Below, piece after piece: positions 1-64,000 of a stretch of 64,000 bases of DNA. Within the stretch, counting starts at the first letter, position 1. Each line of letters starts with the position of its first letter. The DNA is taken from the NCBI RefSeq assembly GCF_041821065.1, contig NZ_JBGUAX010000003.1, positions 372,001 through 436,000 of the forward strand, written 5' to 3'. The position numbers and the translations under genes are program-made. Source of the DNA: Egicoccus sp. AB-alg2. Lineage in GTDB: Bacteria; Actinomycetota; Nitriliruptoria; Nitriliruptorales; Nitriliruptoraceae. The notes beneath the pieces are model-generated. The model was not told the origin of the DNA. It saw only the letters and a list, made by a program, of their open reading frames with translations, and did no database searches.

Positions 1-1
1 G

Positions 2-304
2 ATCGTCGTCGCGTTCGTGTTCAACGGCGTCGTCGGTCCGGTGACCGAGGAGCTGTACTTCCGTGGCTACCTGCTGCCGCGCATCGACCGGTACGGGCGG
101 TGGGCGCCGGTGCTCAACACGGTGCTGTTCTCGCTCTACCACTTCTGGACGCCGTGGCAGAACCTGACCCGGATCGTGGGTTTCCTCCCGCTGACGTGGG
201 TGGCGTGGCGCCGCCGTAGCACGCAGGTCGCCATGGCCGCGCACGTGACCATCAACCTCGTCTTCCTGCTGGGCCTGCTCGCCCTCGTGGCCGGCGGTTC
301 CTGA
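2..304 (+). CDS. CPBP family intramembrane metalloprotease, C-terminal part
   Basis: The reading frame is open from the window edge, so the gene starts upstream and only about 100 residues are visible. All three CPBP (Abi/Rce1-like) motifs are present: the glutamate motif EELYFR, then FSLYH (FxxxH), then HVTIN near the C-terminus. In the family these residues bind zinc inside the membrane and cleave peptide bonds in, or prenylated tails at, the bilayer. The segments between the motifs are hydrophobic. The substrate cannot be told. The next gene begins 113 bases on, so this is probably the last gene of its own unit. Confidence 0.85.
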   Translation: MVVAFVFNGVVGPVTEELYFRGYLLPRIDRYGRWAPVLNTVLFSLYHFWTPWQNLTRIVGFLPLTWVAWRRRSTQVAMAAHVTINLVFLLGLLALVAGGS

Positions 305-311
305 CCGTGCT

Positions 312-341
312 GCCACGGGGTGGCGACGCGCCGGGGCGTCG
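312..341 (+). terminator. two tandem GC hairpins after the CPBP gene
   Basis: GCCAC-GGG-GTGGC lies at 312-324. It is followed by CGACGC-(6)-GCGTCG at 324-341. Both start just after the CPBP stop codon. No T-run follows, so this is a weak candidate for a terminator or an RNA-end protector. Confidence 0.3.
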
Positions 342-417
342 TCGGTAGCATCCGGTCGGCGGGGCAGCAGGCGGCCGGACCGGGGCAGGCGTTCCGGCCC
401 TCGACGGGAACAGCGCC

Positions 418-3400
418 ATGGTGCAGATCCGCCTCCTCGGTCGCCCCGGTGCGGAGGTCGACGGGGTGACGGTGGCCGTCGCCGGGCGGCAACCGGCCCT
501 GCTGGCGGCCCTCGCCATCGACGCCCGGCGGGTGGTCTCCGCGTCGCGGCTGGTGGAGGTCGTCTGGGGCACGCGCCTGCCGGGCGACCCTGCCAACGCC
601 CTGCAGCAGCGCGTCTCCAGCCTGCGCAAGCTGCTGGACCCGCACCGGACCGGCCGGGTCCTGCGGGCGGCAGACGGCGGGTACGTCCTACAGGTCGAGG
701 ACGAGCAGGTCGACGCCCGCCGCTTCGAGGCACGACTGGCCGAGGCCTCCCGGGCGCTGGCCGCCGGAGACGCCGCGGCGGCGGAGGTCGCCTACGCCGA
801 GGCGCTGGCGCTGTGGCAGGGGCCGGCGCTGGACGGCTGCGCCGAGGAACCGTGGGCCGTCGCCGAGACCGCGCGCCTCACCGAGCTGTACCTGAGCGCC
901 GAGGAGGAGCGCACGGACGCCGCCTTCGCCACGGGTCGCGGCGCCGAGCTCGTCGCCGGACTCCGCGACCAGGTCGCGGCACAGCCCCTGCGCGAGCGTC
1001 GCCGCGGCCAGTTGATGCTCGCGCTGTACCGGGCCGGCCGGCAGGCCGACGCGCTGGCCGTGCACGAGGCGACGCGCCAGCTGCTGGCCGAGGAGCTCGG
1101 CGTCGACCCCGGCCCGCACCTGCAGGCGCTGCACCAGCAGATCCTCCGGCAGGACGCCGTCCTGCTGGCGCGTGGGCCCGACGTGGCCGGCGGGCAACCG
1201 GCGGCACCCGCCCGGCCGAGCCGTGACGGCAACCTGCCCGCGGCCACCAGCGACGTCGTCGGGCGCGACGACGCGGTGGAAGGGGTCGGACGGCTGCTCG
1301 AACACGCGCGACTGGTCACGCTGACCGGCCCGGGCGGGGCCGGCAAGACCACGCTGGCCCTGGCGGCCGCGCGTCGTCACACCCGCCCGTCCCACGGCAC
1401 GTGGCTGGTGGAGCTCGCGCCCGTCACCGAGGGCGCGGCGCTGCCGTCCATCGTCGCGACGGCGCTCGACCTCGGCGGCGGTGGGCTGGCCGGCAACCTC
1501 GACGTCGAGGCCCTGACGGCGGCCGTGGCCGGCCAGCGGCGGCTGGTGGTGCTGGACAACTGCGAACACCTGCTCGACGAGGTCGCCGACGTCGTGGCAC
1601 GGCTCCTGGCCGCCGCCCCCGACGTCCGCGTGCTGGCCACCAGCCGCGCGCCGCTGGGCGTGCCCGGGGAGGTGGTGTGGTCCGTCCCGCCGCTCGCGCT
1701 GCCTGCAGCGGATGCCGACCCGACGACCGTGGCCGCCACCGCGGCCGTCGAACTGTTCGTGCAGCGGGTCCGGGCACACACGCCCACGTACGCACTCCGG
1801 GACGCCGACACGCCGGCGGTCGCGGACCTGGTCCGTCGGCTCGACGGGTTGCCGCTGGCGATCGAGCTCGCGGCGGCACGGCTGCGCGTGTTGTCGCTGC
1901 CCGAAGTTCTCGACGGCCTCCAGGACCGTTTCCGCCTGCTGGCCGCCCGCGGCGACCGGCTGCCGTCGCGGCAGCGCAGCCTGCGCGGCGCCCTCGACTG
2001 GAGCTGGGAGCTGCTCGACCAGCCGACCCGCCAGGCGTGGGCGGTGCTGGCGCTGCCGGCCGGGGACGTCGACCGCACGTTCGCGACCGAACTGCTGGAC
2101 GCCGCGGGTGTCCCGGGCGATCCCGTGGACCTGCTGGCCGACCTCGTCGACCGGTCCCTCCTGGTCGCCGAGACGCAGGGCGCGAGGGCGCGGTACCGGA
2201 TGCTCGACTCGGTCCGTGCCTATGGCCGCGAACGCGTTGACGAGGTGGCCCCCGCCGCCCGTGCCGCTCACGCCGACGCCGTCGAGCGACGCCTGGCCGC
2301 GGCGCACGCGGGCCTCGACGACGGTCGGTTCGGCGTGGACGTCGCCGCACTGTTGACGTGGCTCGACGAGGCACGCACGGTGCTGGCGTGGGCCCACCGC
2401 GACGGCGATCGCCGGCGGCTGCAGCGCGTCGCCGGCCGGTGCGGGTGGGCATGGTTCCTGCGCGGCGAGGCACGGGAGGGGGTCCGGTGGCTGGACCGGG
2501 GGCTGGGCGATCCGGCGCAGCTGGATCCGGCCGACGTCGACCCGCACGCCGTCGCGTGGGCGGGCGCGTTGCGTGTCGTCGGTCTGCCTGATCCCGCCGC
2601 CACCGCGTGGGCCGACCTGGCCGTCGCGGTGGCGCCGACACGGACCGCCCGGCTCGTCGCGACCGTGTTCCGGGCGATCGGCCACGCGCGGGCCGGGCGC
2701 CTGCGCGAGGCGTTCGACGACCTCGAGGCGCAACGGCCGCTCGCCGACGAGCTCGGCGGCTGGCCGGCCGGCTTCCGGCACCTGATCCGGGCCCAGCTCG
2801 GACGGATGGCCGGGCGGGCGGTCGAGGTCACCGACGACGCCCGCGCCGCCCTCGAGCTGCTGACCGCGGCCGGCGTCGACTGGGCGCGCGCGTACGCGAT
2901 CGACCTGGTGGTCGACGACCTGCTCGAACGCGGCGAGACGCGACCGGCCGCCGAGCTGGCCGCGGACGGGCTCGCGTTGTGCCGGCGGCTCGGCTACCCG
3001 CAGCTCGAGGCCCGCCTGCGGGTCCAGCTCGGCACGACCCTGGCCGAGCTCGGCGAGCTGTCCGAGGCCCGCGAGCACCTCGAACGTGCGGTGACGGACA
3101 CGGCACGGGCGGGCCGGGACCTGGGGCTCGGCCACGCCCGGCTGCGCGCCGGGGAGGTGGCGCGCCGGGCGGGCGACCCCGCCGCCGCGGACGCGCACCT
3201 GCAGGCGGCGTCGGCCGTCTTCGAGGAGCTCGGTGACGACCTCGGCACGGCCCTGACGCACGCCGAGCTCGCCCTGCTCCAGGCCGGCGACGGCGACCGC
3301 GCCGCGGCGCAGCGGCATGCCCGCGCGGCCGTGGCCGCGGCCGCCCGGGTGTCGGACCCCCGCGTGCTGGCCCACGCCGAGGCCAGCCTCGCCGCCGCCG

Positions 3401-3429
3401 ACGGCGAGCCCGCGACACCGGTCCCATGA
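418..3429 (+). CDS. giant BTAD/AfsR-like regulator with P-loop ATPase and TPR region
   Basis: A 1003-residue regulator. Residues 1-95 form an OmpR-type winged helix (RLLGRP... VVW) and 98-245 a bacterial transcriptional activation (BTAD) domain. An AAA/NB-ARC-like ATPase follows, with Walker A GPGGAGKTT at 304-312 and Walker B LVVLDN at 376-381. The C-terminal half is alanine-rich helical repeats of TPR type. Known relatives (AfsR/SARP-type) couple nucleotide state to promoter activation. The stop overlaps the ATG of the downstream exporter by four bases, so the two are translationally coupled and the exporter is a likely target or partner. The ligand is unknown. It is one of three such genes in this window. 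Confidence 0.85.
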   Translation: MVQIRLLGRPGAEVDGVTVAVAGRQPALLAALAIDARRVVSASRLVEVVWGTRLPGDPANALQQRVSSLRKLLDPHRTGRVLRAADGGYVLQVEDEQVDARRFEARLAEASRALAAGDAAAAEVAYAEALALWQGPALDGCAEEPWAVAETARLTELYLSAEEERTDAAFATGRGAELVAGLRDQVAAQPLRERRRGQLMLALYRAGRQADALAVHEATRQLLAEELGVDPGPHLQALHQQILRQDAVLLARGPDVAGGQPAAPARPSRDGNLPAATSDVVGRDDAVEGVGRLLEHARLVTLTGPGGAGKTTLALAAARRHTRPSHGTWLVELAPVTEGAALPSIVATALDLGGGGLAGNLDVEALTAAVAGQRRLVVLDNCEHLLDEVADVVARLLAAAPDVRVLATSRAPLGVPGEVVWSVPPLALPAADADPTTVAATAAVELFVQRVRAHTPTYALRDADTPAVADLVRRLDGLPLAIELAAARLRVLSLPEVLDGLQDRFRLLAARGDRLPSRQRSLRGALDWSWELLDQPTRQAWAVLALPAGDVDRTFATELLDAAGVPGDPVDLLADLVDRSLLVAETQGARARYRMLDSVRAYGRERVDEVAPAARAAHADAVERRLAAAHAGLDDGRFGVDVAALLTWLDEARTVLAWAHRDGDRRRLQRVAGRCGWAWFLRGEAREGVRWLDRGLGDPAQLDPADVDPHAVAWAGALRVVGLPDPAATAWADLAVAVAPTRTARLVATVFRAIGHARAGRLREAFDDLEAQRPLADELGGWPAGFRHLIRAQLGRMAGRAVEVTDDARAALELLTAAGVDWARAYAIDLVVDDLLERGETRPAAELAADGLALCRRLGYPQLEARLRVQLGTTLAELGELSEAREHLERAVTDTARAGRDLGLGHARLRAGEVARRAGDPAAADAHLQAASAVFEELGDDLGTALTHAELALLQAGDGDRAAAQRHARAAVAAAARVSDPRVLAHAEASLAAADGEPATPVP

Positions 3430-4925
3430 GCGCCGGCGGCCTGCGCCTGGGCGACCGCGCCGGTCGGCTGGCACTCGTCGCCACGGTCGCCGGCTCGGCC
3501 GTCGTGCTCCTGAACGCCACCGTGGTCAACGTGGCGCTGCCGACCCTGGGTCGCGCCTTCGACGCCGAGCTGACGCAGCTGCAGTGGGTACTCAACGCCT
3601 ACCTCGTCACGCTGTCCGCGCTGCTGCTCCTGGGTGGGGTGCTCGGCGACCGGTACGGGCGCCGGCGCGCCTACGTGATCGGCCTGGTCGCCTACGCCGC
3701 CGCCAGCGCACTGTGTGCGTTGGCGCCCTCGCTCGCGTGGCTGATCGCGGCTCGCGCGCTGCAGGGGGTCGCCGGCGCCCTCGTCACGCCCGGCTCGCTC
3801 GCGATCCTGCAGGCCGGGTTCGCGCCCGAGGACTTGCCGGTCGCCATCGGGTACTGGTCCGCGTTCGGCGGCATCGGCGCGGCCGTCGGACCGGTCGTCG
3901 GTGGCTGGCTCGTCGACGCGGTGGGCTGGCCGGCGGTGTTCTGGCTGGAGGTGCCGCTCGCCCTCGGTGCGGCCCTGCTGGCGGCCCGCACGGTCCCCGA
4001 GTCGTTCGACCCGGCCGCGCGGAGACGTCCGCTCGACGTCGCCGGCGCCCTGACCGTGACATTGGCACTGGCAGCCGGGTCGTTCGCGCTCCTGCGCGCG
4101 GGCGACGGGGTCGACGCACCGGTCTGGTTCGGGCTCGCCGTCGCCGTGGCTGCCCTCGCCGCGCTGCACCCCATCGAGCACCGCGCCGCCGCACCGGTCC
4201 TGCCGCCGTCGCTGTTGCGTCACCCGACGTTCCTGGCCGCGAACGGGGTGACGCTGGTGGTCTACGCGGCGCTCGGCGGGGTCTTCTTCCTGCTCGTCAT
4301 CCACCTGCAGACGGTGCTGGGCTACACGGCGTTGCAGGCGGGCGCGGCGTCGCTGCCCATCACGCTGCTGCTGCTCGTGCTGTCCGGCCGGGCCGGTGCC
4401 CTCGCCCAGCGCGTCGGCCCGCGGGGTCCCCTCGCCGTCGGTTCGCTCGTGCTGGCGGCGGGCACGGTCGTGCTCGGCGGGATCGAGGCGGGCGACACGT
4501 ACGCCCGCGGGGTGCTGCCGGGGGTGGTGGTGTTCGGCCTCGGGCTCGTGCTGATCGTCGCACCGGTCACGGCCACCGCGCTGGCGGCCGCGCCGGACCG
4601 GCAGGCGGGTGTCGCGAGCGCCGTCAACAACGCCGTCGCCCGCACCGCCCAGTTGCTGGCGGTCGCCGTGCTCCCGCTGGTGGCCGGCCTGTCCGGCGAC
4701 GCGTACGCCGACCCGGCGGCCATGTCGACGGCCTTCCCGGTCGCGATGCGCGTCGCTGCGGCACTGGGGGTGCTGGGCGCGGGCGTGGCCTGGATGTTCG
4801 TTCGCCACGACGTGCTCACCCCCGCGGTCGGTGGCGAGGCCGCCGAGCTCGAACCCTGCACGGCCTGCCCCCTGGACGGCCCGCCGGCCCTGCGTCCCGC
4901 GATGGGCGAGGAGGCGGCACGATGA
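3426..4925 (+). CDS. MFS drug exporter, DHA2 (EmrB/QacA-like) 14-TM family
   Basis: A 499-residue hydrophobic protein of the length usual for the 14-helix DHA2 group of proton-driven drug exporters. The loop-2/3 motif GDRYGRRR and the antiporter motif-C region (GPVVGGW) are both present. A short polar tail carries a few cysteines (PCTACP). It starts inside the stop codon of the giant regulator (ATGA overlap at 3426-3429). That arrangement points to co-expression and perhaps substrate-dependent control. The exported compound cannot be deduced. Confidence 0.88.
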   Translation: MSAGGLRLGDRAGRLALVATVAGSAVVLLNATVVNVALPTLGRAFDAELTQLQWVLNAYLVTLSALLLLGGVLGDRYGRRRAYVIGLVAYAAASALCALAPSLAWLIAARALQGVAGALVTPGSLAILQAGFAPEDLPVAIGYWSAFGGIGAAVGPVVGGWLVDAVGWPAVFWLEVPLALGAALLAARTVPESFDPAARRRPLDVAGALTVTLALAAGSFALLRAGDGVDAPVWFGLAVAVAALAALHPIEHRAAAPVLPPSLLRHPTFLAANGVTLVVYAALGGVFFLLVIHLQTVLGYTALQAGAASLPITLLLLVLSGRAGALAQRVGPRGPLAVGSLVLAAGTVVLGGIEAGDTYARGVLPGVVVFGLGLVLIVAPVTATALAAAPDRQAGVASAVNNAVARTAQLLAVAVLPLVAGLSGDAYADPAAMSTAFPVAMRVAAALGVLGAGVAWMFVRHDVLTPAVGGEAAELEPCTACPLDGPPALRPAMGEEAAR

Positions 4926-4981
4926 CGGCAGCGCCGCGACAGTGGTTCCACAGCGGGCTCGGCGACGGTGCCGCGGTGTGA
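4922..4981 (+). CDS. possible 19-residue leader-like ORF
   Basis: ATG at 4922 overlaps the exporter stop as ATGA and opens a 19-codon frame (MTAAPRQWFHSG...) ending at TGA 4981, 49 bases before the methyltransferase start. The coupled position mirrors real genes in this genome, but the peptide matches nothing I recognise and is short enough to occur by chance. Confidence 0.2.
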   Translation: MTAAPRQWFHSGLGDGAAV

Positions 4982-5030
4982 GGAGCGTCCGCGAACCCGC
5001 GGCCGCCCGCCCCGTCCGAGGAGGAACCCC

Positions 5031-5681
5031 GTGCCCCGTCTGTTCGCCGCCCTCTACGACCACATCGGCGCCGGTTACGAGCGCACCGTGATGCGACCGC
5101 GCCGCCACGAGCTGCTGCGCGAGGCACACGGCACCGTCGTCGAACTCGGCGCCGGAACCGGCGCGAACCTCGATCTGTATCCCGACGACGTCGAGGTGCT
5201 GCTCACCGAGCCGGACCCACACATGCGCCGGCGGCTGCAGGCGCGGGCGGCGGACCACCGCGGCGTGCAGGTGCTGGACGCCGCGGCCGAGGCCCTGCCG
5301 CTCGACGACGCGACGGTCGACACGGTGGTCGCGACGCTGGTCCTCTGCAGCGTCGGCGACCCGTCGCGGGCACTGGCGGCGGTCCACCGGGTGCTGCGGC
5401 CGGGCGGTCGTCTGCTGTTCCTGGAGCACGTCCGCTCGCCCGAGCCGCGGATCGCCCGTTGGCAGGACCGCCTGGTCCCGGTCACCAGCCGCGTCGCCGG
5501 CAACTGCCACCCCAACCGCGACACGGTCGCCGCGGTCCGCGACGCCGGCTTCCGCATCAGCCACCTGGTCGAGCACGGCGGGGACGCGCTGACCGAACGC
5601 CTCCAACCCGTGGTGCAGGGCGTGGCGATCCGTACCTCGACGTCGCCAGCGTCGGGTCAGCCGGCGCCGGCCCGCGCCTGA
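5031..5681 (+). CDS. class I SAM-dependent methyltransferase (UbiE-like)
   Basis: A 216-residue enzyme with SAM-binding motif I ELGAGTGAN near residue 40, an acidic motif II (TEPDP) and post-I/III segments VVATLVLCSV and LRPGGRLLFLEHV. This is the pattern of the UbiE/phospholipid N-methyltransferase superfamily. A GTG start at 5031 is chosen because GAGGAGG sits 6-8 bases upstream and the fold begins directly after it. The longer frame from 4968 has no ribosome site. Its last 25 bases overlap tail-to-tail with the next gene on the opposite strand. The substrate is unknown; a lipid or quinone is plausible. Confidence 0.8.
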   Translation: MPRLFAALYDHIGAGYERTVMRPRRHELLREAHGTVVELGAGTGANLDLYPDDVEVLLTEPDPHMRRRLQARAADHRGVQVLDAAAEALPLDDATVDTVVATLVLCSVGDPSRALAAVHRVLRPGGRLLFLEHVRSPEPRIARWQDRLVPVTSRVAGNCHPNRDTVAAVRDAGFRISHLVEHGGDALTERLQPVVQGVAIRTSTSPASGQPAPARA

Positions 5682-8600
5682 TCGAGCAGAGCCGCCAGCG
5701 TCGCGCGGCGGCCGTCCTCGGCCGCCTCCGCGAAGGCCGCGGCCCCCAGCGCCGTCTCGGCCCGAGCCCGAGCCCGCCGCGCGGTCGAATCCGGCCGCGC
5801 GTCCGCCGGGCGCAGGGCCGCGGCCGCACCGAGGCAGGCGGCGGCGGTGGCGGGCTGCCCGTCGCCGGCCAGGGTCGCCGCCAGTGCCTCGAGCCCCTGG
5901 CCCAGGAGCCAGCGGGCCGCACCGGCGCTGGTTTGCACGTCGGTCCCCGGTGGTAGCGAGTCGACGACGGCGGCCAGCGCGTCGAGGTGCCACCGGCGGG
6001 CCTCGGCGAACCGGCCGCCCAGTTCGGCGACGATGCCGAGCTGGTGTCGCTGGGCCACCGCCGACATCCCGAGGTCCAGCGACGCGAACCAGTCCAGCAC
6101 CCGCTGGTGCAGGACCCGTGCCTCGTCGAGGTCACCGGCCGCGGCCGCGATCACCCCGGCCGCCTGGTCGGCGTGCCGGGCCACCAGGGTCGAGCCGAGG
6201 TCGTCGCCGAGCCGGCGTGCGCGGGCCACCGCCTCGCGGGCGCCGGCCAGATCGCCGGTCTCGACCAGTGCCAGCGCCAGCCGGGTCGCCAGCACCGCCT
6301 CGAGGTCCCGGAGCCGCAGCTCGGCCGCCAGCCGCAGCCCCTCGTCGGCGCCGGCGACCGCCTCGCCGAACCAGCCCGCCCACACGTCCAGCTGCGTGAG
6401 CGCGATGAGGGTCTGGACCTGCCCGAACCGGTCGCCCAGGGTCCGGAACCGCTCGCGGGCGGCCGTCATCCGCGTCCGGGCCGTGTCCAGGTCACCCAGC
6501 TGCAGGCAGCCCGTCGCCTCGACCAGTTCGACCGTGGCCAGCGCGAGCGCGTCGCCGGCCGACTGCGCCGCCACCCGTGCCGCGGCGAGATGCGCGTCGG
6601 CGGCCGTGACGTCGCCCACCTGCGTGGCTACGACGGCGCCGACGAGCTCGGCCAGCGCCCGGTCGTCGTCGCCGCCATGCCGGCGCAAGGTCTGGATCGC
6701 CGTGTCCAGCTCGTCGCGGCGCGTGTGGATCACCACGCGGTCCAGCGCGAGGTAGGTGCCCCACAGCGTGGCCAGGGCGCGGTCGCGCGCGTCGCCGTTG
6801 GCCGCCGCGAGCGCCAGCCAGCGCTCACCCTCGCGGCGGTGGCCGCTGAGATACCAGTACCAGCCCAGGCCGACCGCGACCGGGGTGATCCGTTCCACGC
6901 GGCCGGTCCCGGCCAGCCAGCGCAGGGCGGCACGCAGCTCGTCGAGCAGGTCGTCCAGCACCCGGGCGGCGCGCAACTGGTCGGCCGAGCGCAGCAGCGG
7001 AGCCGCCGCCAGGGCCCGGGTCGTGACGTGGGCGGCGTGCCGATCCGTCACGTGGTCCGCCTCCCCGGCGGTCACCAGCTGCTCGTGTCCGAACGCCCGC
7101 AGGGTCTCCAGCAGTCGGTAGCGGGGCGGGTCGGCATCGGGGCTCGCGACGACCAGCGACTTGTCGACGAGCCGGGTGAGCACGTCCAGGACGTCCGAGG
7201 TGGCCAACGCGTCCTCGCCGGTCGGGGTCGCGCCGTCGGAGCAGACCTCCTCGGCGTCGGCCAGCGTGACGTCGCCCGCGAACACGGCCAGCCGTCGCAG
7301 CAGCCGGCGCTCGTGCGTGTCGAGCAGGTCCCAGCTCCACTCGACGACGGCGCGGAGGGTCCGCTGCCGCGGCTGGGCGGTGCGGTCCCCGGCGGTCAGG
7401 AGCCGGAACCGGTCGTCCAGCCGTTCGGCGAGGTCGGCGATCCCGATCGTGCGCAGCCGCGCGGCCGCCAGCTCGAGTGCCAGCGGGATGCCGTCCAGCC
7501 GTCGGCACACCTCGCCGACCGCGGCGGCGTTGTCCGCCGTCAGGGCGAAGTCGGGTCGCACGCGGCTCGCGCGGTCCAGGAACAGCCGGACCGCCTCGAC
7601 GTCGCCCACCTCCTGCGGGCCGCTCGCCTCCGGCGCCGGGGTGCGCAGCGACGCGACCGACCAGACCGCCTCCCCGGCGATGCCCAACGTCTCCCGGCTC
7701 GTGCACAGCAGGCGTGCCCGGCCGCCGGCGGACAGGACGTCCTGCGCGAACACGGCGACGCCGTCGACGACCTGCTCGCAGTTGTCGAGGACCAGCAGGG
7801 TCGGCCGCTGCCGCGTCGCCGCCACCACCCGGGCGGCGTCGTCGCCGGCGCCGGCACCCGCCGGCGAACCGGTGGTGGTCAGCCCGAGCGTCGAGGCGAC
7901 CACCTCGGCGACCTGGGACGGGTCGGTGATGGTGGAGAGGTCGACGAACCAGGCGCCGCCGGGCAGCTCGCCGGCGCCCAGGACCCGCGTCGCCAACTCC
8001 AGCGCCAGCCGGGTCTTCCCGACCCCGCCGGGGCCGACCAGCGTCAACAGCGGACCGCCGTCGAACAGGTCCGCCACCCGGGGCAGTTCCTCCTCGCGCC
8101 CGACGAAGGTGGAGATCGGCCGCCGCAGGTTGCCGGCCGTCGCGCTCGGGCCGGTGCCGACGTCGGGCGGCGTCGGGGGCGCGACGCCCGCCGCGGGTGC
8201 CGCCACCGGGGGGTCGGGGTCCTGCTGGCGCAGCACGGCCTCGTAACGCTGCTGCAGCTCCGGGCCCGGGTCCAGGCCCAGCTCGTCGGCCAGGACCCGG
8301 CGGGCGTCGGCGAACACGGCCAGCGCGTCGGCCTGGCGGCCCGACCGGTACAGGGCCAGCATCAGCTGGGCGCGCAGACCTTCCCGCAGCGGGTGCTCGC
8401 GTACGAGGCGTTCGAGCTCCGGGACGAGCTGGGCGTGCGCACCGCGGCGCAGCAGCACCTCGACGCGGGTCTCCATGGCGGCCAGGCGGACTTCGGCGAG
8501 CCGGCCGATCTCCGGGTCGGCGAACGCGTGGCCGGCGAACTCCTCCAGGGCCTCGCCACGCCACTCGGCCAGTGCGGCGTCGAGGTGCGTCTGCGCCTCG

Positions 8601-8956
8601 TCCAGCCGCCCCGCGGCCAGCGCCCGCCGGCCCGCAGACAGACGCCGTTCGACGCGGGCGGCGTCGTGGTCGGCGGGCTCCAGCAGCAGTGCGTAGCCGG
8701 GCGGGCGTGACACCAGCACGTCGTGGCCGGCCGGACCGAGCGCCCGTCGCAGCCCGGCGACCTGCGACTGCAGGGCGTTGCGGGGGTTGGCCGGCAGCGC
8801 CCGCGGCCACAGCAGCTCGATCAGCTGGTCGGCGGCGACCACCTCACCGGCACGGACGAGCAGCGCCGCCAGCAGCAGGCGCTGTTTGGCTCCGGGGAGG
8901 TCGACGGGCCGACCGGCCACGCGCACCTCGAGCGGTCCCAGTACGCGGAAGTCCAC
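5657..8956 (-). CDS. giant BTAD/AfsR-like regulator with P-loop ATPase and TPR region (second copy)
   Basis: About 1099 residues from a GTG at 8956, where the winged-helix domain begins (VDFRVLGPLEV). The open frame continues further upstream but without domain sense. Order: winged helix 1-90, BTAD domain to about 245, a proline/alanine linker, ATPase with Walker A GPGGVGKT at 308-315 and a LVLDNCE Walker B, then TPR-like helices to the end. It is a paralogue in architecture of the genes at 418 and 36388. It is transcribed divergently from the rhodanese unit at 9095, which makes that unit a candidate target. Its 3' end overlaps the methyltransferase by 25 bases. Confidence 0.85.
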   Translation of the reverse strand: MDFRVLGPLEVRVAGRPVDLPGAKQRLLLAALLVRAGEVVAADQLIELLWPRALPANPRNALQSQVAGLRRALGPAGHDVLVSRPPGYALLLEPADHDAARVERRLSAGRRALAAGRLDEAQTHLDAALAEWRGEALEEFAGHAFADPEIGRLAEVRLAAMETRVEVLLRRGAHAQLVPELERLVREHPLREGLRAQLMLALYRSGRQADALAVFADARRVLADELGLDPGPELQQRYEAVLRQQDPDPPVAAPAAGVAPPTPPDVGTGPSATAGNLRRPISTFVGREEELPRVADLFDGGPLLTLVGPGGVGKTRLALELATRVLGAGELPGGAWFVDLSTITDPSQVAEVVASTLGLTTTGSPAGAGAGDDAARVVAATRQRPTLLVLDNCEQVVDGVAVFAQDVLSAGGRARLLCTSRETLGIAGEAVWSVASLRTPAPEASGPQEVGDVEAVRLFLDRASRVRPDFALTADNAAAVGEVCRRLDGIPLALELAAARLRTIGIADLAERLDDRFRLLTAGDRTAQPRQRTLRAVVEWSWDLLDTHERRLLRRLAVFAGDVTLADAEEVCSDGATPTGEDALATSDVLDVLTRLVDKSLVVASPDADPPRYRLLETLRAFGHEQLVTAGEADHVTDRHAAHVTTRALAAAPLLRSADQLRAARVLDDLLDELRAALRWLAGTGRVERITPVAVGLGWYWYLSGHRREGERWLALAAANGDARDRALATLWGTYLALDRVVIHTRRDELDTAIQTLRRHGGDDDRALAELVGAVVATQVGDVTAADAHLAAARVAAQSAGDALALATVELVEATGCLQLGDLDTARTRMTAARERFRTLGDRFGQVQTLIALTQLDVWAGWFGEAVAGADEGLRLAAELRLRDLEAVLATRLALALVETGDLAGAREAVARARRLGDDLGSTLVARHADQAAGVIAAAAGDLDEARVLHQRVLDWFASLDLGMSAVAQRHQLGIVAELGGRFAEARRWHLDALAAVVDSLPPGTDVQTSAGAARWLLGQGLEALAATLAGDGQPATAAACLGAAAALRPADARPDSTARRARARAETALGAAAFAEAAEDGRRATLAALLDQARAGAG

Positions 8957-9094
8957 GGCCCCGACGCTACTCGCTCGCTCCCGCGCACGAGCCGGAACGC
9001 GGTGGCAGCAGTGGCACGACAGCGCCGTGACAGCGCGGCCCGCGAGGGTGACGCCCGACGCCACAACCGACGACACGAAAGGATGGTGATCGAG

Positions 9095-9433
9095 ATGGAG
9101 ACGGTCGACCGCGACACCCTGCGCGACCTGCTCGCCGCGGACACCGGCACGCGCGTGGTCATGGCCATGGGGCCGCGCCGCTTCGCACAGGCCCACATCC
9201 CCGGCTCGGAGACGTTCGAGGACCTCGACGCGGCCCTCGACGCGCTGCAGCGGGACGAGGACATCGTCCTGTACTGCTCCGGCCCCGACTGCACGGCCAG
9301 CCGCTGGGCCCACCGGGTGCTGCAGAGCCGCGGCTACACCTCGGTGCGCCGGTACCCGGGCGGGCTCGCCGACTGGGACGCGGCCGGGCTGCCGCTGGCC
9401 TCCGACGACCAGCGCCGGGAGGTGGCGGCATGA
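9095..9433 (+). CDS. single-domain rhodanese with active-site cysteine
   Basis: A 112-residue rhodanese (sulfurtransferase) domain. It has the substrate-helix motif AHIPGS and an active-site loop YCSGPDCTAS with Cys61 as the expected persulfide cysteine and a second Cys66. The C-terminal signature YPGGLADW is also present. Loops of this CxGPxC form are known in rhodaneses attached to ArsR regulators. ATG 9095 is chosen over ATG 9083 because GGTGA sits five bases upstream. The stop overlaps the next start (ATGA), beginning a three-gene coupled unit. No signal peptide is seen, so it is likely cytoplasmic. Confidence 0.82.
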   Translation: METVDRDTLRDLLAADTGTRVVMAMGPRRFAQAHIPGSETFEDLDAALDALQRDEDIVLYCSGPDCTASRWAHRVLQSRGYTSVRRYPGGLADWDAAGLPLASDDQRREVAA

Positions 9434-10065
9434 CGGGCACCCACCTGCTGCGCACCGCACCGGCCGTCGCCGTCCCACTGGTCACCGCGGCGCTGCTCGC
9501 CTGGCACCCGCGCGACCCCGAACTCGCCGTCGCGCTCGCCGACATCCCCGTGCGATGGGCCGCCATCCACCTCTGGCTGCTGCTGGCCATGCCGCTGCTC
9601 GCCCTGTTGCTGCGGGACGTGCTGCGCGGGATCGACGGGCGCGCCGCCGCCGCGGCACGCACCCTGGCGGTCCCCGCGGCGGCGCTCTACGCCGCGTTCG
9701 ACGCGCTGGTCGGGTTGGCCACCGGACTCCTCGCCCGGCAGGCGGCGGCCCTGCCGCCAGCCCAGCGGGCCGGTGCGCAGGCGCTGGTGCAGTGGTGGTG
9801 GGAGGTCCCCGCGGTGGTCGGCTGGCTGTCGGCCGCCGCCGTGGCCTCGTGGGCCATCGCGGTGGCGGCCGCGGCGATCGCCGCGCACCGTGCCGGACGG
9901 GGTCCGCTGGTCGCCTACGCGCTGCTGGCCTGCGCGGTGCTGTTCGCAGCCGGACACCCGGGCCTGACCGGCGCGGTGGCGATGACGGCGTTCGCCGTGG
10001 CCGTCGCCGCGGCTCGTGCGGGGATCGGCAGTCGCGTCCCGCAGGTCGAGGCGGCGCGGCCGTGA
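9430..10065 (+). CDS. five- to six-helix membrane protein of unknown function
   Basis: A 211-residue, strongly hydrophobic protein with five or six likely membrane spans, separated by short arginine-bearing loops. A helix-rich Trp cluster (QWWWEVP) lies about two-thirds along. I do not recognise the family. It is locked between two rhodanese genes by ATGA and GTGA overlaps. That suggests it works with them, for instance as a membrane partner for a sulfur or thiol substrate. That role is inference only. Confidence 0.75.
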   Translation: MTGTHLLRTAPAVAVPLVTAALLAWHPRDPELAVALADIPVRWAAIHLWLLLAMPLLALLLRDVLRGIDGRAAAAARTLAVPAAALYAAFDALVGLATGLLARQAAALPPAQRAGAQALVQWWWEVPAVVGWLSAAAVASWAIAVAAAAIAAHRAGRGPLVAYALLACAVLFAAGHPGLTGAVAMTAFAVAVAAARAGIGSRVPQVEAARP

Positions 10066-10406
10066 ACGCGCCCGTGATCGGCGGCCCCGAGCTGCGGCGC
10101 CGACTGGCCGCCGGCGAGCGCCTCTGGCTGGTGCACGCCGCTGGCCCGGTCAGCTTCCGGTCCGCCCACCTGCCCGGCGCCGTCGCCTTCCCGGACGACC
10201 GGCACCTGGAGCGGATGCTGCGCCGCGACGACCACGTGGTCGTCTACGGGGAGTCCCACGACGACCTGCGCAGTCGCGAACTCGCGGCCGGTCTGCATGC
10301 CCGTGGCTACCGGCACGCCCGGTGGTACGCCGGCGGGCTCACGGAGTGGCGGGCGAGCGGGGCACCCGTGGAGGGCGGCGGTGCGCGCCCGCCATCCCGG
10401 CCGTGA
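10062..10406 (+). CDS. rhodanese-fold protein lacking the catalytic cysteine
   Basis: A 114-residue protein with the rhodanese frame: FRSAHLPGAV early, VVVYG before the active loop and YAGGLTEW at the end. At the active-site position, after Tyr62, it has Gly63-Glu-Ser-His-Asp where a cysteine is required, and there is no cysteine elsewhere in the loop. It is therefore expected to be catalytically dead and may bind or regulate. The GTG start at 10062 overlaps the membrane protein's stop (GTGA). It is a divergent sibling of the active rhodanese two genes upstream. Confidence 0.75.
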   Translation: MNAPVIGGPELRRRLAAGERLWLVHAAGPVSFRSAHLPGAVAFPDDRHLERMLRRDDHVVVYGESHDDLRSRELAAGLHARGYRHARWYAGGLTEWRASGAPVEGGGARPPSRP

Positions 10407-10418
10407 GGTCCCGGCCGG
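10397..10418. terminator. hairpin between convergent rhodanese-like and acetyltransferase genes
   Basis: CCGGCC and GGCCGG (10397-10402, 10413-10418) flank a 10-base loop. They sit across the rhodanese-like stop, four bases before the convergent gene's end. It is short and has no T-run, so support is modest. Confidence 0.35.
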
Positions 10419-10421
10419 GGC

Positions 10422-11033
10422 TCACGCAGGTGCGCGCAGCATCGGCCACAGCGGTGGCGAGTCCAGCACCCGCACCTCGCCGAGGACCCGGAACCCGTGG
10501 CGCTCGTAGAGGGCCCGGTTGCGCGGCGACGACGCCTCGAGGTAGGCCGGCAGCCCGTCGCGGTCGCAACGTCGTGCGCCCTGGCGCAGCAGGGCCGAGC
10601 CGTGCCCGTGGCCCTGGTGGCTGGGGTCGACCCCGATGAGCGGCAGGTACCAGTGCACGTCGGTCGGGTGGAGCTCCGCGAGCGCCGTCAGCAACGCGAA
10701 GAGCCGCTCCCGGCGCTCCGGCGCCAGGATCTGCTCGACGAGGTCGGCGACCGCTTCGTCCGGTAGTTCCGTGTCGGGCGGGATCCACAGGGCCACGCCG
10801 GCGTCGTTCGCGGACCGGTCGGCGGTGCCGGCATCGCACGCCGTCCTCCCCATCAGTTCGGCGAGGGCCCGGAAGCCGGCGAGATAGTCGTCGGCCTCCG
10901 GCCACAGCCACCGCATGACCGGGTCGGTGGCGAAGGCGACGACCAGGGTCGCGCCGGCCTCCTGCGGGGTCGGGGGCGAGGTCGCCGGCCGGGCCGGCAG
11001 GGTGCTGGGTGCGGACACGGTCGGCGCCGTCAT
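10422..11033 (-). CDS. GNAT family N-acetyltransferase
   Basis: A 203-residue protein with a proline/alanine-rich first 25 residues followed by a GNAT fold. The acetyl-CoA loop IGVDPSHQGHGHGSALL (motif A) is clear and is followed by the motif-B segment YERHGFRVLGE. The substrate is not predictable from sequence. GAGGAG lies about nine bases before the ATG at 11033. That ribosome site lies inside a long hairpin (11037-11082), so translation may be restrained by RNA structure. It lies just downstream of copA on the same strand but is separated by that hairpin. Confidence 0.82.
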   Translation of the reverse strand: MTAPTVSAPSTLPARPATSPPTPQEAGATLVVAFATDPVMRWLWPEADDYLAGFRALAELMGRTACDAGTADRSANDAGVALWIPPDTELPDEAVADLVEQILAPERRERLFALLTALAELHPTDVHWYLPLIGVDPSHQGHGHGSALLRQGARRCDRDGLPAYLEASSPRNRALYERHGFRVLGEVRVLDSPPLWPMLRAPA

Positions 11034-11036
11034 CGT

Positions 11037-11082
11037 GGTCTCCTCGTAGCGCGGGGTGTCACCGCCCGACGCTACGGAGACC
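11037..11082 (-). promoter_or_regulatory. long hairpin between copA and the GNAT gene, covering the GNAT ribosome site
   Basis: GGTCTCC-tc-GTAGCG (11037-11051) pairs with CGCTACGGAGACC (11070-11082): thirteen pairs with one two-base bulge. A further GGTG/CACC pairing lies in the loop. Read on the minus strand it lies 60 bases after copA and places the GNAT gene's GAGGAG in one arm. It could end the copper transcript, hide the ribosome site, or both. Confidence 0.5.
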
Positions 11083-11141
11083 GCGGTCGCCCGACCTGCG
11101 TGCTGGCACGCGTCCGACTACGCAGATCCGTCGCCGTTCGG

Positions 11142-13640
11142 TCAGCCCCGACCGAAGCGCCGCAGCCGCAGCGAGTTGGTGACCACGGACACGCTGGAGA
11201 ACGCCATCGCGGCACCCGCGATCATCGGATCGAGCAAGCCGAGGGCCGCGACCGGGATGGCCGCGGTGTTGTAGGCGAACGCCCAGAACAGGTTCTGGCG
11301 GATCGTCCGGTGGGTGCGCCGGGACAGCTCGATGGCGCTCGCCACGCCGGCGAGGTCGCCGCGCATGAGGGTGAGGTCGCTGGACTCGATCGCGACGTCG
11401 GTGCCGGTGCCGATGGCGATGCCGAGGTCCGCCTGCACCAGCGCCGGTGCGTCGTTGACCCCGTCGCCGACCATGGCGACCACGTGCCCGCCGGCCTGCA
11501 GACGCTCGACCTCGGCCTGCTTGTCCTCGGGCAGCACCTCGGCCAGCACCCGGTCGATGCCGACCTGGTCGGCGATGGCCTGCGCGGTGCGCTGGTTGTC
11601 ACCGGTGATCATGGCCACCCGCAGCCCCAGGCCGTGGAGCCGCGCGACCGCTTCGGCGGCGCCGTCCTTCAACGTGTCGGCGACCGCCAGCACACCACGG
11701 ACCTCGCCGTCCCAGCCGGCGAACACGGCGGTGCGGCCCCGTGCCTCCAGCCCGGACGCGACCTCCTCGAGGTGTCCGGGCAGCACGAGCCCGGCCTCGG
11801 CCATCAGCTTGCGGCGGCCGACGGCGACCTCGACGGCGTCGACGACGCCGCGCACGCCCTGTCCGGCCACGCTGGCGAACCCGTGCGCCGCGGGCAGGGC
11901 GTCGTCGAGCCGGGCCCGTGCGCCGGCGGCGATGGCCTGACCGACGGGGTGCTCGGAGTCGGCCTCGACCGCACCAGCGGACCGGAGCAGGGTCGGCTCG
12001 TCGGTGGCGGCCGTCACCACGTCGGTGAGCGCCATCTCGCCCTTCGTGAGCGTGCCGGTCTTGTCGAACACGATCGTGTGGATCTCGTGCGTGCGCTCGA
12101 GCACGTCCATCGACTTGATCAGGATGCCCAGCTGGGCGCCCCGCCCGGTCCCGGTCATGGTCGCCATCGGCGTGGCCAGCCCGAGCGCGCACGGGCAGGC
12201 GATGATCAGCACCGCGACGGCCGCGAGCATCGCCTGCCCCGCGTCACCGCCGACCAGCGACCAGGCCGCGAACGTCAGCAGCGCGATCACGATCACGGTG
12301 GGCACGAACACGCCCGAGACCCGGTCGGCCAGGCGCTGCAGATCCGACTTGCCGGCCTGGGCGTCCTCCACCAGCCGCACGATCTGGGCCAGTGCGGTGT
12401 CGGCCCCGACCGCCGTCGCCCGGATCGTCAGCGCCCCCGAGGTGTTGACCGTCGCGCCGGCCACCGTCGCGCCGACCGTCTTGTCGACCGGCACGGACTC
12501 GCCGGTCAGCATGGACTCGTCGACCGCCGAGCCGCCGTCGACGACCTCGCCGTCGACCGGGATCTTCTCGCCCGGGCGGACCTTCAGCAGGTCGCCGACC
12601 TGCACCTGCTCGACCGGCACGAGGTGCTCGACCCCGTCGCGCAGGACCCGGGCCTCCTTGGCGCCCAGCTCCAGCAGCGATCGGATCGCGCGCCCGGCGT
12701 TGCCCTTCGCGCGGGCCTCGAGGTAGCGGCCCAGCACGATGAACGCGATGATCACGACCTGCGCCTCGTAGTACAGGTCGTGCCCGCCCGTGAACACCTC
12801 CCAGGTCGAGTACAGGTAGGCCGCCGAGGTGCCCATCGCGATGAGCGTGTCCATGTTGGCGCTGAGGTGGCGCGCCCGCCGGGCGGCCTCGCGCAGGAAC
12901 GGCCAGCCGACGTGGAACTGGACCAGCGTCGCGACGACGGACTGCGCCGCCCGCATCCGCGGGTCCATCACCGCGAAGTCGTGGTAGAGCATCGTCGACA
13001 GCAGGAACAGCGCGGGCGCGGCCACCAGCGCCAGGCGCCGCCCCCACCCCCGCCGGTGCTCGGCTTCCGTGCGCTCCGCGCGAGCGGCCCGCTCGGCGGG
13101 CGTCGGGCCGGCCGCCACCGGGCGGCCCGCGCTGGCATCGGTGGCCTCGCCGGACGAGCTCGCCGGGTCCATGGCGGCCGTGCCCGACTCCACCGAGTAG
13201 CCGGCCGCCTCGATCACGCTCGGCCACGATGCCGGATCGGCGTCGGGCCCGGCCGTGACGGTGGCGACGCCGGTGGCGAAGTTCACCTGGGCGTCGACGA
13301 CCCCGGGCTGCCTGGTCAGCGCCCGCTGCACGCGCGCGGAGCAGGATCCGCAGGTCATGCCGTCCACCTGCAGCGTGTGCACCGACGGTGCGGCAGGGGA
13401 CGCCGGCGCCGGCTCGGGGACCAGCAGCGTGTAGCCGGCCCGGATCACGGCCTCGCGCAACTGGTCGAGGTCGACGTCGTCGGCGACCCGCACCCGGGCG
13501 TTGCCGGTGGCGAAGTTCACCTCGACGTCGGCGACCCCGGGCTGCTTGGCCAGCGTGCGCTGGACCCGGGCGGCACACGAGCCGCAGGTCATGCCCTCGA
13601 CGGGGAGGTCGAGACGGTTCGTCGAGGTGTCGGTCGACAT
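11142..13640 (-). CDS. copA: copper-exporting P1B-type ATPase CopA
   Basis: An 832-residue heavy-metal P-type ATPase. Two N-terminal HMA metal-binding domains carry GMTCGSC at Cys19/Cys22 and Cys97/Cys100. The membrane metal site is CPC at 482-484, the mark of Cu(I)/Ag(I) P1B-1 pumps. The phosphorylated aspartate is Asp526 in DKTGTLT, with TGES and GDGVNDAP motifs in their usual order. It pumps cytoplasmic Cu(I) outward at ATP cost. It follows csoR by 19 bases on the same strand, and a second metal ATPase lies upstream, so the block is a copper-response operon. Confidence 0.95.
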
Positions 13641-13659
13641 GGGATTCGCTTCCGGTCGG

Positions 13660-13944
13660 TCAGGACTTGACGAGACGCTCGATGGCGCGGGTGGCTTCGG
13701 TCACCATCGCGCGGGCCTTGTCGACGTCGCCCTCGGCGGCGGCGTTGGCGACGCAGTGGCCGACGTGCTCGTCGAGGAGGCCGATGGCGACGTTCTGCAG
13801 GGCACCGTTGACCGCGGCGATCTGCTGCAGGACGTCGATGCAGTAGACGTCCTCGTCGATCATCCGTTGCAGGCCGCGGACCTGGCCCTCGATGCGGCGC
13901 AGGCGCGCCTGGTACTGCTCCTTGGTCATCGTGTAGCCGCGCAA
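13660..13944 (-). CDS. csoR: CsoR-type copper-sensing repressor
   Basis: A 94-residue all-helical DUF156 protein. The Cu(I) ligands align with those known in CsoR: Cys35, His60 and Cys64 (motif HVGHC). Apo-CsoR binds operator DNA, and Cu(I) releases it. The TTG at 13944 is taken as start because AGGAG sits six bases upstream; an internal ATG at 13929 lacks such a site. It is placed between two copper ATPase genes, all on the minus strand, as expected for autoregulated copper resistance. A half-site ATACCCC lies upstream at 13978-13984. Confidence 0.93.
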
Positions 13945-13989
13945 CGAGGTCTCCTGTCCCGGTGCCCACTACGGTACTGGGGTATGCCT

Positions 13990-16131
13990 TCAGGTGGCAG
14001 ACGCCGGTGCGGTCGCCACCGGTGGCGCCAACTGCACGCGGCGCAGCAGCTGGGCGTTCAGCGCCACGATCACGGTCGAGGTGCTCATCAGCACCGCGCC
14101 CAGCGCCATCGGCAGGACGAACCCGATCGGCGCCAGCAGGCCGGCCGCCAGCGGGATGGCCGCGAGGTTGTAGCCGGCCGCCCACCACAGGTTCTGCACC
14201 ATCTTGCGGTAGCTGGCCGCCGACAGCCGCCGCACGGCGACCACACCGCGCGGATCGTCCGACGCGAGCACGATCCCGGCCGATTCGATGGCGACGTCGG
14301 TGCCCGCCCCGATGGCGATGCCGACGTCGGCGCGGGCGAGCGCCGGCGCGTCGTTGACGCCGTCGCCGACCATCGCCACGGTCAGGCCGCGCGCCTGCAG
14401 TTCGGCCACCTTGGCGTCCTTGTCCTCCGGCAGCACCTCGGCGAAGACCTCGTCGATGTCGAGTTCCGCCGCCACCGCCTCGGCGACCGGCCGCGCGTCG
14501 CCGGTGATCATCACGACCGTGACCCCGGCGGCGTGCAGTTGCTCGACCGCCTGACGCGACACGTCGCGGACCTCGTCCTCCAGGGCGACCGCACCCACGA
14601 CCTCGTCGTCGCGGACCACGTGCAGCACGGCGGCACCGCGCCGCGACCACGCCGCCGTCCGCGCCGTCAGCGACGCCGGGACCTCGAGGTGGCGCTCGCG
14701 CAGCAGCGCCGGCCCGCCGACGGCGACCTCGCCCCCGTCGACCGCGGCCGCGACACCGCGGCCCGTCATGGACCGGAACCCCGAGGAGGCCGGCAGCGCA
14801 CCGACCTGCTCGCGGGCGTGGGCGTGGATCGCCCGGGCCAGTGGGTGCTCCGAGTCCGCTTCGACGGCACCGGCCAGCCGGAGCACCTCGTCGGGCGTCG
14901 CCGTGCCGGCGGCCGCGACACCGGTGACGACGTGCTCGCCGCGGGTCAGCGTGCCGGTCTTGTCGAACAGCACGGCGTCGACCGTCCGCATCCGCTCGAG
15001 CGCGAGCCGGTCCTTGACGAGGATGCCCGACCGGGCCGACTTGGCGGTCGAGATGGCGGTCACGAGCGGGATCGCCAGCCCGAGCGCGTGCGGACAGGCG
15101 ATCACCAGGACCGTCACGGTCCGGTCGAGCGCGAAGGCCGGTTGGCCGAGCAGGAGCCACACGACCGCGGTGACGGCGCCCGCGGCCAGGGCGACGTAGA
15201 AGAGCAGCGCCGCCGCGCGGTCGGCGAGGACCTGCGTCCGCGACCGCGACGCCTGCGCCTCGGTCACCATCCGCTGGATGCCGGCGAGCGCGGTCTGCTC
15301 ACCGGTTGCGGTCACGCGCACACGCAGGCTCGCGTCGGCGACCACCGTGCCGGCGACGACACGGTCGCCGGGACGGCGGGTGACCGGCGTCGACTCGCCG
15401 GTGATCATCGACTCGTCGACGTCCGCGGTGCCCGCGACCACCTCGCCGTCGGCGGGCGTGCGCGCCCCGGGCCGTACCAGGACGAGGTCGCCGACGGCCA
15501 GGTCGCCGACCCGGACGTGCTCGACCTCGCCGTCCTCGCGGACGCGCTCGGCGTCGTCGGGCAGCAGCTCGGCCAGCGCCGCGAGCGCGCCGCGTGCCTG
15601 TCCGATGGCCCGCATCTCGATCCAGTGGCCAAGCAGCATGATCGCGATCAGCAGGGCCAGTTCCCACCACACCTCCTGCGAGAACCAGCCGAGCGAGGTG
15701 GCCATGGAGGCGAGGTAGGCCACCGTGATCGCCGTGGCGATCAGCAGCATCATGCCGGGCGTGCGGGCGCGAGCCTCCTGCAGGCCGCCGGTCAGGAACG
15801 GCCAGCCGCCGTAGAAGAACACCACCGAGCCCAGCACGGGCCCGATCCAGGCCGCGCCGGGGATCGCCGGCGCCTGGTAGCCGAGCAGGTCCTGGACGTG
15901 GTGGGACCAGACGACGACCGGGATCGTGAGCACCAGCGTGAGCCAGAACCGGTCACGGAAGCTGGCGGCGTGGTCGCCGTGGTCGTGGTGGACCCCGTGA
16001 CCCGCACGCCCCTCGTGTCCCTCGTGGCCGCGCTCGCCGGCGGCGGCAGGGCGCGCCGCGTCGTCGGCCGCTTCGTCGTGGTGGACGTGCCGCACGGGCG
16101 CGGGTTCCGACGTGTGGCCGTGGCGCTGCAT
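13990..16131 (-). CDS. copB: P1B-3-type (CopB-like) copper/silver ATPase
   Basis: A 713-residue heavy-metal ATPase without HMA domains. It has a histidine-rich N-terminus (residues 4-55, many HH and HxH), and its membrane site is CPH at 346-348. The CPH motif and His-rich tail define the CopB group, reported to handle Cu(II)/Ag(I) rather than Cu(I). The catalytic Asp390 lies in DKTGTLT, and TGES and GDGVNDAP are intact. It leads the copper block: its start lies 25-77 bases from two CsoR-type inverted repeats, and csoR follows 45 bases after its stop. Confidence 0.92.
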   Translation of the reverse strand: MQRHGHTSEPAPVRHVHHDEAADDAARPAAAGERGHEGHEGRAGHGVHHDHGDHAASFRDRFWLTLVLTIPVVVWSHHVQDLLGYQAPAIPGAAWIGPVLGSVVFFYGGWPFLTGGLQEARARTPGMMLLIATAITVAYLASMATSLGWFSQEVWWELALLIAIMLLGHWIEMRAIGQARGALAALAELLPDDAERVREDGEVEHVRVGDLAVGDLVLVRPGARTPADGEVVAGTADVDESMITGESTPVTRRPGDRVVAGTVVADASLRVRVTATGEQTALAGIQRMVTEAQASRSRTQVLADRAAALLFYVALAAGAVTAVVWLLLGQPAFALDRTVTVLVIACPHALGLAIPLVTAISTAKSARSGILVKDRLALERMRTVDAVLFDKTGTLTRGEHVVTGVAAAGTATPDEVLRLAGAVEADSEHPLARAIHAHAREQVGALPASSGFRSMTGRGVAAAVDGGEVAVGGPALLRERHLEVPASLTARTAAWSRRGAAVLHVVRDDEVVGAVALEDEVRDVSRQAVEQLHAAGVTVVMITGDARPVAEAVAAELDIDEVFAEVLPEDKDAKVAELQARGLTVAMVGDGVNDAPALARADVGIAIGAGTDVAIESAGIVLASDDPRGVVAVRRLSAASYRKMVQNLWWAAGYNLAAIPLAAGLLAPIGFVLPMALGAVLMSTSTVIVALNAQLLRRVQLAPPVATAPASAT

Positions 16132-16155
16132 CGTCCTCGCCTCCGATCGAGGCCA

Positions 16156-16174
16156 GATACTCGTAGGGGGTATC
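16156..16174 (-). promoter_or_regulatory. CsoR-type operator, proximal copy
   Basis: GATACTCGTAGGGGGTATC has GATAC/GTATC arms and a G-run centre. It begins 25 bases upstream of the copB start. The shape resembles known CsoR operators (TACCC...GGGTA) but is less symmetrical than its neighbour. Confidence 0.5.
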
Positions 16175-16191
16175 CGGCCGTGCCCGCCACC

Positions 16192-16208
16192 ATACCCCCG
16201 TAGGGTAT
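16192..16208 (-). promoter_or_regulatory. CsoR-type operator, distal copy
   Basis: A perfect inverted repeat ATACCC-CCGTA-GGGTAT lies 61-77 bases upstream of copB. It closely matches published CsoR operator shape (TACCC, five to six bases, GGGTA). Two sites, centres about 35 bases apart, suggest cooperative repression. Confidence 0.65.
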
Positions 16209-16328
16209 TCCGTCAAGTGGCGGGTCGATCGGTCGCTGCCGGGCCGTCGGCGGGCGTCTACGGTGCCGGGCGCGGCGTCCACGCCGACGACGTCGCATCG
16301 GGAGACGACGACGTCGAGGAGCGAGGAC

Positions 16329-18512
16329 GTGCCCAGCAGCGACGCCACCGTGACGGTCGAGGGCCTGACGGTCGACCGGGTCCTGTACGACTTCGTCGAG
16401 GACGCGCTGCTGCCGGGCAGCGGTGCGGACACCAGCCGGTTCTGGTCGGGGTTCGCCGAACTCGTGCGCGAGTTCACCCCGCGCAACCGCGACCTGCTCG
16501 CGGTCCGTGAGCAACTGCAGCAGGAGATCGACGCCTGGCACGTCAAGCACCGGGACGAACCGCACGACGCGGACGCCTACCGGGCCCTTCTCGAGGAGAC
16601 CGGCTACCTGCGCCCGGAGCCGTCCGACGTCCGGATCCCTGCGGCCGCCGTGGACCCGGAGATCGGCGAGATCGCCGGGCCCCAACTGGTCGTCCCCGTC
16701 TCCAATCCCCGCTATGCCCTGAACGCCGTCAACGCGCGCTGGGGCTCGCTCTACGACGCGCTGTACGGCACGGACGCGCTGGGCGACCCGCCCCCGCCCG
16801 GACCGTACGACCCCGCGCGCGGCGCACGGGTCGTCGCCTGGGCGCGCGCCTTCCTCGACGACGTCGTGCCGCTGGAGGGTGCCGGCCACGGCGAGGTCAC
16901 CGGCTACGAGGTGCGTGACGGTCGGCTGGTCGCCGCCACGCAGGACGGCGGGACCGCCGGCCTGCAGGACCCCGAGGCCTTCCTCGGCCACCTCGGGGAG
17001 GCGGCCGCGCCCGAGGGCATCCTGCTCGAGCACCACGGCCTGGGCATCCACCTCGTCGTCGACCGCGACCACCCGGTCGGCGCCGACGACCCGGCCGGCC
17101 TCGCCGACGTGAAGCTCGAGGCGGCCGTCACGGTCATCATGGACGCCGAGGACTCCGTCGCCGCCGTCGACGCCGTCGACAAGGTCGCGGTGTACGGCAA
17201 CTGGCTCGGGCTGATGCGCGGCGACCTCACCACCCCCGTCGCCAAGGGCGATCGCAGCTTCGTCCGCCGGATCGAGCCAGACGTGGTCTGGACGGCCCCC
17301 GACGGTCAGCCGCTGCGCCGCCGACGCCGTGCCCTGCTGCTCGTGCGCAACGTCGGTCCGCTGATGACCACACCGGTCGTCCACGACGCCGACGGCCACG
17401 AGGTCTTCGAGGGCATCGTCGACGCCGTCTTCACGGTCCTGGCCGCCCGCCACGACCTCCAGCGCGCGCCCGAGGACCGCAACTCGGCCGTCGGCGCGGT
17501 CTACGTGGTCAAGCCCAAGCTGCACGGCCCCGACGAGGTCGCCTTCACCGTGGACCTGTTCGCCGCGGTCGAACGGCTGCTGGACCTGCCGGAGGGCACG
17601 ATCCGGCTGGGGCTGATGGACGAGGAGCGGCGCACGTCGGTCAACCTCGCCGCCTGCATCCAGGCCGCCGGCGCCCGGCTCGCGTTCATCAACACCGGCT
17701 TCCTCGACCGCACCGGCGACGAGATCCACACCTCCATGGAGGCCGGGGCCATGGTCCGCAAGGCCGACATGAAGTCACAGCCGTGGCTGCAGGCCTACGA
17801 GGACCGAAACGTCGACATCGGTCTGGCCGCCGGCCTGCGCGGGCGGGCCCAGATCGGCAAGGGCATGTGGGCCGCGCCCGACCGCATGCACGCCATGCTC
17901 GAGGAGAAGATCGGCCACCCGCAGGCCGGGGCGAACTGTGCCTGGGTGCCCTCGCCGACGGCGGCGACCCTGCACGCGACCCACTACCACCGGGTCGACG
18001 TGCACGCCCGGCAGGCGGAACTGCTGGACCGGCCGATGGCGCCGCTCGACGATCTGCTGGCCATCCCGCTGGCGGACGGGCACGACTGGTCGGCCGAGGA
18101 GCGCCGGGCCGAGATCGACAACAACGTGCAGGGGATCCTCGGCTACGTCGTGCGCTGGATCGACCAGGGCGTCGGCTGCTCGAAGGTGCCGGACCTGTCG
18201 GGCACGGCGCTGATGGAGGACCGCGCCACGTGCCGGATCTCGTCCCAGCACGTCGCCAACTGGCTGCACCACGGCGTCGTGAACGAGGAGGAGGTGCTGG
18301 CCGCCTTCCGGCGGATGGCCGCCGTCGTCGACGAGCAGAACGCCGCCGACCCGCTGTACCGGCCGATGGCGCCCGACTTCGACGGGCCGGCGTTCGCGGC
18401 CGCGGTCGAACTCGTCCTCGCCGGGCGTGAGCAGCCCTCCGGCTACACCGAGCCGATCCTTCACCGCCGGCGGGCCGAGGCCAAGGCACGCTTCTGGGGG
18501 ACCGGCGCCTGA
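16329..18512 (+). CDS. glcB: malate synthase G
   Basis: A 727-residue protein of the length typical of malate synthase G (about 720-730), not the shorter A form. The family segments are present: PKLHGPDEVAF, the acetyl-CoA/glyoxylate site GLMDEERRTSVNL, and the C-terminal barrel region. It condenses glyoxylate with acetyl-CoA to malate, completing the glyoxylate shunt or glycolate use. GTG 16329 is chosen because GAGGAG lies seven bases upstream; the longer frame to 16263 lacks one. No isocitrate lyase is in the window. Its last 52 bases overlap the convergent transporter gene. Confidence 0.95.
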   Translation: MPSSDATVTVEGLTVDRVLYDFVEDALLPGSGADTSRFWSGFAELVREFTPRNRDLLAVREQLQQEIDAWHVKHRDEPHDADAYRALLEETGYLRPEPSDVRIPAAAVDPEIGEIAGPQLVVPVSNPRYALNAVNARWGSLYDALYGTDALGDPPPPGPYDPARGARVVAWARAFLDDVVPLEGAGHGEVTGYEVRDGRLVAATQDGGTAGLQDPEAFLGHLGEAAAPEGILLEHHGLGIHLVVDRDHPVGADDPAGLADVKLEAAVTVIMDAEDSVAAVDAVDKVAVYGNWLGLMRGDLTTPVAKGDRSFVRRIEPDVVWTAPDGQPLRRRRRALLLVRNVGPLMTTPVVHDADGHEVFEGIVDAVFTVLAARHDLQRAPEDRNSAVGAVYVVKPKLHGPDEVAFTVDLFAAVERLLDLPEGTIRLGLMDEERRTSVNLAACIQAAGARLAFINTGFLDRTGDEIHTSMEAGAMVRKADMKSQPWLQAYEDRNVDIGLAAGLRGRAQIGKGMWAAPDRMHAMLEEKIGHPQAGANCAWVPSPTAATLHATHYHRVDVHARQAELLDRPMAPLDDLLAIPLADGHDWSAEERRAEIDNNVQGILGYVVRWIDQGVGCSKVPDLSGTALMEDRATCRISSQHVANWLHHGVVNEEEVLAAFRRMAAVVDEQNAADPLYRPMAPDFDGPAFAAAVELVLAGREQPSGYTEPILHRRRAEAKARFWGTGA

Positions 18513-19435
18513 CCGCCCGTCTTCGGAGCCGCCGGTCGCGTCCGGAACGTCACGATCAGCACCACCGCCACCGCGATCACCGCGCCGGCCAGCAGGGTCT
18601 GGCCGGACAGGCGCTCGCCCAGGATCGCCCAGCCGAGTGCCACCGCCACGATCGGGTTGACGTAGGCGTAGGTCGCGACCGTCGCCGTCGGCAGGGTCCG
18701 CAGCGCGTAGCCGTAGGCGGAGAAGGCCACGATCGAACCGGCGCCGACGAGCCAGGCCAATGCCGCCAGGGACGCGGCGGAGACCTCGCCGACGCGCACG
18801 TCGGCCGGCTCACCGGTGGCGGCGCCCAACAGCAGTAGGACGACCCCGGCGACCAGCATCTGCATGGCGGTGCCCTGCAGGGGCTCCGGCGGCAGGGGTG
18901 CGGTGCGGGCCCGCAGCGAGCCGATCGCCCAGGACAGCGACCCGATCAGCACGATGCCGGCGCCGACGGCGTCGATCTCGCCGCCGACCCCCTCCCACGG
19001 GCGCACCAGCAGCAGGACGCCCGCGCTGCCCAGGACCAGGCCCGCGACCACCTGCCACCGCAGCCGGCCGCCGCCGGTCAGCCGGTCGAGCGCCACCATC
19101 CACAGCGGCACCGTGGCGACCAGCAGCGCTGCGATCCCGGACGGGATGGTCTGCTCCGCGAACGTGACCAGGCCGTTGCCGCCGACCAGCAGCAGCACGC
19201 CGACACCGGCCGCCGCCGCCCACTGGCGCCGGGTGGGCCGGGCGGCGGCCGGCCGCCGCCGCGCCAGCGGGTACAGCAACGTCCCGGCCAGCAGGAAGCG
19301 CACCCCGGCCATCGTGAACGGCGGCAGGGTCTCGATCGCCACCTTGATGCCGAGGTAGGTCGAGCCCCACAGCACGTAGACGGCCACCAGCGCCACCCAC
19401 GGCAGCGCGCGACCCCGCGCCCGCGGCGGCGTCAC
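18461..19435 (-). CDS. EamA/DMT-superfamily transporter
   Basis: A 324-residue protein with about ten membrane helices in two EamA repeats, including the family's WGSTYLGIK near residue 25 and an ALGWAILGE segment in the second repeat. DMT carriers of this group export amino acids or other metabolites; the substrate is unknown. It starts inside the stop of the cysteine hydrolase (ATGA at 19432-19435), so the two are coupled. Its 3' end lies 52 bases inside the end of glcB on the opposite strand, an unusually long tail-to-tail overlap. Confidence 0.85.
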   Translation of the reverse strand: MTPPRARGRALPWVALVAVYVLWGSTYLGIKVAIETLPPFTMAGVRFLLAGTLLYPLARRRPAAARPTRRQWAAAAGVGVLLLVGGNGLVTFAEQTIPSGIAALLVATVPLWMVALDRLTGGGRLRWQVVAGLVLGSAGVLLLVRPWEGVGGEIDAVGAGIVLIGSLSWAIGSLRARTAPLPPEPLQGTAMQMLVAGVVLLLLGAATGEPADVRVGEVSAASLAALAWLVGAGSIVAFSAYGYALRTLPTATVATYAYVNPIVAVALGWAILGERLSGQTLLAGAVIAVAVVLIVTFRTRPAAPKTGGQAPVPQKRALASARRR

Positions 19436-19986
19436 CGGGCCCCTCGTGCGCCGACCAACGTGGCGGTGTCCACCACGTCGGCGAACTCGTCCTGCAGGCT
19501 GGCGGCGCTGACCCGCCGGATCGTCTCCGCGGGGATGATCGCGCCGTCCAGGTCACGGCGGTCGTAGGTGACGGTCGCGTCCAGGACGAACTGCACCTCG
19601 TAGCCGAGGTTGCCGGCCATGCGCGCGGTCGTCTCGCAGCAGTGGTTGGTGGTGAACCCGCAGATCGCGACGCGATCGACCCCGCGGGCGCGCAACCAGG
19701 CGTCCAGGTCGGGTTCGCCGTAGAAGCAGGAGTTCACCGACTTCACGACGAGCAGGTCCGGTTCGCCGTGGACGACCTCCAGGAAGGCGTTGCCCGGGGA
19801 CGACGGGTGCAGCGGGGAGTCGGGGTGGACCGAGTCGTGACGCACGAAGACGATCGGCTCGCCATGCCGCCGCCAGGCCGTGATCAGCGCCGCGATGTGC
19901 TCCTCGCCGGCGGGGTTGTCCCGACGCCCCCAGTACGGGTCGTGGAACCCCTGCTGGGCGTCGACGACGATCAGGGCGGTGGGCAT
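19432..19986 (-). CDS. isochorismatase-family cysteine hydrolase
   Basis: A 184-residue cysteine hydrolase. The family triad is visible: Asp9 in VVDAQQGF, the lysine in VVKSVNS, and the cysteine in GFTTNHCCETTA. Relatives hydrolyse nicotinamide, isochorismate, N-carbamoyl compounds or ureas, and the exact substrate cannot be read here. ATG 19986 is chosen because the fold begins immediately with MPTALIVVD; the longer upstream frame is proline/arginine noise. It is coupled to the downstream DMT exporter, so exporter and hydrolase may handle one metabolite. Confidence 0.88.
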   Translation of the reverse strand: MPTALIVVDAQQGFHDPYWGRRDNPAGEEHIAALITAWRRHGEPIVFVRHDSVHPDSPLHPSSPGNAFLEVVHGEPDLLVVKSVNSCFYGEPDLDAWLRARGVDRVAICGFTTNHCCETTARMAGNLGYEVQFVLDATVTYDRRDLDGAIIPAETIRRVSAASLQDEFADVVDTATLVGARGAR

Positions 19987-20155
19987 GACGGTGGCCTTCG
20001 TCCGGGAACGCGCGAACGATCGCCGACGGGCCCACGGCCGGCCACTGGCAGGGACGCCACGTTGCGAAAGCTTCCTGCCACGGGCGGCGCGGGCAGGCGC
20101 TCGTCGGGTGCCGGTCGGCGGGGCCCGTCTGCAAGTACGCGGCTCGGCAGACACC

Positions 20156-20184
20156 GGTTCAGGCGGGGCCTGCGGCGGTAGCCT
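20156..20184 (+). promoter_or_regulatory. candidate promoter of the two-component unit
   Basis: GGTTCA (20156-20161) and TAGCCT (20179-20184) are separated by 17 bases. They lie 30 bases before the response-regulator start. The -10 resembles the TAGGCT used before paaA; the -35 is weak. Confidence 0.35.
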
Positions 20185-20213
20185 GACCGGCCGTGGGCAC
20201 GGGGAGGCGAGCG

Positions 20214-20915
20214 GTGCGCGTGCTGGTCGTCGAGGACGATCCGTCCGTGGGCGAGGCACTGATCGACGGCCTTCGACTGCAGGGCTTCGACCCGCACTGG
20301 GTCCGTACGGGCACCGAGGGGCTGGCGGCCGCCGCCGAGGCCGACGTGGTGCTCCTCGACCTCGGCCTGCCCGACCTGGACGGGCTCGAGGTGTGCCGGC
20401 GGCTGCGGGCGAGCTCCGACGTGGCGATCGTGGTGGTCAGCGCACGCGGCGAGGAGATCGACAAGGTGCTGGGCCTGGAGACGGGCGCCGACGACTACCT
20501 CGTCAAGCCCTTCTCCTCGCGGGAACTGGTCGCGCGCCTGCACGCGCTCGCCCGGCGGTTGGAGCGCATCGACCAGCGGCGCGCCGGAGCGCCGCCCGCG
20601 CGAGGGACCGCGTCCACCGGCGCGATCGTCCGCTACGGCGGGCTGGCGCTGGACCGTCGCACCCGCGCCGTCACCGTCGACGACGTCGCGGTGGACCTGA
20701 CACCGAAGGAGTTCGACCTGCTCGCCGCCCTGCTCACGGACCCCGGGGCCGTCCGGCGACGCGAGGAGCTCATGGAGGAGGTCTGGGACGCGAACTGGTT
20801 CGGCTCCACGAAGACGCTCAACGTGCACGTGGCCTCGCTCCGGGCCAAGCTCGGCGACCCGGCCTGGATCGAGACCGTCCGGGGCGTCGGCTTCCGGGTG
20901 AGCCGGGTCCGGTGA
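20214..20915 (+). CDS. OmpR/PhoB-family response regulator
   Basis: A 233-residue two-domain regulator. The receiver domain (1-115) has the acidic pair VVEDD, phosphoacceptor Asp49 in VVLLDLGLPD, and the conserved lysine in YLVKPF. The C-terminal winged helix ends in VRGVGFR. GTG 20214 is preferred over GTG 20193 because GGGGAGG lies six bases upstream and the receiver starts at once. The stop overlaps the kinase start (GTGA). It presumably controls the coupled kinase/racemase unit or distant genes; the signal is unknown. Confidence 0.93.
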   Translation: MRVLVVEDDPSVGEALIDGLRLQGFDPHWVRTGTEGLAAAAEADVVLLDLGLPDLDGLEVCRRLRASSDVAIVVVSARGEEIDKVLGLETGADDYLVKPFSSRELVARLHALARRLERIDQRRAGAPPARGTASTGAIVRYGGLALDRRTRAVTVDDVAVDLTPKEFDLLAALLTDPGAVRRREELMEEVWDANWFGSTKTLNVHVASLRAKLGDPAWIETVRGVGFRVSRVR

Positions 20916-22297
20916 CCCGCGGACGGGCCGGCACGGACCTCCGCAGCCGGATCGTCCGGCGGGTGATGGTCCCCGTGCTGGTCGCCCTCCTCGTCCTCGT
21001 CACCCCGCTGCTGGTCGTCATGGAACGGCAGGTCCGCGGCCAGGTGGTGGAACTCGCCGAACGGCGGGCCGTGTCGGTGTCGCTGCTGGCCGCCGAACCG
21101 GACGCCGGACCCCTCCCGGGGCTGGACCGGCTCGCCGACCTGCCGGGAGAGCAGCTCGCCGTCGTCGACCGGCATGGCGTGACCGTGGAGGGCGCCGACC
21201 TGCCGCTCCGGGTCCGGCGCGGTGAGGTCGTCGGTGGCGCGCTCGCCGGCCACCTCGGTGCCGCGGTCGACCGTGAGCTCGGGCTGGTGGTCGCCGCCGC
21301 GCCCGTGGCCGGCGACGGAGCCGCCGGGGCGGCGGTGGTGTGGGTCCCGACCAGCGTGATCACCGACCGGCTCGGCCCCGGACTCGGGCTGGTCGCCGCG
21401 TTGACCGTGTCGCTGCTGGTGGCCAGCGCCCTGTCGGCCCGGGCGCTGGCACGCACCGTCGTCCGGCCACTGCAGACGCTCGATGCCGTCGCCGCCCGGC
21501 TCGAGGCGGGCGACCTGGAGGCGCGCGCGCACCTGGTGGGCGCCCCACCGGAGATCACCCGCCTGGCGGAGCGGCTGGACCACAGCACGCAGCAGATCCA
21601 GGTGCTGCTCGCCCGGCAGCGCAGCTTCGTCGCCGATGTCTCCCACCAACTGCGCACGCCCTTGGCCGCCATACGCCTGCGGCTGGAGAACATGGCTCTG
21701 GCGGCGGGCGACCCGGACGGACGGATCGCTGCCACCATCGAGGAGGTCGACCGCCTCGCGACCATCATCAACGACCTGCTCACCCTCGCCCGCGCCGAGG
21801 ACGCGCCACCGAGACCCGAGCCGGTCGACGTCGCCGCCGTGGTCCGCGAGCGGGTGGCCGTGGCGTGGACACCGCTGGCGGCGGCCGCCGGTGTCACGCT
21901 GCGCTCGTCGGCGACTGGACCGGCCGTGGCGACCGGGGTCCCCGGTGGCATCCGGCAGGTGCTGGACAACCTGTTCGCCAACGCCCTGCAGGCCTCGCCA
22001 CCCGACGGCGGCGTGGACGTCACCGTCGAGGGCGACCCACACGAGGTCACGGTTCGGATCGCCGATCGAGGCCCCGGCATGAGCGACGCGGACCGCGCCC
22101 GCGCCTTCGAGCGGTTCTGGCGTGGCGAGACCCGCACCGCGGGCGGCTCGGGCCTGGGCCTGCCGATCGCGGCGCGGCTCGTGGAGGTCAGCGGTGGCAC
22201 CATTGCGCTGCACTCCCGGGAGGGCGGCGGCCTGGTCGCCGAGATCCGTCTCCCGGCCGCCGGTGCCGCCGACCGCTCGGAAGGGATCTCCTCGTGA
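20912..22297 (+). CDS. sensor histidine kinase
   Basis: A 461-residue membrane kinase. There is one helix near residues 18-40, a short extracytoplasmic sensor of about 115 residues, a second helix near 159-180, a HAMP segment, and a HisKA domain with phospho-His245 in VSHQLRTP. The ATPase domain has an N box (NLFANAL), G1 (DRGPGMS) and G2 (GSGLGLPI). The sensor is short and lacks a recognisable ligand domain. The GTG start overlaps the regulator's stop and its own stop overlaps the racemase start, giving three translationally coupled genes. Confidence 0.92.
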   Translation: MTRGRAGTDLRSRIVRRVMVPVLVALLVLVTPLLVVMERQVRGQVVELAERRAVSVSLLAAEPDAGPLPGLDRLADLPGEQLAVVDRHGVTVEGADLPLRVRRGEVVGGALAGHLGAAVDRELGLVVAAAPVAGDGAAGAAVVWVPTSVITDRLGPGLGLVAALTVSLLVASALSARALARTVVRPLQTLDAVAARLEAGDLEARAHLVGAPPEITRLAERLDHSTQQIQVLLARQRSFVADVSHQLRTPLAAIRLRLENMALAAGDPDGRIAATIEEVDRLATIINDLLTLARAEDAPPRPEPVDVAAVVRERVAVAWTPLAAAAGVTLRSSATGPAVATGVPGGIRQVLDNLFANALQASPPDGGVDVTVEGDPHEVTVRIADRGPGMSDADRARAFERFWRGETRTAGGSGLGLPIAARLVEVSGGTIALHSREGGGLVAEIRLPAAGAADRSEGISS

Positions 22298-23403
22298 CCG
22301 CACCCCTGGACGGCCTGCGCGTCGTCGAACTCGGAGGCATCGGCCCCGGGCCCCACGCCGCCATGCTCCTGGCCGACCTCGGCGCCGACGTGGTCCGGAT
22401 CGAGCGCCCCGCCGGGGGCCTGCAGGTCGCCGACGCGACCCGCGACCCGGTCCTGCGCGGCCGCCGGTCCGTCCACGCGGACCTGCGCGATCCCGACGAC
22501 CTCGCCGGGGTCCTGGCCCTGCTCGACCGCGCCGACGTCCTGATCGACGGATTCCGTCCCGGCGTGACGGACCGGCTCGGCCTGGGGCCCGACGGGCTGC
22601 GGGCACGCAACCCCCGGCTCGTCTACGGCCGCATCACCGGCTGGGGCGCCGATGGGCCGCTGAGCCAGCGCGCCGGGCACGACCTGAACTACCTCGCCGT
22701 CACCGGGGTCCTGCACGCGATCGGCCCGGCCGAGCGTCCGGCGATCCCGCTGAACCTCGTCGGCGACTACGGCGGCGGCTCGCTCTACCTCGTGCTCGGG
22801 ATCCTGGCGGCACTGCTGGAGCGCGAGCGGTCCGGGCTCGGGCAGGTGGTCGACGCGGCGATCGTGGACGGGGTCGCGAACCTGGCCCAGTTGGTGTGGG
22901 GGCTGCGCGGCCAGGGCCTGTGGCAGGACCGGCGGGGTGCGAACCTGCTGGACGGCGGCGCGCCGTTCTACGACACCTACGCGTGCGCCGACGGCCGCCA
23001 CGTCGCCGTCGGCGCGCTGGAGCCACCGTTCTACGCGCAGCTGCTCGCCGGACTCGGCCTGGCCGGCGAGGCGTTGCCGGCCCAGTACGACCCCGCCGGC
23101 TGGCCGACCCTGCGAGCGCGGTTCACCGCCGTCTTCGCCACCCGGACCCGTGACGAGTGGGCGGAACGGTTCGAGGCCACCGACGCCTGCGTGACGCCCG
23201 TGCTGACGTTCGCGGAGGCACCCAAGCACCCACACGTCGCCGCACGCGGCAGCGTGGGCGTGGTCGGCGACGTGGAGCAGGCCGCCGCGGCGCCGCGGCT
23301 GTCGCGCACGCCCGCGGTCGAGCCGCAGCGGCCTCCGGCGCCCGGCAGCACGGACCTGGCGGCGGCGGTGCGCTCGTGGGCCGGTGCCGCCGGGACCGGC
23401 TGA
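22294..23403 (+). CDS. alpha-methylacyl-CoA racemase (CaiB/BaiF CoA-transferase family)
   Basis: A 369-residue family III CoA-transferase fold. The N-terminus VVELGGIGPGPHAAMLLADLG, the catalytic GHDLNYLAVTG (His/Asp expected to shuttle the alpha proton) and GAPFYDTY are the racemase rather than formyl-CoA transferase signature. The enzyme interconverts R and S 2-methylacyl-CoA so that branched fatty acids or sterol side chains can enter beta-oxidation. It begins inside the stop of the histidine kinase (GTGA), an unexpected partner for a two-component system. Confidence 0.85.
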   Translation: MTAPLDGLRVVELGGIGPGPHAAMLLADLGADVVRIERPAGGLQVADATRDPVLRGRRSVHADLRDPDDLAGVLALLDRADVLIDGFRPGVTDRLGLGPDGLRARNPRLVYGRITGWGADGPLSQRAGHDLNYLAVTGVLHAIGPAERPAIPLNLVGDYGGGSLYLVLGILAALLERERSGLGQVVDAAIVDGVANLAQLVWGLRGQGLWQDRRGANLLDGGAPFYDTYACADGRHVAVGALEPPFYAQLLAGLGLAGEALPAQYDPAGWPTLRARFTAVFATRTRDEWAERFEATDACVTPVLTFAEAPKHPHVAARGSVGVVGDVEQAAAAPRLSRTPAVEPQRPPAPGSTDLAAAVRSWAGAAGTG

Positions 23404-23631
23404 CCCGCCTGAGCGGCCGCGCCGGGACGTCCGGTGGTCGCGCGGGGGCAGGCCGTTCCCGGGACAGCGACCTCCGGCGGACGTACCGTGGATCGCGAAG
23501 GGGAGTACCCCGACCACGTCGGCATCGTCAGGACGGCCCGCTCGGGCCCGGTGCCGCGCCCGGCAGGCGGCCGGGTGGGGGAGACCTTCGGCACGAACGT
23601 CACGTTCTCCCTGCTGCCGGAGCCTTCGCCC

Positions 23632-26391
23632 ATGCCACGATCGTCCCCCGCCCCGTCCGCCCCCGACACCCTCGCCGGCGACGACCCCCACGCCCGTGAG
23701 TCCGCCGCGGTCGCCGCCGACCTCGGTGTCGATCCCGCCCGCGGACTGTCCGCCGTCGAGGCCGCCCTGCGCCTCGAGCGTCACGGCGCCAACCAGCTCG
23801 CAGAACCGCCCCGCCCCTCACGACTGCGCCGCTTCGCGAGCCAGTTCAAGAGCCTGCTGATCGTCGTGCTGGTCGTGGCGGCCAGCCTCGCGGCGCTGGT
23901 CGGCGAGTACAAGGACGCGGTCGTCGTCGCCGTGGTGCTGCTCCTGAACGCGACCCTCGGCTACGTCCAGGAGGGGCGCGCGCAGCGCAGCATGGAGGCG
24001 CTGAAGCAGATGCTGCCCAGCCGCGCCCGCGTGCGGCGCGACGGGCGGCTGCTCGACGTCGACGGCGCCGAGGTGGTCCCCGGCGACGTGGCGCTGCTGG
24101 AGGCGGGCGACCGCGTCCCGGCCGACGGGCGCCTGCTGGTCGCCACCACCCTCGCCGCGGACGAGTCGTCACTGACCGGCGAGACCACCGCCGCGGACAA
24201 GACCGCGCAGCCGGTCGCCGCCGACGCCCCCGTCGCCGACCGCGACAGCATGCTGTGGATGAACACCACCGTCGTGCGCGGCCGCGCCGAGCTGCTGGTG
24301 ACGGCGACCGGCATGCGCACCCGCATCGGCGAGGTCGCCCAACTCCTGTCCGAGGCGACCCCGCGGGCGACCCCCCTGCAACGGCAGATCGACGCGCTCG
24401 GCAAGCGACTGGCCGCGATCGCGGGCGTCGCCGTGCTGGTCGTGCTCGCGATCTCGCTGTTGCGCGGCGAGACCTTCCTGGCCGCGGCGATGGATGCCAT
24501 CGCGCTGGCCATCGCCGCCGTGCCGGAGGGCCTGCCGGCGGTGGTGACCGTCACCCTCGCCGTCGGCACGGCCGGGATGGCGCGCCGCAACGCGATCGTG
24601 AAGCGGCTGGCGTCGGTGGAGACGCTGGGCTCGGCCGACGTGATCTGCACGGACAAGACCGGCACGCTGACCCGCAACCAGATGACCGCGCGGGCGGTGT
24701 GGCACGCCGGCGAGCGCCACGACGTCGACGGTGACCCGAGCCAGGACGGGCACGGCCCGCGCCCGACGTGGGCCGAGGGCCGCGACCTCGGCTTCGCCGC
24801 CATGGTGCGTCCCAACGACGCCGACGTCCGCGACGGCGAGATCGTCGGGGACCCGACCGAGGGCGCGCTGCTGGTCCTCGCCGAGCGCGCCGGGGCGGAC
24901 GTCGGGGCGCTGCGGGCCCGCCCCCGCGTCGCCGAGTTGCCGTTCGACGCCGCCATCAAGTTCATGGCCACGGTGCACGAGGACGACACCGGCCGGGGCA
25001 CGCTCGTCCACGTCAAGGGTGCCCCGGACGTCGTGCTGCGACGCTGCTCCGAGGTCGTCGGGCCCGACGGTGTCGTCGCCCTCGACGAGGACTGGGAGGC
25101 GCGCATCCGGGACGCGATCGACGCCCTGGCGCGCGAGGGCATGCGCACGCTCGCGGTCGCGAGCCGCCGCGTCGACGCGCCCGCGGAGGCGCGTGCCGAC
25201 GTCCAGGCGCTGGCGGAGTCGCTGGTGTTCGAGTCGCTGGTCGGGATCGTCGACCCACCACGGTCCGGCGTCGCCGACGCGGTGGCGCGGGCGCACGGCG
25301 CGGGCATCACCGTCAAGATGATCACCGGTGACCACCCCACCACGGCGTCGGCGATCGCCGGCGAGCTCGGCATCCCGGGGCGGACCGTGACCGGCGCCGA
25401 CCTCGACACGATGGACGACGACCGCCTCGCCTCGGAGATCGAGGACATCGGCGTCTGCGCCCGGGTCGCGCCGGAGCACAAGGTCCGCATCGTCGCGGCG
25501 CTGCGCGAACGCGGACACGTCACGGCCATGACCGGTGACGGCGTCAACGACGCCGCCGCCCTGGAACGGGCGGACATCGGCGTGGCGATGGGCATCGCCG
25601 GCACCGAGGTCACCAAGCAGGCCGCCGACCTCGTCCTCGCCGACGACGACTTCACCACCATCGTCGCCGCCGTGGAGCGCGGCCGCGCGATCTACGACAA
25701 CATCGTCTCGTTCGTGCGGTTCCAGGTCGCGACCAACATCGGCGCCATCCTGACGATCCTGACCGCCCGGGCGATCGGCCTGCCGACCCCGTTCACGCCG
25801 ATCCAGCTGCTGTGGGTGAACCTGATCATGGACGGCCCGCCGGCCCTGGCACTGGGCGTCGACCCTGCCCGCCCCGACACGATGGACCGCCCGCCGCGCG
25901 ACCCGTCCGCCCAGATCCTCGATCGACGGCGCCTGTCGCGGCTGCTGCTGACGGGGGCCGTCATGGCCACCGGCACGCTGGTCGTGTTCGGCTGGGGGCT
26001 CTCGGTCCGCCCCGACGACGACGCGGCGTTCGCGGTCACCCTCGCGTTCACCACGTTCGTGCTGTACCAGTTCGGCAACGCGATCAACGCCCGGGTGGAG
26101 AGCGCCACGGTGTTCTCCCGGCACACACTGCGCAACCGGCAACTGTGGCTGGCCCTGGGCGGCGTGCTGGTGCTGCAGATCGCGGCCGTGCACCTGGCGC
26201 TGCTGCGACCGATCGTCGGCACGGTCGAGTTGGAGCCGGTGCACTGGGCACTGGCTGCGGCCACGGCCTCGTCGATCATCGTCGTCGAGGAGCTGCGCAA
26301 GTTCGTGGTGCGGCTGCTCGCCCGCCGGCAGGCCCGCACGGCGCCGTCGCCAGACGCGTCACCCCGACCCGAAGGCTCCCACGTAGCGTGA
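23632..26391 (+). CDS. P2-type cation ATPase, PMR1/SPCA-like
   Basis: A 919-residue P2 ATPase, likely Ca2+ or Ca2+/Mn2+ exporting. It has TGET, catalytic Asp341 in DKTGTLT, GDGVNDA and the M4 site PEGLP with Glu299. M6 keeps the Asn/Asp pair in WVNLIMDGPPA, but M5 reads TNIGA where two-site SERCA pumps have a glutamate. Known PMR1/SPCA pumps likewise keep a single ion site. ATG 23632 is chosen because GGAG precedes it and the cation-ATPase N-domain follows; the longer frame adds unstructured sequence. Its last 33 bases overlap the convergent citrate synthase gene. Confidence 0.87.
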   Translation: MPRSSPAPSAPDTLAGDDPHARESAAVAADLGVDPARGLSAVEAALRLERHGANQLAEPPRPSRLRRFASQFKSLLIVVLVVAASLAALVGEYKDAVVVAVVLLLNATLGYVQEGRAQRSMEALKQMLPSRARVRRDGRLLDVDGAEVVPGDVALLEAGDRVPADGRLLVATTLAADESSLTGETTAADKTAQPVAADAPVADRDSMLWMNTTVVRGRAELLVTATGMRTRIGEVAQLLSEATPRATPLQRQIDALGKRLAAIAGVAVLVVLAISLLRGETFLAAAMDAIALAIAAVPEGLPAVVTVTLAVGTAGMARRNAIVKRLASVETLGSADVICTDKTGTLTRNQMTARAVWHAGERHDVDGDPSQDGHGPRPTWAEGRDLGFAAMVRPNDADVRDGEIVGDPTEGALLVLAERAGADVGALRARPRVAELPFDAAIKFMATVHEDDTGRGTLVHVKGAPDVVLRRCSEVVGPDGVVALDEDWEARIRDAIDALAREGMRTLAVASRRVDAPAEARADVQALAESLVFESLVGIVDPPRSGVADAVARAHGAGITVKMITGDHPTTASAIAGELGIPGRTVTGADLDTMDDDRLASEIEDIGVCARVAPEHKVRIVAALRERGHVTAMTGDGVNDAAALERADIGVAMGIAGTEVTKQAADLVLADDDFTTIVAAVERGRAIYDNIVSFVRFQVATNIGAILTILTARAIGLPTPFTPIQLLWVNLIMDGPPALALGVDPARPDTMDRPPRDPSAQILDRRRLSRLLLTGAVMATGTLVVFGWGLSVRPDDDAAFAVTLAFTTFVLYQFGNAINARVESATVFSRHTLRNRQLWLALGGVLVLQIAAVHLALLRPIVGTVELEPVHWALAAATASSIIVVEELRKFVVRLLARRQARTAPSPDASPRPEGSHVA

Positions 26392-27480
26392 GCTCGGGCG
26401 CATGATCCGGTTGTGCTCGGTCTGCTCCAGCGCGTGGGCCATCCAGCCGATCGCCCGGCTGACGGCGAACGTGGGGGTGAACAGCGGGCGTGGGACCCCG
26501 ACCGCGTCGAGGACGACCGCGGCCCAGTACTCCACGTTGACGTCCAGGACGCGATCGGGTCGATGCCGCCGGAGCAGCTCGCGGACGGTCGTCTCCACGG
26601 CCAGCGCGAGCTCGAACCGGTCGCCGCCCAGGTCGCGGGCCGTCTCGCGCAGCAGGGCGGCGCGCGGATCCTCGGTCCGGTAGATGCGGTGGCCGAAGCC
26701 CATGATCCGCTCACCGCGGGCCAGGGCGTCGGCCACCCACGCCTCGGCCCGGCCGGGTGTCCCGATCGCGTCGAGCATGTCCAGCGCCCGGCTCGGCGCG
26801 CCGCCGTGCAACGGTCCGGACAGCGCCCCCAGCGCGGCCACCAGCACCGCGGCCAGGTCCGCCCCGGTGGAGGCCACCACCCGCGCGGTGAACGTCGACG
26901 CGTTGAGCCCGTGGTCGATCGTGGCGACGAGGTAGCGCTCGAGCGCCCGGACGTGCGCGGCCGGCGGCGTCGCCCCGGTCAGCAGGTGCAGGTACGCCGC
27001 CGCCGTCGGGGCCGGCGCCGACGCCAGGTCGTCGGCGACGCCGGCGCGGTGGCCGGCCGCGACCAGCACCGGCCCGATCGCGGCCAGTCCCAGCGCCTGG
27101 TCCAGGCGCTCGGCCGGCGCGAGGTCCAGCCACGGGCGCGCGCCCAGCGGGGTCGCCGCCGCCGACCACGCCGTGCGCAGCGTCGTGAGCGTGTCGGCGC
27201 CGCTGCGCGCCGCTCGATGGGTCGCGGCCACCAGGTCGGCGGGGACGCGCTCGCGCCAGGCCGCCAGCCGCCCCGTGAACGCCGTGACCTCCACGGCGTC
27301 GGGCAGGTGGCCGAGCGCCAGCAGGTGCCAGACCTCCTCGAGGCGGCGCGTTCGGGCGAGCACCGTGGCGTCGTGACCGCGGTAATGGAAGAAGCCCTCG
27401 TCCCCGCGGACGTCGCCGATGGCGGTGTCCGTCACCACGAGGCCCTCGAGGCCGGCCGGCGCGGCGGTTGCCGTGGTCAT
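26359..27480 (-). CDS. citrate synthase / 2-methylcitrate synthase
   Basis: A 373-residue citrate synthase fold. His190 lies in IDHGLNAS and His264 in GFGHRIYR, matching the two catalytic histidines. The third catalytic position, normally Asp in NVD, reads Glu317 in DVNVEYW. It condenses acyl-CoA with oxaloacetate; citrate versus methylcitrate specificity cannot be decided. ATG 27480 has GGAG about seven bases upstream; longer frames run through the palindromic control region. It is divergent from a serine hydrolase, and an HTH-fused homologue lies 1.1 kb away. Confidence 0.88.
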   Translation of the reverse strand: MTTATAAPAGLEGLVVTDTAIGDVRGDEGFFHYRGHDATVLARTRRLEEVWHLLALGHLPDAVEVTAFTGRLAAWRERVPADLVAATHRAARSGADTLTTLRTAWSAAATPLGARPWLDLAPAERLDQALGLAAIGPVLVAAGHRAGVADDLASAPAPTAAAYLHLLTGATPPAAHVRALERYLVATIDHGLNASTFTARVVASTGADLAAVLVAALGALSGPLHGGAPSRALDMLDAIGTPGRAEAWVADALARGERIMGFGHRIYRTEDPRAALLRETARDLGGDRFELALAVETTVRELLRRHRPDRVLDVNVEYWAAVVLDAVGVPRPLFTPTFAVSRAIGWMAHALEQTEHNRIMRPSSRYVGAFGSG

Positions 27481-27530
27481 GTCACGCTCCGTTGGTCGAT
27501 GGGGCGACGATTCCGCGCCGCGCCCGGTAA

Positions 27531-27557
27531 CGTCAACGTTGATGACGTCGTCAACGT
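27531..27557. promoter_or_regulatory. palindromic operator-like region between citrate synthase and serine hydrolase
   Basis: GTTGATGACGTCGTCAAC (27538-27555) matches its own reverse complement at 16 of 18 positions. It overlaps a perfect ten-base palindrome TCAACGTTGA (27533-27542). CGTCAACGT also occurs twice as a direct repeat with an 18-base period. Placed 51-77 bases upstream of the citrate synthase start, it looks like a repressor or activator site. Confidence 0.55.
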
Positions 27558-27593
27558 CACTCTGCGCACGCACCTCCCCGCCCGACAGGAACC

Positions 27594-28595
27594 GTGTTGA
27601 CCGCCCTCGCCGACCGGCTCGGCCACCTCGTCGCTGACGCCGCGTTCTCGGGCGTGGTCCGCATCGACCGCGACGGTGACCCCGAGGTGGTCGTCGCTCG
27701 CGGCATGGCCCAGCGCGGCGAGGGGATCCCCAACCGAGCCGACACCCGGTTCGCGATCGCCAGCGGCACCAAGGGCCTGACCGCCCTCACCGTCATGAGC
27801 CTGGTCGCCGACGGGGCGGTGGGACTGGACACGCCGGCGCGCGCGCTGCTCGGCGCGGACCTGCCTTCGATCGACGACGCCGTCACGGTCGGCGATCTGC
27901 TCGCCCACCGGTCCGGGATCGGGGACTACCTCGACGAGGAGAGCCTGGGCGACATCGACGAGTACGTGCTGTCGGTGCCGGTGCACACGCTGGCCACCAC
28001 CGACGGCTACCTCCCGCTACTGGAGGGGCATCCCCAGAAGTTCCCGCCGGGCGAGCGGTTCACCTACTGCAACAGCGGCTACGTCGTGCTGGCCCTGCTC
28101 GCGGAGCGGATCACGGGTCGGCCGTTCCACGACCTGGTGGTCGAGCGGGTCTGCGCGCCGGCCGGCATGCACGACACCGCGTTCGAACGCACCGACGCCC
28201 TGCCCGGCGGCGTCGCGCTCGGCTACCTCGACGCCGAGGGGCCGCGCACGAACCTCCTGCACCTGCCGGTCCGCGGCAGTGGCGACGGGGGCATCCACAC
28301 CACCGTGGACGACGTCCACGCGCTGTGGCGGGCCCTGTTCGAGGGCCGCATCGTCCCGGCCGCGCTGGTCGAGGCGATGGTGCACCCACACAGCGACGTG
28401 CCGGCCGAGAACCTGCGCTACGGCCTCGGCTTCTGGCTGGAGCCCGACGGCGACGGGGTGGCACTCGAGGGCTACGACGCCGGCGTGTCGTTTCGCAGCA
28501 TCCACCGACCGGCCGAGGCCCGCACGCTCACGGTCGTCGCCAATAGCAGCGAAGGCGCGTGGCCGGTGGCGAAGTGGCTCGCCAACGAGGCTTGA
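27594..28595 (+). CDS. beta-lactamase-fold serine hydrolase (class C / esterase type)
   Basis: A 333-residue penicillin-binding/beta-lactamase family protein with SGTK (Ser57, Lys60), the Tyr-x-Asn motif YCNSG, and GIHTT in place of KTG. It has no signal peptide, so a cytoplasmic esterase or peptidase is more likely than antibiotic resistance. The start may be GTG 27594 or the adjoining TTG 27597; AGGA lies just upstream of both. It is divergent from citrate synthase and shares the palindromic region. The HTH-citrate synthase gene follows 17 bases after its stop. Confidence 0.83.
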   Translation: MLTALADRLGHLVADAAFSGVVRIDRDGDPEVVVARGMAQRGEGIPNRADTRFAIASGTKGLTALTVMSLVADGAVGLDTPARALLGADLPSIDDAVTVGDLLAHRSGIGDYLDEESLGDIDEYVLSVPVHTLATTDGYLPLLEGHPQKFPPGERFTYCNSGYVVLALLAERITGRPFHDLVVERVCAPAGMHDTAFERTDALPGGVALGYLDAEGPRTNLLHLPVRGSGDGGIHTTVDDVHALWRALFEGRIVPAALVEAMVHPHSDVPAENLRYGLGFWLEPDGDGVALEGYDAGVSFRSIHRPAEARTLTVVANSSEGAWPVAKWLANEA

Positions 28596-28612
28596 CGAGA
28601 AGGCGGACGACC

Positions 28613-29818
28613 GTGGTCGACACCTGGCTGGACACCGCCGAGGCCGCCCGGCGTCTGGGGGTGAAGGCCCCGACGCTCTACGCCTACGTGTCCCGCGGGC
28701 AGCTTCGCCGCCGGACCGCGGCCGACGGCCGCCGCAGCGAGTACCACCCGGGGGACGTCGCGACCCTGGCCGTGCGCGGGCGGCGGGCCCGACCGACCCG
28801 GCCCTCCGACGTCATCGTCCCGACGGCACTGACCGCGATCACGCCCGACGGCCCGGCCTACCGCGGCCGCCTCGCCCGGGACCTGGCCGGCACGACCACC
28901 TTCGAAGCCCTGGCCGCGCACCTGTGGGACGTTGACCACGTCGACACGTGGCGTGCGCCCGACGAGGTGCTCGCGTCGGTGCGCCCGCTGGCACACCCGG
29001 CGGGAGATCGGCTGGAGGCCAGTCAGGTCCTGCTGGCCGCGACCGCCGCGGCCCGGGCGGCCGACCCACTCGGTCGCGCCACGGACCAGGGTGAGGGTGC
29101 CCCACGGCGCGAGGTGGTCGCCGCGACCGGACGCGCGCTGCTGCTCGCGGCGGCGACCGCCTTCGACGGTGGGGGCTCGGACGGCCCGCTGGCCGAGCGG
29201 CTGGCGCGGTGGTCGAGCGCGGGCGCTGGCACCCCGGAGGTGGCGCATCTGGTCGAGGCCGCCCTGATCCTGCTGGCCGACCACGAACTGGCGGCCTCGA
29301 CCCTCGCGGCGCGGGTGGCCGCCTCGGCCCGCTGCGATCCCTACGCGGTGGTGCTCGCCGGGTTGGCCGTGCTCAGCGGCCCCCGGCACGGCGCCGCGTC
29401 CCGCGGGCTCGAGGAAGCGCTGCTGGCCGTCCGGGACGGCCGCCCGCCCGCCACCGCCCTGGCCCAGGTGCGACCCGGCTCCCCGGTCGGCCTCGGATTC
29501 GGGCACCCGCTGTACCCGGCCGGCGACCCGCGCGGCGCGCACCTGCTCGCTCTGCTCGACGAGCAGGTGCCCGCGGGCCGGCTCGCGCCGCTGCACGCCG
29601 TCCTCGCCGTCGCCGCGGACCGCGGCCTGCCGCCACCGAACGTCGACGCGGCGCTCGCGGGACTCACGCTGGCCATGGACGCACCGGTCGGCACCGGCGA
29701 GCTGCTGTTCGCCGTCGCCCGCACCGTCGGCTGGCTGGCGCATGCCATGGAGCAGTACGAGGAGCCCGGGCTGCTGCGCCCGAAGGCCGTCTACACCGGG
29801 CCGGCGCCGTCGGCCTGA
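28613..29818 (+). CDS. HTH-citrate synthase fusion protein
   Basis: A 401-residue fusion. Residues 1-55 are an excisionase/MerR-like helix-turn-helix (LDTAEAARRLGVKAPTLYAYV). The rest is a divergent citrate synthase fold with His224 (DHELAAST), His298 (GFGHPLYP) and Asp345 (NVDAALA) at the three catalytic positions. Such fusions are seen in other actinobacteria; their function is not settled. It may be an enzyme bound to DNA, or a sensor of acyl-CoA/oxaloacetate. GTG 28613 opens directly into the HTH. It lies beside the stand-alone citrate synthase and its palindromic control region. The 3' end overlaps thiD by 28 bases. Confidence 0.82.
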   Translation: MVDTWLDTAEAARRLGVKAPTLYAYVSRGQLRRRTAADGRRSEYHPGDVATLAVRGRRARPTRPSDVIVPTALTAITPDGPAYRGRLARDLAGTTTFEALAAHLWDVDHVDTWRAPDEVLASVRPLAHPAGDRLEASQVLLAATAAARAADPLGRATDQGEGAPRREVVAATGRALLLAAATAFDGGGSDGPLAERLARWSSAGAGTPEVAHLVEAALILLADHELAASTLAARVAASARCDPYAVVLAGLAVLSGPRHGAASRGLEEALLAVRDGRPPATALAQVRPGSPVGLGFGHPLYPAGDPRGAHLLALLDEQVPAGRLAPLHAVLAVAADRGLPPPNVDAALAGLTLAMDAPVGTGELLFAVARTVGWLAHAMEQYEEPGLLRPKAVYTGPAPSA

Positions 29819-30629
29819 GCGGCATGCGTGATGCCCAGGTGGTCCAGCGGTCCGGCGCCGGCGCCCAGCCGCCAGTCCGCCGCGCGCGCGATGCAGCCGG
29901 TCACGTAGCTCTTGGCCCGCTCGACCGCCCGCAGCGGGGGCAGGCCCGACGCCAGGCCGGCCGCCGTGGCCGCCGCGAACGTGCAGCCCGTGCCGTGCAG
30001 GTTGGCGGTCGGAATCCGCGGCGCGGACAGCAGGTGCTCCTCGCCGCCGGCGATGACCACGTCGACCGCCTCGCCGCCGTCGAGGTGGCCGCCCTTGACC
30101 ACCACCACGCCGGCGCCCGTCGCGGCCAGGTCGCGGGCGGCCGCGCGTGCGGCGTCGAGGTCGTCGACGGCCCGCTCCAGCAGGGCGGCGGCCTCGGGCA
30201 GGTTCGGCGTGACCACGGCCGCGTGCGGCAGCAACCGTTCCCGGTAGGTCGCCACGGCGTCGGGCTCCAACAGCCGGTGCCCGGTCGCGGAGACGAGGAC
30301 GGGGTCGACCACCAGCTGAGGCAGGCGTCCGGCCGCCGCCTGGTCGGCGACCAGGGCGACCAGCTCGCTGGTGGCCAGCATGCCGGTCTTGACCGCGGCC
30401 ACGGGCAGGTCGTCGAGCACGGCGTCGAGTTGGGCACGCACGACCTGCGCCGGCACGACGTGGACGTCGGTGACGGCGCGGGTGTTCTGGGCCGTCACGG
30501 CGGTCACGACGCTGGCGCCGAACGTGCCCATGGCCGCGAAGGCACGCAGGTCGGCCTGCAGGCCGGCGCCCCCGCCGGAGTCCGAGCCGGCGATGGTGAG
30601 CGCGACGGCGGGGGTGGGGGTGCGGTCGG

Positions 30630-30633
<4 letters not shown>
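29791..30633 (-). CDS. thiD: hydroxymethylpyrimidine/phosphomethylpyrimidine kinase
   Basis: A 280-residue ribokinase-fold enzyme. It has [16 protein letters not shown] at the N-terminus, a VKTGML segment, [11 protein letters not shown] and the C-terminal anion-hole motif [11 protein letters not shown]. It phosphorylates HMP and HMP-P to HMP-PP, the pyrimidine half of thiamine. It is the last gene of the thi operon: its GTG start overlaps the stop of the upstream ThiE/TenI-like gene (30630-30633). Its own 3' end overlaps the convergent HTH-citrate synthase gene by 28 bases. Confidence 0.93.
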
Positions 30634-32146
<1,513 letters not shown>

Positions 32147-32347
32147 TCAGCCGCCCTGGACGGCGCCCACCAGTTCGATGTGTGCGCCGTCGTCCAGGGC
32201 GGTGGCGTCCCAGTCGCGGCGGGGCACCACCTCGCCGTCGACCGCGACGGCGACGCCGCGTCGATCGGGGACCTGTCCGTCGACGAGCTGCCCCAGCGTG
32301 GTCCCGGGCGTCAGCGTGCGGGTGTGGCCGTTGACGTGGACGTTCAT
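32147..32347 (-). CDS. thiS: sulfur carrier protein ThiS
   Basis: A 66-residue ubiquitin-like protein ending in the required Gly-Gly (AVQGG), which is adenylated and converted to thiocarboxylate to feed sulfur to ThiG. The N-terminal MNVHVNGH strand and VAVDGEVVPR segment are typical. The start overlaps the thiO stop (ATGA, 32344-32347), and thiG follows 33 bases on. Confidence 0.9.
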   Translation of the reverse strand: MNVHVNGHTRTLTPGTTLGQLVDGQVPDRRGVAVAVDGEVVPRRDWDATALDDGAHIELVGAVQGG

Positions 32348-33489
32348 ACGATGACCTCGGCGGCGAAACGGCGGGGGTCGAGGACCGCGGGGTCGACGCC
32401 CGGGTCGCCCCCGTCGAGGTGGGCGACGACCACGTCCGCGGTCAGCGGGGCGAGCAGGGCGCCGTGACGGTGGTGTCCCGTGGCCACGAGCAACCCGTCC
32501 AGCCCGGTCGGCCCGACGAGCGGGCGGTTGTCGGGCGTGCCGGGCCGCAGCCCGGCACGGACGTCCTCGACGGTCAGCTCGTCGACGACCGGCAGCACCT
32601 CCACGGCGTCGTCGAGGAGTTGGCGGACGGCACCGGCGGTGACGGTCGTGTCGAAGCCGCGTTCCTCCTGGGTGGCGCCGACGACCAGCCGGCCGTCCTC
32701 GCGGGGCACCAGGTAGACGGGCCGGCCGCGGACCAGCGCGCGGACCGTCACGGTTGGCCGCAGGGCCAGTGGGTCGTCCGCCCGCAGCACCAGCAGCTGG
32801 CCCTTGACCGGGCGGACCGGGGGGCGGGCCGCGTCCGGGATGCCGGCCAGGTCCGCCGACCACGTGCCGGCGGCCAGGACCACCGTCGTCGAGGCCAGTC
32901 GCGTGCCGTCGTCGAGCGTGACGCCCTCGACACGGCGGCCGTCGTGCTCCAGGTGCACCGCACGGCGGCGGTCGACGTCCACGCCGGCGGCGGCGCACGC
33001 CGTCAGCAGTGCCGACACGACGCGCTGGGCGTCCACGCGGTGGTCGTCGCGGGCGAGCACGCCGCCGCGGACGCGCGGGTGCAGCAGCGGCTCGACCTGC
33101 CGACAGGCGCGAGCGGTCAGGCGCTCGACGTCCAGGCCGAGGTCGCGCTGGAACGCGGCGAGCTCCTCGATGCTGGTGACGTCGTCGCGGTCGTGGCCGA
33201 CCAGCAGGGTGGGTTCCTGACGGTGGTCGACGGACGTGTCGGCGGCGGCCTCGAGGTCGGCGGCAAAGGTCGGCCAGCGGCGTGCCGACGCGACCGTCAG
33301 GGCGAGCAGGGCCTGCTCGCCGTAGGCCGCCTCGGTCACCGGTGCCAGCATGCCGGCCGCGACGCCGGAGGCGCCTTCACCGGGCCGGTCGTCGACGACG
33401 GTGACGCGTCGCCCGGCCAGGGCGGCCCGCCAGGCGATGCTCAGTCCGATCAGGCCGCCGCCGACGACCAGGACGTCCTGCCGTGTCAT
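32344..33489 (-). CDS. thiO: glycine oxidase ThiO
   Basis: A 381-residue FAD-dependent D-amino-acid-oxidase-fold protein. It has the dinucleotide motif VVGGGLIGLS at residues 8-17, VDAQRVVSAL in the middle, and a C-terminal FAD segment RPLVGPTGLDGLLVATGH. In thiamine synthesis it oxidises glycine with oxygen to dehydroglycine for ThiG, which marks this as the aerobic (ThiO, not ThiH) route. It overlaps thiE by four bases upstream and thiS by four downstream, so the operon is tightly coupled. Confidence 0.92.
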   Translation of the reverse strand: MTRQDVLVVGGGLIGLSIAWRAALAGRRVTVVDDRPGEGASGVAAGMLAPVTEAAYGEQALLALTVASARRWPTFAADLEAAADTSVDHRQEPTLLVGHDRDDVTSIEELAAFQRDLGLDVERLTARACRQVEPLLHPRVRGGVLARDDHRVDAQRVVSALLTACAAAGVDVDRRRAVHLEHDGRRVEGVTLDDGTRLASTTVVLAAGTWSADLAGIPDAARPPVRPVKGQLLVLRADDPLALRPTVTVRALVRGRPVYLVPREDGRLVVGATQEERGFDTTVTAGAVRQLLDDAVEVLPVVDELTVEDVRAGLRPGTPDNRPLVGPTGLDGLLVATGHHRHGALLAPLTADVVVAHLDGGDPGVDPAVLDPRRFAAEVIV

Positions 33490-34139
33490 GACCGCCCCGC
33501 CGTCGTGCCGGCGAGTGCGTCGAGCAGGTCGCGGGTCGCCGCCGCCGCGTCGGCAGCGTCCGAGACGGCGCCGACGACGGCGATGCCGTGGGCACCTGCG
33601 GCCAGCACGTCCGGTACGCGCGCCGCGGTGATGCCGGCGATCGCGACGACCGGGACGTCGACGGCGGCCGTGACGCGCCGCAACCCATCGTGGCCGAGCG
33701 GCGGCGGGAGGCCGTCCTTCGTGTGCGTGGCGTGGACCGGGCCGACGCCGAGGTAGTCGCAGCCGTCGGTGACCAGCGCCCGGGCGGTGTCCGGGTCGCG
33801 CGCGGTGCCGCCGACGAGGAAGCCCGGCCCGGCGACGGCGTCCGCGAGGGCGCGTGCCGCGGCGACCGGCAGGTCGTCGGCGCCGAGGTGGACGCCGTCG
33901 GCATCCGCGACCAGCGCGAGATCGACGCGGTCGTTGACGATGCAGCGCGCCCCGGCCGCGTGGCAGTCCCGGACCACCCTGACGGCGAACGCGAGCCGGT
34001 CCCGGTCGCGGCCGCGCTTGCGGCGCACCTGCACGCACGGGGCCCCGGCGGACAGCGCCGACGCCACGGTCGCGAGCACCTCGCGACCGGGACGGTCGTC
34101 GGTGATGACGTGAAGCGACGGGACGGTGGTCTCCCGCAC
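33486..34139 (-). CDS. thiE: thiamine phosphate synthase ThiE
   Basis: A 217-residue barrel retaining the ThiE residues: VQVRRK for pyrophosphate, CIVNDR (Asn-Asp), GVHLGADDLP, and the THTKDG phosphate loop with GVGPV. It couples HMP-PP and thiazole phosphate into thiamine phosphate. It is first in the operon and directly follows the TPP riboswitch; its GGAGGGAG ribosome site is part of the riboswitch's conserved 3' strand, eight bases before the GTG start at 34139. This copy is the more canonical of the two ThiE-like genes here. Confidence 0.92.
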   Translation of the reverse strand: MRETTVPSLHVITDDRPGREVLATVASALSAGAPCVQVRRKRGRDRDRLAFAVRVVRDCHAAGARCIVNDRVDLALVADADGVHLGADDLPVAAARALADAVAGPGFLVGGTARDPDTARALVTDGCDYLGVGPVHATHTKDGLPPPLGHDGLRRVTAAVDVPVVAIAGITAARVPDVLAAGAHGIAVVGAVSDAADAAAATRDLLDALAGTTAGRS

Positions 34140-34243
34140 GACGCACTCCCTCCGCCGGCATGACCCGGATCAGGTTCCGAGGTAGCGCGCCCGCCCGGCG
34201 CGATCTCAGCCCTGCGGTTCGGAGGGCTCCCTCGGCGTCTGCG
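34140..34243 (-). promoter_or_regulatory. TPP riboswitch (THI element)
   Basis: On the minus strand the hallmarks occur in order: GGGAGCCCT, a loop, AGGGCTGAGA, then a variable arm, then GAACCTGATC and a segment reading CCGGGTCATGCCGGCGGAGG. These match the thi-box core that binds thiamine pyrophosphate. The final GGAGGG is the thiE ribosome site, which favours control of translation start. The 5' end lies about 20 bases after the upstream acetyltransferase gene, so the promoter probably lies within that gene or transcription reads through. Confidence 0.93.
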
Positions 34244-34264
34244 TTCCCGACCGTAGCGAGCGGT

Positions 34265-35179
34265 TCACCTCCGTGCACGGCCCCACAGGGTCCAGCGCGA
34301 CAGCGGCAGGAACCCCAGCCGCTCGGCCGGTCCGCGGCTGAAGTCGGAGAAGAGCGACATCACGGGCAGGCGCGGGAACGTGCCCAGCCGCCGGCGTGCC
34401 ATCGCCTCCCAGGCCCCCCGACCGCGGTGGCTCGGCCGCGTGACGCCGAGCGCGAACACGTGCACGCCGTGCGCGACGTACGAGGTGCCGATCGTGACCG
34501 GTTCGTCGCCGTCGTAGCCGACCCAGGCATGGAAACGCGGGTCGTCCAGCAGCGCGGGTGCGGCCAGGACGCCGGGCCGCCAGGGCTGCACGTCGGTGAA
34601 GGGGTAGCCCTCGACGGCGACGCGCTCCCAGTCCGCGAGGCGCCGACGGTCGGACACCCGCTCGATCCGCAGCCAGGCCGGTGGTGGAGGTTCCGCCTCG
34701 CCGGTCGGTCGCAGCAGCAGTGGCGGATGGCCCTGCAGCCGCCACCCGTCCGCCGACAGGTCGGGCGTCGGCCACGCGCTCCACAGCAGCACGTCGCCGG
34801 TGCCGCCGGGGACGAGGTCGGCCTCGATCGCGGCGAGCACACGGCGGTGCTCGCCGTGCGGCAGCGGTGCGAGCAGCGACACGCCGCCGTACGTGGCCGC
34901 GGGCCGGCCGAGGTCGTGCACCACGTAGCCGTCGCGTTGCACGACCCGGCCGCCGTGCGCCTGCACCACGGCCGCGAACGAGGACGCGTAGGCGTGCACG
35001 AACCGGCGCACGAGGCCGTCCTGCACCGGGCGGTGGGGTTCCCACCCGGTGGCGAGGTGACCGGCCGGGTCCCTGCCGGCGACCGGCCGCACCGGCGGCA
35101 ACGGCGTGGTGACCGTGCCGGCCGGGGCGGGGGACGTCGCGGGGACGGCGACGGTCGTGGCGTCGGAGGTGCGGTTCAT
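34265..35179 (-). CDS. GNAT-family acetyltransferase
   Basis: A 304-residue protein. The C-terminal 160 residues form a GNAT fold with the CoA loop VFALGVTRPSHRGRGAWEAM. The N-terminal part (35-150) has the conserved-looking stretch HRPVQDGLVRRFVHAYASSF and may be a substrate or second GNAT-like domain. The substrate is unknown. ATG 35179 overlaps the methyltransferase stop by four bases, so the two are coupled. The thiamine riboswitch begins just past its stop. Confidence 0.7.
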   Translation of the reverse strand: MNRTSDATTVAVPATSPAPAGTVTTPLPPVRPVAGRDPAGHLATGWEPHRPVQDGLVRRFVHAYASSFAAVVQAHGGRVVQRDGYVVHDLGRPAATYGGVSLLAPLPHGEHRRVLAAIEADLVPGGTGDVLLWSAWPTPDLSADGWRLQGHPPLLLRPTGEAEPPPPAWLRIERVSDRRRLADWERVAVEGYPFTDVQPWRPGVLAAPALLDDPRFHAWVGYDGDEPVTIGTSYVAHGVHVFALGVTRPSHRGRGAWEAMARRRLGTFPRLPVMSLFSDFSRGPAERLGFLPLSRWTLWGRARR

Positions 35180-36270
35180 GCCACGGGCTCCGGATCGAGG
35201 CGGTAGTGGCGCCAGAAGGGGTCGTCGACGCCGAGGTCGACCGCGTCGCGGTAACCGGCCTGCCGGGCCCACGCCCGCAGCGTCGTCGCGCGCAGCGCCG
35301 TGCCGTTGGCGACAACCGGGTCCTCGGCCAACGTGGCCGGCAGGCAGTGCAGGATGCTGAAGCCGTAGGTGAGCCGCTCGACGAGGTCGGCGTCCTCGCC
35401 GAACGTGTCCGCCACCCGCTCGTCGGCGACGTAGACGACGCCGTGCTCGGCCAGCAGCGGCCGCACGGCCCGCAACGCACCGACCGGATCGCCCATGTCG
35501 TGCAGCGCCTCCAGCACCGTCACGAGGTCGTAGCGTCCCTCGCTGGCCAGTTCGGCCGCGTCGGCGACGCGGAACGTGACGCGGTGGGCGAGCCCGGCGG
35601 CGGACGCGGCGGCCTCGGCCTCGCGGACCGAGGCCGCGTCGAGGTCGATGCCGTGGACGACCGCGCGTGGGTAGGCGCGTGCCAGCGCCAGCGTGGAGCG
35701 GCCCACGCCGCAGCCGAGGTCGAGGACGCGCGGTGCGGCGCCCTCCCGCAGCCGCCGGTCGACGTCGGGCAGCGCGGCGATCCATGCCGCCAGCTGGGTG
35801 TCGAAGGTCGGGCCGTTCAGCGCGGCGAGCCCCTGCCGGACGCCCGTTCCGTAGTCGGCGTACGGGATGCCCGTACCGGTGCGGTAGGCCGGCAGCAGGC
35901 GGTCGAAGACGCCGACCGACGCGCGCACGATGTGCACCAGGGGGCCGAGGTGGATCCCGCTGTCGGGCTCGAGCAGGACGGCGGCCGCGACCGCCGGCAG
36001 GGAGAAGCGCCGCACCTCGGCGGCCTCGTCCGGGTTCGGGCAGCGCAGCCAGCCGGCGGCGGTCTGCTGCTCGAGCCACTCGCGGGCGTAGCGGGGCGCG
36101 ACGTCGGCGCGGTCGGCCAGTTCCTCGGCCGTGGCCGGGCCCTGCTCGTGCAGAGCGCGGTAGAGGCCGAGCTCGAGGCCGAGGGACACGCTGGCGAGCT
36201 CCATGGCCGCGACGGCGTCGGCGAGCAGGCGCTCGTCGACGGAGACGGGGGTCGTGATCGAGGTGGACAC
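35176..36270 (-). CDS. SAM-dependent methyltransferase with N-terminal winged-helix/dimerisation domain
   Basis: A 364-residue protein. Residues 15-90 are a winged-helix-like dimerisation region (LGLYRALHEQGPATAEELADR) and the C-terminal half a class I methyltransferase with VLDLGCGVGRST, an acidic HGIDLD strand end and VTVLEALHDM. The layout is that of a small family of uncharacterised actinobacterial O-methyltransferase-like proteins. GTG 36270 has GGAG eight bases upstream. Two identical ten-base palindromes lie 75-105 bases before the start. It is coupled to the acetyltransferase, which suggests shared modification of one product. Confidence 0.8.
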   Translation of the reverse strand: MSTSITTPVSVDERLLADAVAAMELASVSLGLELGLYRALHEQGPATAEELADRADVAPRYAREWLEQQTAAGWLRCPNPDEAAEVRRFSLPAVAAAVLLEPDSGIHLGPLVHIVRASVGVFDRLLPAYRTGTGIPYADYGTGVRQGLAALNGPTFDTQLAAWIAALPDVDRRLREGAAPRVLDLGCGVGRSTLALARAYPRAVVHGIDLDAASVREAEAAASAAGLAHRVTFRVADAAELASEGRYDLVTVLEALHDMGDPVGALRAVRPLLAEHGVVYVADERVADTFGEDADLVERLTYGFSILHCLPATLAEDPVVANGTALRATTLRAWARQAGYRDAVDLGVDDPFWRHYRLDPEPVA

Positions 36271-36344
36271 GGCGGACTCCAGGGTCGTGGGCGGGCCGGC
36301 GTTCCGGCCGGCACCCGCACCGTGGCCGACAGGCCTTGCACGTC

Positions 36345-36375
36345 GCGTGCACGCCGCATGACGGCGCGTGCACGC
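36345..36375 (-). promoter_or_regulatory. pair of identical palindromes upstream of the methyltransferase
   Basis: GCGTGCACGC occurs at 36345-36354 and 36366-36375, exactly 21 bases centre to centre, or two helical turns. It lies between the giant regulator's stop and the methyltransferase start. This looks like a two-dimer operator; the regulator directly upstream is an obvious candidate ligand. Confidence 0.5.
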
Positions 36376-36387
36376 GTGTGCCGGTCC

Positions 36388-39333
36388 TCAGCGTCTCGCG
36401 GCCAGCGCGTCGATGCGTGCCAGGCACGACACGGTCAGCGCCGCGATGTCGGGGTGGGTGTCGCCCGCGCGACGGGCGGCCGCCACCTCGGCGGATCCCA
36501 GCCGCGCCCGGGCGGCCTCCAGCGCCGAACCGATCCGCCGGGCCTCCGAGCCGAACGAGGGCCGGGTGACGAGCCGCTCCAGCGCCGCGGCCAGTTCGAC
36601 GGCGTCGGCGTCCGCCGCGATGCGGGCGAACAGGACCACGAGGTTGCGCAGCCCCGTGGCCAGGAACGCGTCGGCGCCCGCCTCCAGCCACATGGTGAGG
36701 GCGTCGCGGTGGCGCCGGAGGGCGTCTCCTGGCTCGCCGTGGCGGCCGCGGACGGCGACATCGGCCAGCCGCGCCACCCCTTCGGCGAAGCGGGCGCCGC
36801 CCGCGGCGGCCACCTGCAGCGCCGTGTCGAGCGCCTCCAGCGCCCGGTCGGGCGCGACGTCCGCGAGCGCCTCACCGAGCGCGTAGTGGGCCATGGCGCG
36901 GGTGCTCGGGGCGCCGCTGCGCTCCGCGAGTGCGACCGCCTCCTCGGCGGCGCGGACCGCCTCGCCGCTGCGCTCCTGGTAGCCGTGTGCCAGCGAGGTG
37001 CCGACCAATGCCAGCGCCATCAGCCCGGGATGCTGCTGTGCGCGGGCGAGCTCCAGGTTGGTGGCGTACAGCGCCAGCCCGCCGTCCAGGTCCCCGGTGG
37101 TGATGCACAGGTCGCCGAGCATCTCCGTGAGCGTCGTGGCCTCGGGCCCGGCGAAGGGGCCGTCGCGCAGCGGTGCGGCCAGCCGTTGGGCCTCCTCGGT
37201 GCGTCCGGCGATCATCGCGGCGGCGATGGCGCAGGCCTGGACGCGGGTACGCAGCGACGGCGACGTCACGTCGTCGCGGTCCAGCACGTCGCGACCCCAG
37301 TCCAGCAGGTCGGCCCGCGCGAGGACGTAGGCGGCCCGGTGCACCATCCCGGTCATCTCGGCCAGGGTGGCGCCGTCGCCGGCCGCGAGCGCCCGCCGGT
37401 GGACGGCCCGCAGATCCGGCAGCGCGAGCACCAGGTCGCGTAGCGCCTCCGTCTCCGCCGCGGTGTTCACGGCCTGGTCGGAGCGGCGGACGAGGTCGAG
37501 CACGGCCGCGGTCTGTCGTGCGAACACCATCGGTGCCTGGGGGTCGCGCCGTAGCCGGTCCCACGCGTCCAGCCGCACCGGTTCCAGCAGGCGGTAGCGC
37601 TCGTCGCCGACCCGCACCACCAGCGAGCACTCCACCAGGCGGCCGAGCGCGGCGGCGGTCGCGTACCCGTCCGTGCCCGGCTCGCCGCACACGGCCCGGA
37701 CGTCCTGCAGGCCGAACGTGGCGGAGAAGACGCCCAGGTGGCGGAACAGCCGCTGGTCGACCTCGGGCAGCAGGTCGTAGGACCAGTCGACGACGCCGCG
37801 GACGGTGCGGTGCCGTAGCGCGCCGCGGCCGCCCGGACGGTCGAGCACGTCGAGGTGGGTCCGCAGGCGGGCCAGCAGCGTGCCGACCGGGAGTGCGGCG
37901 GCACGGGCAGCCGCCAGTTCGATCGCCAGCGGCAGGCCGTCGACCGCCCCGACGACGGCGGCCGCGTCGCGCACCGCCACCGGCGGACCACCGGCGCGGG
38001 CGACCCGGTCGAGGAAGAGCGCGACGCCCGCATCCGCCTCCGACGCGTCGTCGGTCGCCGGCACGGGCAGCGGCTCCAGTCGCCGCACCACCTCGCCGTC
38101 CACGTCCAGGCGCTGCCGGCTGGTCGCGAGCAGCCGGACGTCGGTGCGGCGCCGCAGGACGGTGCCGACGACGGTGGCCACCGTGTCCAGGACGTGCTCG
38201 CAGTTGTCCAGCACGACCAGGCCGCGGTGGCGGGCGAGGACCTCGACGGCCTGCGTCAGCGGGTCGGCGCCGCCGGACGGCCCGGCGTCCATCGCCTCCA
38301 GCACGACGCCGGCGACCTCGTCGCCCGTGCGGGCCGTGGCCAGGTCCACCCACACGGCAGGTTCCGTGGCCGCGACCAGACCGGCCAGGTGGGTCTTGCC
38401 GACCCCGCCCGGGCCGACGACCGTGACCAGCGGCCCCGACCGCAGCGCCGCCGTCACGCGCTCGCGCTCGCGGTCACGGCCGTAGCTGGCGGTGTGTTCC
38501 GGCGGCGCCGCGGCGCCGGTCGGGGACACGGTTGAGCGCGGCGACGTGACGGCTGCGGTCGTCGAGACCGCCGGTGTCGGGTCCTCGTGCCAGGCGACGG
38601 TTCCTCCGCGCAGCAGCCGGCGTTCCAGGTCGGCCACCCGCGGGCCGGGGTCGAGCCCCAGCTCGTCGGCCAGCGTGCGGCGCCATCGCCCCAGCGCGGC
38701 GAGCGCGTCGGGGACACGACCGGCAGCGGCCAGCGCCGTCGCCAGCGTGAGCGCCGCCTCCTCGTCGAGGTGCTGCTCGGCGGCCACCGCCTGCAGCTCC
38801 GCCACGGCCGTCGGTGCGTCGCCGACCCGTAGCCGGGCGCCGGCCAGCAGCACGCGCGCCTCCAACCGCAGCCGCTCGAGCCGTGCGGCCTCGACCTGCG
38901 CGAGGTCGTCGGCCAACTCGCCGTAGGCGCGGCCGTGCCACCACGCCAGGGCGGCCTCCAACACGGGCACCGTCGTCGCGGGCTCGCCCGTCCGCCGGCG
39001 TGCCGCGGCCACCGCGGCCGTGAACCGTTCGGCGTCCACCTGGCCCGGGGCCAGCGTCAGCGCGTAGCCGGCGGCACCGCCACGGATGGTGGTGACGCCG
39101 CCCAGCAGCTCGCGCAGCCGGGTGACGTGCGACTGCAGGCTGTTGCGGGCGCTGTCGGGTGGGTCGTCGCCCCACACGGCCGTGACCAGCGCGTCGGTGG
39201 AGACGGTGCTGCCGCCGGCCAGCACCAGCGCGGTCAGCAGCCGCTGGCGTCGCGGCCCGGTCAGGGGTACGGCGACGCCGGCCCGCTCGATCGCGAGCGG
39301 TCCCAGCACCCGGATCCGTACCGGCTCGACCAC
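36388..39333 (-). CDS. giant BTAD/AfsR-like regulator with P-loop ATPase and TPR region (third copy)
   Basis: About 981 residues from GTG 39333. It has a winged helix ([10 protein letters not shown]), a BTAD domain to roughly 245, a linker, ATPase with GPGGVGKTH and LVVLDNCEH, and a TPR-like C-terminal half. The start is set where the winged helix begins; no strong ribosome site is visible. It sits downstream of icd on the same strand, separated by a perfect hairpin. It is upstream of the methyltransferase/acetyltransferase pair, which carries twin palindromes and may be its target. The ligand is unknown. Confidence 0.84.
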
Positions 39334-39360
39334 GTCGCGCAGTATGGCCGGCGCGAACGC

Positions 39361-39394
39361 CGACGGGGAGCGCGAACCGTCGCGCTCCCCGTCG
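39361..39394 (-). terminator. perfect 15-bp hairpin after icd
   Basis: CGACGGGGAGCGCGA (39361-39375) and TCGCGCTCCCCGTCG (39380-39394) are exact reverse complements around a four-base loop. They lie 20 bases past the icd stop. There is no T-run, as is common in GC-rich actinobacteria. Confidence 0.7.
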
Positions 39395-39413
39395 GATCGG
39401 ACCTCGCCGGCGC

Positions 39414-41723
<2,310 letters not shown>

Positions 41724-41786
41724 CTACTCGCTGGGCCATGGGGCCCGGATGGCCGCGGCTCCCCACGGGTCCATGGTCAGCCGCCC

Positions 41787-41815
41787 TTGTCGGAGCTGAG
41801 CGGGACGGGTAGGCT
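41787..41815 (+). promoter_or_regulatory. promoter of the phenylacetate operon
   Basis: TTGTCG (41787-41792) and TAGGCT (41810-41815) are separated by 17 bases, ahead of paaA. Transcription would start at about 41822, inside the palindrome that follows. Confidence 0.6.
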
Positions 41816-41819
41816 GACC

Positions 41820-41835
41820 GACCGAACGTTCGGTC
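41820..41835 (+). promoter_or_regulatory. operator-like palindrome at the paa transcription start
   Basis: GACCGAACGTTCGGTC is a perfect 16-base palindrome starting five bases after the -10 box, where a TetR-type repressor would block transcription. Phenylacetate operons are usually repressed by PaaR and released by phenylacetyl-CoA. A PaaR-like TetR gene lies at 50696-51277. Confidence 0.65.
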
Positions 41836-41872
41836 CGGCGTGGCACGAGCCAGCCGAGGGGAGCGCAACGCG

Positions 41873-42829
41873 ATGACGTCCACCGACCAACGCACCGAGG
41901 AGTTCCTGGCGCACATCCACGCCGGGGGCAAGGTCGAGGCCACCGGCTGGGTGGGTCCCGGGTGGGACGACGCCTGGATGCCGGACACCTACCGGCAGTT
42001 GCACCTGAAGTTCATCGAGATGCACGCCAACTCGGAGATCATGGGGGCGCTGCCCGAGCGCGAGTGGATCGCCCGCGCGCCCACGCTGCGGCGCAAGCGC
42101 TCGCTGGCCGCCAAGGTCCAGGACGAGGTCGGTCACGCCCACCTGATCTACCGGGTGGCGGAGACGCTGGGCAAGCCGCGACAACAGATGTACGACGACC
42201 TCGTCGCCGGACGCGGCAAGTTCCACAACGTCTTCCACTACCCGACCTACTCCTGGGGCGACGTCGCCTGCATCGGGTTCCTGGTCGACGGTGCGGCGAT
42301 CGTGACCCAGCGCGCGCTGCTCGACACCTCGTATCTGCCCTACGTGCGCGTCATGCGCCGCGTGGTCGCCGAGGAGTCGCTGCACTACCGCCACGGCGAG
42401 GACATCATGCTGGCCATGGCCAGCGGCACGGACGAGCAGTTCGAGATGCTGCAGGAGGCGGTCAACCGCTGGTGGGAGCCGATCATGCACTTCTTCGGCA
42501 CCGACGTCCCTGCCGAGGACGACCCGATGATCCACTGGGGGGTGAAGACGCGCACCAACGAGCAGTCCCGCCAGGAGTGGATCAACCAGTACGTGCCCAA
42601 GATGTGGGACATGGGGATCGAGACCCCGGACCCGAACCTGCGCTACGACGAGGCCACCGGCGTCTGGCACTACACCGAGCCGGACTGGGACCGGCTCAAG
42701 CAGATCGTGAAGGGTGAGCCGACCGAGGCGACCGCCCGCCGCCTGTACTGGCGGCAACTGCTGGCCAGCAACCACGAGTGGGTGCGCCAGATCGTCACCG
42801 GCGACCGGCCCCCCGCCGTCGCGGCCTGA
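41873..42829 (+). CDS. paaA: phenylacetyl-CoA epoxidase catalytic subunit PaaA
   Basis: A 318-residue diiron oxygenase subunit. The four-helix metal motifs are present as KVQDEVGHAHL and VVAEESLHYRHGED. The multicomponent enzyme PaaABC(D)E turns phenylacetyl-CoA into its 1,2-epoxide with oxygen. ATG 41873 follows GAGGGGAG and is preferred over the ATG at 41840. It opens the operon, and the promoter and palindrome lie just upstream. paaB follows after 11 bases. Confidence 0.95.
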   Translation: MTSTDQRTEEFLAHIHAGGKVEATGWVGPGWDDAWMPDTYRQLHLKFIEMHANSEIMGALPEREWIARAPTLRRKRSLAAKVQDEVGHAHLIYRVAETLGKPRQQMYDDLVAGRGKFHNVFHYPTYSWGDVACIGFLVDGAAIVTQRALLDTSYLPYVRVMRRVVAEESLHYRHGEDIMLAMASGTDEQFEMLQEAVNRWWEPIMHFFGTDVPAEDDPMIHWGVKTRTNEQSRQEWINQYVPKMWDMGIETPDPNLRYDEATGVWHYTEPDWDRLKQIVKGEPTEATARRLYWRQLLASNHEWVRQIVTGDRPPAVAA

Positions 42830-42840
42830 GGAGACCCACC

Positions 42841-43185
42841 ATGCCCGTCTTCGAGGTGTTCGGTCGCCGCAAGGCCGACGACCCGCTCGAGCACGTCGGC
42901 GCCGTCCACGCCGCCGACCCGCAGACCGCGCTGCTGCTCGTGCGCGAGACCCACTTCCGCCACAAGGAGGGCGTGGACTACGCGGTCGTGCCAGCCGACC
43001 AGGTCTTCCGGCTCGACGACCCGTCGCTGCTCGAACACCGGGTCGACATGGACTACCGGCTGCAGGCCGGCTACTCGGGCTTCCGCGAGAAGCGGCAGGC
43101 GGCCCGCGAGGCCGCCGACCGCCGCGGCCGCTCGCACCTGCGCGAGCGGCCCGCCCCCGGTCGTGGGAAGAAGGTCGAGGCATGA
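42841..43185 (+). CDS. paaB: phenylacetyl-CoA epoxidase subunit PaaB
   Basis: A 114-residue small structural subunit of the epoxidase. The segments MPVFEVFGRRKADDPLEHVG and ALLLVRETHFRHKEGVDYAVV match the family. It bridges PaaAC heterodimers and has no catalytic centre. The C-terminal 25 residues are basic and arginine-rich. The stop overlaps the paaC start (ATGA). Confidence 0.94.
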   Translation: MPVFEVFGRRKADDPLEHVGAVHAADPQTALLLVRETHFRHKEGVDYAVVPADQVFRLDDPSLLEHRVDMDYRLQAGYSGFREKRQAAREAADRRGRSHLRERPAPGRGKKVEA

Positions 43186-44015
43186 CGGACACCACGGCCA
43201 CGGACACCACGGCCACGGTCGCGCTGCCCGACCTCGGCACGCCGCGGGCGCAGCTGCTGCTCAGCGTCGCGGACGACGAACTGATCAGCGGGCACCGCGC
43301 CTCGCACTGGACGGGGGTGGCCCCGTCGCTGGAGGAGGACCTCGCGTTCTCCACCATCGCCCAGGACGAGATCAACCACGCCGACGTCTGGTACCAGCTG
43401 CTGCTCGGTGAGGACCATCCCGACGTGCGGGCCGGCGTGGACGCGCTCGGCCTCGGCCGGGCACCGGAGGACTACCGGCACGCCATCCTCTGCGAGCACG
43501 CCCCGCGGGACTTCGCCTACACGCTGGCCCGGCATTGGGCCTACGACCGCTTCGACGTGGTCCGGCTCGCGGCCCTCGCCGACTCGTCGGACGCCGCCGT
43601 GGCGGCCGTGGCGACCAAGCTGCTGCACGAGGAGCGATACCACCTCGAGCACGCCGACCACTGGTTCGCCCGGCTGGCCGGTGGCGGCGACGAGGCCCGG
43701 CAGCGGCTGCGGACGGCTCTCGCCGAGGTGCTCCCGGAGGCGCTCGGGCTGTTCGAGCCGTTTGCTGGCGAGGCCGATGCCGTGGCCGCCGGTCTGCTGC
43801 GGGTGCCCTCGTCCGAGCTGCGGACGCGGTGGGCGCAGATCGTGGGCGCGATGCTCGACGACGCCGGTCTCGGCGACCTGCTGCCCGGCGCCGACGCCGA
43901 GGTACCGCTAGCCGCCGCCGGCGGGCGCGCCGGACGGCACACCGAGGACTTCACCCGGGACGTGTGGCCCGAGATGACGGCGCTGTACCGCGCCTTCCCC
44001 GGAGCCCGGTGGTGA
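43182..44015 (+). CDS. paaC: phenylacetyl-CoA epoxidase structural subunit PaaC
   Basis: A 277-residue ferritin-like subunit with AQDEINHADVWYQ and LLHEERYHLEHADHWF. It resembles PaaA but in known complexes lacks a functional diiron site and supports PaaA. The N-terminus carries a duplicated TDTTA from a 15-base tandem repeat (43185-43214), probably disordered. Overlaps of four bases at both ends couple it to paaB and paaD. Confidence 0.94.
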   Translation: MTDTTATDTTATVALPDLGTPRAQLLLSVADDELISGHRASHWTGVAPSLEEDLAFSTIAQDEINHADVWYQLLLGEDHPDVRAGVDALGLGRAPEDYRHAILCEHAPRDFAYTLARHWAYDRFDVVRLAALADSSDAAVAAVATKLLHEERYHLEHADHWFARLAGGGDEARQRLRTALAEVLPEALGLFEPFAGEADAVAAGLLRVPSSELRTRWAQIVGAMLDDAGLGDLLPGADAEVPLAAAGGRAGRHTEDFTRDVWPEMTALYRAFPGARW

Positions 44016-44548
44016 CCCGCGCCGGCACCCGCGTTGACTCCGACGCCGTGCGTCGGGCGGTCGAGGGCGTGCCGGATCCCGAGCTGCCGCCGCTCACCAT
44101 CGGCATGCTCGGGATGGTCCACCACCTCGAGGTCGGCGACGACGGCGCCGTGCGGGTCGAGTTGCTGCCGACCTTCTCCGGCTGTCCCGCGACCGAGATG
44201 ATCGAGCGCGACGTGGTCGCCGCCGTCCACGCCGTCGACGGCGTCGAGGCGGTGCGGGTGCGGTTCCGCTACGACCCGCCGTGGACGCCCGACCGCATCG
44301 ACGCGACCGGCCGCGAGCGGCTGCGCGAGTTCGGCATCGCCCCGCCGGGTGGCGCCACGGGAGCCCCGCGTCCCGAGGGGCGTCCGACCCTGCCGCTGGC
44401 CATCGCGCCCGGCAGCGACCCGCGCCCGTGCCCCTACTGCGGTGCGCAGGCGACGATCCGGGAATCGAACTTCGGCCCGACGCCGTGCCGTGACCTACGG
44501 TTCTGCGAGGCCTGCCAGCAACCGTTCGAGGCGTTCAAGACGTTCTGA
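44012..44548 (+). CDS. paaD: PaaD, iron-sulfur assembly-like protein of phenylacetate degradation
   Basis: A 178-residue MIP18/DUF59-type protein. VPDPELPPLTIGMLGMV and the cysteine motif FSGCPATEM are in the N-terminal domain, and a zinc-ribbon-like tail has CPYCGAQ and CEACQQPFE. PaaD is needed for epoxidase maturation, probably of the PaaE Fe-S centre. The GTG start overlaps paaC's stop. paaE would normally come next, but the following 72 bases hold only a stem-loop and then paaZ. Confidence 0.93.
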   Translation: MTRAGTRVDSDAVRRAVEGVPDPELPPLTIGMLGMVHHLEVGDDGAVRVELLPTFSGCPATEMIERDVVAAVHAVDGVEAVRVRFRYDPPWTPDRIDATGRERLREFGIAPPGGATGAPRPEGRPTLPLAIAPGSDPRPCPYCGAQATIRESNFGPTPCRDLRFCEACQQPFEAFKTF

Positions 44549-44600
44549 ACGCGGCGACCCGCCGGTGGCCCGACCGGGAACCGGGGCCGGCACGCCGCGT
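44549..44600 (+). promoter_or_regulatory. stem-loop between paaD and paaZ
   Basis: ACGCGGCG (44549-44556) and CGCCGCGT (44593-44600) are perfect complements. An inner GGCCC/GGGCC pair (44567-44571, 44584-44588) is nested between them. It lies directly after the paaD stop, so it may be an internal terminator or an mRNA stabiliser dividing epoxidase from later genes. Confidence 0.45.
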
Positions 44601-44620
44601 CTCGCGTGAGGAGAGGCACG

Positions 44621-46657
44621 ATGGCACGCACGTTGCAGAGCTACGTCCTGGGGGAGTGGGTCACGCCAGAGGGTGACGGCGAGCCGATCCACAGCGCGGT
44701 CACCGGCGAGCTGCTGGCCATCAGCACCGCGGCCGGCATCGACTTCGGCGCGGTGGTCCGCCATGCCCGCGAGGTCGGCGGCCCGGCCCTGCGCGCGCTG
44801 ACCTTCCACGAGCGGGCGGCCAAGCTCAAGGAACTCGTCGGCGTCATCGCCGAGCACAAGGACGAGCTGTACGCGCTGTCGGCCGAGTCCGGCGCGACCC
44901 TCAAGGACGCGTGGGTCGACGTCGACGGCGGCATGGGCGTGCTGGCCACCTACGCCTCGAAGGCCCGCAAGGAGCTGCCGAACGCGAAGGTCGCCGTGGA
45001 CGGTCAGCCCGAGCACCTCAGCCGCGACGGCAGCTTCCTCGGACAGCACGTGTGGACGCCCCGCGAGGGCGTCGCCGTGCAGATCAACGCGTTCAACTTC
45101 CCCTGCTGGGGCTCGCTGGAGAAGCTCGCGCCCGCGCTGGTCGCCGGGATGCCCGTGATCGTGAAGCCGGCTCCGCAGACGGCCCAGGTGGCCGAGGCGC
45201 TGTACCGGCACGTCATCGCGTCCGGGGTCTTCCCCGAGGGCGCGATCCAGTTCGTGGCGGGCCACCCGGGCGACCTGTTCGACCACCTCGACGGCCGCGA
45301 CGTGGTCGGTTTCACCGGCTCCGCGGCGACGGCCGAGCTGCTGCGCGGCCACCGGGCCTTCACGGCCCGCTCGGCGACCTTCATCACGGAGACCGACTCG
45401 CTCAACGCCTCCGTCCTGCTGCCGGCGGCCGCGTCCGACGACGCGCACGTGCAACGGTTCGTCAAGGAGATCAAGCGCGAGCTGGTCACCAAGGCCGGCC
45501 AGCGTTGCACCGCGATCCGTCGGGCCCTGGTGCCCGAGGCCGCGGTCGACGCGGTCGTGGACGGCCTGCGCGCCGCCTTCGCCAACGTCACGCTGGGCGA
45601 TCCGACCGACGAGTCGGTGCGGATGGGCGCGCTGGTCAGCGCCTCGCAGAAGCAGGACGTCGTGCGGACGGTGGAGAAGCTGCTCGCCGGTTGCCGCAAG
45701 GTCGTGGGCGACGACGCCCCGCAGCTGGTCGGTGACGTGGACCCGGGCGCGTTCATGGCGCCGACCGTGCTGCTGCTCGAGGACCGCGACTTCGACGCCG
45801 TGCACGAGCTCGAGCCCTTCGGCCCGGTCACCACCATCATCCCGTTCCACGACGCCGACGAGGCCGTCGAACTGGTCAAGCGCGGCGGCGGCAGCCTGGT
45901 GACGTCGGTGTTCGGGGACGCGGCCGACCCCGACGCGGCGACCGTGTTCGCCGGCATCGCCTCGCACCACGGGCGACTGCTGTTCGTCGACGACGTGTCC
46001 GCGGAGACACAGACCGGGCACGGCACGCCGCTGCCGCACCTGGTGCACGGCGGCCCGGGTCGCGCCGGTGGCGGCGAGGAGATGGGCGGCGTGCGCGGCA
46101 TCCACCACTACCTGCAGCGCACGGCCCTGACCGGCTCGCCCGAGCTGATCACCCGCCTGACCGGCCGCTATGCCCCGGGGGCTCCGCGTCACCTCGACGT
46201 CGACCACCCCTTCAAGCTCACCTACGACCAGCTGCGGATCGGCGACGCGCTCGAGTCCGAGGAGCGCGAGATCACGCTGGCGGACATCGAGCGGTTCGCC
46301 GAGCTGTCCGGTGACACCTTCTACGCCCACATGGACGAGGAGGCCGCCAAGGCCAGCCCCATCTTCGAGGGCCGCGTCGCGCACGGCTACTTCCTCGTCT
46401 CCGCCGCTGCCGGCCTGTTCGTGTGGCCCGACCCCGGCCCGGTGCTGGCCAACTTCGGGCTGGAGAACCTGCGCTTCCTGACGCCGGTCTACCCGGGCGA
46501 CCGCATCAAGGTCCTGTTCACCTGCAAGGACAAGGTGACGCGGCGCGAGCCGGACCAGGGCACGGTCACCTGGGACGTCGAGGTCGTCAACCAGCATGGC
46601 GAGGTGGTGGCCGCCTACGACGTGCTGACCATCGTCAAGCGCGAGGTGCCCGCATGA
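44621..46657 (+). CDS. paaZ: PaaZ, bifunctional oxepin-CoA hydrolase / 3-oxo-5,6-dehydrosuberyl-CoA semialdehyde dehydrogenase
   Basis: A 678-residue fusion. The aldehyde dehydrogenase domain (about 1-520) has Glu257 in FITETDSLN and catalytic Cys296 in AGQRCTAIRR. A MaoC-like hydratase domain (about 540-678) has the SGDTFYAHMDEEAA catalytic motif. It opens the oxepin ring and oxidises the resulting aldehyde. GAGGAGAGG stands directly ahead of the ATG at 44621. Its stop overlaps the dehydrogenase gene (ATGA). Confidence 0.95.
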   Translation: MARTLQSYVLGEWVTPEGDGEPIHSAVTGELLAISTAAGIDFGAVVRHAREVGGPALRALTFHERAAKLKELVGVIAEHKDELYALSAESGATLKDAWVDVDGGMGVLATYASKARKELPNAKVAVDGQPEHLSRDGSFLGQHVWTPREGVAVQINAFNFPCWGSLEKLAPALVAGMPVIVKPAPQTAQVAEALYRHVIASGVFPEGAIQFVAGHPGDLFDHLDGRDVVGFTGSAATAELLRGHRAFTARSATFITETDSLNASVLLPAAASDDAHVQRFVKEIKRELVTKAGQRCTAIRRALVPEAAVDAVVDGLRAAFANVTLGDPTDESVRMGALVSASQKQDVVRTVEKLLAGCRKVVGDDAPQLVGDVDPGAFMAPTVLLLEDRDFDAVHELEPFGPVTTIIPFHDADEAVELVKRGGGSLVTSVFGDAADPDAATVFAGIASHHGRLLFVDDVSAETQTGHGTPLPHLVHGGPGRAGGGEEMGGVRGIHHYLQRTALTGSPELITRLTGRYAPGAPRHLDVDHPFKLTYDQLRIGDALESEEREITLADIERFAELSGDTFYAHMDEEAAKASPIFEGRVAHGYFLVSAAAGLFVWPDPGPVLANFGLENLRFLTPVYPGDRIKVLFTCKDKVTRREPDQGTVTWDVEVVNQHGEVVAAYDVLTIVKREVPA

Positions 46658-47499
46658 GCCTCACCACGGTCGGGGTCGCGGGCGGCGGCACGATGGGCGT
46701 GGGCATCGTGCACCGCTGCCTCGTCAACGACCTCGAGGTGGTGCTCGTCGAGCGCGACGACGCCGAGGCCGCCGCGGCCCGCGAACGGGTCGCCGGCAGT
46801 CTCGAGCGCGCGGCACGGCGCGGCTACCTCGACGCCGACGTGGACGAGGTGTTCGGCCGGTTGACGGTCGCCGGCGAGCCCGGCGCGCTGGCCGGCGTCG
46901 ACCTGGTCGTCGAGGCGGTGCCGGAGGTCGTCGACCTCAAGCAGGGGCTGCTGGGCCGCATCGAGGCCGCCGTCGGTGACGACGTCGTCATCGGCACCAA
47001 CACCTCGTCGCTGTCGATCGACGGGCTCGCCAAGGCGCTGCAGGGGCCCGAGCGGTTCTGCGGCATGCACTTCTTCAACCCCGTGCCGGCCTCCGACCTG
47101 CTCGAACTGATCCGCGGGTCGGCCACGGCGCCGGCGACCATGACCGCGGCGGCCGACCTGGGCGGGCGGCTGGGACTGACCACCATCGAGGTCGGCGACG
47201 CGCCCGGCTTCGCGACCTCGCGGTTGGGTGTGGCACTGGGGCTCGAGGCGATCCGCATGGTGCAGGACGGGGTCGCCTCCGCCGAGGACATCGACACCGC
47301 GATGCGGCTGGGCTACAAGCACCCGATCGGGCCGCTGCGGCTGACCGACCTGGTCGGCCTGGACGTGCGGCTGGGCATCGCGGAGTACCTCGCCGGGGAG
47401 CTCGGCCCGCGCTTCGAGCCGCCGCAACTGCTGCGCGACCTGGTGGCGTCCGGCAAGCTCGGCAAGAAGTCCGGGGAGGGCTTCTTCACCTGGGAGTGA
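46654..47499 (+). CDS. paaH: 3-hydroxyacyl-CoA dehydrogenase (PaaH-like)
   Basis: A 281-residue protein of the short HBD type, with the NAD motif GVAGGGTMGVGI, the catalytic HFFNPVP and the C-terminal KHPIGPLRLTDLVGLD. Within the pathway it would oxidise the 3-hydroxyadipyl-CoA intermediate. The gene is half the length of Escherichia coli PaaH, as is usual in actinobacteria. No paaF, paaG or paaJ homologue is in the window. It couples to paaZ, and paaK begins seven bases after its stop. Confidence 0.9.
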   Translation: MSLTTVGVAGGGTMGVGIVHRCLVNDLEVVLVERDDAEAAAARERVAGSLERAARRGYLDADVDEVFGRLTVAGEPGALAGVDLVVEAVPEVVDLKQGLLGRIEAAVGDDVVIGTNTSSLSIDGLAKALQGPERFCGMHFFNPVPASDLLELIRGSATAPATMTAAADLGGRLGLTTIEVGDAPGFATSRLGVALGLEAIRMVQDGVASAEDIDTAMRLGYKHPIGPLRLTDLVGLDVRLGIAEYLAGELGPRFEPPQLLRDLVASGKLGKKSGEGFFTWE

Positions 47500-47506
47500 G
47501 CGAGCG

Positions 47507-48820
47507 ATGCTGGACCTCACGCCGCCGCGGGAGAGCCTCGACCCGATCGAGGTCGCGTCCGTCGACGAGTTGCGTGGCCTGCAGCTGCAACGCCTGCAGT
47601 GGTCGCTGCGGCACGCCTACGAGCACGTCGACCACTACCGCAAGGCCTTCGACGACGCCGGCGCGCATCCCGACGACCTGCGCGAGCTGTCCGACCTGGC
47701 GCGGTTCCCGTTCACGACCAAGCAGGACCTGCGCGACCACTACCCGTTCGGGATGCTCGCCGTGCCCCAGGAGCAGGTCGCCCGCGTCCATGCGTCGTCG
47801 GGGACGACCGGCAAGCCGACCGTCGTGGCCTACACGAAGGACGACCTCGACGTCTGGGCCGACGTCGTGGCCCGTTCGATGCGGGCGTCGGGGGTCCGGC
47901 CCGGCATGAAGGTGCACGTCGCCTACGGCTACGGGCTGTTCACCGGCGGGCTGGGGGCCCACTACGGCGCCGAGCGGCTGGGCTGCACCGTGATCCCGGT
48001 CTCGGGCGGCATGACCGAGCGGCAGGTCCAGCTGCTGGTCGACTTCGCGCCGCAGGTCATCATGGTCACGCCGTCGTACATGCTGGCGCTGATCGACGAG
48101 ATGCGCGCACAGGGGGTCGACCCGGCGGCGACCGCGCTGCAGGTGGGCATCTTCGGCGCCGAGCCCTGGACCGACGCGGTGCGGCAGGAGGTCGAGGCGA
48201 CCTGCGACATGCACGCGGTCGACATCTACGGCCTGTCCGAGGTGATCGGCCCGGGCGTCGCCAACGAGTGCGTGGAGACCAAGGACGGCCTGCACGTCTG
48301 GGAGGACCACTTCTACCCGGAGGTCGTCGACCCGGTCACCGGCGAGGTCCTGCCCGACGGCCAGGAGGGCGAACTGGTCTTCACCTCGCTGACCAAGCAG
48401 GCGATGCCGATCGTCCGGTACCGCACCCGCGACCTGACGCGGCTACTGCCGGGCACCGCCCGGACCATGCGCCGGATCGAGAAGATCACCGGACGCAGCG
48501 ACGACATGATCATCCTGCGCGGGGTGAACCTGTTCCCGTCGCAGGTGGAGGAACTGCTCCTCGACGTGCCGGGCCTGGCGCCCCACTTCGAGTGCGTGCT
48601 GAGCCGGCCCGAGCGCATGGACCAGCTGACGGTCCGCGTCGAGGCTCGCGACGGCGAGCTGACCTCGCCGCAGGAGCGGGACGGCGCGGCCACGCGGCTG
48701 CGCGAGCGGATCAAGGCCCGCATCGGCGTCAGCGTCGGCGTCGAGGTGGTCGACCCGGCCGCGATCACCCGTTCGATCGGCAAGGCCAGACGCGTCCGCG
48801 ACCTGCGCGAGCCCCGCTGA
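47507..48820 (+). CDS. paaK: phenylacetate-CoA ligase
   Basis: A 437-residue member of the PaaK branch of adenylate-forming enzymes. It shows the P-loop SSGTTGKPT, VYGLSEVIGPG-like motif IYGLSEVIG, YRTRDL, and the C-terminal GRSDDMIILRGVN hinge. It activates phenylacetate with ATP and CoA, supplying both substrate and, as phenylacetyl-CoA, the inducer in known systems. It ends the operon and meets the dehydrogenase remnant on the other strand after five bases. Confidence 0.95.
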   Translation: MLDLTPPRESLDPIEVASVDELRGLQLQRLQWSLRHAYEHVDHYRKAFDDAGAHPDDLRELSDLARFPFTTKQDLRDHYPFGMLAVPQEQVARVHASSGTTGKPTVVAYTKDDLDVWADVVARSMRASGVRPGMKVHVAYGYGLFTGGLGAHYGAERLGCTVIPVSGGMTERQVQLLVDFAPQVIMVTPSYMLALIDEMRAQGVDPAATALQVGIFGAEPWTDAVRQEVEATCDMHAVDIYGLSEVIGPGVANECVETKDGLHVWEDHFYPEVVDPVTGEVLPDGQEGELVFTSLTKQAMPIVRYRTRDLTRLLPGTARTMRRIEKITGRSDDMIILRGVNLFPSQVEELLLDVPGLAPHFECVLSRPERMDQLTVRVEARDGELTSPQERDGAATRLRERIKARIGVSVGVEVVDPAAITRSIGKARRVRDLREPR

Positions 48821-48825
48821 GAACG

Positions 48826-49484
48826 TCAGGTCACGGTGACGACGACCTTGCCGCGGGCGTGGCCGTCCTTGACGTGGCGCAGGGCCCGCGCGGCTTCGTC
48901 TAGGGGGAAGGTCCGGTCCAGGACCGGTCGGATCGTCCTGTCGGCGACCGCGGCGGCGACCTCCTGCAGATCCTGTGGCCGGTCGGTGGCGACGAACCAC
49001 GTCAGCCGCTGCGAGGTGAAGGGGGTGAGGAGCGAGGCCAGCAGGTTCCGCCCGAGCCCCCCGAACCAGCGTCCGCCGCCCTCGCCGCCGACGATGACCA
49101 GCGTGCCCGTCGGCGTCAGCGCCCGCCGCAGGTGCGAGAGTGGACGCAGCCCCGCGATGTCCACGATCAGGTCGTACGCGTGCTCGCGCTCCAGCGGGTC
49201 GGCCCGCCGGTAGTCGATCACCTCGGCGGCGCCGAGCTCGCGCACGAGGCCGGCCTTGCCGGCGCTGCAGACGGCGGTGACGGTGGCCCCGTCGGTGGCC
49301 GCGACCTGGACGGCGAGCGTGCCGACGCCGCCGCCGGCCCCGAGCACCAGTACGGGCTGGCCGGCCCGGACCCGGCCGTGGCGGCGCACCGCCTGCAGTG
49401 CCGTGTTGCCCGAGAGACCGGGAGCGACGCGGCCTCCTGCGGTGTCAGCCCGTCGGGCAGCGGCAGGCAGCGGTCGTCCTCGGC
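48826..49484 (-). pseudogene. remnant of a zinc-type NAD(P)-dependent alcohol dehydrogenase/quinone oxidoreductase
   Basis: The intact part (about 187 residues from 49389) is the Rossmann and C-terminal domain: VLVLGAGGGVGTLAVQ, VIDYRRADP and HARGKVVVTV. Full-length relatives have about 320 residues. Upstream, the expected sequence continues in another frame as EDRCLPLPDGLTPQEAASLPV, then shifts at a TCTCTC run (49411-49416). Removing one TC restores PVSGNTALQ. Beyond about 49484 the homology stops, so the N-terminal catalytic third is missing. It is a decayed gene fused to the end of a TetR gene. Confidence 0.75.
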
Positions 49485-49999
49485 GAGAGGTCGTCCGGGG
49501 CGAACAGTTCCTGGGTGAAGCCGAGCGCGCGACTGCCCAGCGCGTGCAGGGCGTGATGCGCGAGGTCGTAGGAGAACCCGCCGGTGCGCATGAGCGCGAG
49601 CAGGTCGTCGTAGTAGCGCATGACGGCGAGGCTGATCGACGGGCGGGTCTCGATCAGGGCAGGCGCCCAGGGGTGGCGCAGCAGCACCGCGCGGGCGGTG
49701 AGGATCCGCTCGCGCATCGCGGCCTTCCAGTCCTGCGCGGATGTCCCGTCGACCGGCGCCACGGCGGCGTTGATCTCCTCGACCACCACCTCGACGACGC
49801 CATCCAGCAGTGCGTCCTTGTTGCGCACGTGGTGGTACAGGGACATCGCCTCCACCCCGAGCCCCTGGGCGAGGTTGCGCATCGTCAGCGCCTCGATCCC
49901 GTCCCGGTCGGCGAGATCGATGGCGGCGCGCAGCACCCGCTCGCGGCTCAGCGGGCGCCGCGGCGTGCGCGCCTCGGACTGCGACGTCACTTTCGGCAT
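49445..49999 (-). CDS. TetR-family regulator, C-terminally truncated
   Basis: A 184-residue TetR protein. The helix-turn-helix (RVLRAAIDLADRDGIEALTMRN ... LYHHVRNKDALL in two segments) and most of a TetR_C-type ligand domain are present, up to ALGFTQELF. The last 18 residues (PDDLSPRTTAACRCPTG) are read from sequence that in another frame encodes a dehydrogenase, so the natural C-terminus has been lost. ATG 49999 is likely, but the ribosome site is close. Genes of this type often stand next to the same dehydrogenase family. Confidence 0.7.
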   Translation of the reverse strand: MPKVTSQSEARTPRRPLSRERVLRAAIDLADRDGIEALTMRNLAQGLGVEAMSLYHHVRNKDALLDGVVEVVVEEINAAVAPVDGTSAQDWKAAMRERILTARAVLLRHPWAPALIETRPSISLAVMRYYDDLLALMRTGGFSYDLAHHALHALGSRALGFTQELFAPDDLSPRTTAACRCPTG

Positions 50000-50015
50000 C
50001 TCCACCGGCCGGGGC

Positions 50016-50690
50016 CTACAGCGTAAGGCGCGGTGCACCGTCGCCGAGGTGCGCGGAGTCTTCGGCCGCGCGGGACCGGTCCCGCACGCCCGCGGCGATC
50101 AGCGCCTGCGCGGCCGTGTAGGTGGCCATGACCAGCGCGCCCGAGGCCGGCAGCGTCAGGTCGGCGAGTGCGGTCAACGCGATGAGGCCGTCGGAGACCA
50201 CGAACAGGACCGCCCCGATCGCGGTCAGGCGGTGCACGCCCAGGGCCAGCGCCGCCATGGTCACCAGCAGCAGCCCGTAGACCGCGACCGGGACGAACAG
50301 TTCGTCGACCCGCGTCGCGAGGTACGGCATCAGCGCCATCCAGACCACGGCATAGGGGAGCAGGACCGCCGGCCGGCGTCGCGGCGGTCCCGTGCGTGCC
50401 AGCGGCCAGAAGGCAGCCACGTAGACCATCTGCGCCAGGGCGAACCCACCGATGCCCGCGAGGAACCAGCCGTCGCCAGCACCCATGAGCGCGAGGTCGC
50501 CCAGCCACGAGCAGGCCAGGGCCACGAAGGTCAGGCGCCGTAACCGTGATGGAGGCGTGGACGTCCACAGCCAGGCCGCCAGCACCGGCATCAGGAGCGG
50601 CTTCGACGCGGTCGTGAGCCAGGCGGCGTCGCCGAGGTGGCCGACGACGTTGGCGATGGACAGCGCCACGTACGCCCACAGCACGGCCAT
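50016..50690 (-). CDS. YhhN/TMEM86-family membrane protein (lysoplasmalogenase-like)
   Basis: A 224-residue protein with about eight membrane helices and the YhhN-family stretches TTASKPLLMPVLAAW, SWLGDLALM and LFVVSDGLIAL, whose aspartates are the likely catalytic residues. Relatives hydrolyse the vinyl-ether bond of lysoplasmalogens. ATG 50690 is five bases after the PaaR-like TetR stop, so the two share a transcript. The truncated TetR follows 16 bases later. Confidence 0.82.
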   Translation of the reverse strand: MAVLWAYVALSIANVVGHLGDAAWLTTASKPLLMPVLAAWLWTSTPPSRLRRLTFVALACSWLGDLALMGAGDGWFLAGIGGFALAQMVYVAAFWPLARTGPPRRRPAVLLPYAVVWMALMPYLATRVDELFVPVAVYGLLLVTMAALALGVHRLTAIGAVLFVVSDGLIALTALADLTLPASGALVMATYTAAQALIAAGVRDRSRAAEDSAHLGDGAPRLTL

Positions 50691-50695
50691 GGACG

Positions 50696-51277
50696 TCAGC
50701 GTTCCAGGCCGCGGAAGGTCATCTCGACGAGCGTGTCGGCGACCTCCTCCGCCGACGACCCGCGCCCTGGCCGGTACCACTCCACCAGCGAGTTCACCGT
50801 GCCGAACAGCAGCCGGGTCACCAGCGCCGGGTCGAGGTCGGCGCGCAGGTCCCCGTCGGCGACGGCCCGGGCCACCAGGTCGGCCACGCGCCGGTCGAAC
50901 TCCCGGCGCCGCTCCAGCGCTTCCTGCTCGGTCGGCGTGTTGCCGCGCACCCGCAGCAGCAGGGTGACGAACGGCAGTTCGGCGTCGAGGACGGCGACGC
51001 TTCGACGCACGACGTGCTCGAGGCGGTCGCGCGGCCGACCGGTCGTGGACGCCGGCTCGTCGAGCACCGCGAACAAGGCCGACAGCGCCCGGTCCAGGGC
51101 GAGGCCCAGCAAAGCCTCCTTGCCGGCGACGTGGTGGTAGATGCTCGACTTGGTGATGCCCAGCGCCGTGGCGAGATCGCCCATCGAGGTGCCGTCGTAG
51201 CCGCGCTCGTTGAACACGCGCACGGCCACGTCCAGCAGCGACGTGGCCGAGTAGTTGGGGCGCGGGGTGGTCGGCAT
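50696..51277 (-). CDS. TetR-family regulator, PaaR-like
   Basis: A 193-residue TetR regulator. The N-terminal NYSATSLLDVAVRVFNERGYDGTSMGDLA ... SSIYHHVAGKEALL (given in parts) closely resembles TetR repressors found with actinobacterial paa genes. The C-terminal domain has EWYRPG near its end. By family and location, 2 kb beyond paaK, it is the best candidate for the protein binding the palindrome at 41820. No copy of that palindrome is seen before its own start. ATG 51277 is preferred over GTG 51295. Confidence 0.75.
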   Translation of the reverse strand: MPTTPRPNYSATSLLDVAVRVFNERGYDGTSMGDLATALGITKSSIYHHVAGKEALLGLALDRALSALFAVLDEPASTTGRPRDRLEHVVRRSVAVLDAELPFVTLLLRVRGNTPTEQEALERRREFDRRVADLVARAVADGDLRADLDPALVTRLLFGTVNSLVEWYRPGRGSSAEEVADTLVEMTFRGLER

Positions 51278-51320
51278 GGCGCGGCAGTCTGACACACGGG
51301 GGGAGGTCCGCCTCGTACGC

Positions 51321-52349
51321 TCAGGCGCTTCGGCGGTCGGGGAGTGGCGTGGCGGGCGGGCGCGTCCCCACGAAGCAGCGGCGGTAGGCCGACGGCGTCG
51401 TGCGCAGTTCGCGCCGGAAGTGTTCCCGCAGGTTCGTCGAGGTGCCGAAGCCGGCCCGCACGGCGATGTGGTCGACGTCGAGGTCGCTGGTCTCCAGCAG
51501 TTCCTGGGCGCGCTGCAGCCGCTGGGTCAGCAGCCACCGGAACGGCGTGGTGCCGGTGGACTCCTTGAACCGGCGCGCGAAGGTGCGCTCGCTCATGTTG
51601 GCGCGGCCGGCCAGCACGGCCACGGACAGGTCCTCCTCGAGGTGACGGCGCGCCCATTCGAGCACCCCGGCGAGGTCGTCGGCGCGCACCCGCGGCTCGG
51701 CCGCCCCGTCGATGAACTGGGCCTGTCCGCCGTCCCGGTGCGGCGGCACGACCATCCGGCGGGCGACGACCCGGGCGGCCTCGGCACCGAGGTCCTTGCG
51801 CACGATGTGCAGCGACAGATCGATGCCGGCCGCGGTGCCGGCGGAGGTCAGCACGTCGCCTTCGTCGACGAACAGCACGTTCGGATCCAGGCGCACCCGC
51901 GGGAAGCGCTCACGGAACAGGTCGGTGTACATCCAGTGCGTGGTCGCGCGGCGTCCGTCCAGCAGTCCCGTCTCCGCGACGAGGAACGCGCCGCTGCAGA
52001 ACGACACGACACGCGCGCCGCCGGCATGGGCGTGGCGGACGGCGTCGAGCAGGTCCGTCGACACGTCGCCGAACGGGTTCAGGGCGGGCAGCACCACGGT
52101 GTCCGCGCCCGCGACGGCGTCGATGTCGTACGGGGTGCGCAGTTCGATGCCGCCGGCCAGGCGCACGCTGCGCCGTGGTGCGGCGAGGCGGAAGTCGTAG
52201 TCCCAGCCGGGGATCTCCGGGCGGTGGACCCCGAACACCTCGGCCGCGACGGAGAACTCGAACGGGTTGGCCTCGTCCAGGACGACGGCGGCGACACGGT
52301 GGCCCATGGCACGCAGCTCCGAGGTGGCTGGCAGAAAAGTTTCGAACAT
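51321..52349 (-). CDS. GlxA-type regulator (DJ-1/PfpI domain plus AraC HTH)
   Basis: A 342-residue protein. The N-terminal DJ-1/PfpI-like domain (15-190) has the nucleophile-elbow cysteine in VVSFCSGAF. The C-terminal AraC/XylS domain (about 225-320) has two HTH units (VAVLAGRANMSERTFARRF; VDHIAVRAGFG). Members regulate amine, arginine or glyoxal-related metabolism. AGGAGAG precedes the ATG. It is divergent from a small unknown gene at 52418, a possible target. Confidence 0.87.
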   Translation of the reverse strand: MFETFLPATSELRAMGHRVAAVVLDEANPFEFSVAAEVFGVHRPEIPGWDYDFRLAAPRRSVRLAGGIELRTPYDIDAVAGADTVVLPALNPFGDVSTDLLDAVRHAHAGGARVVSFCSGAFLVAETGLLDGRRATTHWMYTDLFRERFPRVRLDPNVLFVDEGDVLTSAGTAAGIDLSLHIVRKDLGAEAARVVARRMVVPPHRDGGQAQFIDGAAEPRVRADDLAGVLEWARRHLEEDLSVAVLAGRANMSERTFARRFKESTGTTPFRWLLTQRLQRAQELLETSDLDVDHIAVRAGFGTSTNLREHFRRELRTTPSAYRRCFVGTRPPATPLPDRRSA

Positions 52350-52417
52350 CGTCTCTCCTGCCAGTCGTGGTTGTCAAGGGTTCGGCGCACAGTGGGCCTC
52401 GACCACGGAGGACCGCC

Positions 52418-52735
52418 ATGAACCCCACCCGCACCGCCTTCACCGCCCCGATCATGGGCAACGGCGCCGTCGCGCCGGAGCTCCTGCGGGCCCGCCTGGA
52501 CGACCTCGCGGCCCGCGTCGCCGCCGACCTCGAACGCGGCGCAGTCGACGCCGCCTGGCGACACACCCGCGGCATCGAGCACGAGGCCGACCCGACCAGC
52601 ACCATCGCCGAGCCCGTGCCACCCGCGCCGGTCATCGGACGACGCTTCGCCGCCGCCCATCGGCGCCTGCTCCGGCTCGCGCACGGCGCCGTCACGCCGG
52701 AGGCCGACGGCACCCGTCGGCACCCCGCGGCCTGA
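52418..52735 (+). CDS. small protein of unknown function
   Basis: A 105-residue hydrophilic protein with a GGAGGA ribosome site six bases before the ATG. It is rich in arginine, alanine and histidine, with a helical middle (ELLRARLDDLAARVAADLER) and no cysteine or membrane span. I do not recognise it. It is divergent from the GlxA-type regulator with 68 bases between the starts, so it may be the gene that regulator controls. Confidence 0.55.
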   Translation: MNPTRTAFTAPIMGNGAVAPELLRARLDDLAARVAADLERGAVDAAWRHTRGIEHEADPTSTIAEPVPPAPVIGRRFAAAHRRLLRLAHGAVTPEADGTRRHPAA

Positions 52736-52782
52736 CCGGTCGCCGGTGCCTCGCGCCCCGCCGCAGCCCCTAGGGTCCCGCG

Positions 52783-53838
52783 GTGGGGCGAACCGTCGGG
52801 CGGCCGGAGCGAGCGTTGGGACAGGACACGGACGCGGACGCCACCGCGTCCACGCGTCCGGGGCGGCGGCTCCTCCTCGGCGTCGTGTTGGTGGTCGCCG
52901 TCTACGCCGTCGGGGTGGCGTTCATCGGTGTCCGCGACGCCCTCGACGCGCTGGCGAGGGCCGCCTGGTGGCCGCTGCTGGCGGCGTTGGGCCTGGAGGC
53001 GATCACGCTGGTGACGCTCGGGCAGGTCCACCGCAGCAGCGCCGCGGCGGTACGGGGCCGCCTGCGCCTGCGCGAGGCGCTCAACGTGTCGATGAGCGCG
53101 TTCACCGTGAGCCAGACGGTGCCCGGCGGCGGCGCCGTCGCGGGCGCGCTGATCGTGCGTCGTCTGCAGGCCTTCGGCCTCAGCGGGCCACAGGCCACCG
53201 CAAGCATGGTGCTGACGGCCACGCTGGCGACCGTCACCATCGCACTGCTCGCCGCGGTCGGTGTCGCCTCGGCCGTCCTGGAGGCCGAACTGCCCGGGAT
53301 CGTGCTCGGCGGCATCGCCGGCCTGGTCGTCGTCCTGCTCGGCGTCGTCGCCGCCGTCGTGGCGGTCCTGCGCTCGCCGGCCGTCGCCCGGCGGGTGCTC
53401 GGACGGCTCGGGCGGCTCCATCGGGCCGTCGCGACCCGCGTCGACGGCTGGCGGCGTTCCCTGGAGGTCGTGCACGACGACCCACCGACCGTGGGCAGGC
53501 TGCTCCGGGTCGTGGCCTGGTCCGCCGTCAACTGGAGCGCCGACATCGCCGCGCTTGCCCTGGTCTTCCTGGCCATCGGCGAACCGGTGTCGCTGACGGT
53601 TCTGCTGGTGGGGTTCGGCGTCTCGCAGATCGGTGCCGCCGTCCCGGTCACGCCCGGGGGCGTCGGCTTCGTGGAGAGCGGGATGGTCGGTGCCTTCGTC
53701 GCCCTCGGCACGCCGGCCTCGCAGGCCGCGACCGTGGTCGTGCTGTACCGCGTCCTGGCGACGTGGCTCCCGGCGCTGGCGGGGACGACGATGCTGGTCC
53801 GGCCCCCTGGCGGGGAGGCGGCCGCGGCCGGGGACTGA
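52783..53838 (+). CDS. lysylphosphatidylglycerol synthase-TM/UPF0104 family membrane protein
   Basis: A 351-residue protein with seven or eight membrane helices and the family's glycine-rich motifs TVPGGGAVAGA and VPVTPGGVGFVESGM. These occur in the flippase-like half of MprF and in stand-alone UPF0104 proteins, proposed to move lipids. There is no synthase domain. The first 28 residues are polar and the start (GTG 52783) is uncertain. It converges with the CBS gene. Confidence 0.8.
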   Translation: MGRTVGRPERALGQDTDADATASTRPGRRLLLGVVLVVAVYAVGVAFIGVRDALDALARAAWWPLLAALGLEAITLVTLGQVHRSSAAAVRGRLRLREALNVSMSAFTVSQTVPGGGAVAGALIVRRLQAFGLSGPQATASMVLTATLATVTIALLAAVGVASAVLEAELPGIVLGGIAGLVVVLLGVVAAVVAVLRSPAVARRVLGRLGRLHRAVATRVDGWRRSLEVVHDDPPTVGRLLRVVAWSAVNWSADIAALALVFLAIGEPVSLTVLLVGFGVSQIGAAVPVTPGGVGFVESGMVGAFVALGTPASQAATVVVLYRVLATWLPALAGTTMLVRPPGGEAAAAGD

Positions 53839-53849
53839 CCCGACGGGTC
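53837..53849. terminator. short hairpin between convergent flippase-like and CBS genes
   Basis: GACCC-GAC-GGGTC overlaps the flippase-like stop codon in the 23-base convergent gap. The stem is only five pairs, with two further pairs after one mismatch. Confidence 0.3.
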
Positions 53850-53861
53850 GGTACGCCGCGA

Positions 53862-54254
53862 TCAGGCCGTCGGGAGCAGCGCTGCCAACAGGTCGCGGAT
53901 CGACACGACGCCGACCGGGGTGCCGCGCCGGGTCACCAGCAGGTGGCGGACCTGCGCCTCGCCCATCAGCGTCGCCGTCTCGCGGATCGTGCTGGCCTCG
54001 TCGACCATCAGCACGTCGGTGACGGCGAAGTCGGCGACGCGTTCGACGGCCAGCTCGACCCCGTCGGCGACCGCGGCGACGATGTCCCGTTCGGACAGCA
54101 CGCCACGGACCCCGGTCGGGTCGACGACCACGAGCAGGCCGACCTGGTCGGCGGCCAGCAGCGACGCGGCCGCCTCGAGCGTGGCGCTGGGGGCCACGGT
54201 GGCGATCGGCGCGTGGACGACGTCGCCGACATTGGAGGTGAGGGTGGTGGTCAT
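53862..54254 (-). CDS. two-CBS-domain protein
   Basis: A 130-residue protein made only of a CBS pair: VAPSATLEAAASLLAADQVG ... GVLSERDIV (given in parts), then VDEASTIRETATLMGEAQVRHLLV and VGVVSIRDLL. Stand-alone CBS pairs bind adenine nucleotides and act as energy or redox sensors, often in stress or dormancy regulons. GGAGG precedes the ATG at 54254. Its neighbours are a PH-domain protein and a universal stress protein. Confidence 0.9.
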   Translation of the reverse strand: MTTTLTSNVGDVVHAPIATVAPSATLEAAASLLAADQVGLLVVVDPTGVRGVLSERDIVAAVADGVELAVERVADFAVTDVLMVDEASTIRETATLMGEAQVRHLLVTRRGTPVGVVSIRDLLAALLPTA

Positions 54255-54366
54255 GAGGTGCCTCCTGCAGGCGGGGCCGTCACCGTCGCGCACGGGCACC
54301 TGCCGGGGCAGGGCACAAGGTCACCGCGTCGTCGGGACCTTGGCGAGGGCACTGTCGGGCCGGATC

Positions 54367-54969
54367 TCACCGACCGAGCAGGCGGCGCTTCTCGGCCTCG
54401 AACTCCTCGGCCGTCAGGTGGCCACGCTCGCGCAGGTCGGCCAGCCGTTCCAGCGCCCCGACCGGGTCGGCTCGCGTGGCACCGGTGCGGTGGTGCAGCA
54501 TGCGCAGCTCGCGGGCCTTGTAGACGTCGTGCTGGAAGCCCTCGGGATCCGGGATGTCGTGCAGTTCGCTGCGCCCCTGGCTCCCGGCCGCCTCGAGGAC
54601 CACGTCGCCGTAGCGCAACAGCCGCTCGAGCACCGTCTGACTGAAGAGCACATTGGTCACCTGCTCGAGCGGGATCTCCACACCCGTGCGGGCGATCATG
54701 CCGCGCCGCACGACGATCCGTTCCGTGGTGAGCACGTACGCGGTGAACCACCAGGACAGGACGGCGCGGCCGGACAGCAGCAGCCACAGCGCGACGGCCA
54801 CCCCGACGGCCGTCCATTCCCACGGGGCGTCGAGCGCGGCGAAGGCGGCACCGCCGAGCGCCGCGAGGACCATCGCCCACGCCAGGGCGGGGAGCAGCAC
54901 CTTCCAGTGCGGCCGGAACAGCAGTAGCACCTCTTCGTCGTCGGACAACAGCCGCTCCGGATAGCGCAT
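54367..54969 (-). CDS. PH-domain (bPH2) membrane protein with SHOCT tail
   Basis: A 200-residue protein. There are two membrane helices at about 25-70, then a bacterial PH-like domain (YVLTTERIVVRRGMI; EIPLEQVTNV). A C-terminal SHOCT motif (LERLADLRERGHLTAEEFEAEK) ends in RRLLGR. Such proteins are membrane-anchored scaffolds of unknown role. GGAGGACC precedes the ATG at 54969. It is divergent from the universal stress gene; the 171-base gap has two GGGnCCTTG elements. Confidence 0.83.
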   Translation of the reverse strand: MRYPERLLSDDEEVLLLFRPHWKVLLPALAWAMVLAALGGAAFAALDAPWEWTAVGVAVALWLLLSGRAVLSWWFTAYVLTTERIVVRRGMIARTGVEIPLEQVTNVLFSQTVLERLLRYGDVVLEAAGSQGRSELHDIPDPEGFQHDVYKARELRMLHHRTGATRADPVGALERLADLRERGHLTAEEFEAEKRRLLGR

Positions 54970-55140
54970 GGAGGTCCTCCGTCGTCGCGACGCCCCGACA
55001 CGGCATGCTAGGAGAGCCCGACCCGCCGCCGGGCCCTTGGACCATCCCATTGGGGCCTTGCCTCCCTGCCGGAGCGCCGCCGTTGTGGCGATGCTGATCT
55101 CGGACCGCCACACGGCCGTCCTGGTCCGGGAGGTCAGAAC

Positions 55141-55584
55141 ATGGGCACCATCGTCGTGGGTATCGACGCCTCGGAGGACGCGCAGCGCGCGTTGCAGTGG
55201 GCATTCGCGGAAGCCGAACTACGAGGAGCGGAGCTGGAGCTCGTCCACGCCTTCGCCAGGCCAGAGGTCGCGTTCATGCCGGGCATGTTGGTCACGGACC
55301 TGCCCACGGACGCCGAGCTCGAGGCCGCGGCGAAGCAGGTGGTCGAGGACGCGGTCGCCAAGATCGTCCCGAAGCCGGACGTGGCGACGGTGACGACCGT
55401 CCAGGCGGGCGGGGCGGCGGGTGTGCTGTGCGGCCGCGCCGCCGACGCGGAGCTGGTCGTCGTCGGTGCCCGCGGGCTCGGCGGGTTCCGGGGTCTGCTG
55501 CTCGGCTCGGTCAGCCAGCAGGTCGTCACGCACAGTCCCTGCCCGGTCGTCGTGGTCGTGCCGGAGCGCCGGCACGCCGACTGA
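55141..55584 (+). CDS. universal stress protein (UspA family)
   Basis: A 147-residue single Usp domain. It starts TIVVGIDASEDA and ends with the nucleotide motif GARGLGGFRGLLLGSVS (the G-2x-G-9x-G-S pattern of ATP-binding members), followed by CPVVVV. It probably senses or responds to energy or oxygen stress with the adjacent CBS protein. A strong hairpin follows 60 bases after its stop. Confidence 0.93.
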   Translation: MGTIVVGIDASEDAQRALQWAFAEAELRGAELELVHAFARPEVAFMPGMLVTDLPTDAELEAAAKQVVEDAVAKIVPKPDVATVTTVQAGGAAGVLCGRAADAELVVVGARGLGGFRGLLLGSVSQQVVTHSPCPVVVVVPERRHAD

Positions 55585-55644
55585 CGGGGAAGTTCCGCCG
55601 GCGCGTCCACTGCCCCGGCCGCGCCGCGCGGCGCACCACTCGAC

Positions 55645-55664
55645 GCCGCCGGCGCACCGGCGGC
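55645..55664 (+). terminator. hairpin after the universal stress gene
   Basis: GCCGCCGG-CGCA-CCGGCGGC is a perfect eight-pair stem with a four-base loop, 60 bases past the stop, followed by TAGGTT. Confidence 0.5.
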
Positions 55665-55710
55665 TAGGTTGCGCGCCCGCACCGCGTCCCCCACCGAGGA
55701 GCCCGTCCGA

Positions 55711-57318
55711 GTGCTGGGCCCGGACGCGGCCGCGCTCGTGCGCGGTCGCGGCGTCCATCTCGGGGATCTCACCGCCGTGCTCGCGTCGCGTTACGGCGAC
55801 CGGCCGGCCATCGAGGATCCCACCCCAACGCCCACGTCGGCGGCTGGGGTGGCGCTCGTGTTCCGGGACCTGGAGGAGGCGGTCGGGCGCTTCGCAGCCG
55901 TCCTGCGCGAGACCGGCGCGGGTCCCGGTCGGCGGGTCCTGGTGGTGATCGACGATCGCGTCGACGTCGCGCTGTTGCTGTTCGCCCTGGCGCGGCTGGG
56001 CGCGGTGGCAGTGCCGGTCAACCCCCGGCTCGCGCCGGCAGAGCTGGCCGCGGTGGCCGACGCCGCCGACGCCACCGCCGCGGTGGCCGACACCGACGTG
56101 CGCGACCGCTTGCCCTCGGGGCTCGAGGTCTGGGCCACCGCGGAGCTCGCCCGGTCCGTCGAGACCGCGGCTCCCCTCGCTGCCGCTGGCCGGGACCCGC
56201 GGGAGACGGCCGTGCTGCTGGCCACCTCGGGTACCACCGGGGTGCCGAAGGCGGCCGCGCTGAGCAGCCGGGGACTGCTGGGCGTACTCGGGCGGCTTGC
56301 GGGCCTCCCCGTGGGGCGTCGCTCCGGGGTCCGCGGTGGCCGCGACCTCGTCTTCGCCGCCCTGCCGCTGACGCACGTCATGGGTCTGTCGGTCCTGCTG
56401 GCGAGTCTCGCCGCCGGCGTGCCGCTGCTGCGGCGGTCGCGCTTCGACGCGTCGGAGGTGCTGGAGCTGCTCGAGCACCGCCGCCCCAACGTCGTCGTCG
56501 CCGTCCCCACCATGTACGCCGACCTCGAATCCGCCGGCGCCGACGCGTTCGACCTGTCGAGCGTGCAGTTGTGGGTCTCGTCCGCGGACGCCATGCCGCT
56601 CGACCGGGCCCGCCGGTTCCAGCGCCGGGGCGCGATGGCGCAGGTCGCCGGTCGGGCCGTGGGGGAGGCGGCCTTCCTCGACATCTACGGCATGGTCGAA
56701 CTGTCCGGCCCGGCGGCCGTGCGGCTGCTGCCGCCGAGCCCGGTCGGCCGGCTGCCGTCCCCGCCGCTGGCGTTCGCGCTGCCGGGCGTCCGCGTGCGCG
56801 CCGTGGACGGCGAGGGACGACCACTGTCGGCCGGCCGCAGCGGCGAGCTGCAGTGGCGCGGAAGCGCCGTGCTACGTCGCTACGAGGGCCGCGACGACCC
56901 CGGCCCCGACGGGCAGGGATGGTTCGCCAGCGGCGACGTCGGGCGCGTCTGGCCGGGCGGGTTGCTCGCCGTCTCCGGACGCCACCGTGACCGGCTGAAG
57001 GTCGCCGGCTTCTCGGTCTTCCCCGCGGAGGTGGAGGCGGCGCTGCGCGACGCGCCGGGCGTGCGTGAGCTGGCCGTCGTCGGCCTGCCCGACGAACGCA
57101 CCGGCGAGCGGCCGGTCGCGGCGGTCGTGCCGGCGCCCGACTTCGACGCCGACCGCTTCCTGACGTGGGCCGGCCGGCAGACCGCCGGCTACCGCCGTCC
57201 CCGCGAGGTGGTGACGGTCGAGGCGATCCCGCGCGGCAACCACGGCAAGATCGACCGCGACGCGGCCACGCGGCTGGTGGCCGAACGGCGCGACGACGAC
57301 GCAACAGGAGCCCCGTGA
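55711..57318 (+). CDS. AMP-dependent acyl-CoA synthetase/ligase
   Basis: A 535-residue adenylate-forming enzyme. It has the P-loop ATSGTTGVPK, the A5-like IYGMVELSGPA, the hinge GRHRDRLKVAGFSVFPAEVE and the C-terminal catalytic lysine in GNHGKIDRD. It would activate a carboxylic acid to acyl-CoA or acyl-AMP; the chain cannot be specified. GTG 55711 is chosen because GAGGA precedes it at about ten bases, though a TTG at 55669 would add 14 residues. The stop overlaps the hydrolase start (GTGA). Confidence 0.85.
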   Translation: MLGPDAAALVRGRGVHLGDLTAVLASRYGDRPAIEDPTPTPTSAAGVALVFRDLEEAVGRFAAVLRETGAGPGRRVLVVIDDRVDVALLLFALARLGAVAVPVNPRLAPAELAAVADAADATAAVADTDVRDRLPSGLEVWATAELARSVETAAPLAAAGRDPRETAVLLATSGTTGVPKAAALSSRGLLGVLGRLAGLPVGRRSGVRGGRDLVFAALPLTHVMGLSVLLASLAAGVPLLRRSRFDASEVLELLEHRRPNVVVAVPTMYADLESAGADAFDLSSVQLWVSSADAMPLDRARRFQRRGAMAQVAGRAVGEAAFLDIYGMVELSGPAAVRLLPPSPVGRLPSPPLAFALPGVRVRAVDGEGRPLSAGRSGELQWRGSAVLRRYEGRDDPGPDGQGWFASGDVGRVWPGGLLAVSGRHRDRLKVAGFSVFPAEVEAALRDAPGVRELAVVGLPDERTGERPVAAVVPAPDFDADRFLTWAGRQTAGYRRPREVVTVEAIPRGNHGKIDRDAATRLVAERRDDDATGAP

Positions 57319-58058
57319 AGACCGAACGACTGACCCTCCCGGTCGTCGACGCCAACGTCGACCACGTCACGGCCGTCCTCCACCTGCCCGACGAACTCAC
57401 CGGGCCGGCGGTCCTGCTGACGCACGGTGCCGGCGGCGACCTCGACGGCGAGGGCCTCGTCGCGCTCGCCGACGTCCTCGCGGGGCTCGGCTGCGTGACC
57501 GTCCGCGCCAACCTCGCCTACCGCGAGGCCGGCCGGCGTGCGGCGCCCCGCGCGGAGACCTCCGTCGCGTCCTTCCGCTCGCTGTGGCAGGCCGCCGACG
57601 GGCTCCTCCACGCCGAGGGCATCCACCCCGGCCCGGTCGGCTGGGTGGTCGGCGGCAAGTCCTACGGCGGTCGGGTCGCCTCGCTCGCGGTCGCGACCGA
57701 GCCCGGTACCTCGGACGCGACCGGCGCCCAGCCGCCCGCGGCAGGCCTGCTGTTCTACGGCTATCCACTGCACCCGCCGGGAAAGCCGGACAAGCTGCGC
57801 GTCGCCCACTGGCCCCACGTGCCGGTGCCGTGCCTGTTCCTGCAGGGCGACCGCGACCCGTTCTGCGACCTCGACCTGCTACGCCAACACGTGCGCAAGC
57901 TGCCGCGACGTGCGACGCTCCAGGTCGTCCCGGGCGGCGACCACTCGCTGAAGGTCACGGGTGCCGCCAGCCCCGACGGCACCCCCCGCAGCGCGGTCCG
58001 GGTCCTGCAGGATCTGACCGACCCGATCGCCCAGTGGCTCGCCTCGCTGCACGTATGA
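57315..58058 (+). CDS. alpha/beta hydrolase, KANL3/Tex30-like
   Basis: A 247-residue alpha/beta hydrolase. Oxyanion loop LLTHGAGGDLDG, nucleophile elbow GGKSYGGR (Ser), acid strand CLFLQGDRDPFCD and histidine GGDHSLK make a full triad. The family resembles dienelactone hydrolases and includes the KANSL3/TEX30 group; substrates are mostly unknown. It is coupled to the acyl-CoA synthetase, so a thioester or ester made from the same acid is plausible. Confidence 0.83.
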   Translation: MKTERLTLPVVDANVDHVTAVLHLPDELTGPAVLLTHGAGGDLDGEGLVALADVLAGLGCVTVRANLAYREAGRRAAPRAETSVASFRSLWQAADGLLHAEGIHPGPVGWVVGGKSYGGRVASLAVATEPGTSDATGAQPPAAGLLFYGYPLHPPGKPDKLRVAHWPHVPVPCLFLQGDRDPFCDLDLLRQHVRKLPRRATLQVVPGGDHSLKVTGAASPDGTPRSAVRVLQDLTDPIAQWLASLHV

Positions 58059-58083
58059 GCGCGGGCGCCAGGAGGTTCCCCGC

Positions 58084-58485
58084 GTGATCCAGGAGTTCCG
58101 GGAGTTCGTCAACCGCGGCAACTTCGTCGACCTGGCCGTCGGTTTCGTCATGGGTGTGGCCGTGACCGGCGTCGTCAACGCCATCGTCGAGCGGCTGATC
58201 ATGCCGCTGATCGCCCTCGTCTTCGGTCAGCCCGACTTCGACAGCGTCGGGCAGTTCGCCTGCGAGGGCGGCCAGTGCGCCGGCTCCGTCGGCGCGGTGC
58301 TCACGGCGCTGGTCAACTTTCTGCTGATCGCGATCGTGCTGTTCTTCATCGTCAAGGGCTACAACCGTCTCCAGCGCCAGCACCCCGACGAGCCGGAGCC
58401 CGAGGCCGACCCCGAGCAGGTCGTGCTGCTACGCGAGATCCGCGACGCGCTCGCCCACCGCGACCCCGCCGGCCCTCAGGTCTGA
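58084..58485 (+). CDS. mscL: large-conductance mechanosensitive channel MscL
   Basis: A 133-residue MscL. It has an N-terminal amphipathic helix FREFVNRGNFVDLAVGFVMG, first pore helix with the GVVNAIV constriction, a periplasmic loop, and second helix FLLIAIVLFFIVKGYN. The acidic tail is typical. The periplasmic loop carries two cysteines (ACEGGQCAG), which is unusual and may form a disulfide. GTG 58084 has AGGAGG upstream. It protects against osmotic downshock. Confidence 0.94.
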   Translation: MIQEFREFVNRGNFVDLAVGFVMGVAVTGVVNAIVERLIMPLIALVFGQPDFDSVGQFACEGGQCAGSVGAVLTALVNFLLIAIVLFFIVKGYNRLQRQHPDEPEPEADPEQVVLLREIRDALAHRDPAGPQV

Positions 58486-58489
58486 CGCC

Positions 58490-59989
<1,500 letters not shown>

Positions 59990-60100
59990 AGTGGTTTCCC
60001 GCTCTCCCGGGCCAGGACCATGGCGAGGATAGGCTGCCGGCCACCGTCGCCCGCATTCGCGCCGCGCGCCGTATCCGTCCTCGTCTCCGGAGCCTCCTGC

Positions 60101-62119
60101 ATGTCCGCCGAACTCGCCCAGCGGTCCATCGACACGATCCGCACGCTGGCCATGGATGCCGTCCAGCAGGCCAACTCCGGTCATCCGGGGATGCCGATGG
60201 GGTGCGCCCCGATGGCGTACGTGCTGTTCAACGAGGTCATGCGGCTCGACCCGACGCGGGTCGACTGGCCCGACCGCGACCGGTTCGTGCTGTCCGCGGG
60301 CCACGGCTCGATGCTGCTGTACGCGGCGCTGCACCTGGCCGGCTACGAACGCCCGAACCTCGAGGACCTGCAGCACTTCCGCCAGTGGGGCTACCCGACC
60401 GCGGGCCACCCGGAGAACTTCCTGCTGGACGCCGTGGAGACCACGACGGGGCCGCTCGGTCAGGGCCTCGCCAACGGCGTCGGCATGGCCGTGGCGATCG
60501 AGCGCCTCGCGGCCGAGTTCAACCGGCCCGGCCACGACGTCGTCGACCACCGCGTCTACGGGATCGTCTCCGACGGCGACCTCATGGAGGGCGTCGCTGC
60601 GGAGGCCGCCTCGCTGGCCGGCCACCTGCGACTCGGACGGATCACCTACCTGTACGACGACAACACGATCACGATCGACGGCAAGACCGACCTGGCCTTC
60701 AGCGAGGACGTGCTGGCCCGCTTCGACGCCTACGGGTGGCACACCCAGCGGGTGGAGGACGGCAACGACCTCGACGCCCTGCGCGCGGCGATCGCCGCCG
60801 CCGACGCCGACGAGCGCCCCAGCCTCGTCGCGGTGCGCACGGTGATCGGGTTCGGCTCTCCCAACAAGGCCGGTACCTCGTCCTCGCACGGCTCGCCGCT
60901 GGGTCCCGACGAGGTCGCCGCCACCAAGCAGGCGCTGGGGTGGCCGCACGAGGAGCCGTTCACCGTCCCCGACGACGTCCGCGACCACCTCGACCTGCGC
61001 GAGCGCGGGCGGGCCGCGCGCGAGGCGTGGGAGGAGCGCTTCGCCGCCTACCGCGACGCCCACCCGGACCTGGCGGCCGAGTTCGAGCGCCGGGTCGTGC
61101 GCGGCGAGCTGCCCGAGGGCTGGACCGACGCCCTGCCGACGCTGGACGAGAAGGCCGCCACGCGCCAGCACTCGGGAGCGGTCATCAACGCCATCGCCGA
61201 GCGGGTGCCGGAACTGTTCGGCGGCTCGGCCGATCTGGCTGCCTCGAACAACACCGACGTCAAGGGCGGCGGCGACTTCTCCGCCGACGAGCGGCCGGGT
61301 GGGGGCGGCCCCGGGGGGAGGCTCGGGCGCAACATGCGGTTCGGCGTGCGCGAGCACGCGATGGCCGCGATGGCCAACGGGATGGCGCTGCACGGCGGGA
61401 TCCGGCCGTACGTCGCCACCTTCCTGATCTTCACCGACTACTGCCGCCCGGCGATCCGCCTGTCGGCGCTGATGAAGCAGAACGTCGTCTACGTCATGAC
61501 CCACGACTCGATCGGGCTGGGCGAGGACGGCCCCACCCACCAGCCGATCGAGCACCTGCCCGCGCTGCGTGCCATCCCGGGGCTGCAGGTGCTGCGCCCC
61601 GCCGACGGTGACGAGACCGTCGGCGCGTGGCGGGCGGCGCTGGAGCACGACGGCCCGTCGGTGCTGGCGCTGACCCGCCAGGGGCTGCCGCCGCTGGGCG
61701 ACAAGCCGGCCGACGCCGTCGACCGCGGCGCGTACGTGCTCGGCGAGTTCGGCCCGGCCGACACGGAGCTGGCGCTGATCCTCATCGGTACCGGCTCCGA
61801 GGTGCAGCACTGCCTCGGCGCCGCCGAGCAACTGGCCGGCGAGGGCCACCGCGTCCGCGTCGTGTCGATGCCCTCGTGGGAGCGTTTCGGCGCCCAGGAC
61901 CAGGCCTACCGCGACGAGGTGCTGCCCCCGCAGGTCCGGGCGCGGGTCGCCGTCGAGGCCGCGGCGAACTTCGGCTGGGAGCGCTGGGTCGGCGACGCCG
62001 GTGCAGTGGTCGCCATGGAGCGCTTCGGTGCGTCCGCGCCGGCCGAGAAGCTCTTCGAGGTGTTCGGGTTCACCCCCGAGCACGTCGCCGAGGTCGCCCG
62101 CGGCCTGCTGGACGGCTGA
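60101..62119 (+). CDS. tkt: transketolase
   Basis: A 672-residue thiamine-pyrophosphate enzyme. TPP binding is shown by GDGDLMEG-type [14 protein letters not shown], the first-domain [12 protein letters not shown] and GHGSML, the central domain by GVREHAM and [16 protein letters not shown], and the C-terminal domain by PSWERF. It transfers two-carbon units in the pentose phosphate pathway. Insert sequence around [17 protein letters not shown] is longer and more glycine-rich than usual. Its last 50 bases overlap the convergent membrane-protein gene. Confidence 0.95.
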
Positions 62120-62483
62120 CGTCCTTCGTGGGCCGGCCGCGGCCGCGACCCTCGGCGAAGGCGAGGTTCGCGGCCTCGGCCCGGCTGGCCCGCAGGTACC
62201 AGAAGCGCGCGACGAGCCCCAGCATGGTCGTGCCGATGAGGGCGTTGAGCAGCGCCGCCTGCCAGCCCGCGGTGATCTGCACGAGCCCGATGACCGGCCC
62301 GAGCAGCCAGGCCCAGCGCCACAGGCGCATCTGACGGCGGGCGATCACCACGGCCAGCGGGGCGTGCTTGCGCTTGTCGACGGCCACGCCGCGGTTGACG
62401 GCCCGCACGATGGCCCGGCGCTGGGCGAGATCCAGCGCCGCGAACTGTCGGCGGTGGTCGTCCGGGTCGGGGATCCTGGCCAC
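62070..62483 (-). CDS. small two-helix membrane protein of unknown function
   Basis: A 137-residue protein. A charged N-terminus ([19 protein letters not shown]) is followed by two likely membrane helices ([37 protein letters not shown]) and an arginine/glycine-rich basic tail. I do not recognise the family. GTG 62483 is a reasonable start, but no clear ribosome site is seen. The 3' end lies 50 bases inside tkt on the other strand. Confidence 0.6.
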
Positions 62484-62594
62484 GGCGTCGACTCGTGTGC
62501 TCGGGGTCGGTCGTCTGCGTGCGGGCGGGAGCGTACGGTCCAGGGACGGATCGGGTTCGAACGTGGGATGGAAGCCGTCGGCAGAGGAAGCGCC

Positions 62595-63095
62595 GTGCTG
62601 CGTCGTCCACGTCCGGAGCGTCCCGGCCCCGGTCAGGAATCCGTCTGGGACTATCCGCGACCGCCGACCGTCGACCCGTCGCGCGAGCACGTGCGCGTGT
62701 GGTTCGCCGGGCGGATCGTCGGCGACAGCCACGCGGCCGTACGCGTGTGCGAGACCTCGCACCCGCCGGTCTACTACCTGCCGCGGGAGGACGTGGACGC
62801 ATCCGCGCTGGCGCCCACCGAGCGGCGGACCTGGTGCGAGTTCAAGGGCCAGGCGGCGTACGCGGACCTGCTGGTCGAGGGCCAGCGCTCCGCGCACGCC
62901 TGCTGGTGGTACCCGCGGCCGACGCCCGGCTACGAGGTGCTCACCGACCGCATCGCCTTCTACCCGCAGCGGGTCGAGCGCATCACGGTCGACGACGAGA
63001 CGGTTCGTAGCGTCCAGGGCGACTTCTACGGTGGCTGGATCACCTCACGGGTCGTCGGGCCCTTCAAGGGCGGGCCCGGGACCGAGTGGTGGTGA
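62595..63095 (+). CDS. DUF427 family protein
   Basis: A 166-residue DUF427 protein with the family's [39 protein letters not shown] and IAFYPQRVE. These small beta-rich proteins are widespread in actinobacteria and have no settled function. GTG 62595 is preferred over ATG 62568 because AGAGGAAG lies about six bases upstream. It ends in a hairpin shared with the convergent betaine-binding gene. Confidence 0.85.
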
Positions 63096-63122
63096 GCCGG
63101 CCACCGTAGGGTCGGTCGGCTC
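63094..63122. terminator. shared hairpin between DUF427 and betaine-binding genes
   Basis: GAGCCGGCC (63094-63102) and GGTCGGCTC (63114-63122) pair at eight of nine positions around an 11-base loop. The arms reach into both convergent stop codons, so one hairpin could serve both genes. Confidence 0.5.
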
Positions 63123-64000
63123 AGATGAAGCCCTGGTCGCGCAGGTACTGCTCGGCCACGTCCTCGGGGAACTCGCCGTCGACGTCGACGGCGGCGTTCA
63201 TCTCCGTCATCAGCTCCTCGTCGATCGGCGCACCCAGCTCCGCGATCAGGTCCAGCAGCTCCGGGTACTCGTCCGCGGTCGCCTCCATCATCTGCACGGC
63301 GGACAGGTAACTGATGAAGCCGTTCTGGTCGTCCTCGAGCACCTGCAGGTCGAGGGCGAGGATGCGGCCGTCGGTGGTGAAGATCTCGCCGATCTCGCAC
63401 GGGTCGCGCTCGGCGATCGACTGGTAGATCACGCCGAAGTCCATGTTGCCGATGATGACGTCGGTCGGCCACTGGAAGTCGTAGACCTCCTCGATGCGCG
63501 GCAGACCGTCGTCACGGGTCGGGAAGGTCGCGTCGGCGCAGAGCGTCGCCTGATCGGGGTTCTCCTCCACCCAGGCCGCCAGGTCGGACACCGTGTCGAG
63601 GCCGTACTCCTCGTAGGCCTCGCGACTCATCGCGAACCCGTAGGTGTTGTCGAACGGTGCGGGTTCGGACCAGACGACCCCGTTCTCCTCGAGGTCCTGC
63701 TCGGCGGTGGCCTCGTACTGCTCCATCGGGTCGTCGAGGGGCTCGTCGTTGCCGAGGTAGTTGATCCATGCCGTGCCGGTGTACTCCCAGGCCAGGTCGA
63801 CCTCGCCGGCCAGCAGCGCGTTGCGGGCGCCGTCGGGTGAGGCGAGGTCCTGGGTGTACTCCACGTCCGCGCCGGCGGCCTCGAGGGCCTGGACGAGGAT
63901 CTGCGCGATGATGTACTGCTCCGCGAAGTCCTTGGTGCCGACGTGGAACGACGCGCCGGAGAGGTCGTAGTTCTGCGCGATGCTGCCTTCGCCGCCGTCC
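63121..64000 (-). CDS. glycine betaine/choline ABC transporter substrate-binding protein (OpuAC-like), 5' end outside window
   Basis: About 293 residues are visible, and the frame runs off the window edge, so the signal peptide and start are missing. OpuAC-family features include FHVGTKDFAEQYI, AGEVDLAWEYTGTAW, the acidic lobe YGFAMSREAYEEYGLDTVSDLAAW and DFGVIYQSIAERDP. The tryptophan/tyrosine cage residues expected for quaternary amines are present. It would deliver betaine or a similar osmolyte to an ABC importer encoded beyond the window. The strong acidity (many Glu/Asp) is consistent with an extracellular protein. Confidence 0.9.
   Translation of the reverse strand, partial: DGGEGSIAQNYDLSGASFHVGTKDFAEQYIIAQILVQALEAAGADVEYTQDLASPDGARNALLAGEVDLAWEYTGTAWINYLGNDEPLDDPMEQYEATAEQDLEENGVVWSEPAPFDNTYGFAMSREAYEEYGLDTVSDLAAWVEENPDQATLCADATFPTRDDGLPRIEEVYDFQWPTDVIIGNMDFGVIYQSIAERDPCEIGEIFTTDGRILALDLQVLEDDQNGFISYLSAVQMMEATADEYPELLDLIAELGAPIDEELMTEMNAAVDVDGEFPEDVAEQYLRDQGFI

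Follow-up and report, generated by a model that had tools for sequence, protein, structure and literature searches.

Two-domain rhodaneses (thiosulfate sulfurtransferases) in which one domain is inactive are well established, and for most large BTAD/STAND regulators it is, to our knowledge, not known which signal they respond to. A rhodanese fold that serves binding and not catalysis has been described in TBC1D23 (PMC7274447), and in Streptomyces a CsoR-like regulator, a PDO and a rhodanese form a sulfane sulfur circuit (PMC7533328). Among SARP-LAL regulators, PimR has an operator made of heptamers with 4-bp spacers and the consensus CGGCAAG (PMC5930380).

In the window, i.e., the whole stretch of 64,000 nucleotides that was analysed, a large BTAD regulator stands divergent from genes for a cysteine-bearing rhodanese (R1), a membrane protein (MP) and a cysteine-free protein of rhodanese fold (R2). 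Like the Streptomyces circuit, this locus links a regulator to a rhodanese in an actinobacterium, but the regulator is of another type, and no persulfide dioxygenase or sulfite transporter was seen at the unit. R2 resembles the non-catalytic rhodanese domains (TBC1D23, the inactive domain of tandem rhodaneses) in having a fold proposed for binding over catalysis; it differs from them in that it is bacterial, exists as a free protein of one domain and is linked to a regulator. All parts of the unit belong to known kinds; in the open-licence literature we found no paper tying BTAD regulators to rhodaneses, nor any case of a cysteine-less rhodanese lastingly paired with a SARP-LAL-like regulator. 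The reading we prefer, and consider reasonably probable, pairs a SARP-LAL-like regulator with a local target operon that diverges from it and has the non-catalytic rhodanese R2 at its core.

The two rhodaneses

The features discussed below are as follows.

5657-8956, minus strand: large BTAD regulator, SARP-LAL-like, divergent from the rhodanese unit (Pfam); its orthologues adjoin R2-type rhodaneses in three other genomes (G006, G022 and G032)
9017-9034, no strand: direct repeat CGACAGC-N4-TGACAGC with an 11-bp period between the regulator and R1, candidate operator (shuffling test, genome-wide count, likeness to the PimR operator)
9095-9433, plus strand: R1, single-domain rhodanese of 112 aa with Cys61 and Cys66 (CSGPDC); Pfam Rhodanese, 39.7 bits; G006 orthologue 54% identical
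9430-10065, plus strand: MP, membrane protein of 211 aa with about six helices (hydropathy); by gene order, outside the conserved unit
10062-10406, plus strand: R2, cysteine-free rhodanese-fold protein of 114 aa with Gly63 and His25; Pfam Rhodanese, 39.5 bits

The original prediction had described three genes joined by ATGA (R1/MP) and GTGA (MP/R2) overlaps, with Cys61 in the first rhodanese, a five- to six-helix membrane protein in the middle, Gly63 at the cysteine position of a second rhodanese fold, and a giant BTAD regulator divergent from the unit. This picture stands: translation, Pfam and codon statistics agree on the genes (the codon-position GC of R1, MP and R2 is gene-typical, with 0.90-0.97 at the third position), Cys61 and Gly63 are confirmed, about six hydrophobic helices are seen by hydropathy, and the regulator is found by Pfam on the minus strand.

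R1 combines the rhodanese fold with the catalytic cysteine, Cys61 opening the loop C61-SGPD-C66, and by its sequence is probably an active sulfurtransferase. R2 likewise has the rhodanese fold (its structure model is confident, at pLDDT 89.7, and matches many PDB rhodaneses), but the catalytic cysteine of an active rhodanese is absent, Gly63 standing at that position in a protein with zero Cys. Compared with actinobacterial single-domain rhodaneses (CSNxACxNS loop), R1 is alike in length, fold and a Cys loop with a second Cys, whereas R2 differs in having Gly for Cys and His25 for Asp, Glu or Met. Among 56 distinct aligned rhodaneses of neighbouring sequence space, the catalytic position is Cys in 48 and Gly in exactly four, namely the R2s of the window genome (G000) and of three other Nitriliruptoraceae genomes (G006, G022 and G032). 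Position 25 is His in the same four and Asp, Glu, Met or Asn in the other aligned rhodaneses, the two residues together occurring in 4/4 regulator-adjacent R2s and in 0 of the other aligned sequences. Two single-domain rhodaneses with Asp for the catalytic Cys were also observed (L073 in G408 and L074 in G394); they keep the second loop Cys (DSGPxC) and lie away from BTAD regulators.

In the tree, the four R2s are monophyletic (support 0.98), as are the two R1s (support 0.989). It follows from the monophyly of R2 that the cysteine was lost once, in the common ancestor of the four Nitriliruptoraceae loci, and that the state was then kept across genera with the Gly63/His25 signature fixed. We regard it as very unlikely that R2 is a decaying, functionless pseudoenzyme kept by proximity alone. 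Such decay would suit its patchy distribution (4/35 family genomes surveyed) and the loss of the second loop Cys as well in the window and G032 R2s, but Gly63 and His25 are fixed across four genera, the coding GC pattern of R2 is intact, and its identity between G000 and G006 (53%) equals that of R1 (54%), so that R2 does not seem to be decaying. The second loop Cys is kept in the other two R2s (GFDGAC and GRDATC), and therefore not even its loss is common to all of them. Together with the confident fold model, these points argue for a protein that keeps a non-catalytic role, the role itself being inferred, and R2 might retain some activity via another residue. Most likely it would work without sulfur transfer, binding either a ligand non-covalently in the old active-site pocket or a protein partner, which could possibly be the regulator itself.

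Gene order across Nitriliruptoraceae and the place of the membrane protein

An orthologous BTAD regulator (42-54% identical in G006, G022 and G032) is divergent from R2 at 4/4 loci. R1 is found at two of the four (G000 and G006), R2 standing beside the regulator without it in G022 and G032, while MP is found at one, that of the window genome. Judged by gene order, the conserved feature of the locus is the regulator divergent from R2, the evidence on this pair coming from four loci of a single family in mostly fragmented assemblies. The layout of rhodaneses and regulator is not due to chance, since the R1 and R2 orthologues recur beside the orthologous regulator in a second genome. Across the samples searched, the combination of regulator and R2 is rare and confined to a single family: among the 35 family genomes, the three that share the window's genus gave no R2-type match; a scan of genome contigs gave no matches with R2 alone as query and, with the R2 alignment as query, matched only G006 and G022, both Nitriliruptoraceae MAGs; and no Gly63/His25 R2-type proteins beyond the four were present in a 394-genome sample of the class around G183 (a large actinobacterial class) or in a phylum sample of about 400 genomes.

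The live/dead rhodanese pair, as it had been predicted, is thus seen in two genomes, and R1 is probably an active sulfurtransferase at both of these loci. It could be thought that R1 and R2 are the halves of a split tandem rhodanese, in which R2 would pair with the active R1 in the way the inactive domain does in two-domain thiosulfate sulfurtransferases, helping to place the substrate. This is consistent with the overlap that couples R1 and R2 translationally in G006, with the retention of both in two genomes, and with the precedent of two-domain rhodaneses having one inactive domain. However, R2 stands without R1 at the G022 and G032 loci and therefore needs no R1 from its own locus, and we rate a split tandem as rather unlikely.

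MP gave no match to a curated family in Pfam and no sequence relative in the PDB, and AlphaFold on MP alone produced a poor model (pLDDT 57.8). In the phylum sample, another 11 genomes carry homologues of it, and in the flanks retrieved from these (some contigs end near the gene) no rhodanese was detected by a profile that detects generic rhodaneses elsewhere. The well-conserved positions of the family are His26, Trp43, His47, Tyr87, Gly95 and Gly99; the family alignment holds no conserved Cys, the window copy having one and most homologues none. In several species of one genus (g130: L133, L134, L135 and L139) the MP homologue lies between genes for a HAD-like phosphatase and a RimJ-type GNAT, a neighbourhood that is conserved on its own, without rhodaneses.

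The original prediction had counted the membrane protein as part of the system and proposed that persulfide is relayed, or sulfur sensed, at the membrane. In favour of this are the position of MP, which lies between the two rhodanese genes and overlaps each of them, and the CSGPDC loop kept by R1. Such a relay calls for a membrane protein that is conserved together with the rhodaneses and carries a conserved cysteine, and MP shows neither feature. It is missing at the other three loci, the three-gene order that includes MP was encountered in the window genome only, and homologues without rhodanese neighbours, which the prediction itself had named as evidence against it, are what the 11 other genomes contain. 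With no conserved Cys in the MP family, a relay of persulfide through MP has no chemical footing; R2 has no conserved Cys either, and the window R2 is free of Cys altogether. We therefore hold this reading to be highly improbable. In G006 the R1 stop and the R2 start overlap directly as TTGA, without MP, and the R1 tail (VAA-stop) is identical in G006 and the window, so that MP occupies the very point at which the two genes meet elsewhere. From these comparisons, MP is best regarded as a local extra and not as a conserved member of the unit, presumably an unrelated gene for a membrane protein that was inserted right where R1 and R2 join in this genome (or was lost elsewhere). The most eye-catching gene of an operon can thus be its least conserved part.

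The divergent regulator and its candidate operator

The regulator has the architecture of SARP-LAL regulators, with Pfam matches to a Trans_reg_C winged helix, BTAD (150 bits), NB-ARC/AAA and TPR, of which the AAA, NB-ARC and TPR matches are weak and below curated cut-offs; no LuxR helix-turn-helix was found in it. It is like the PimR type in the N-terminal winged helix and BTAD, the ATPase and the TPR-like C-terminal part, and also in lying beside its likely target with heptamers (YGRCAGC here) separated by 4-bp spacers. It differs in that the likely target here is a rhodanese unit and not a regulator of an antibiotic pathway.

The start codons of the regulator and R1 are 138 bp apart (8957-9094), and this interval contains CGACAGC-GCCG-TGACAGC, two heptamers with a 4-bp spacer and an 11-bp period. 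At lag 11 the stretch gives 8 matches in a row (p=0.003 by dinucleotide shuffling). The string GACAGCG-N4-GACAGCG occurs a single time in the 4.84-Mb genome, at this locus. The corresponding intergenic stretch of G006 holds three heptamers spaced at this period (p=0.001), that of G022 one heptamer and no repeat pair, and that of G032 (45 bp) no heptamer repeat. Because its layout matches that of a SARP-LAL (PimR) operator, the repeat is likely, by analogy, to be the operator of the regulator. As it had been noticed by eye ahead of the test, and as G032 lacks it, this counts as support and not as proof. The suggested link between the BTAD regulator and the unit is in this way strengthened, by the pairing in four genomes and by a SARP-type repeat in two.

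On the strength of the repeat and the synteny, the regulator, with its BTAD, STAND ATPase and TPR parts, would probably bind the 11-bp-period repeat and control the divergent operon. One could go further and suppose that R2 is a pseudo-sulfurtransferase sensor, which binds a sulfur ligand, another anion or the regulator and feeds back on the SARP-type regulator; we consider this specific version unlikely. In any event, a conserved dead-site partner and a compact candidate operator make a small testable case, in which the pseudoenzyme could be either the sensor or the output.

Neighbouring genes

Two further BTAD domains are present in the window, at 709-1146 (plus strand) and 38611-39039 (minus strand), and the genome has 11 in total. 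A shared GNAT neighbour was considered and set aside: G022 and G032 also have GNATs close to the unit, but the G022 match is mainly to the generic domain and the orientations differ. A link of the unit to the downstream copper genes was likewise dismissed as coincidence, these genes being on the opposite strand and the genes inspected beyond R2 in G006, G022 and G032 being of other kinds. The copper-type block itself (11142-16131, minus strand) is convergent with the rhodanese unit and encodes a CopA-like P-type ATPase in which the metal-binding repeat GMTCGSC occurs twice, a second P-type ATPase, and a CsoR-family regulator (13660-13944) in which the Cys-His-Cys positions are present.
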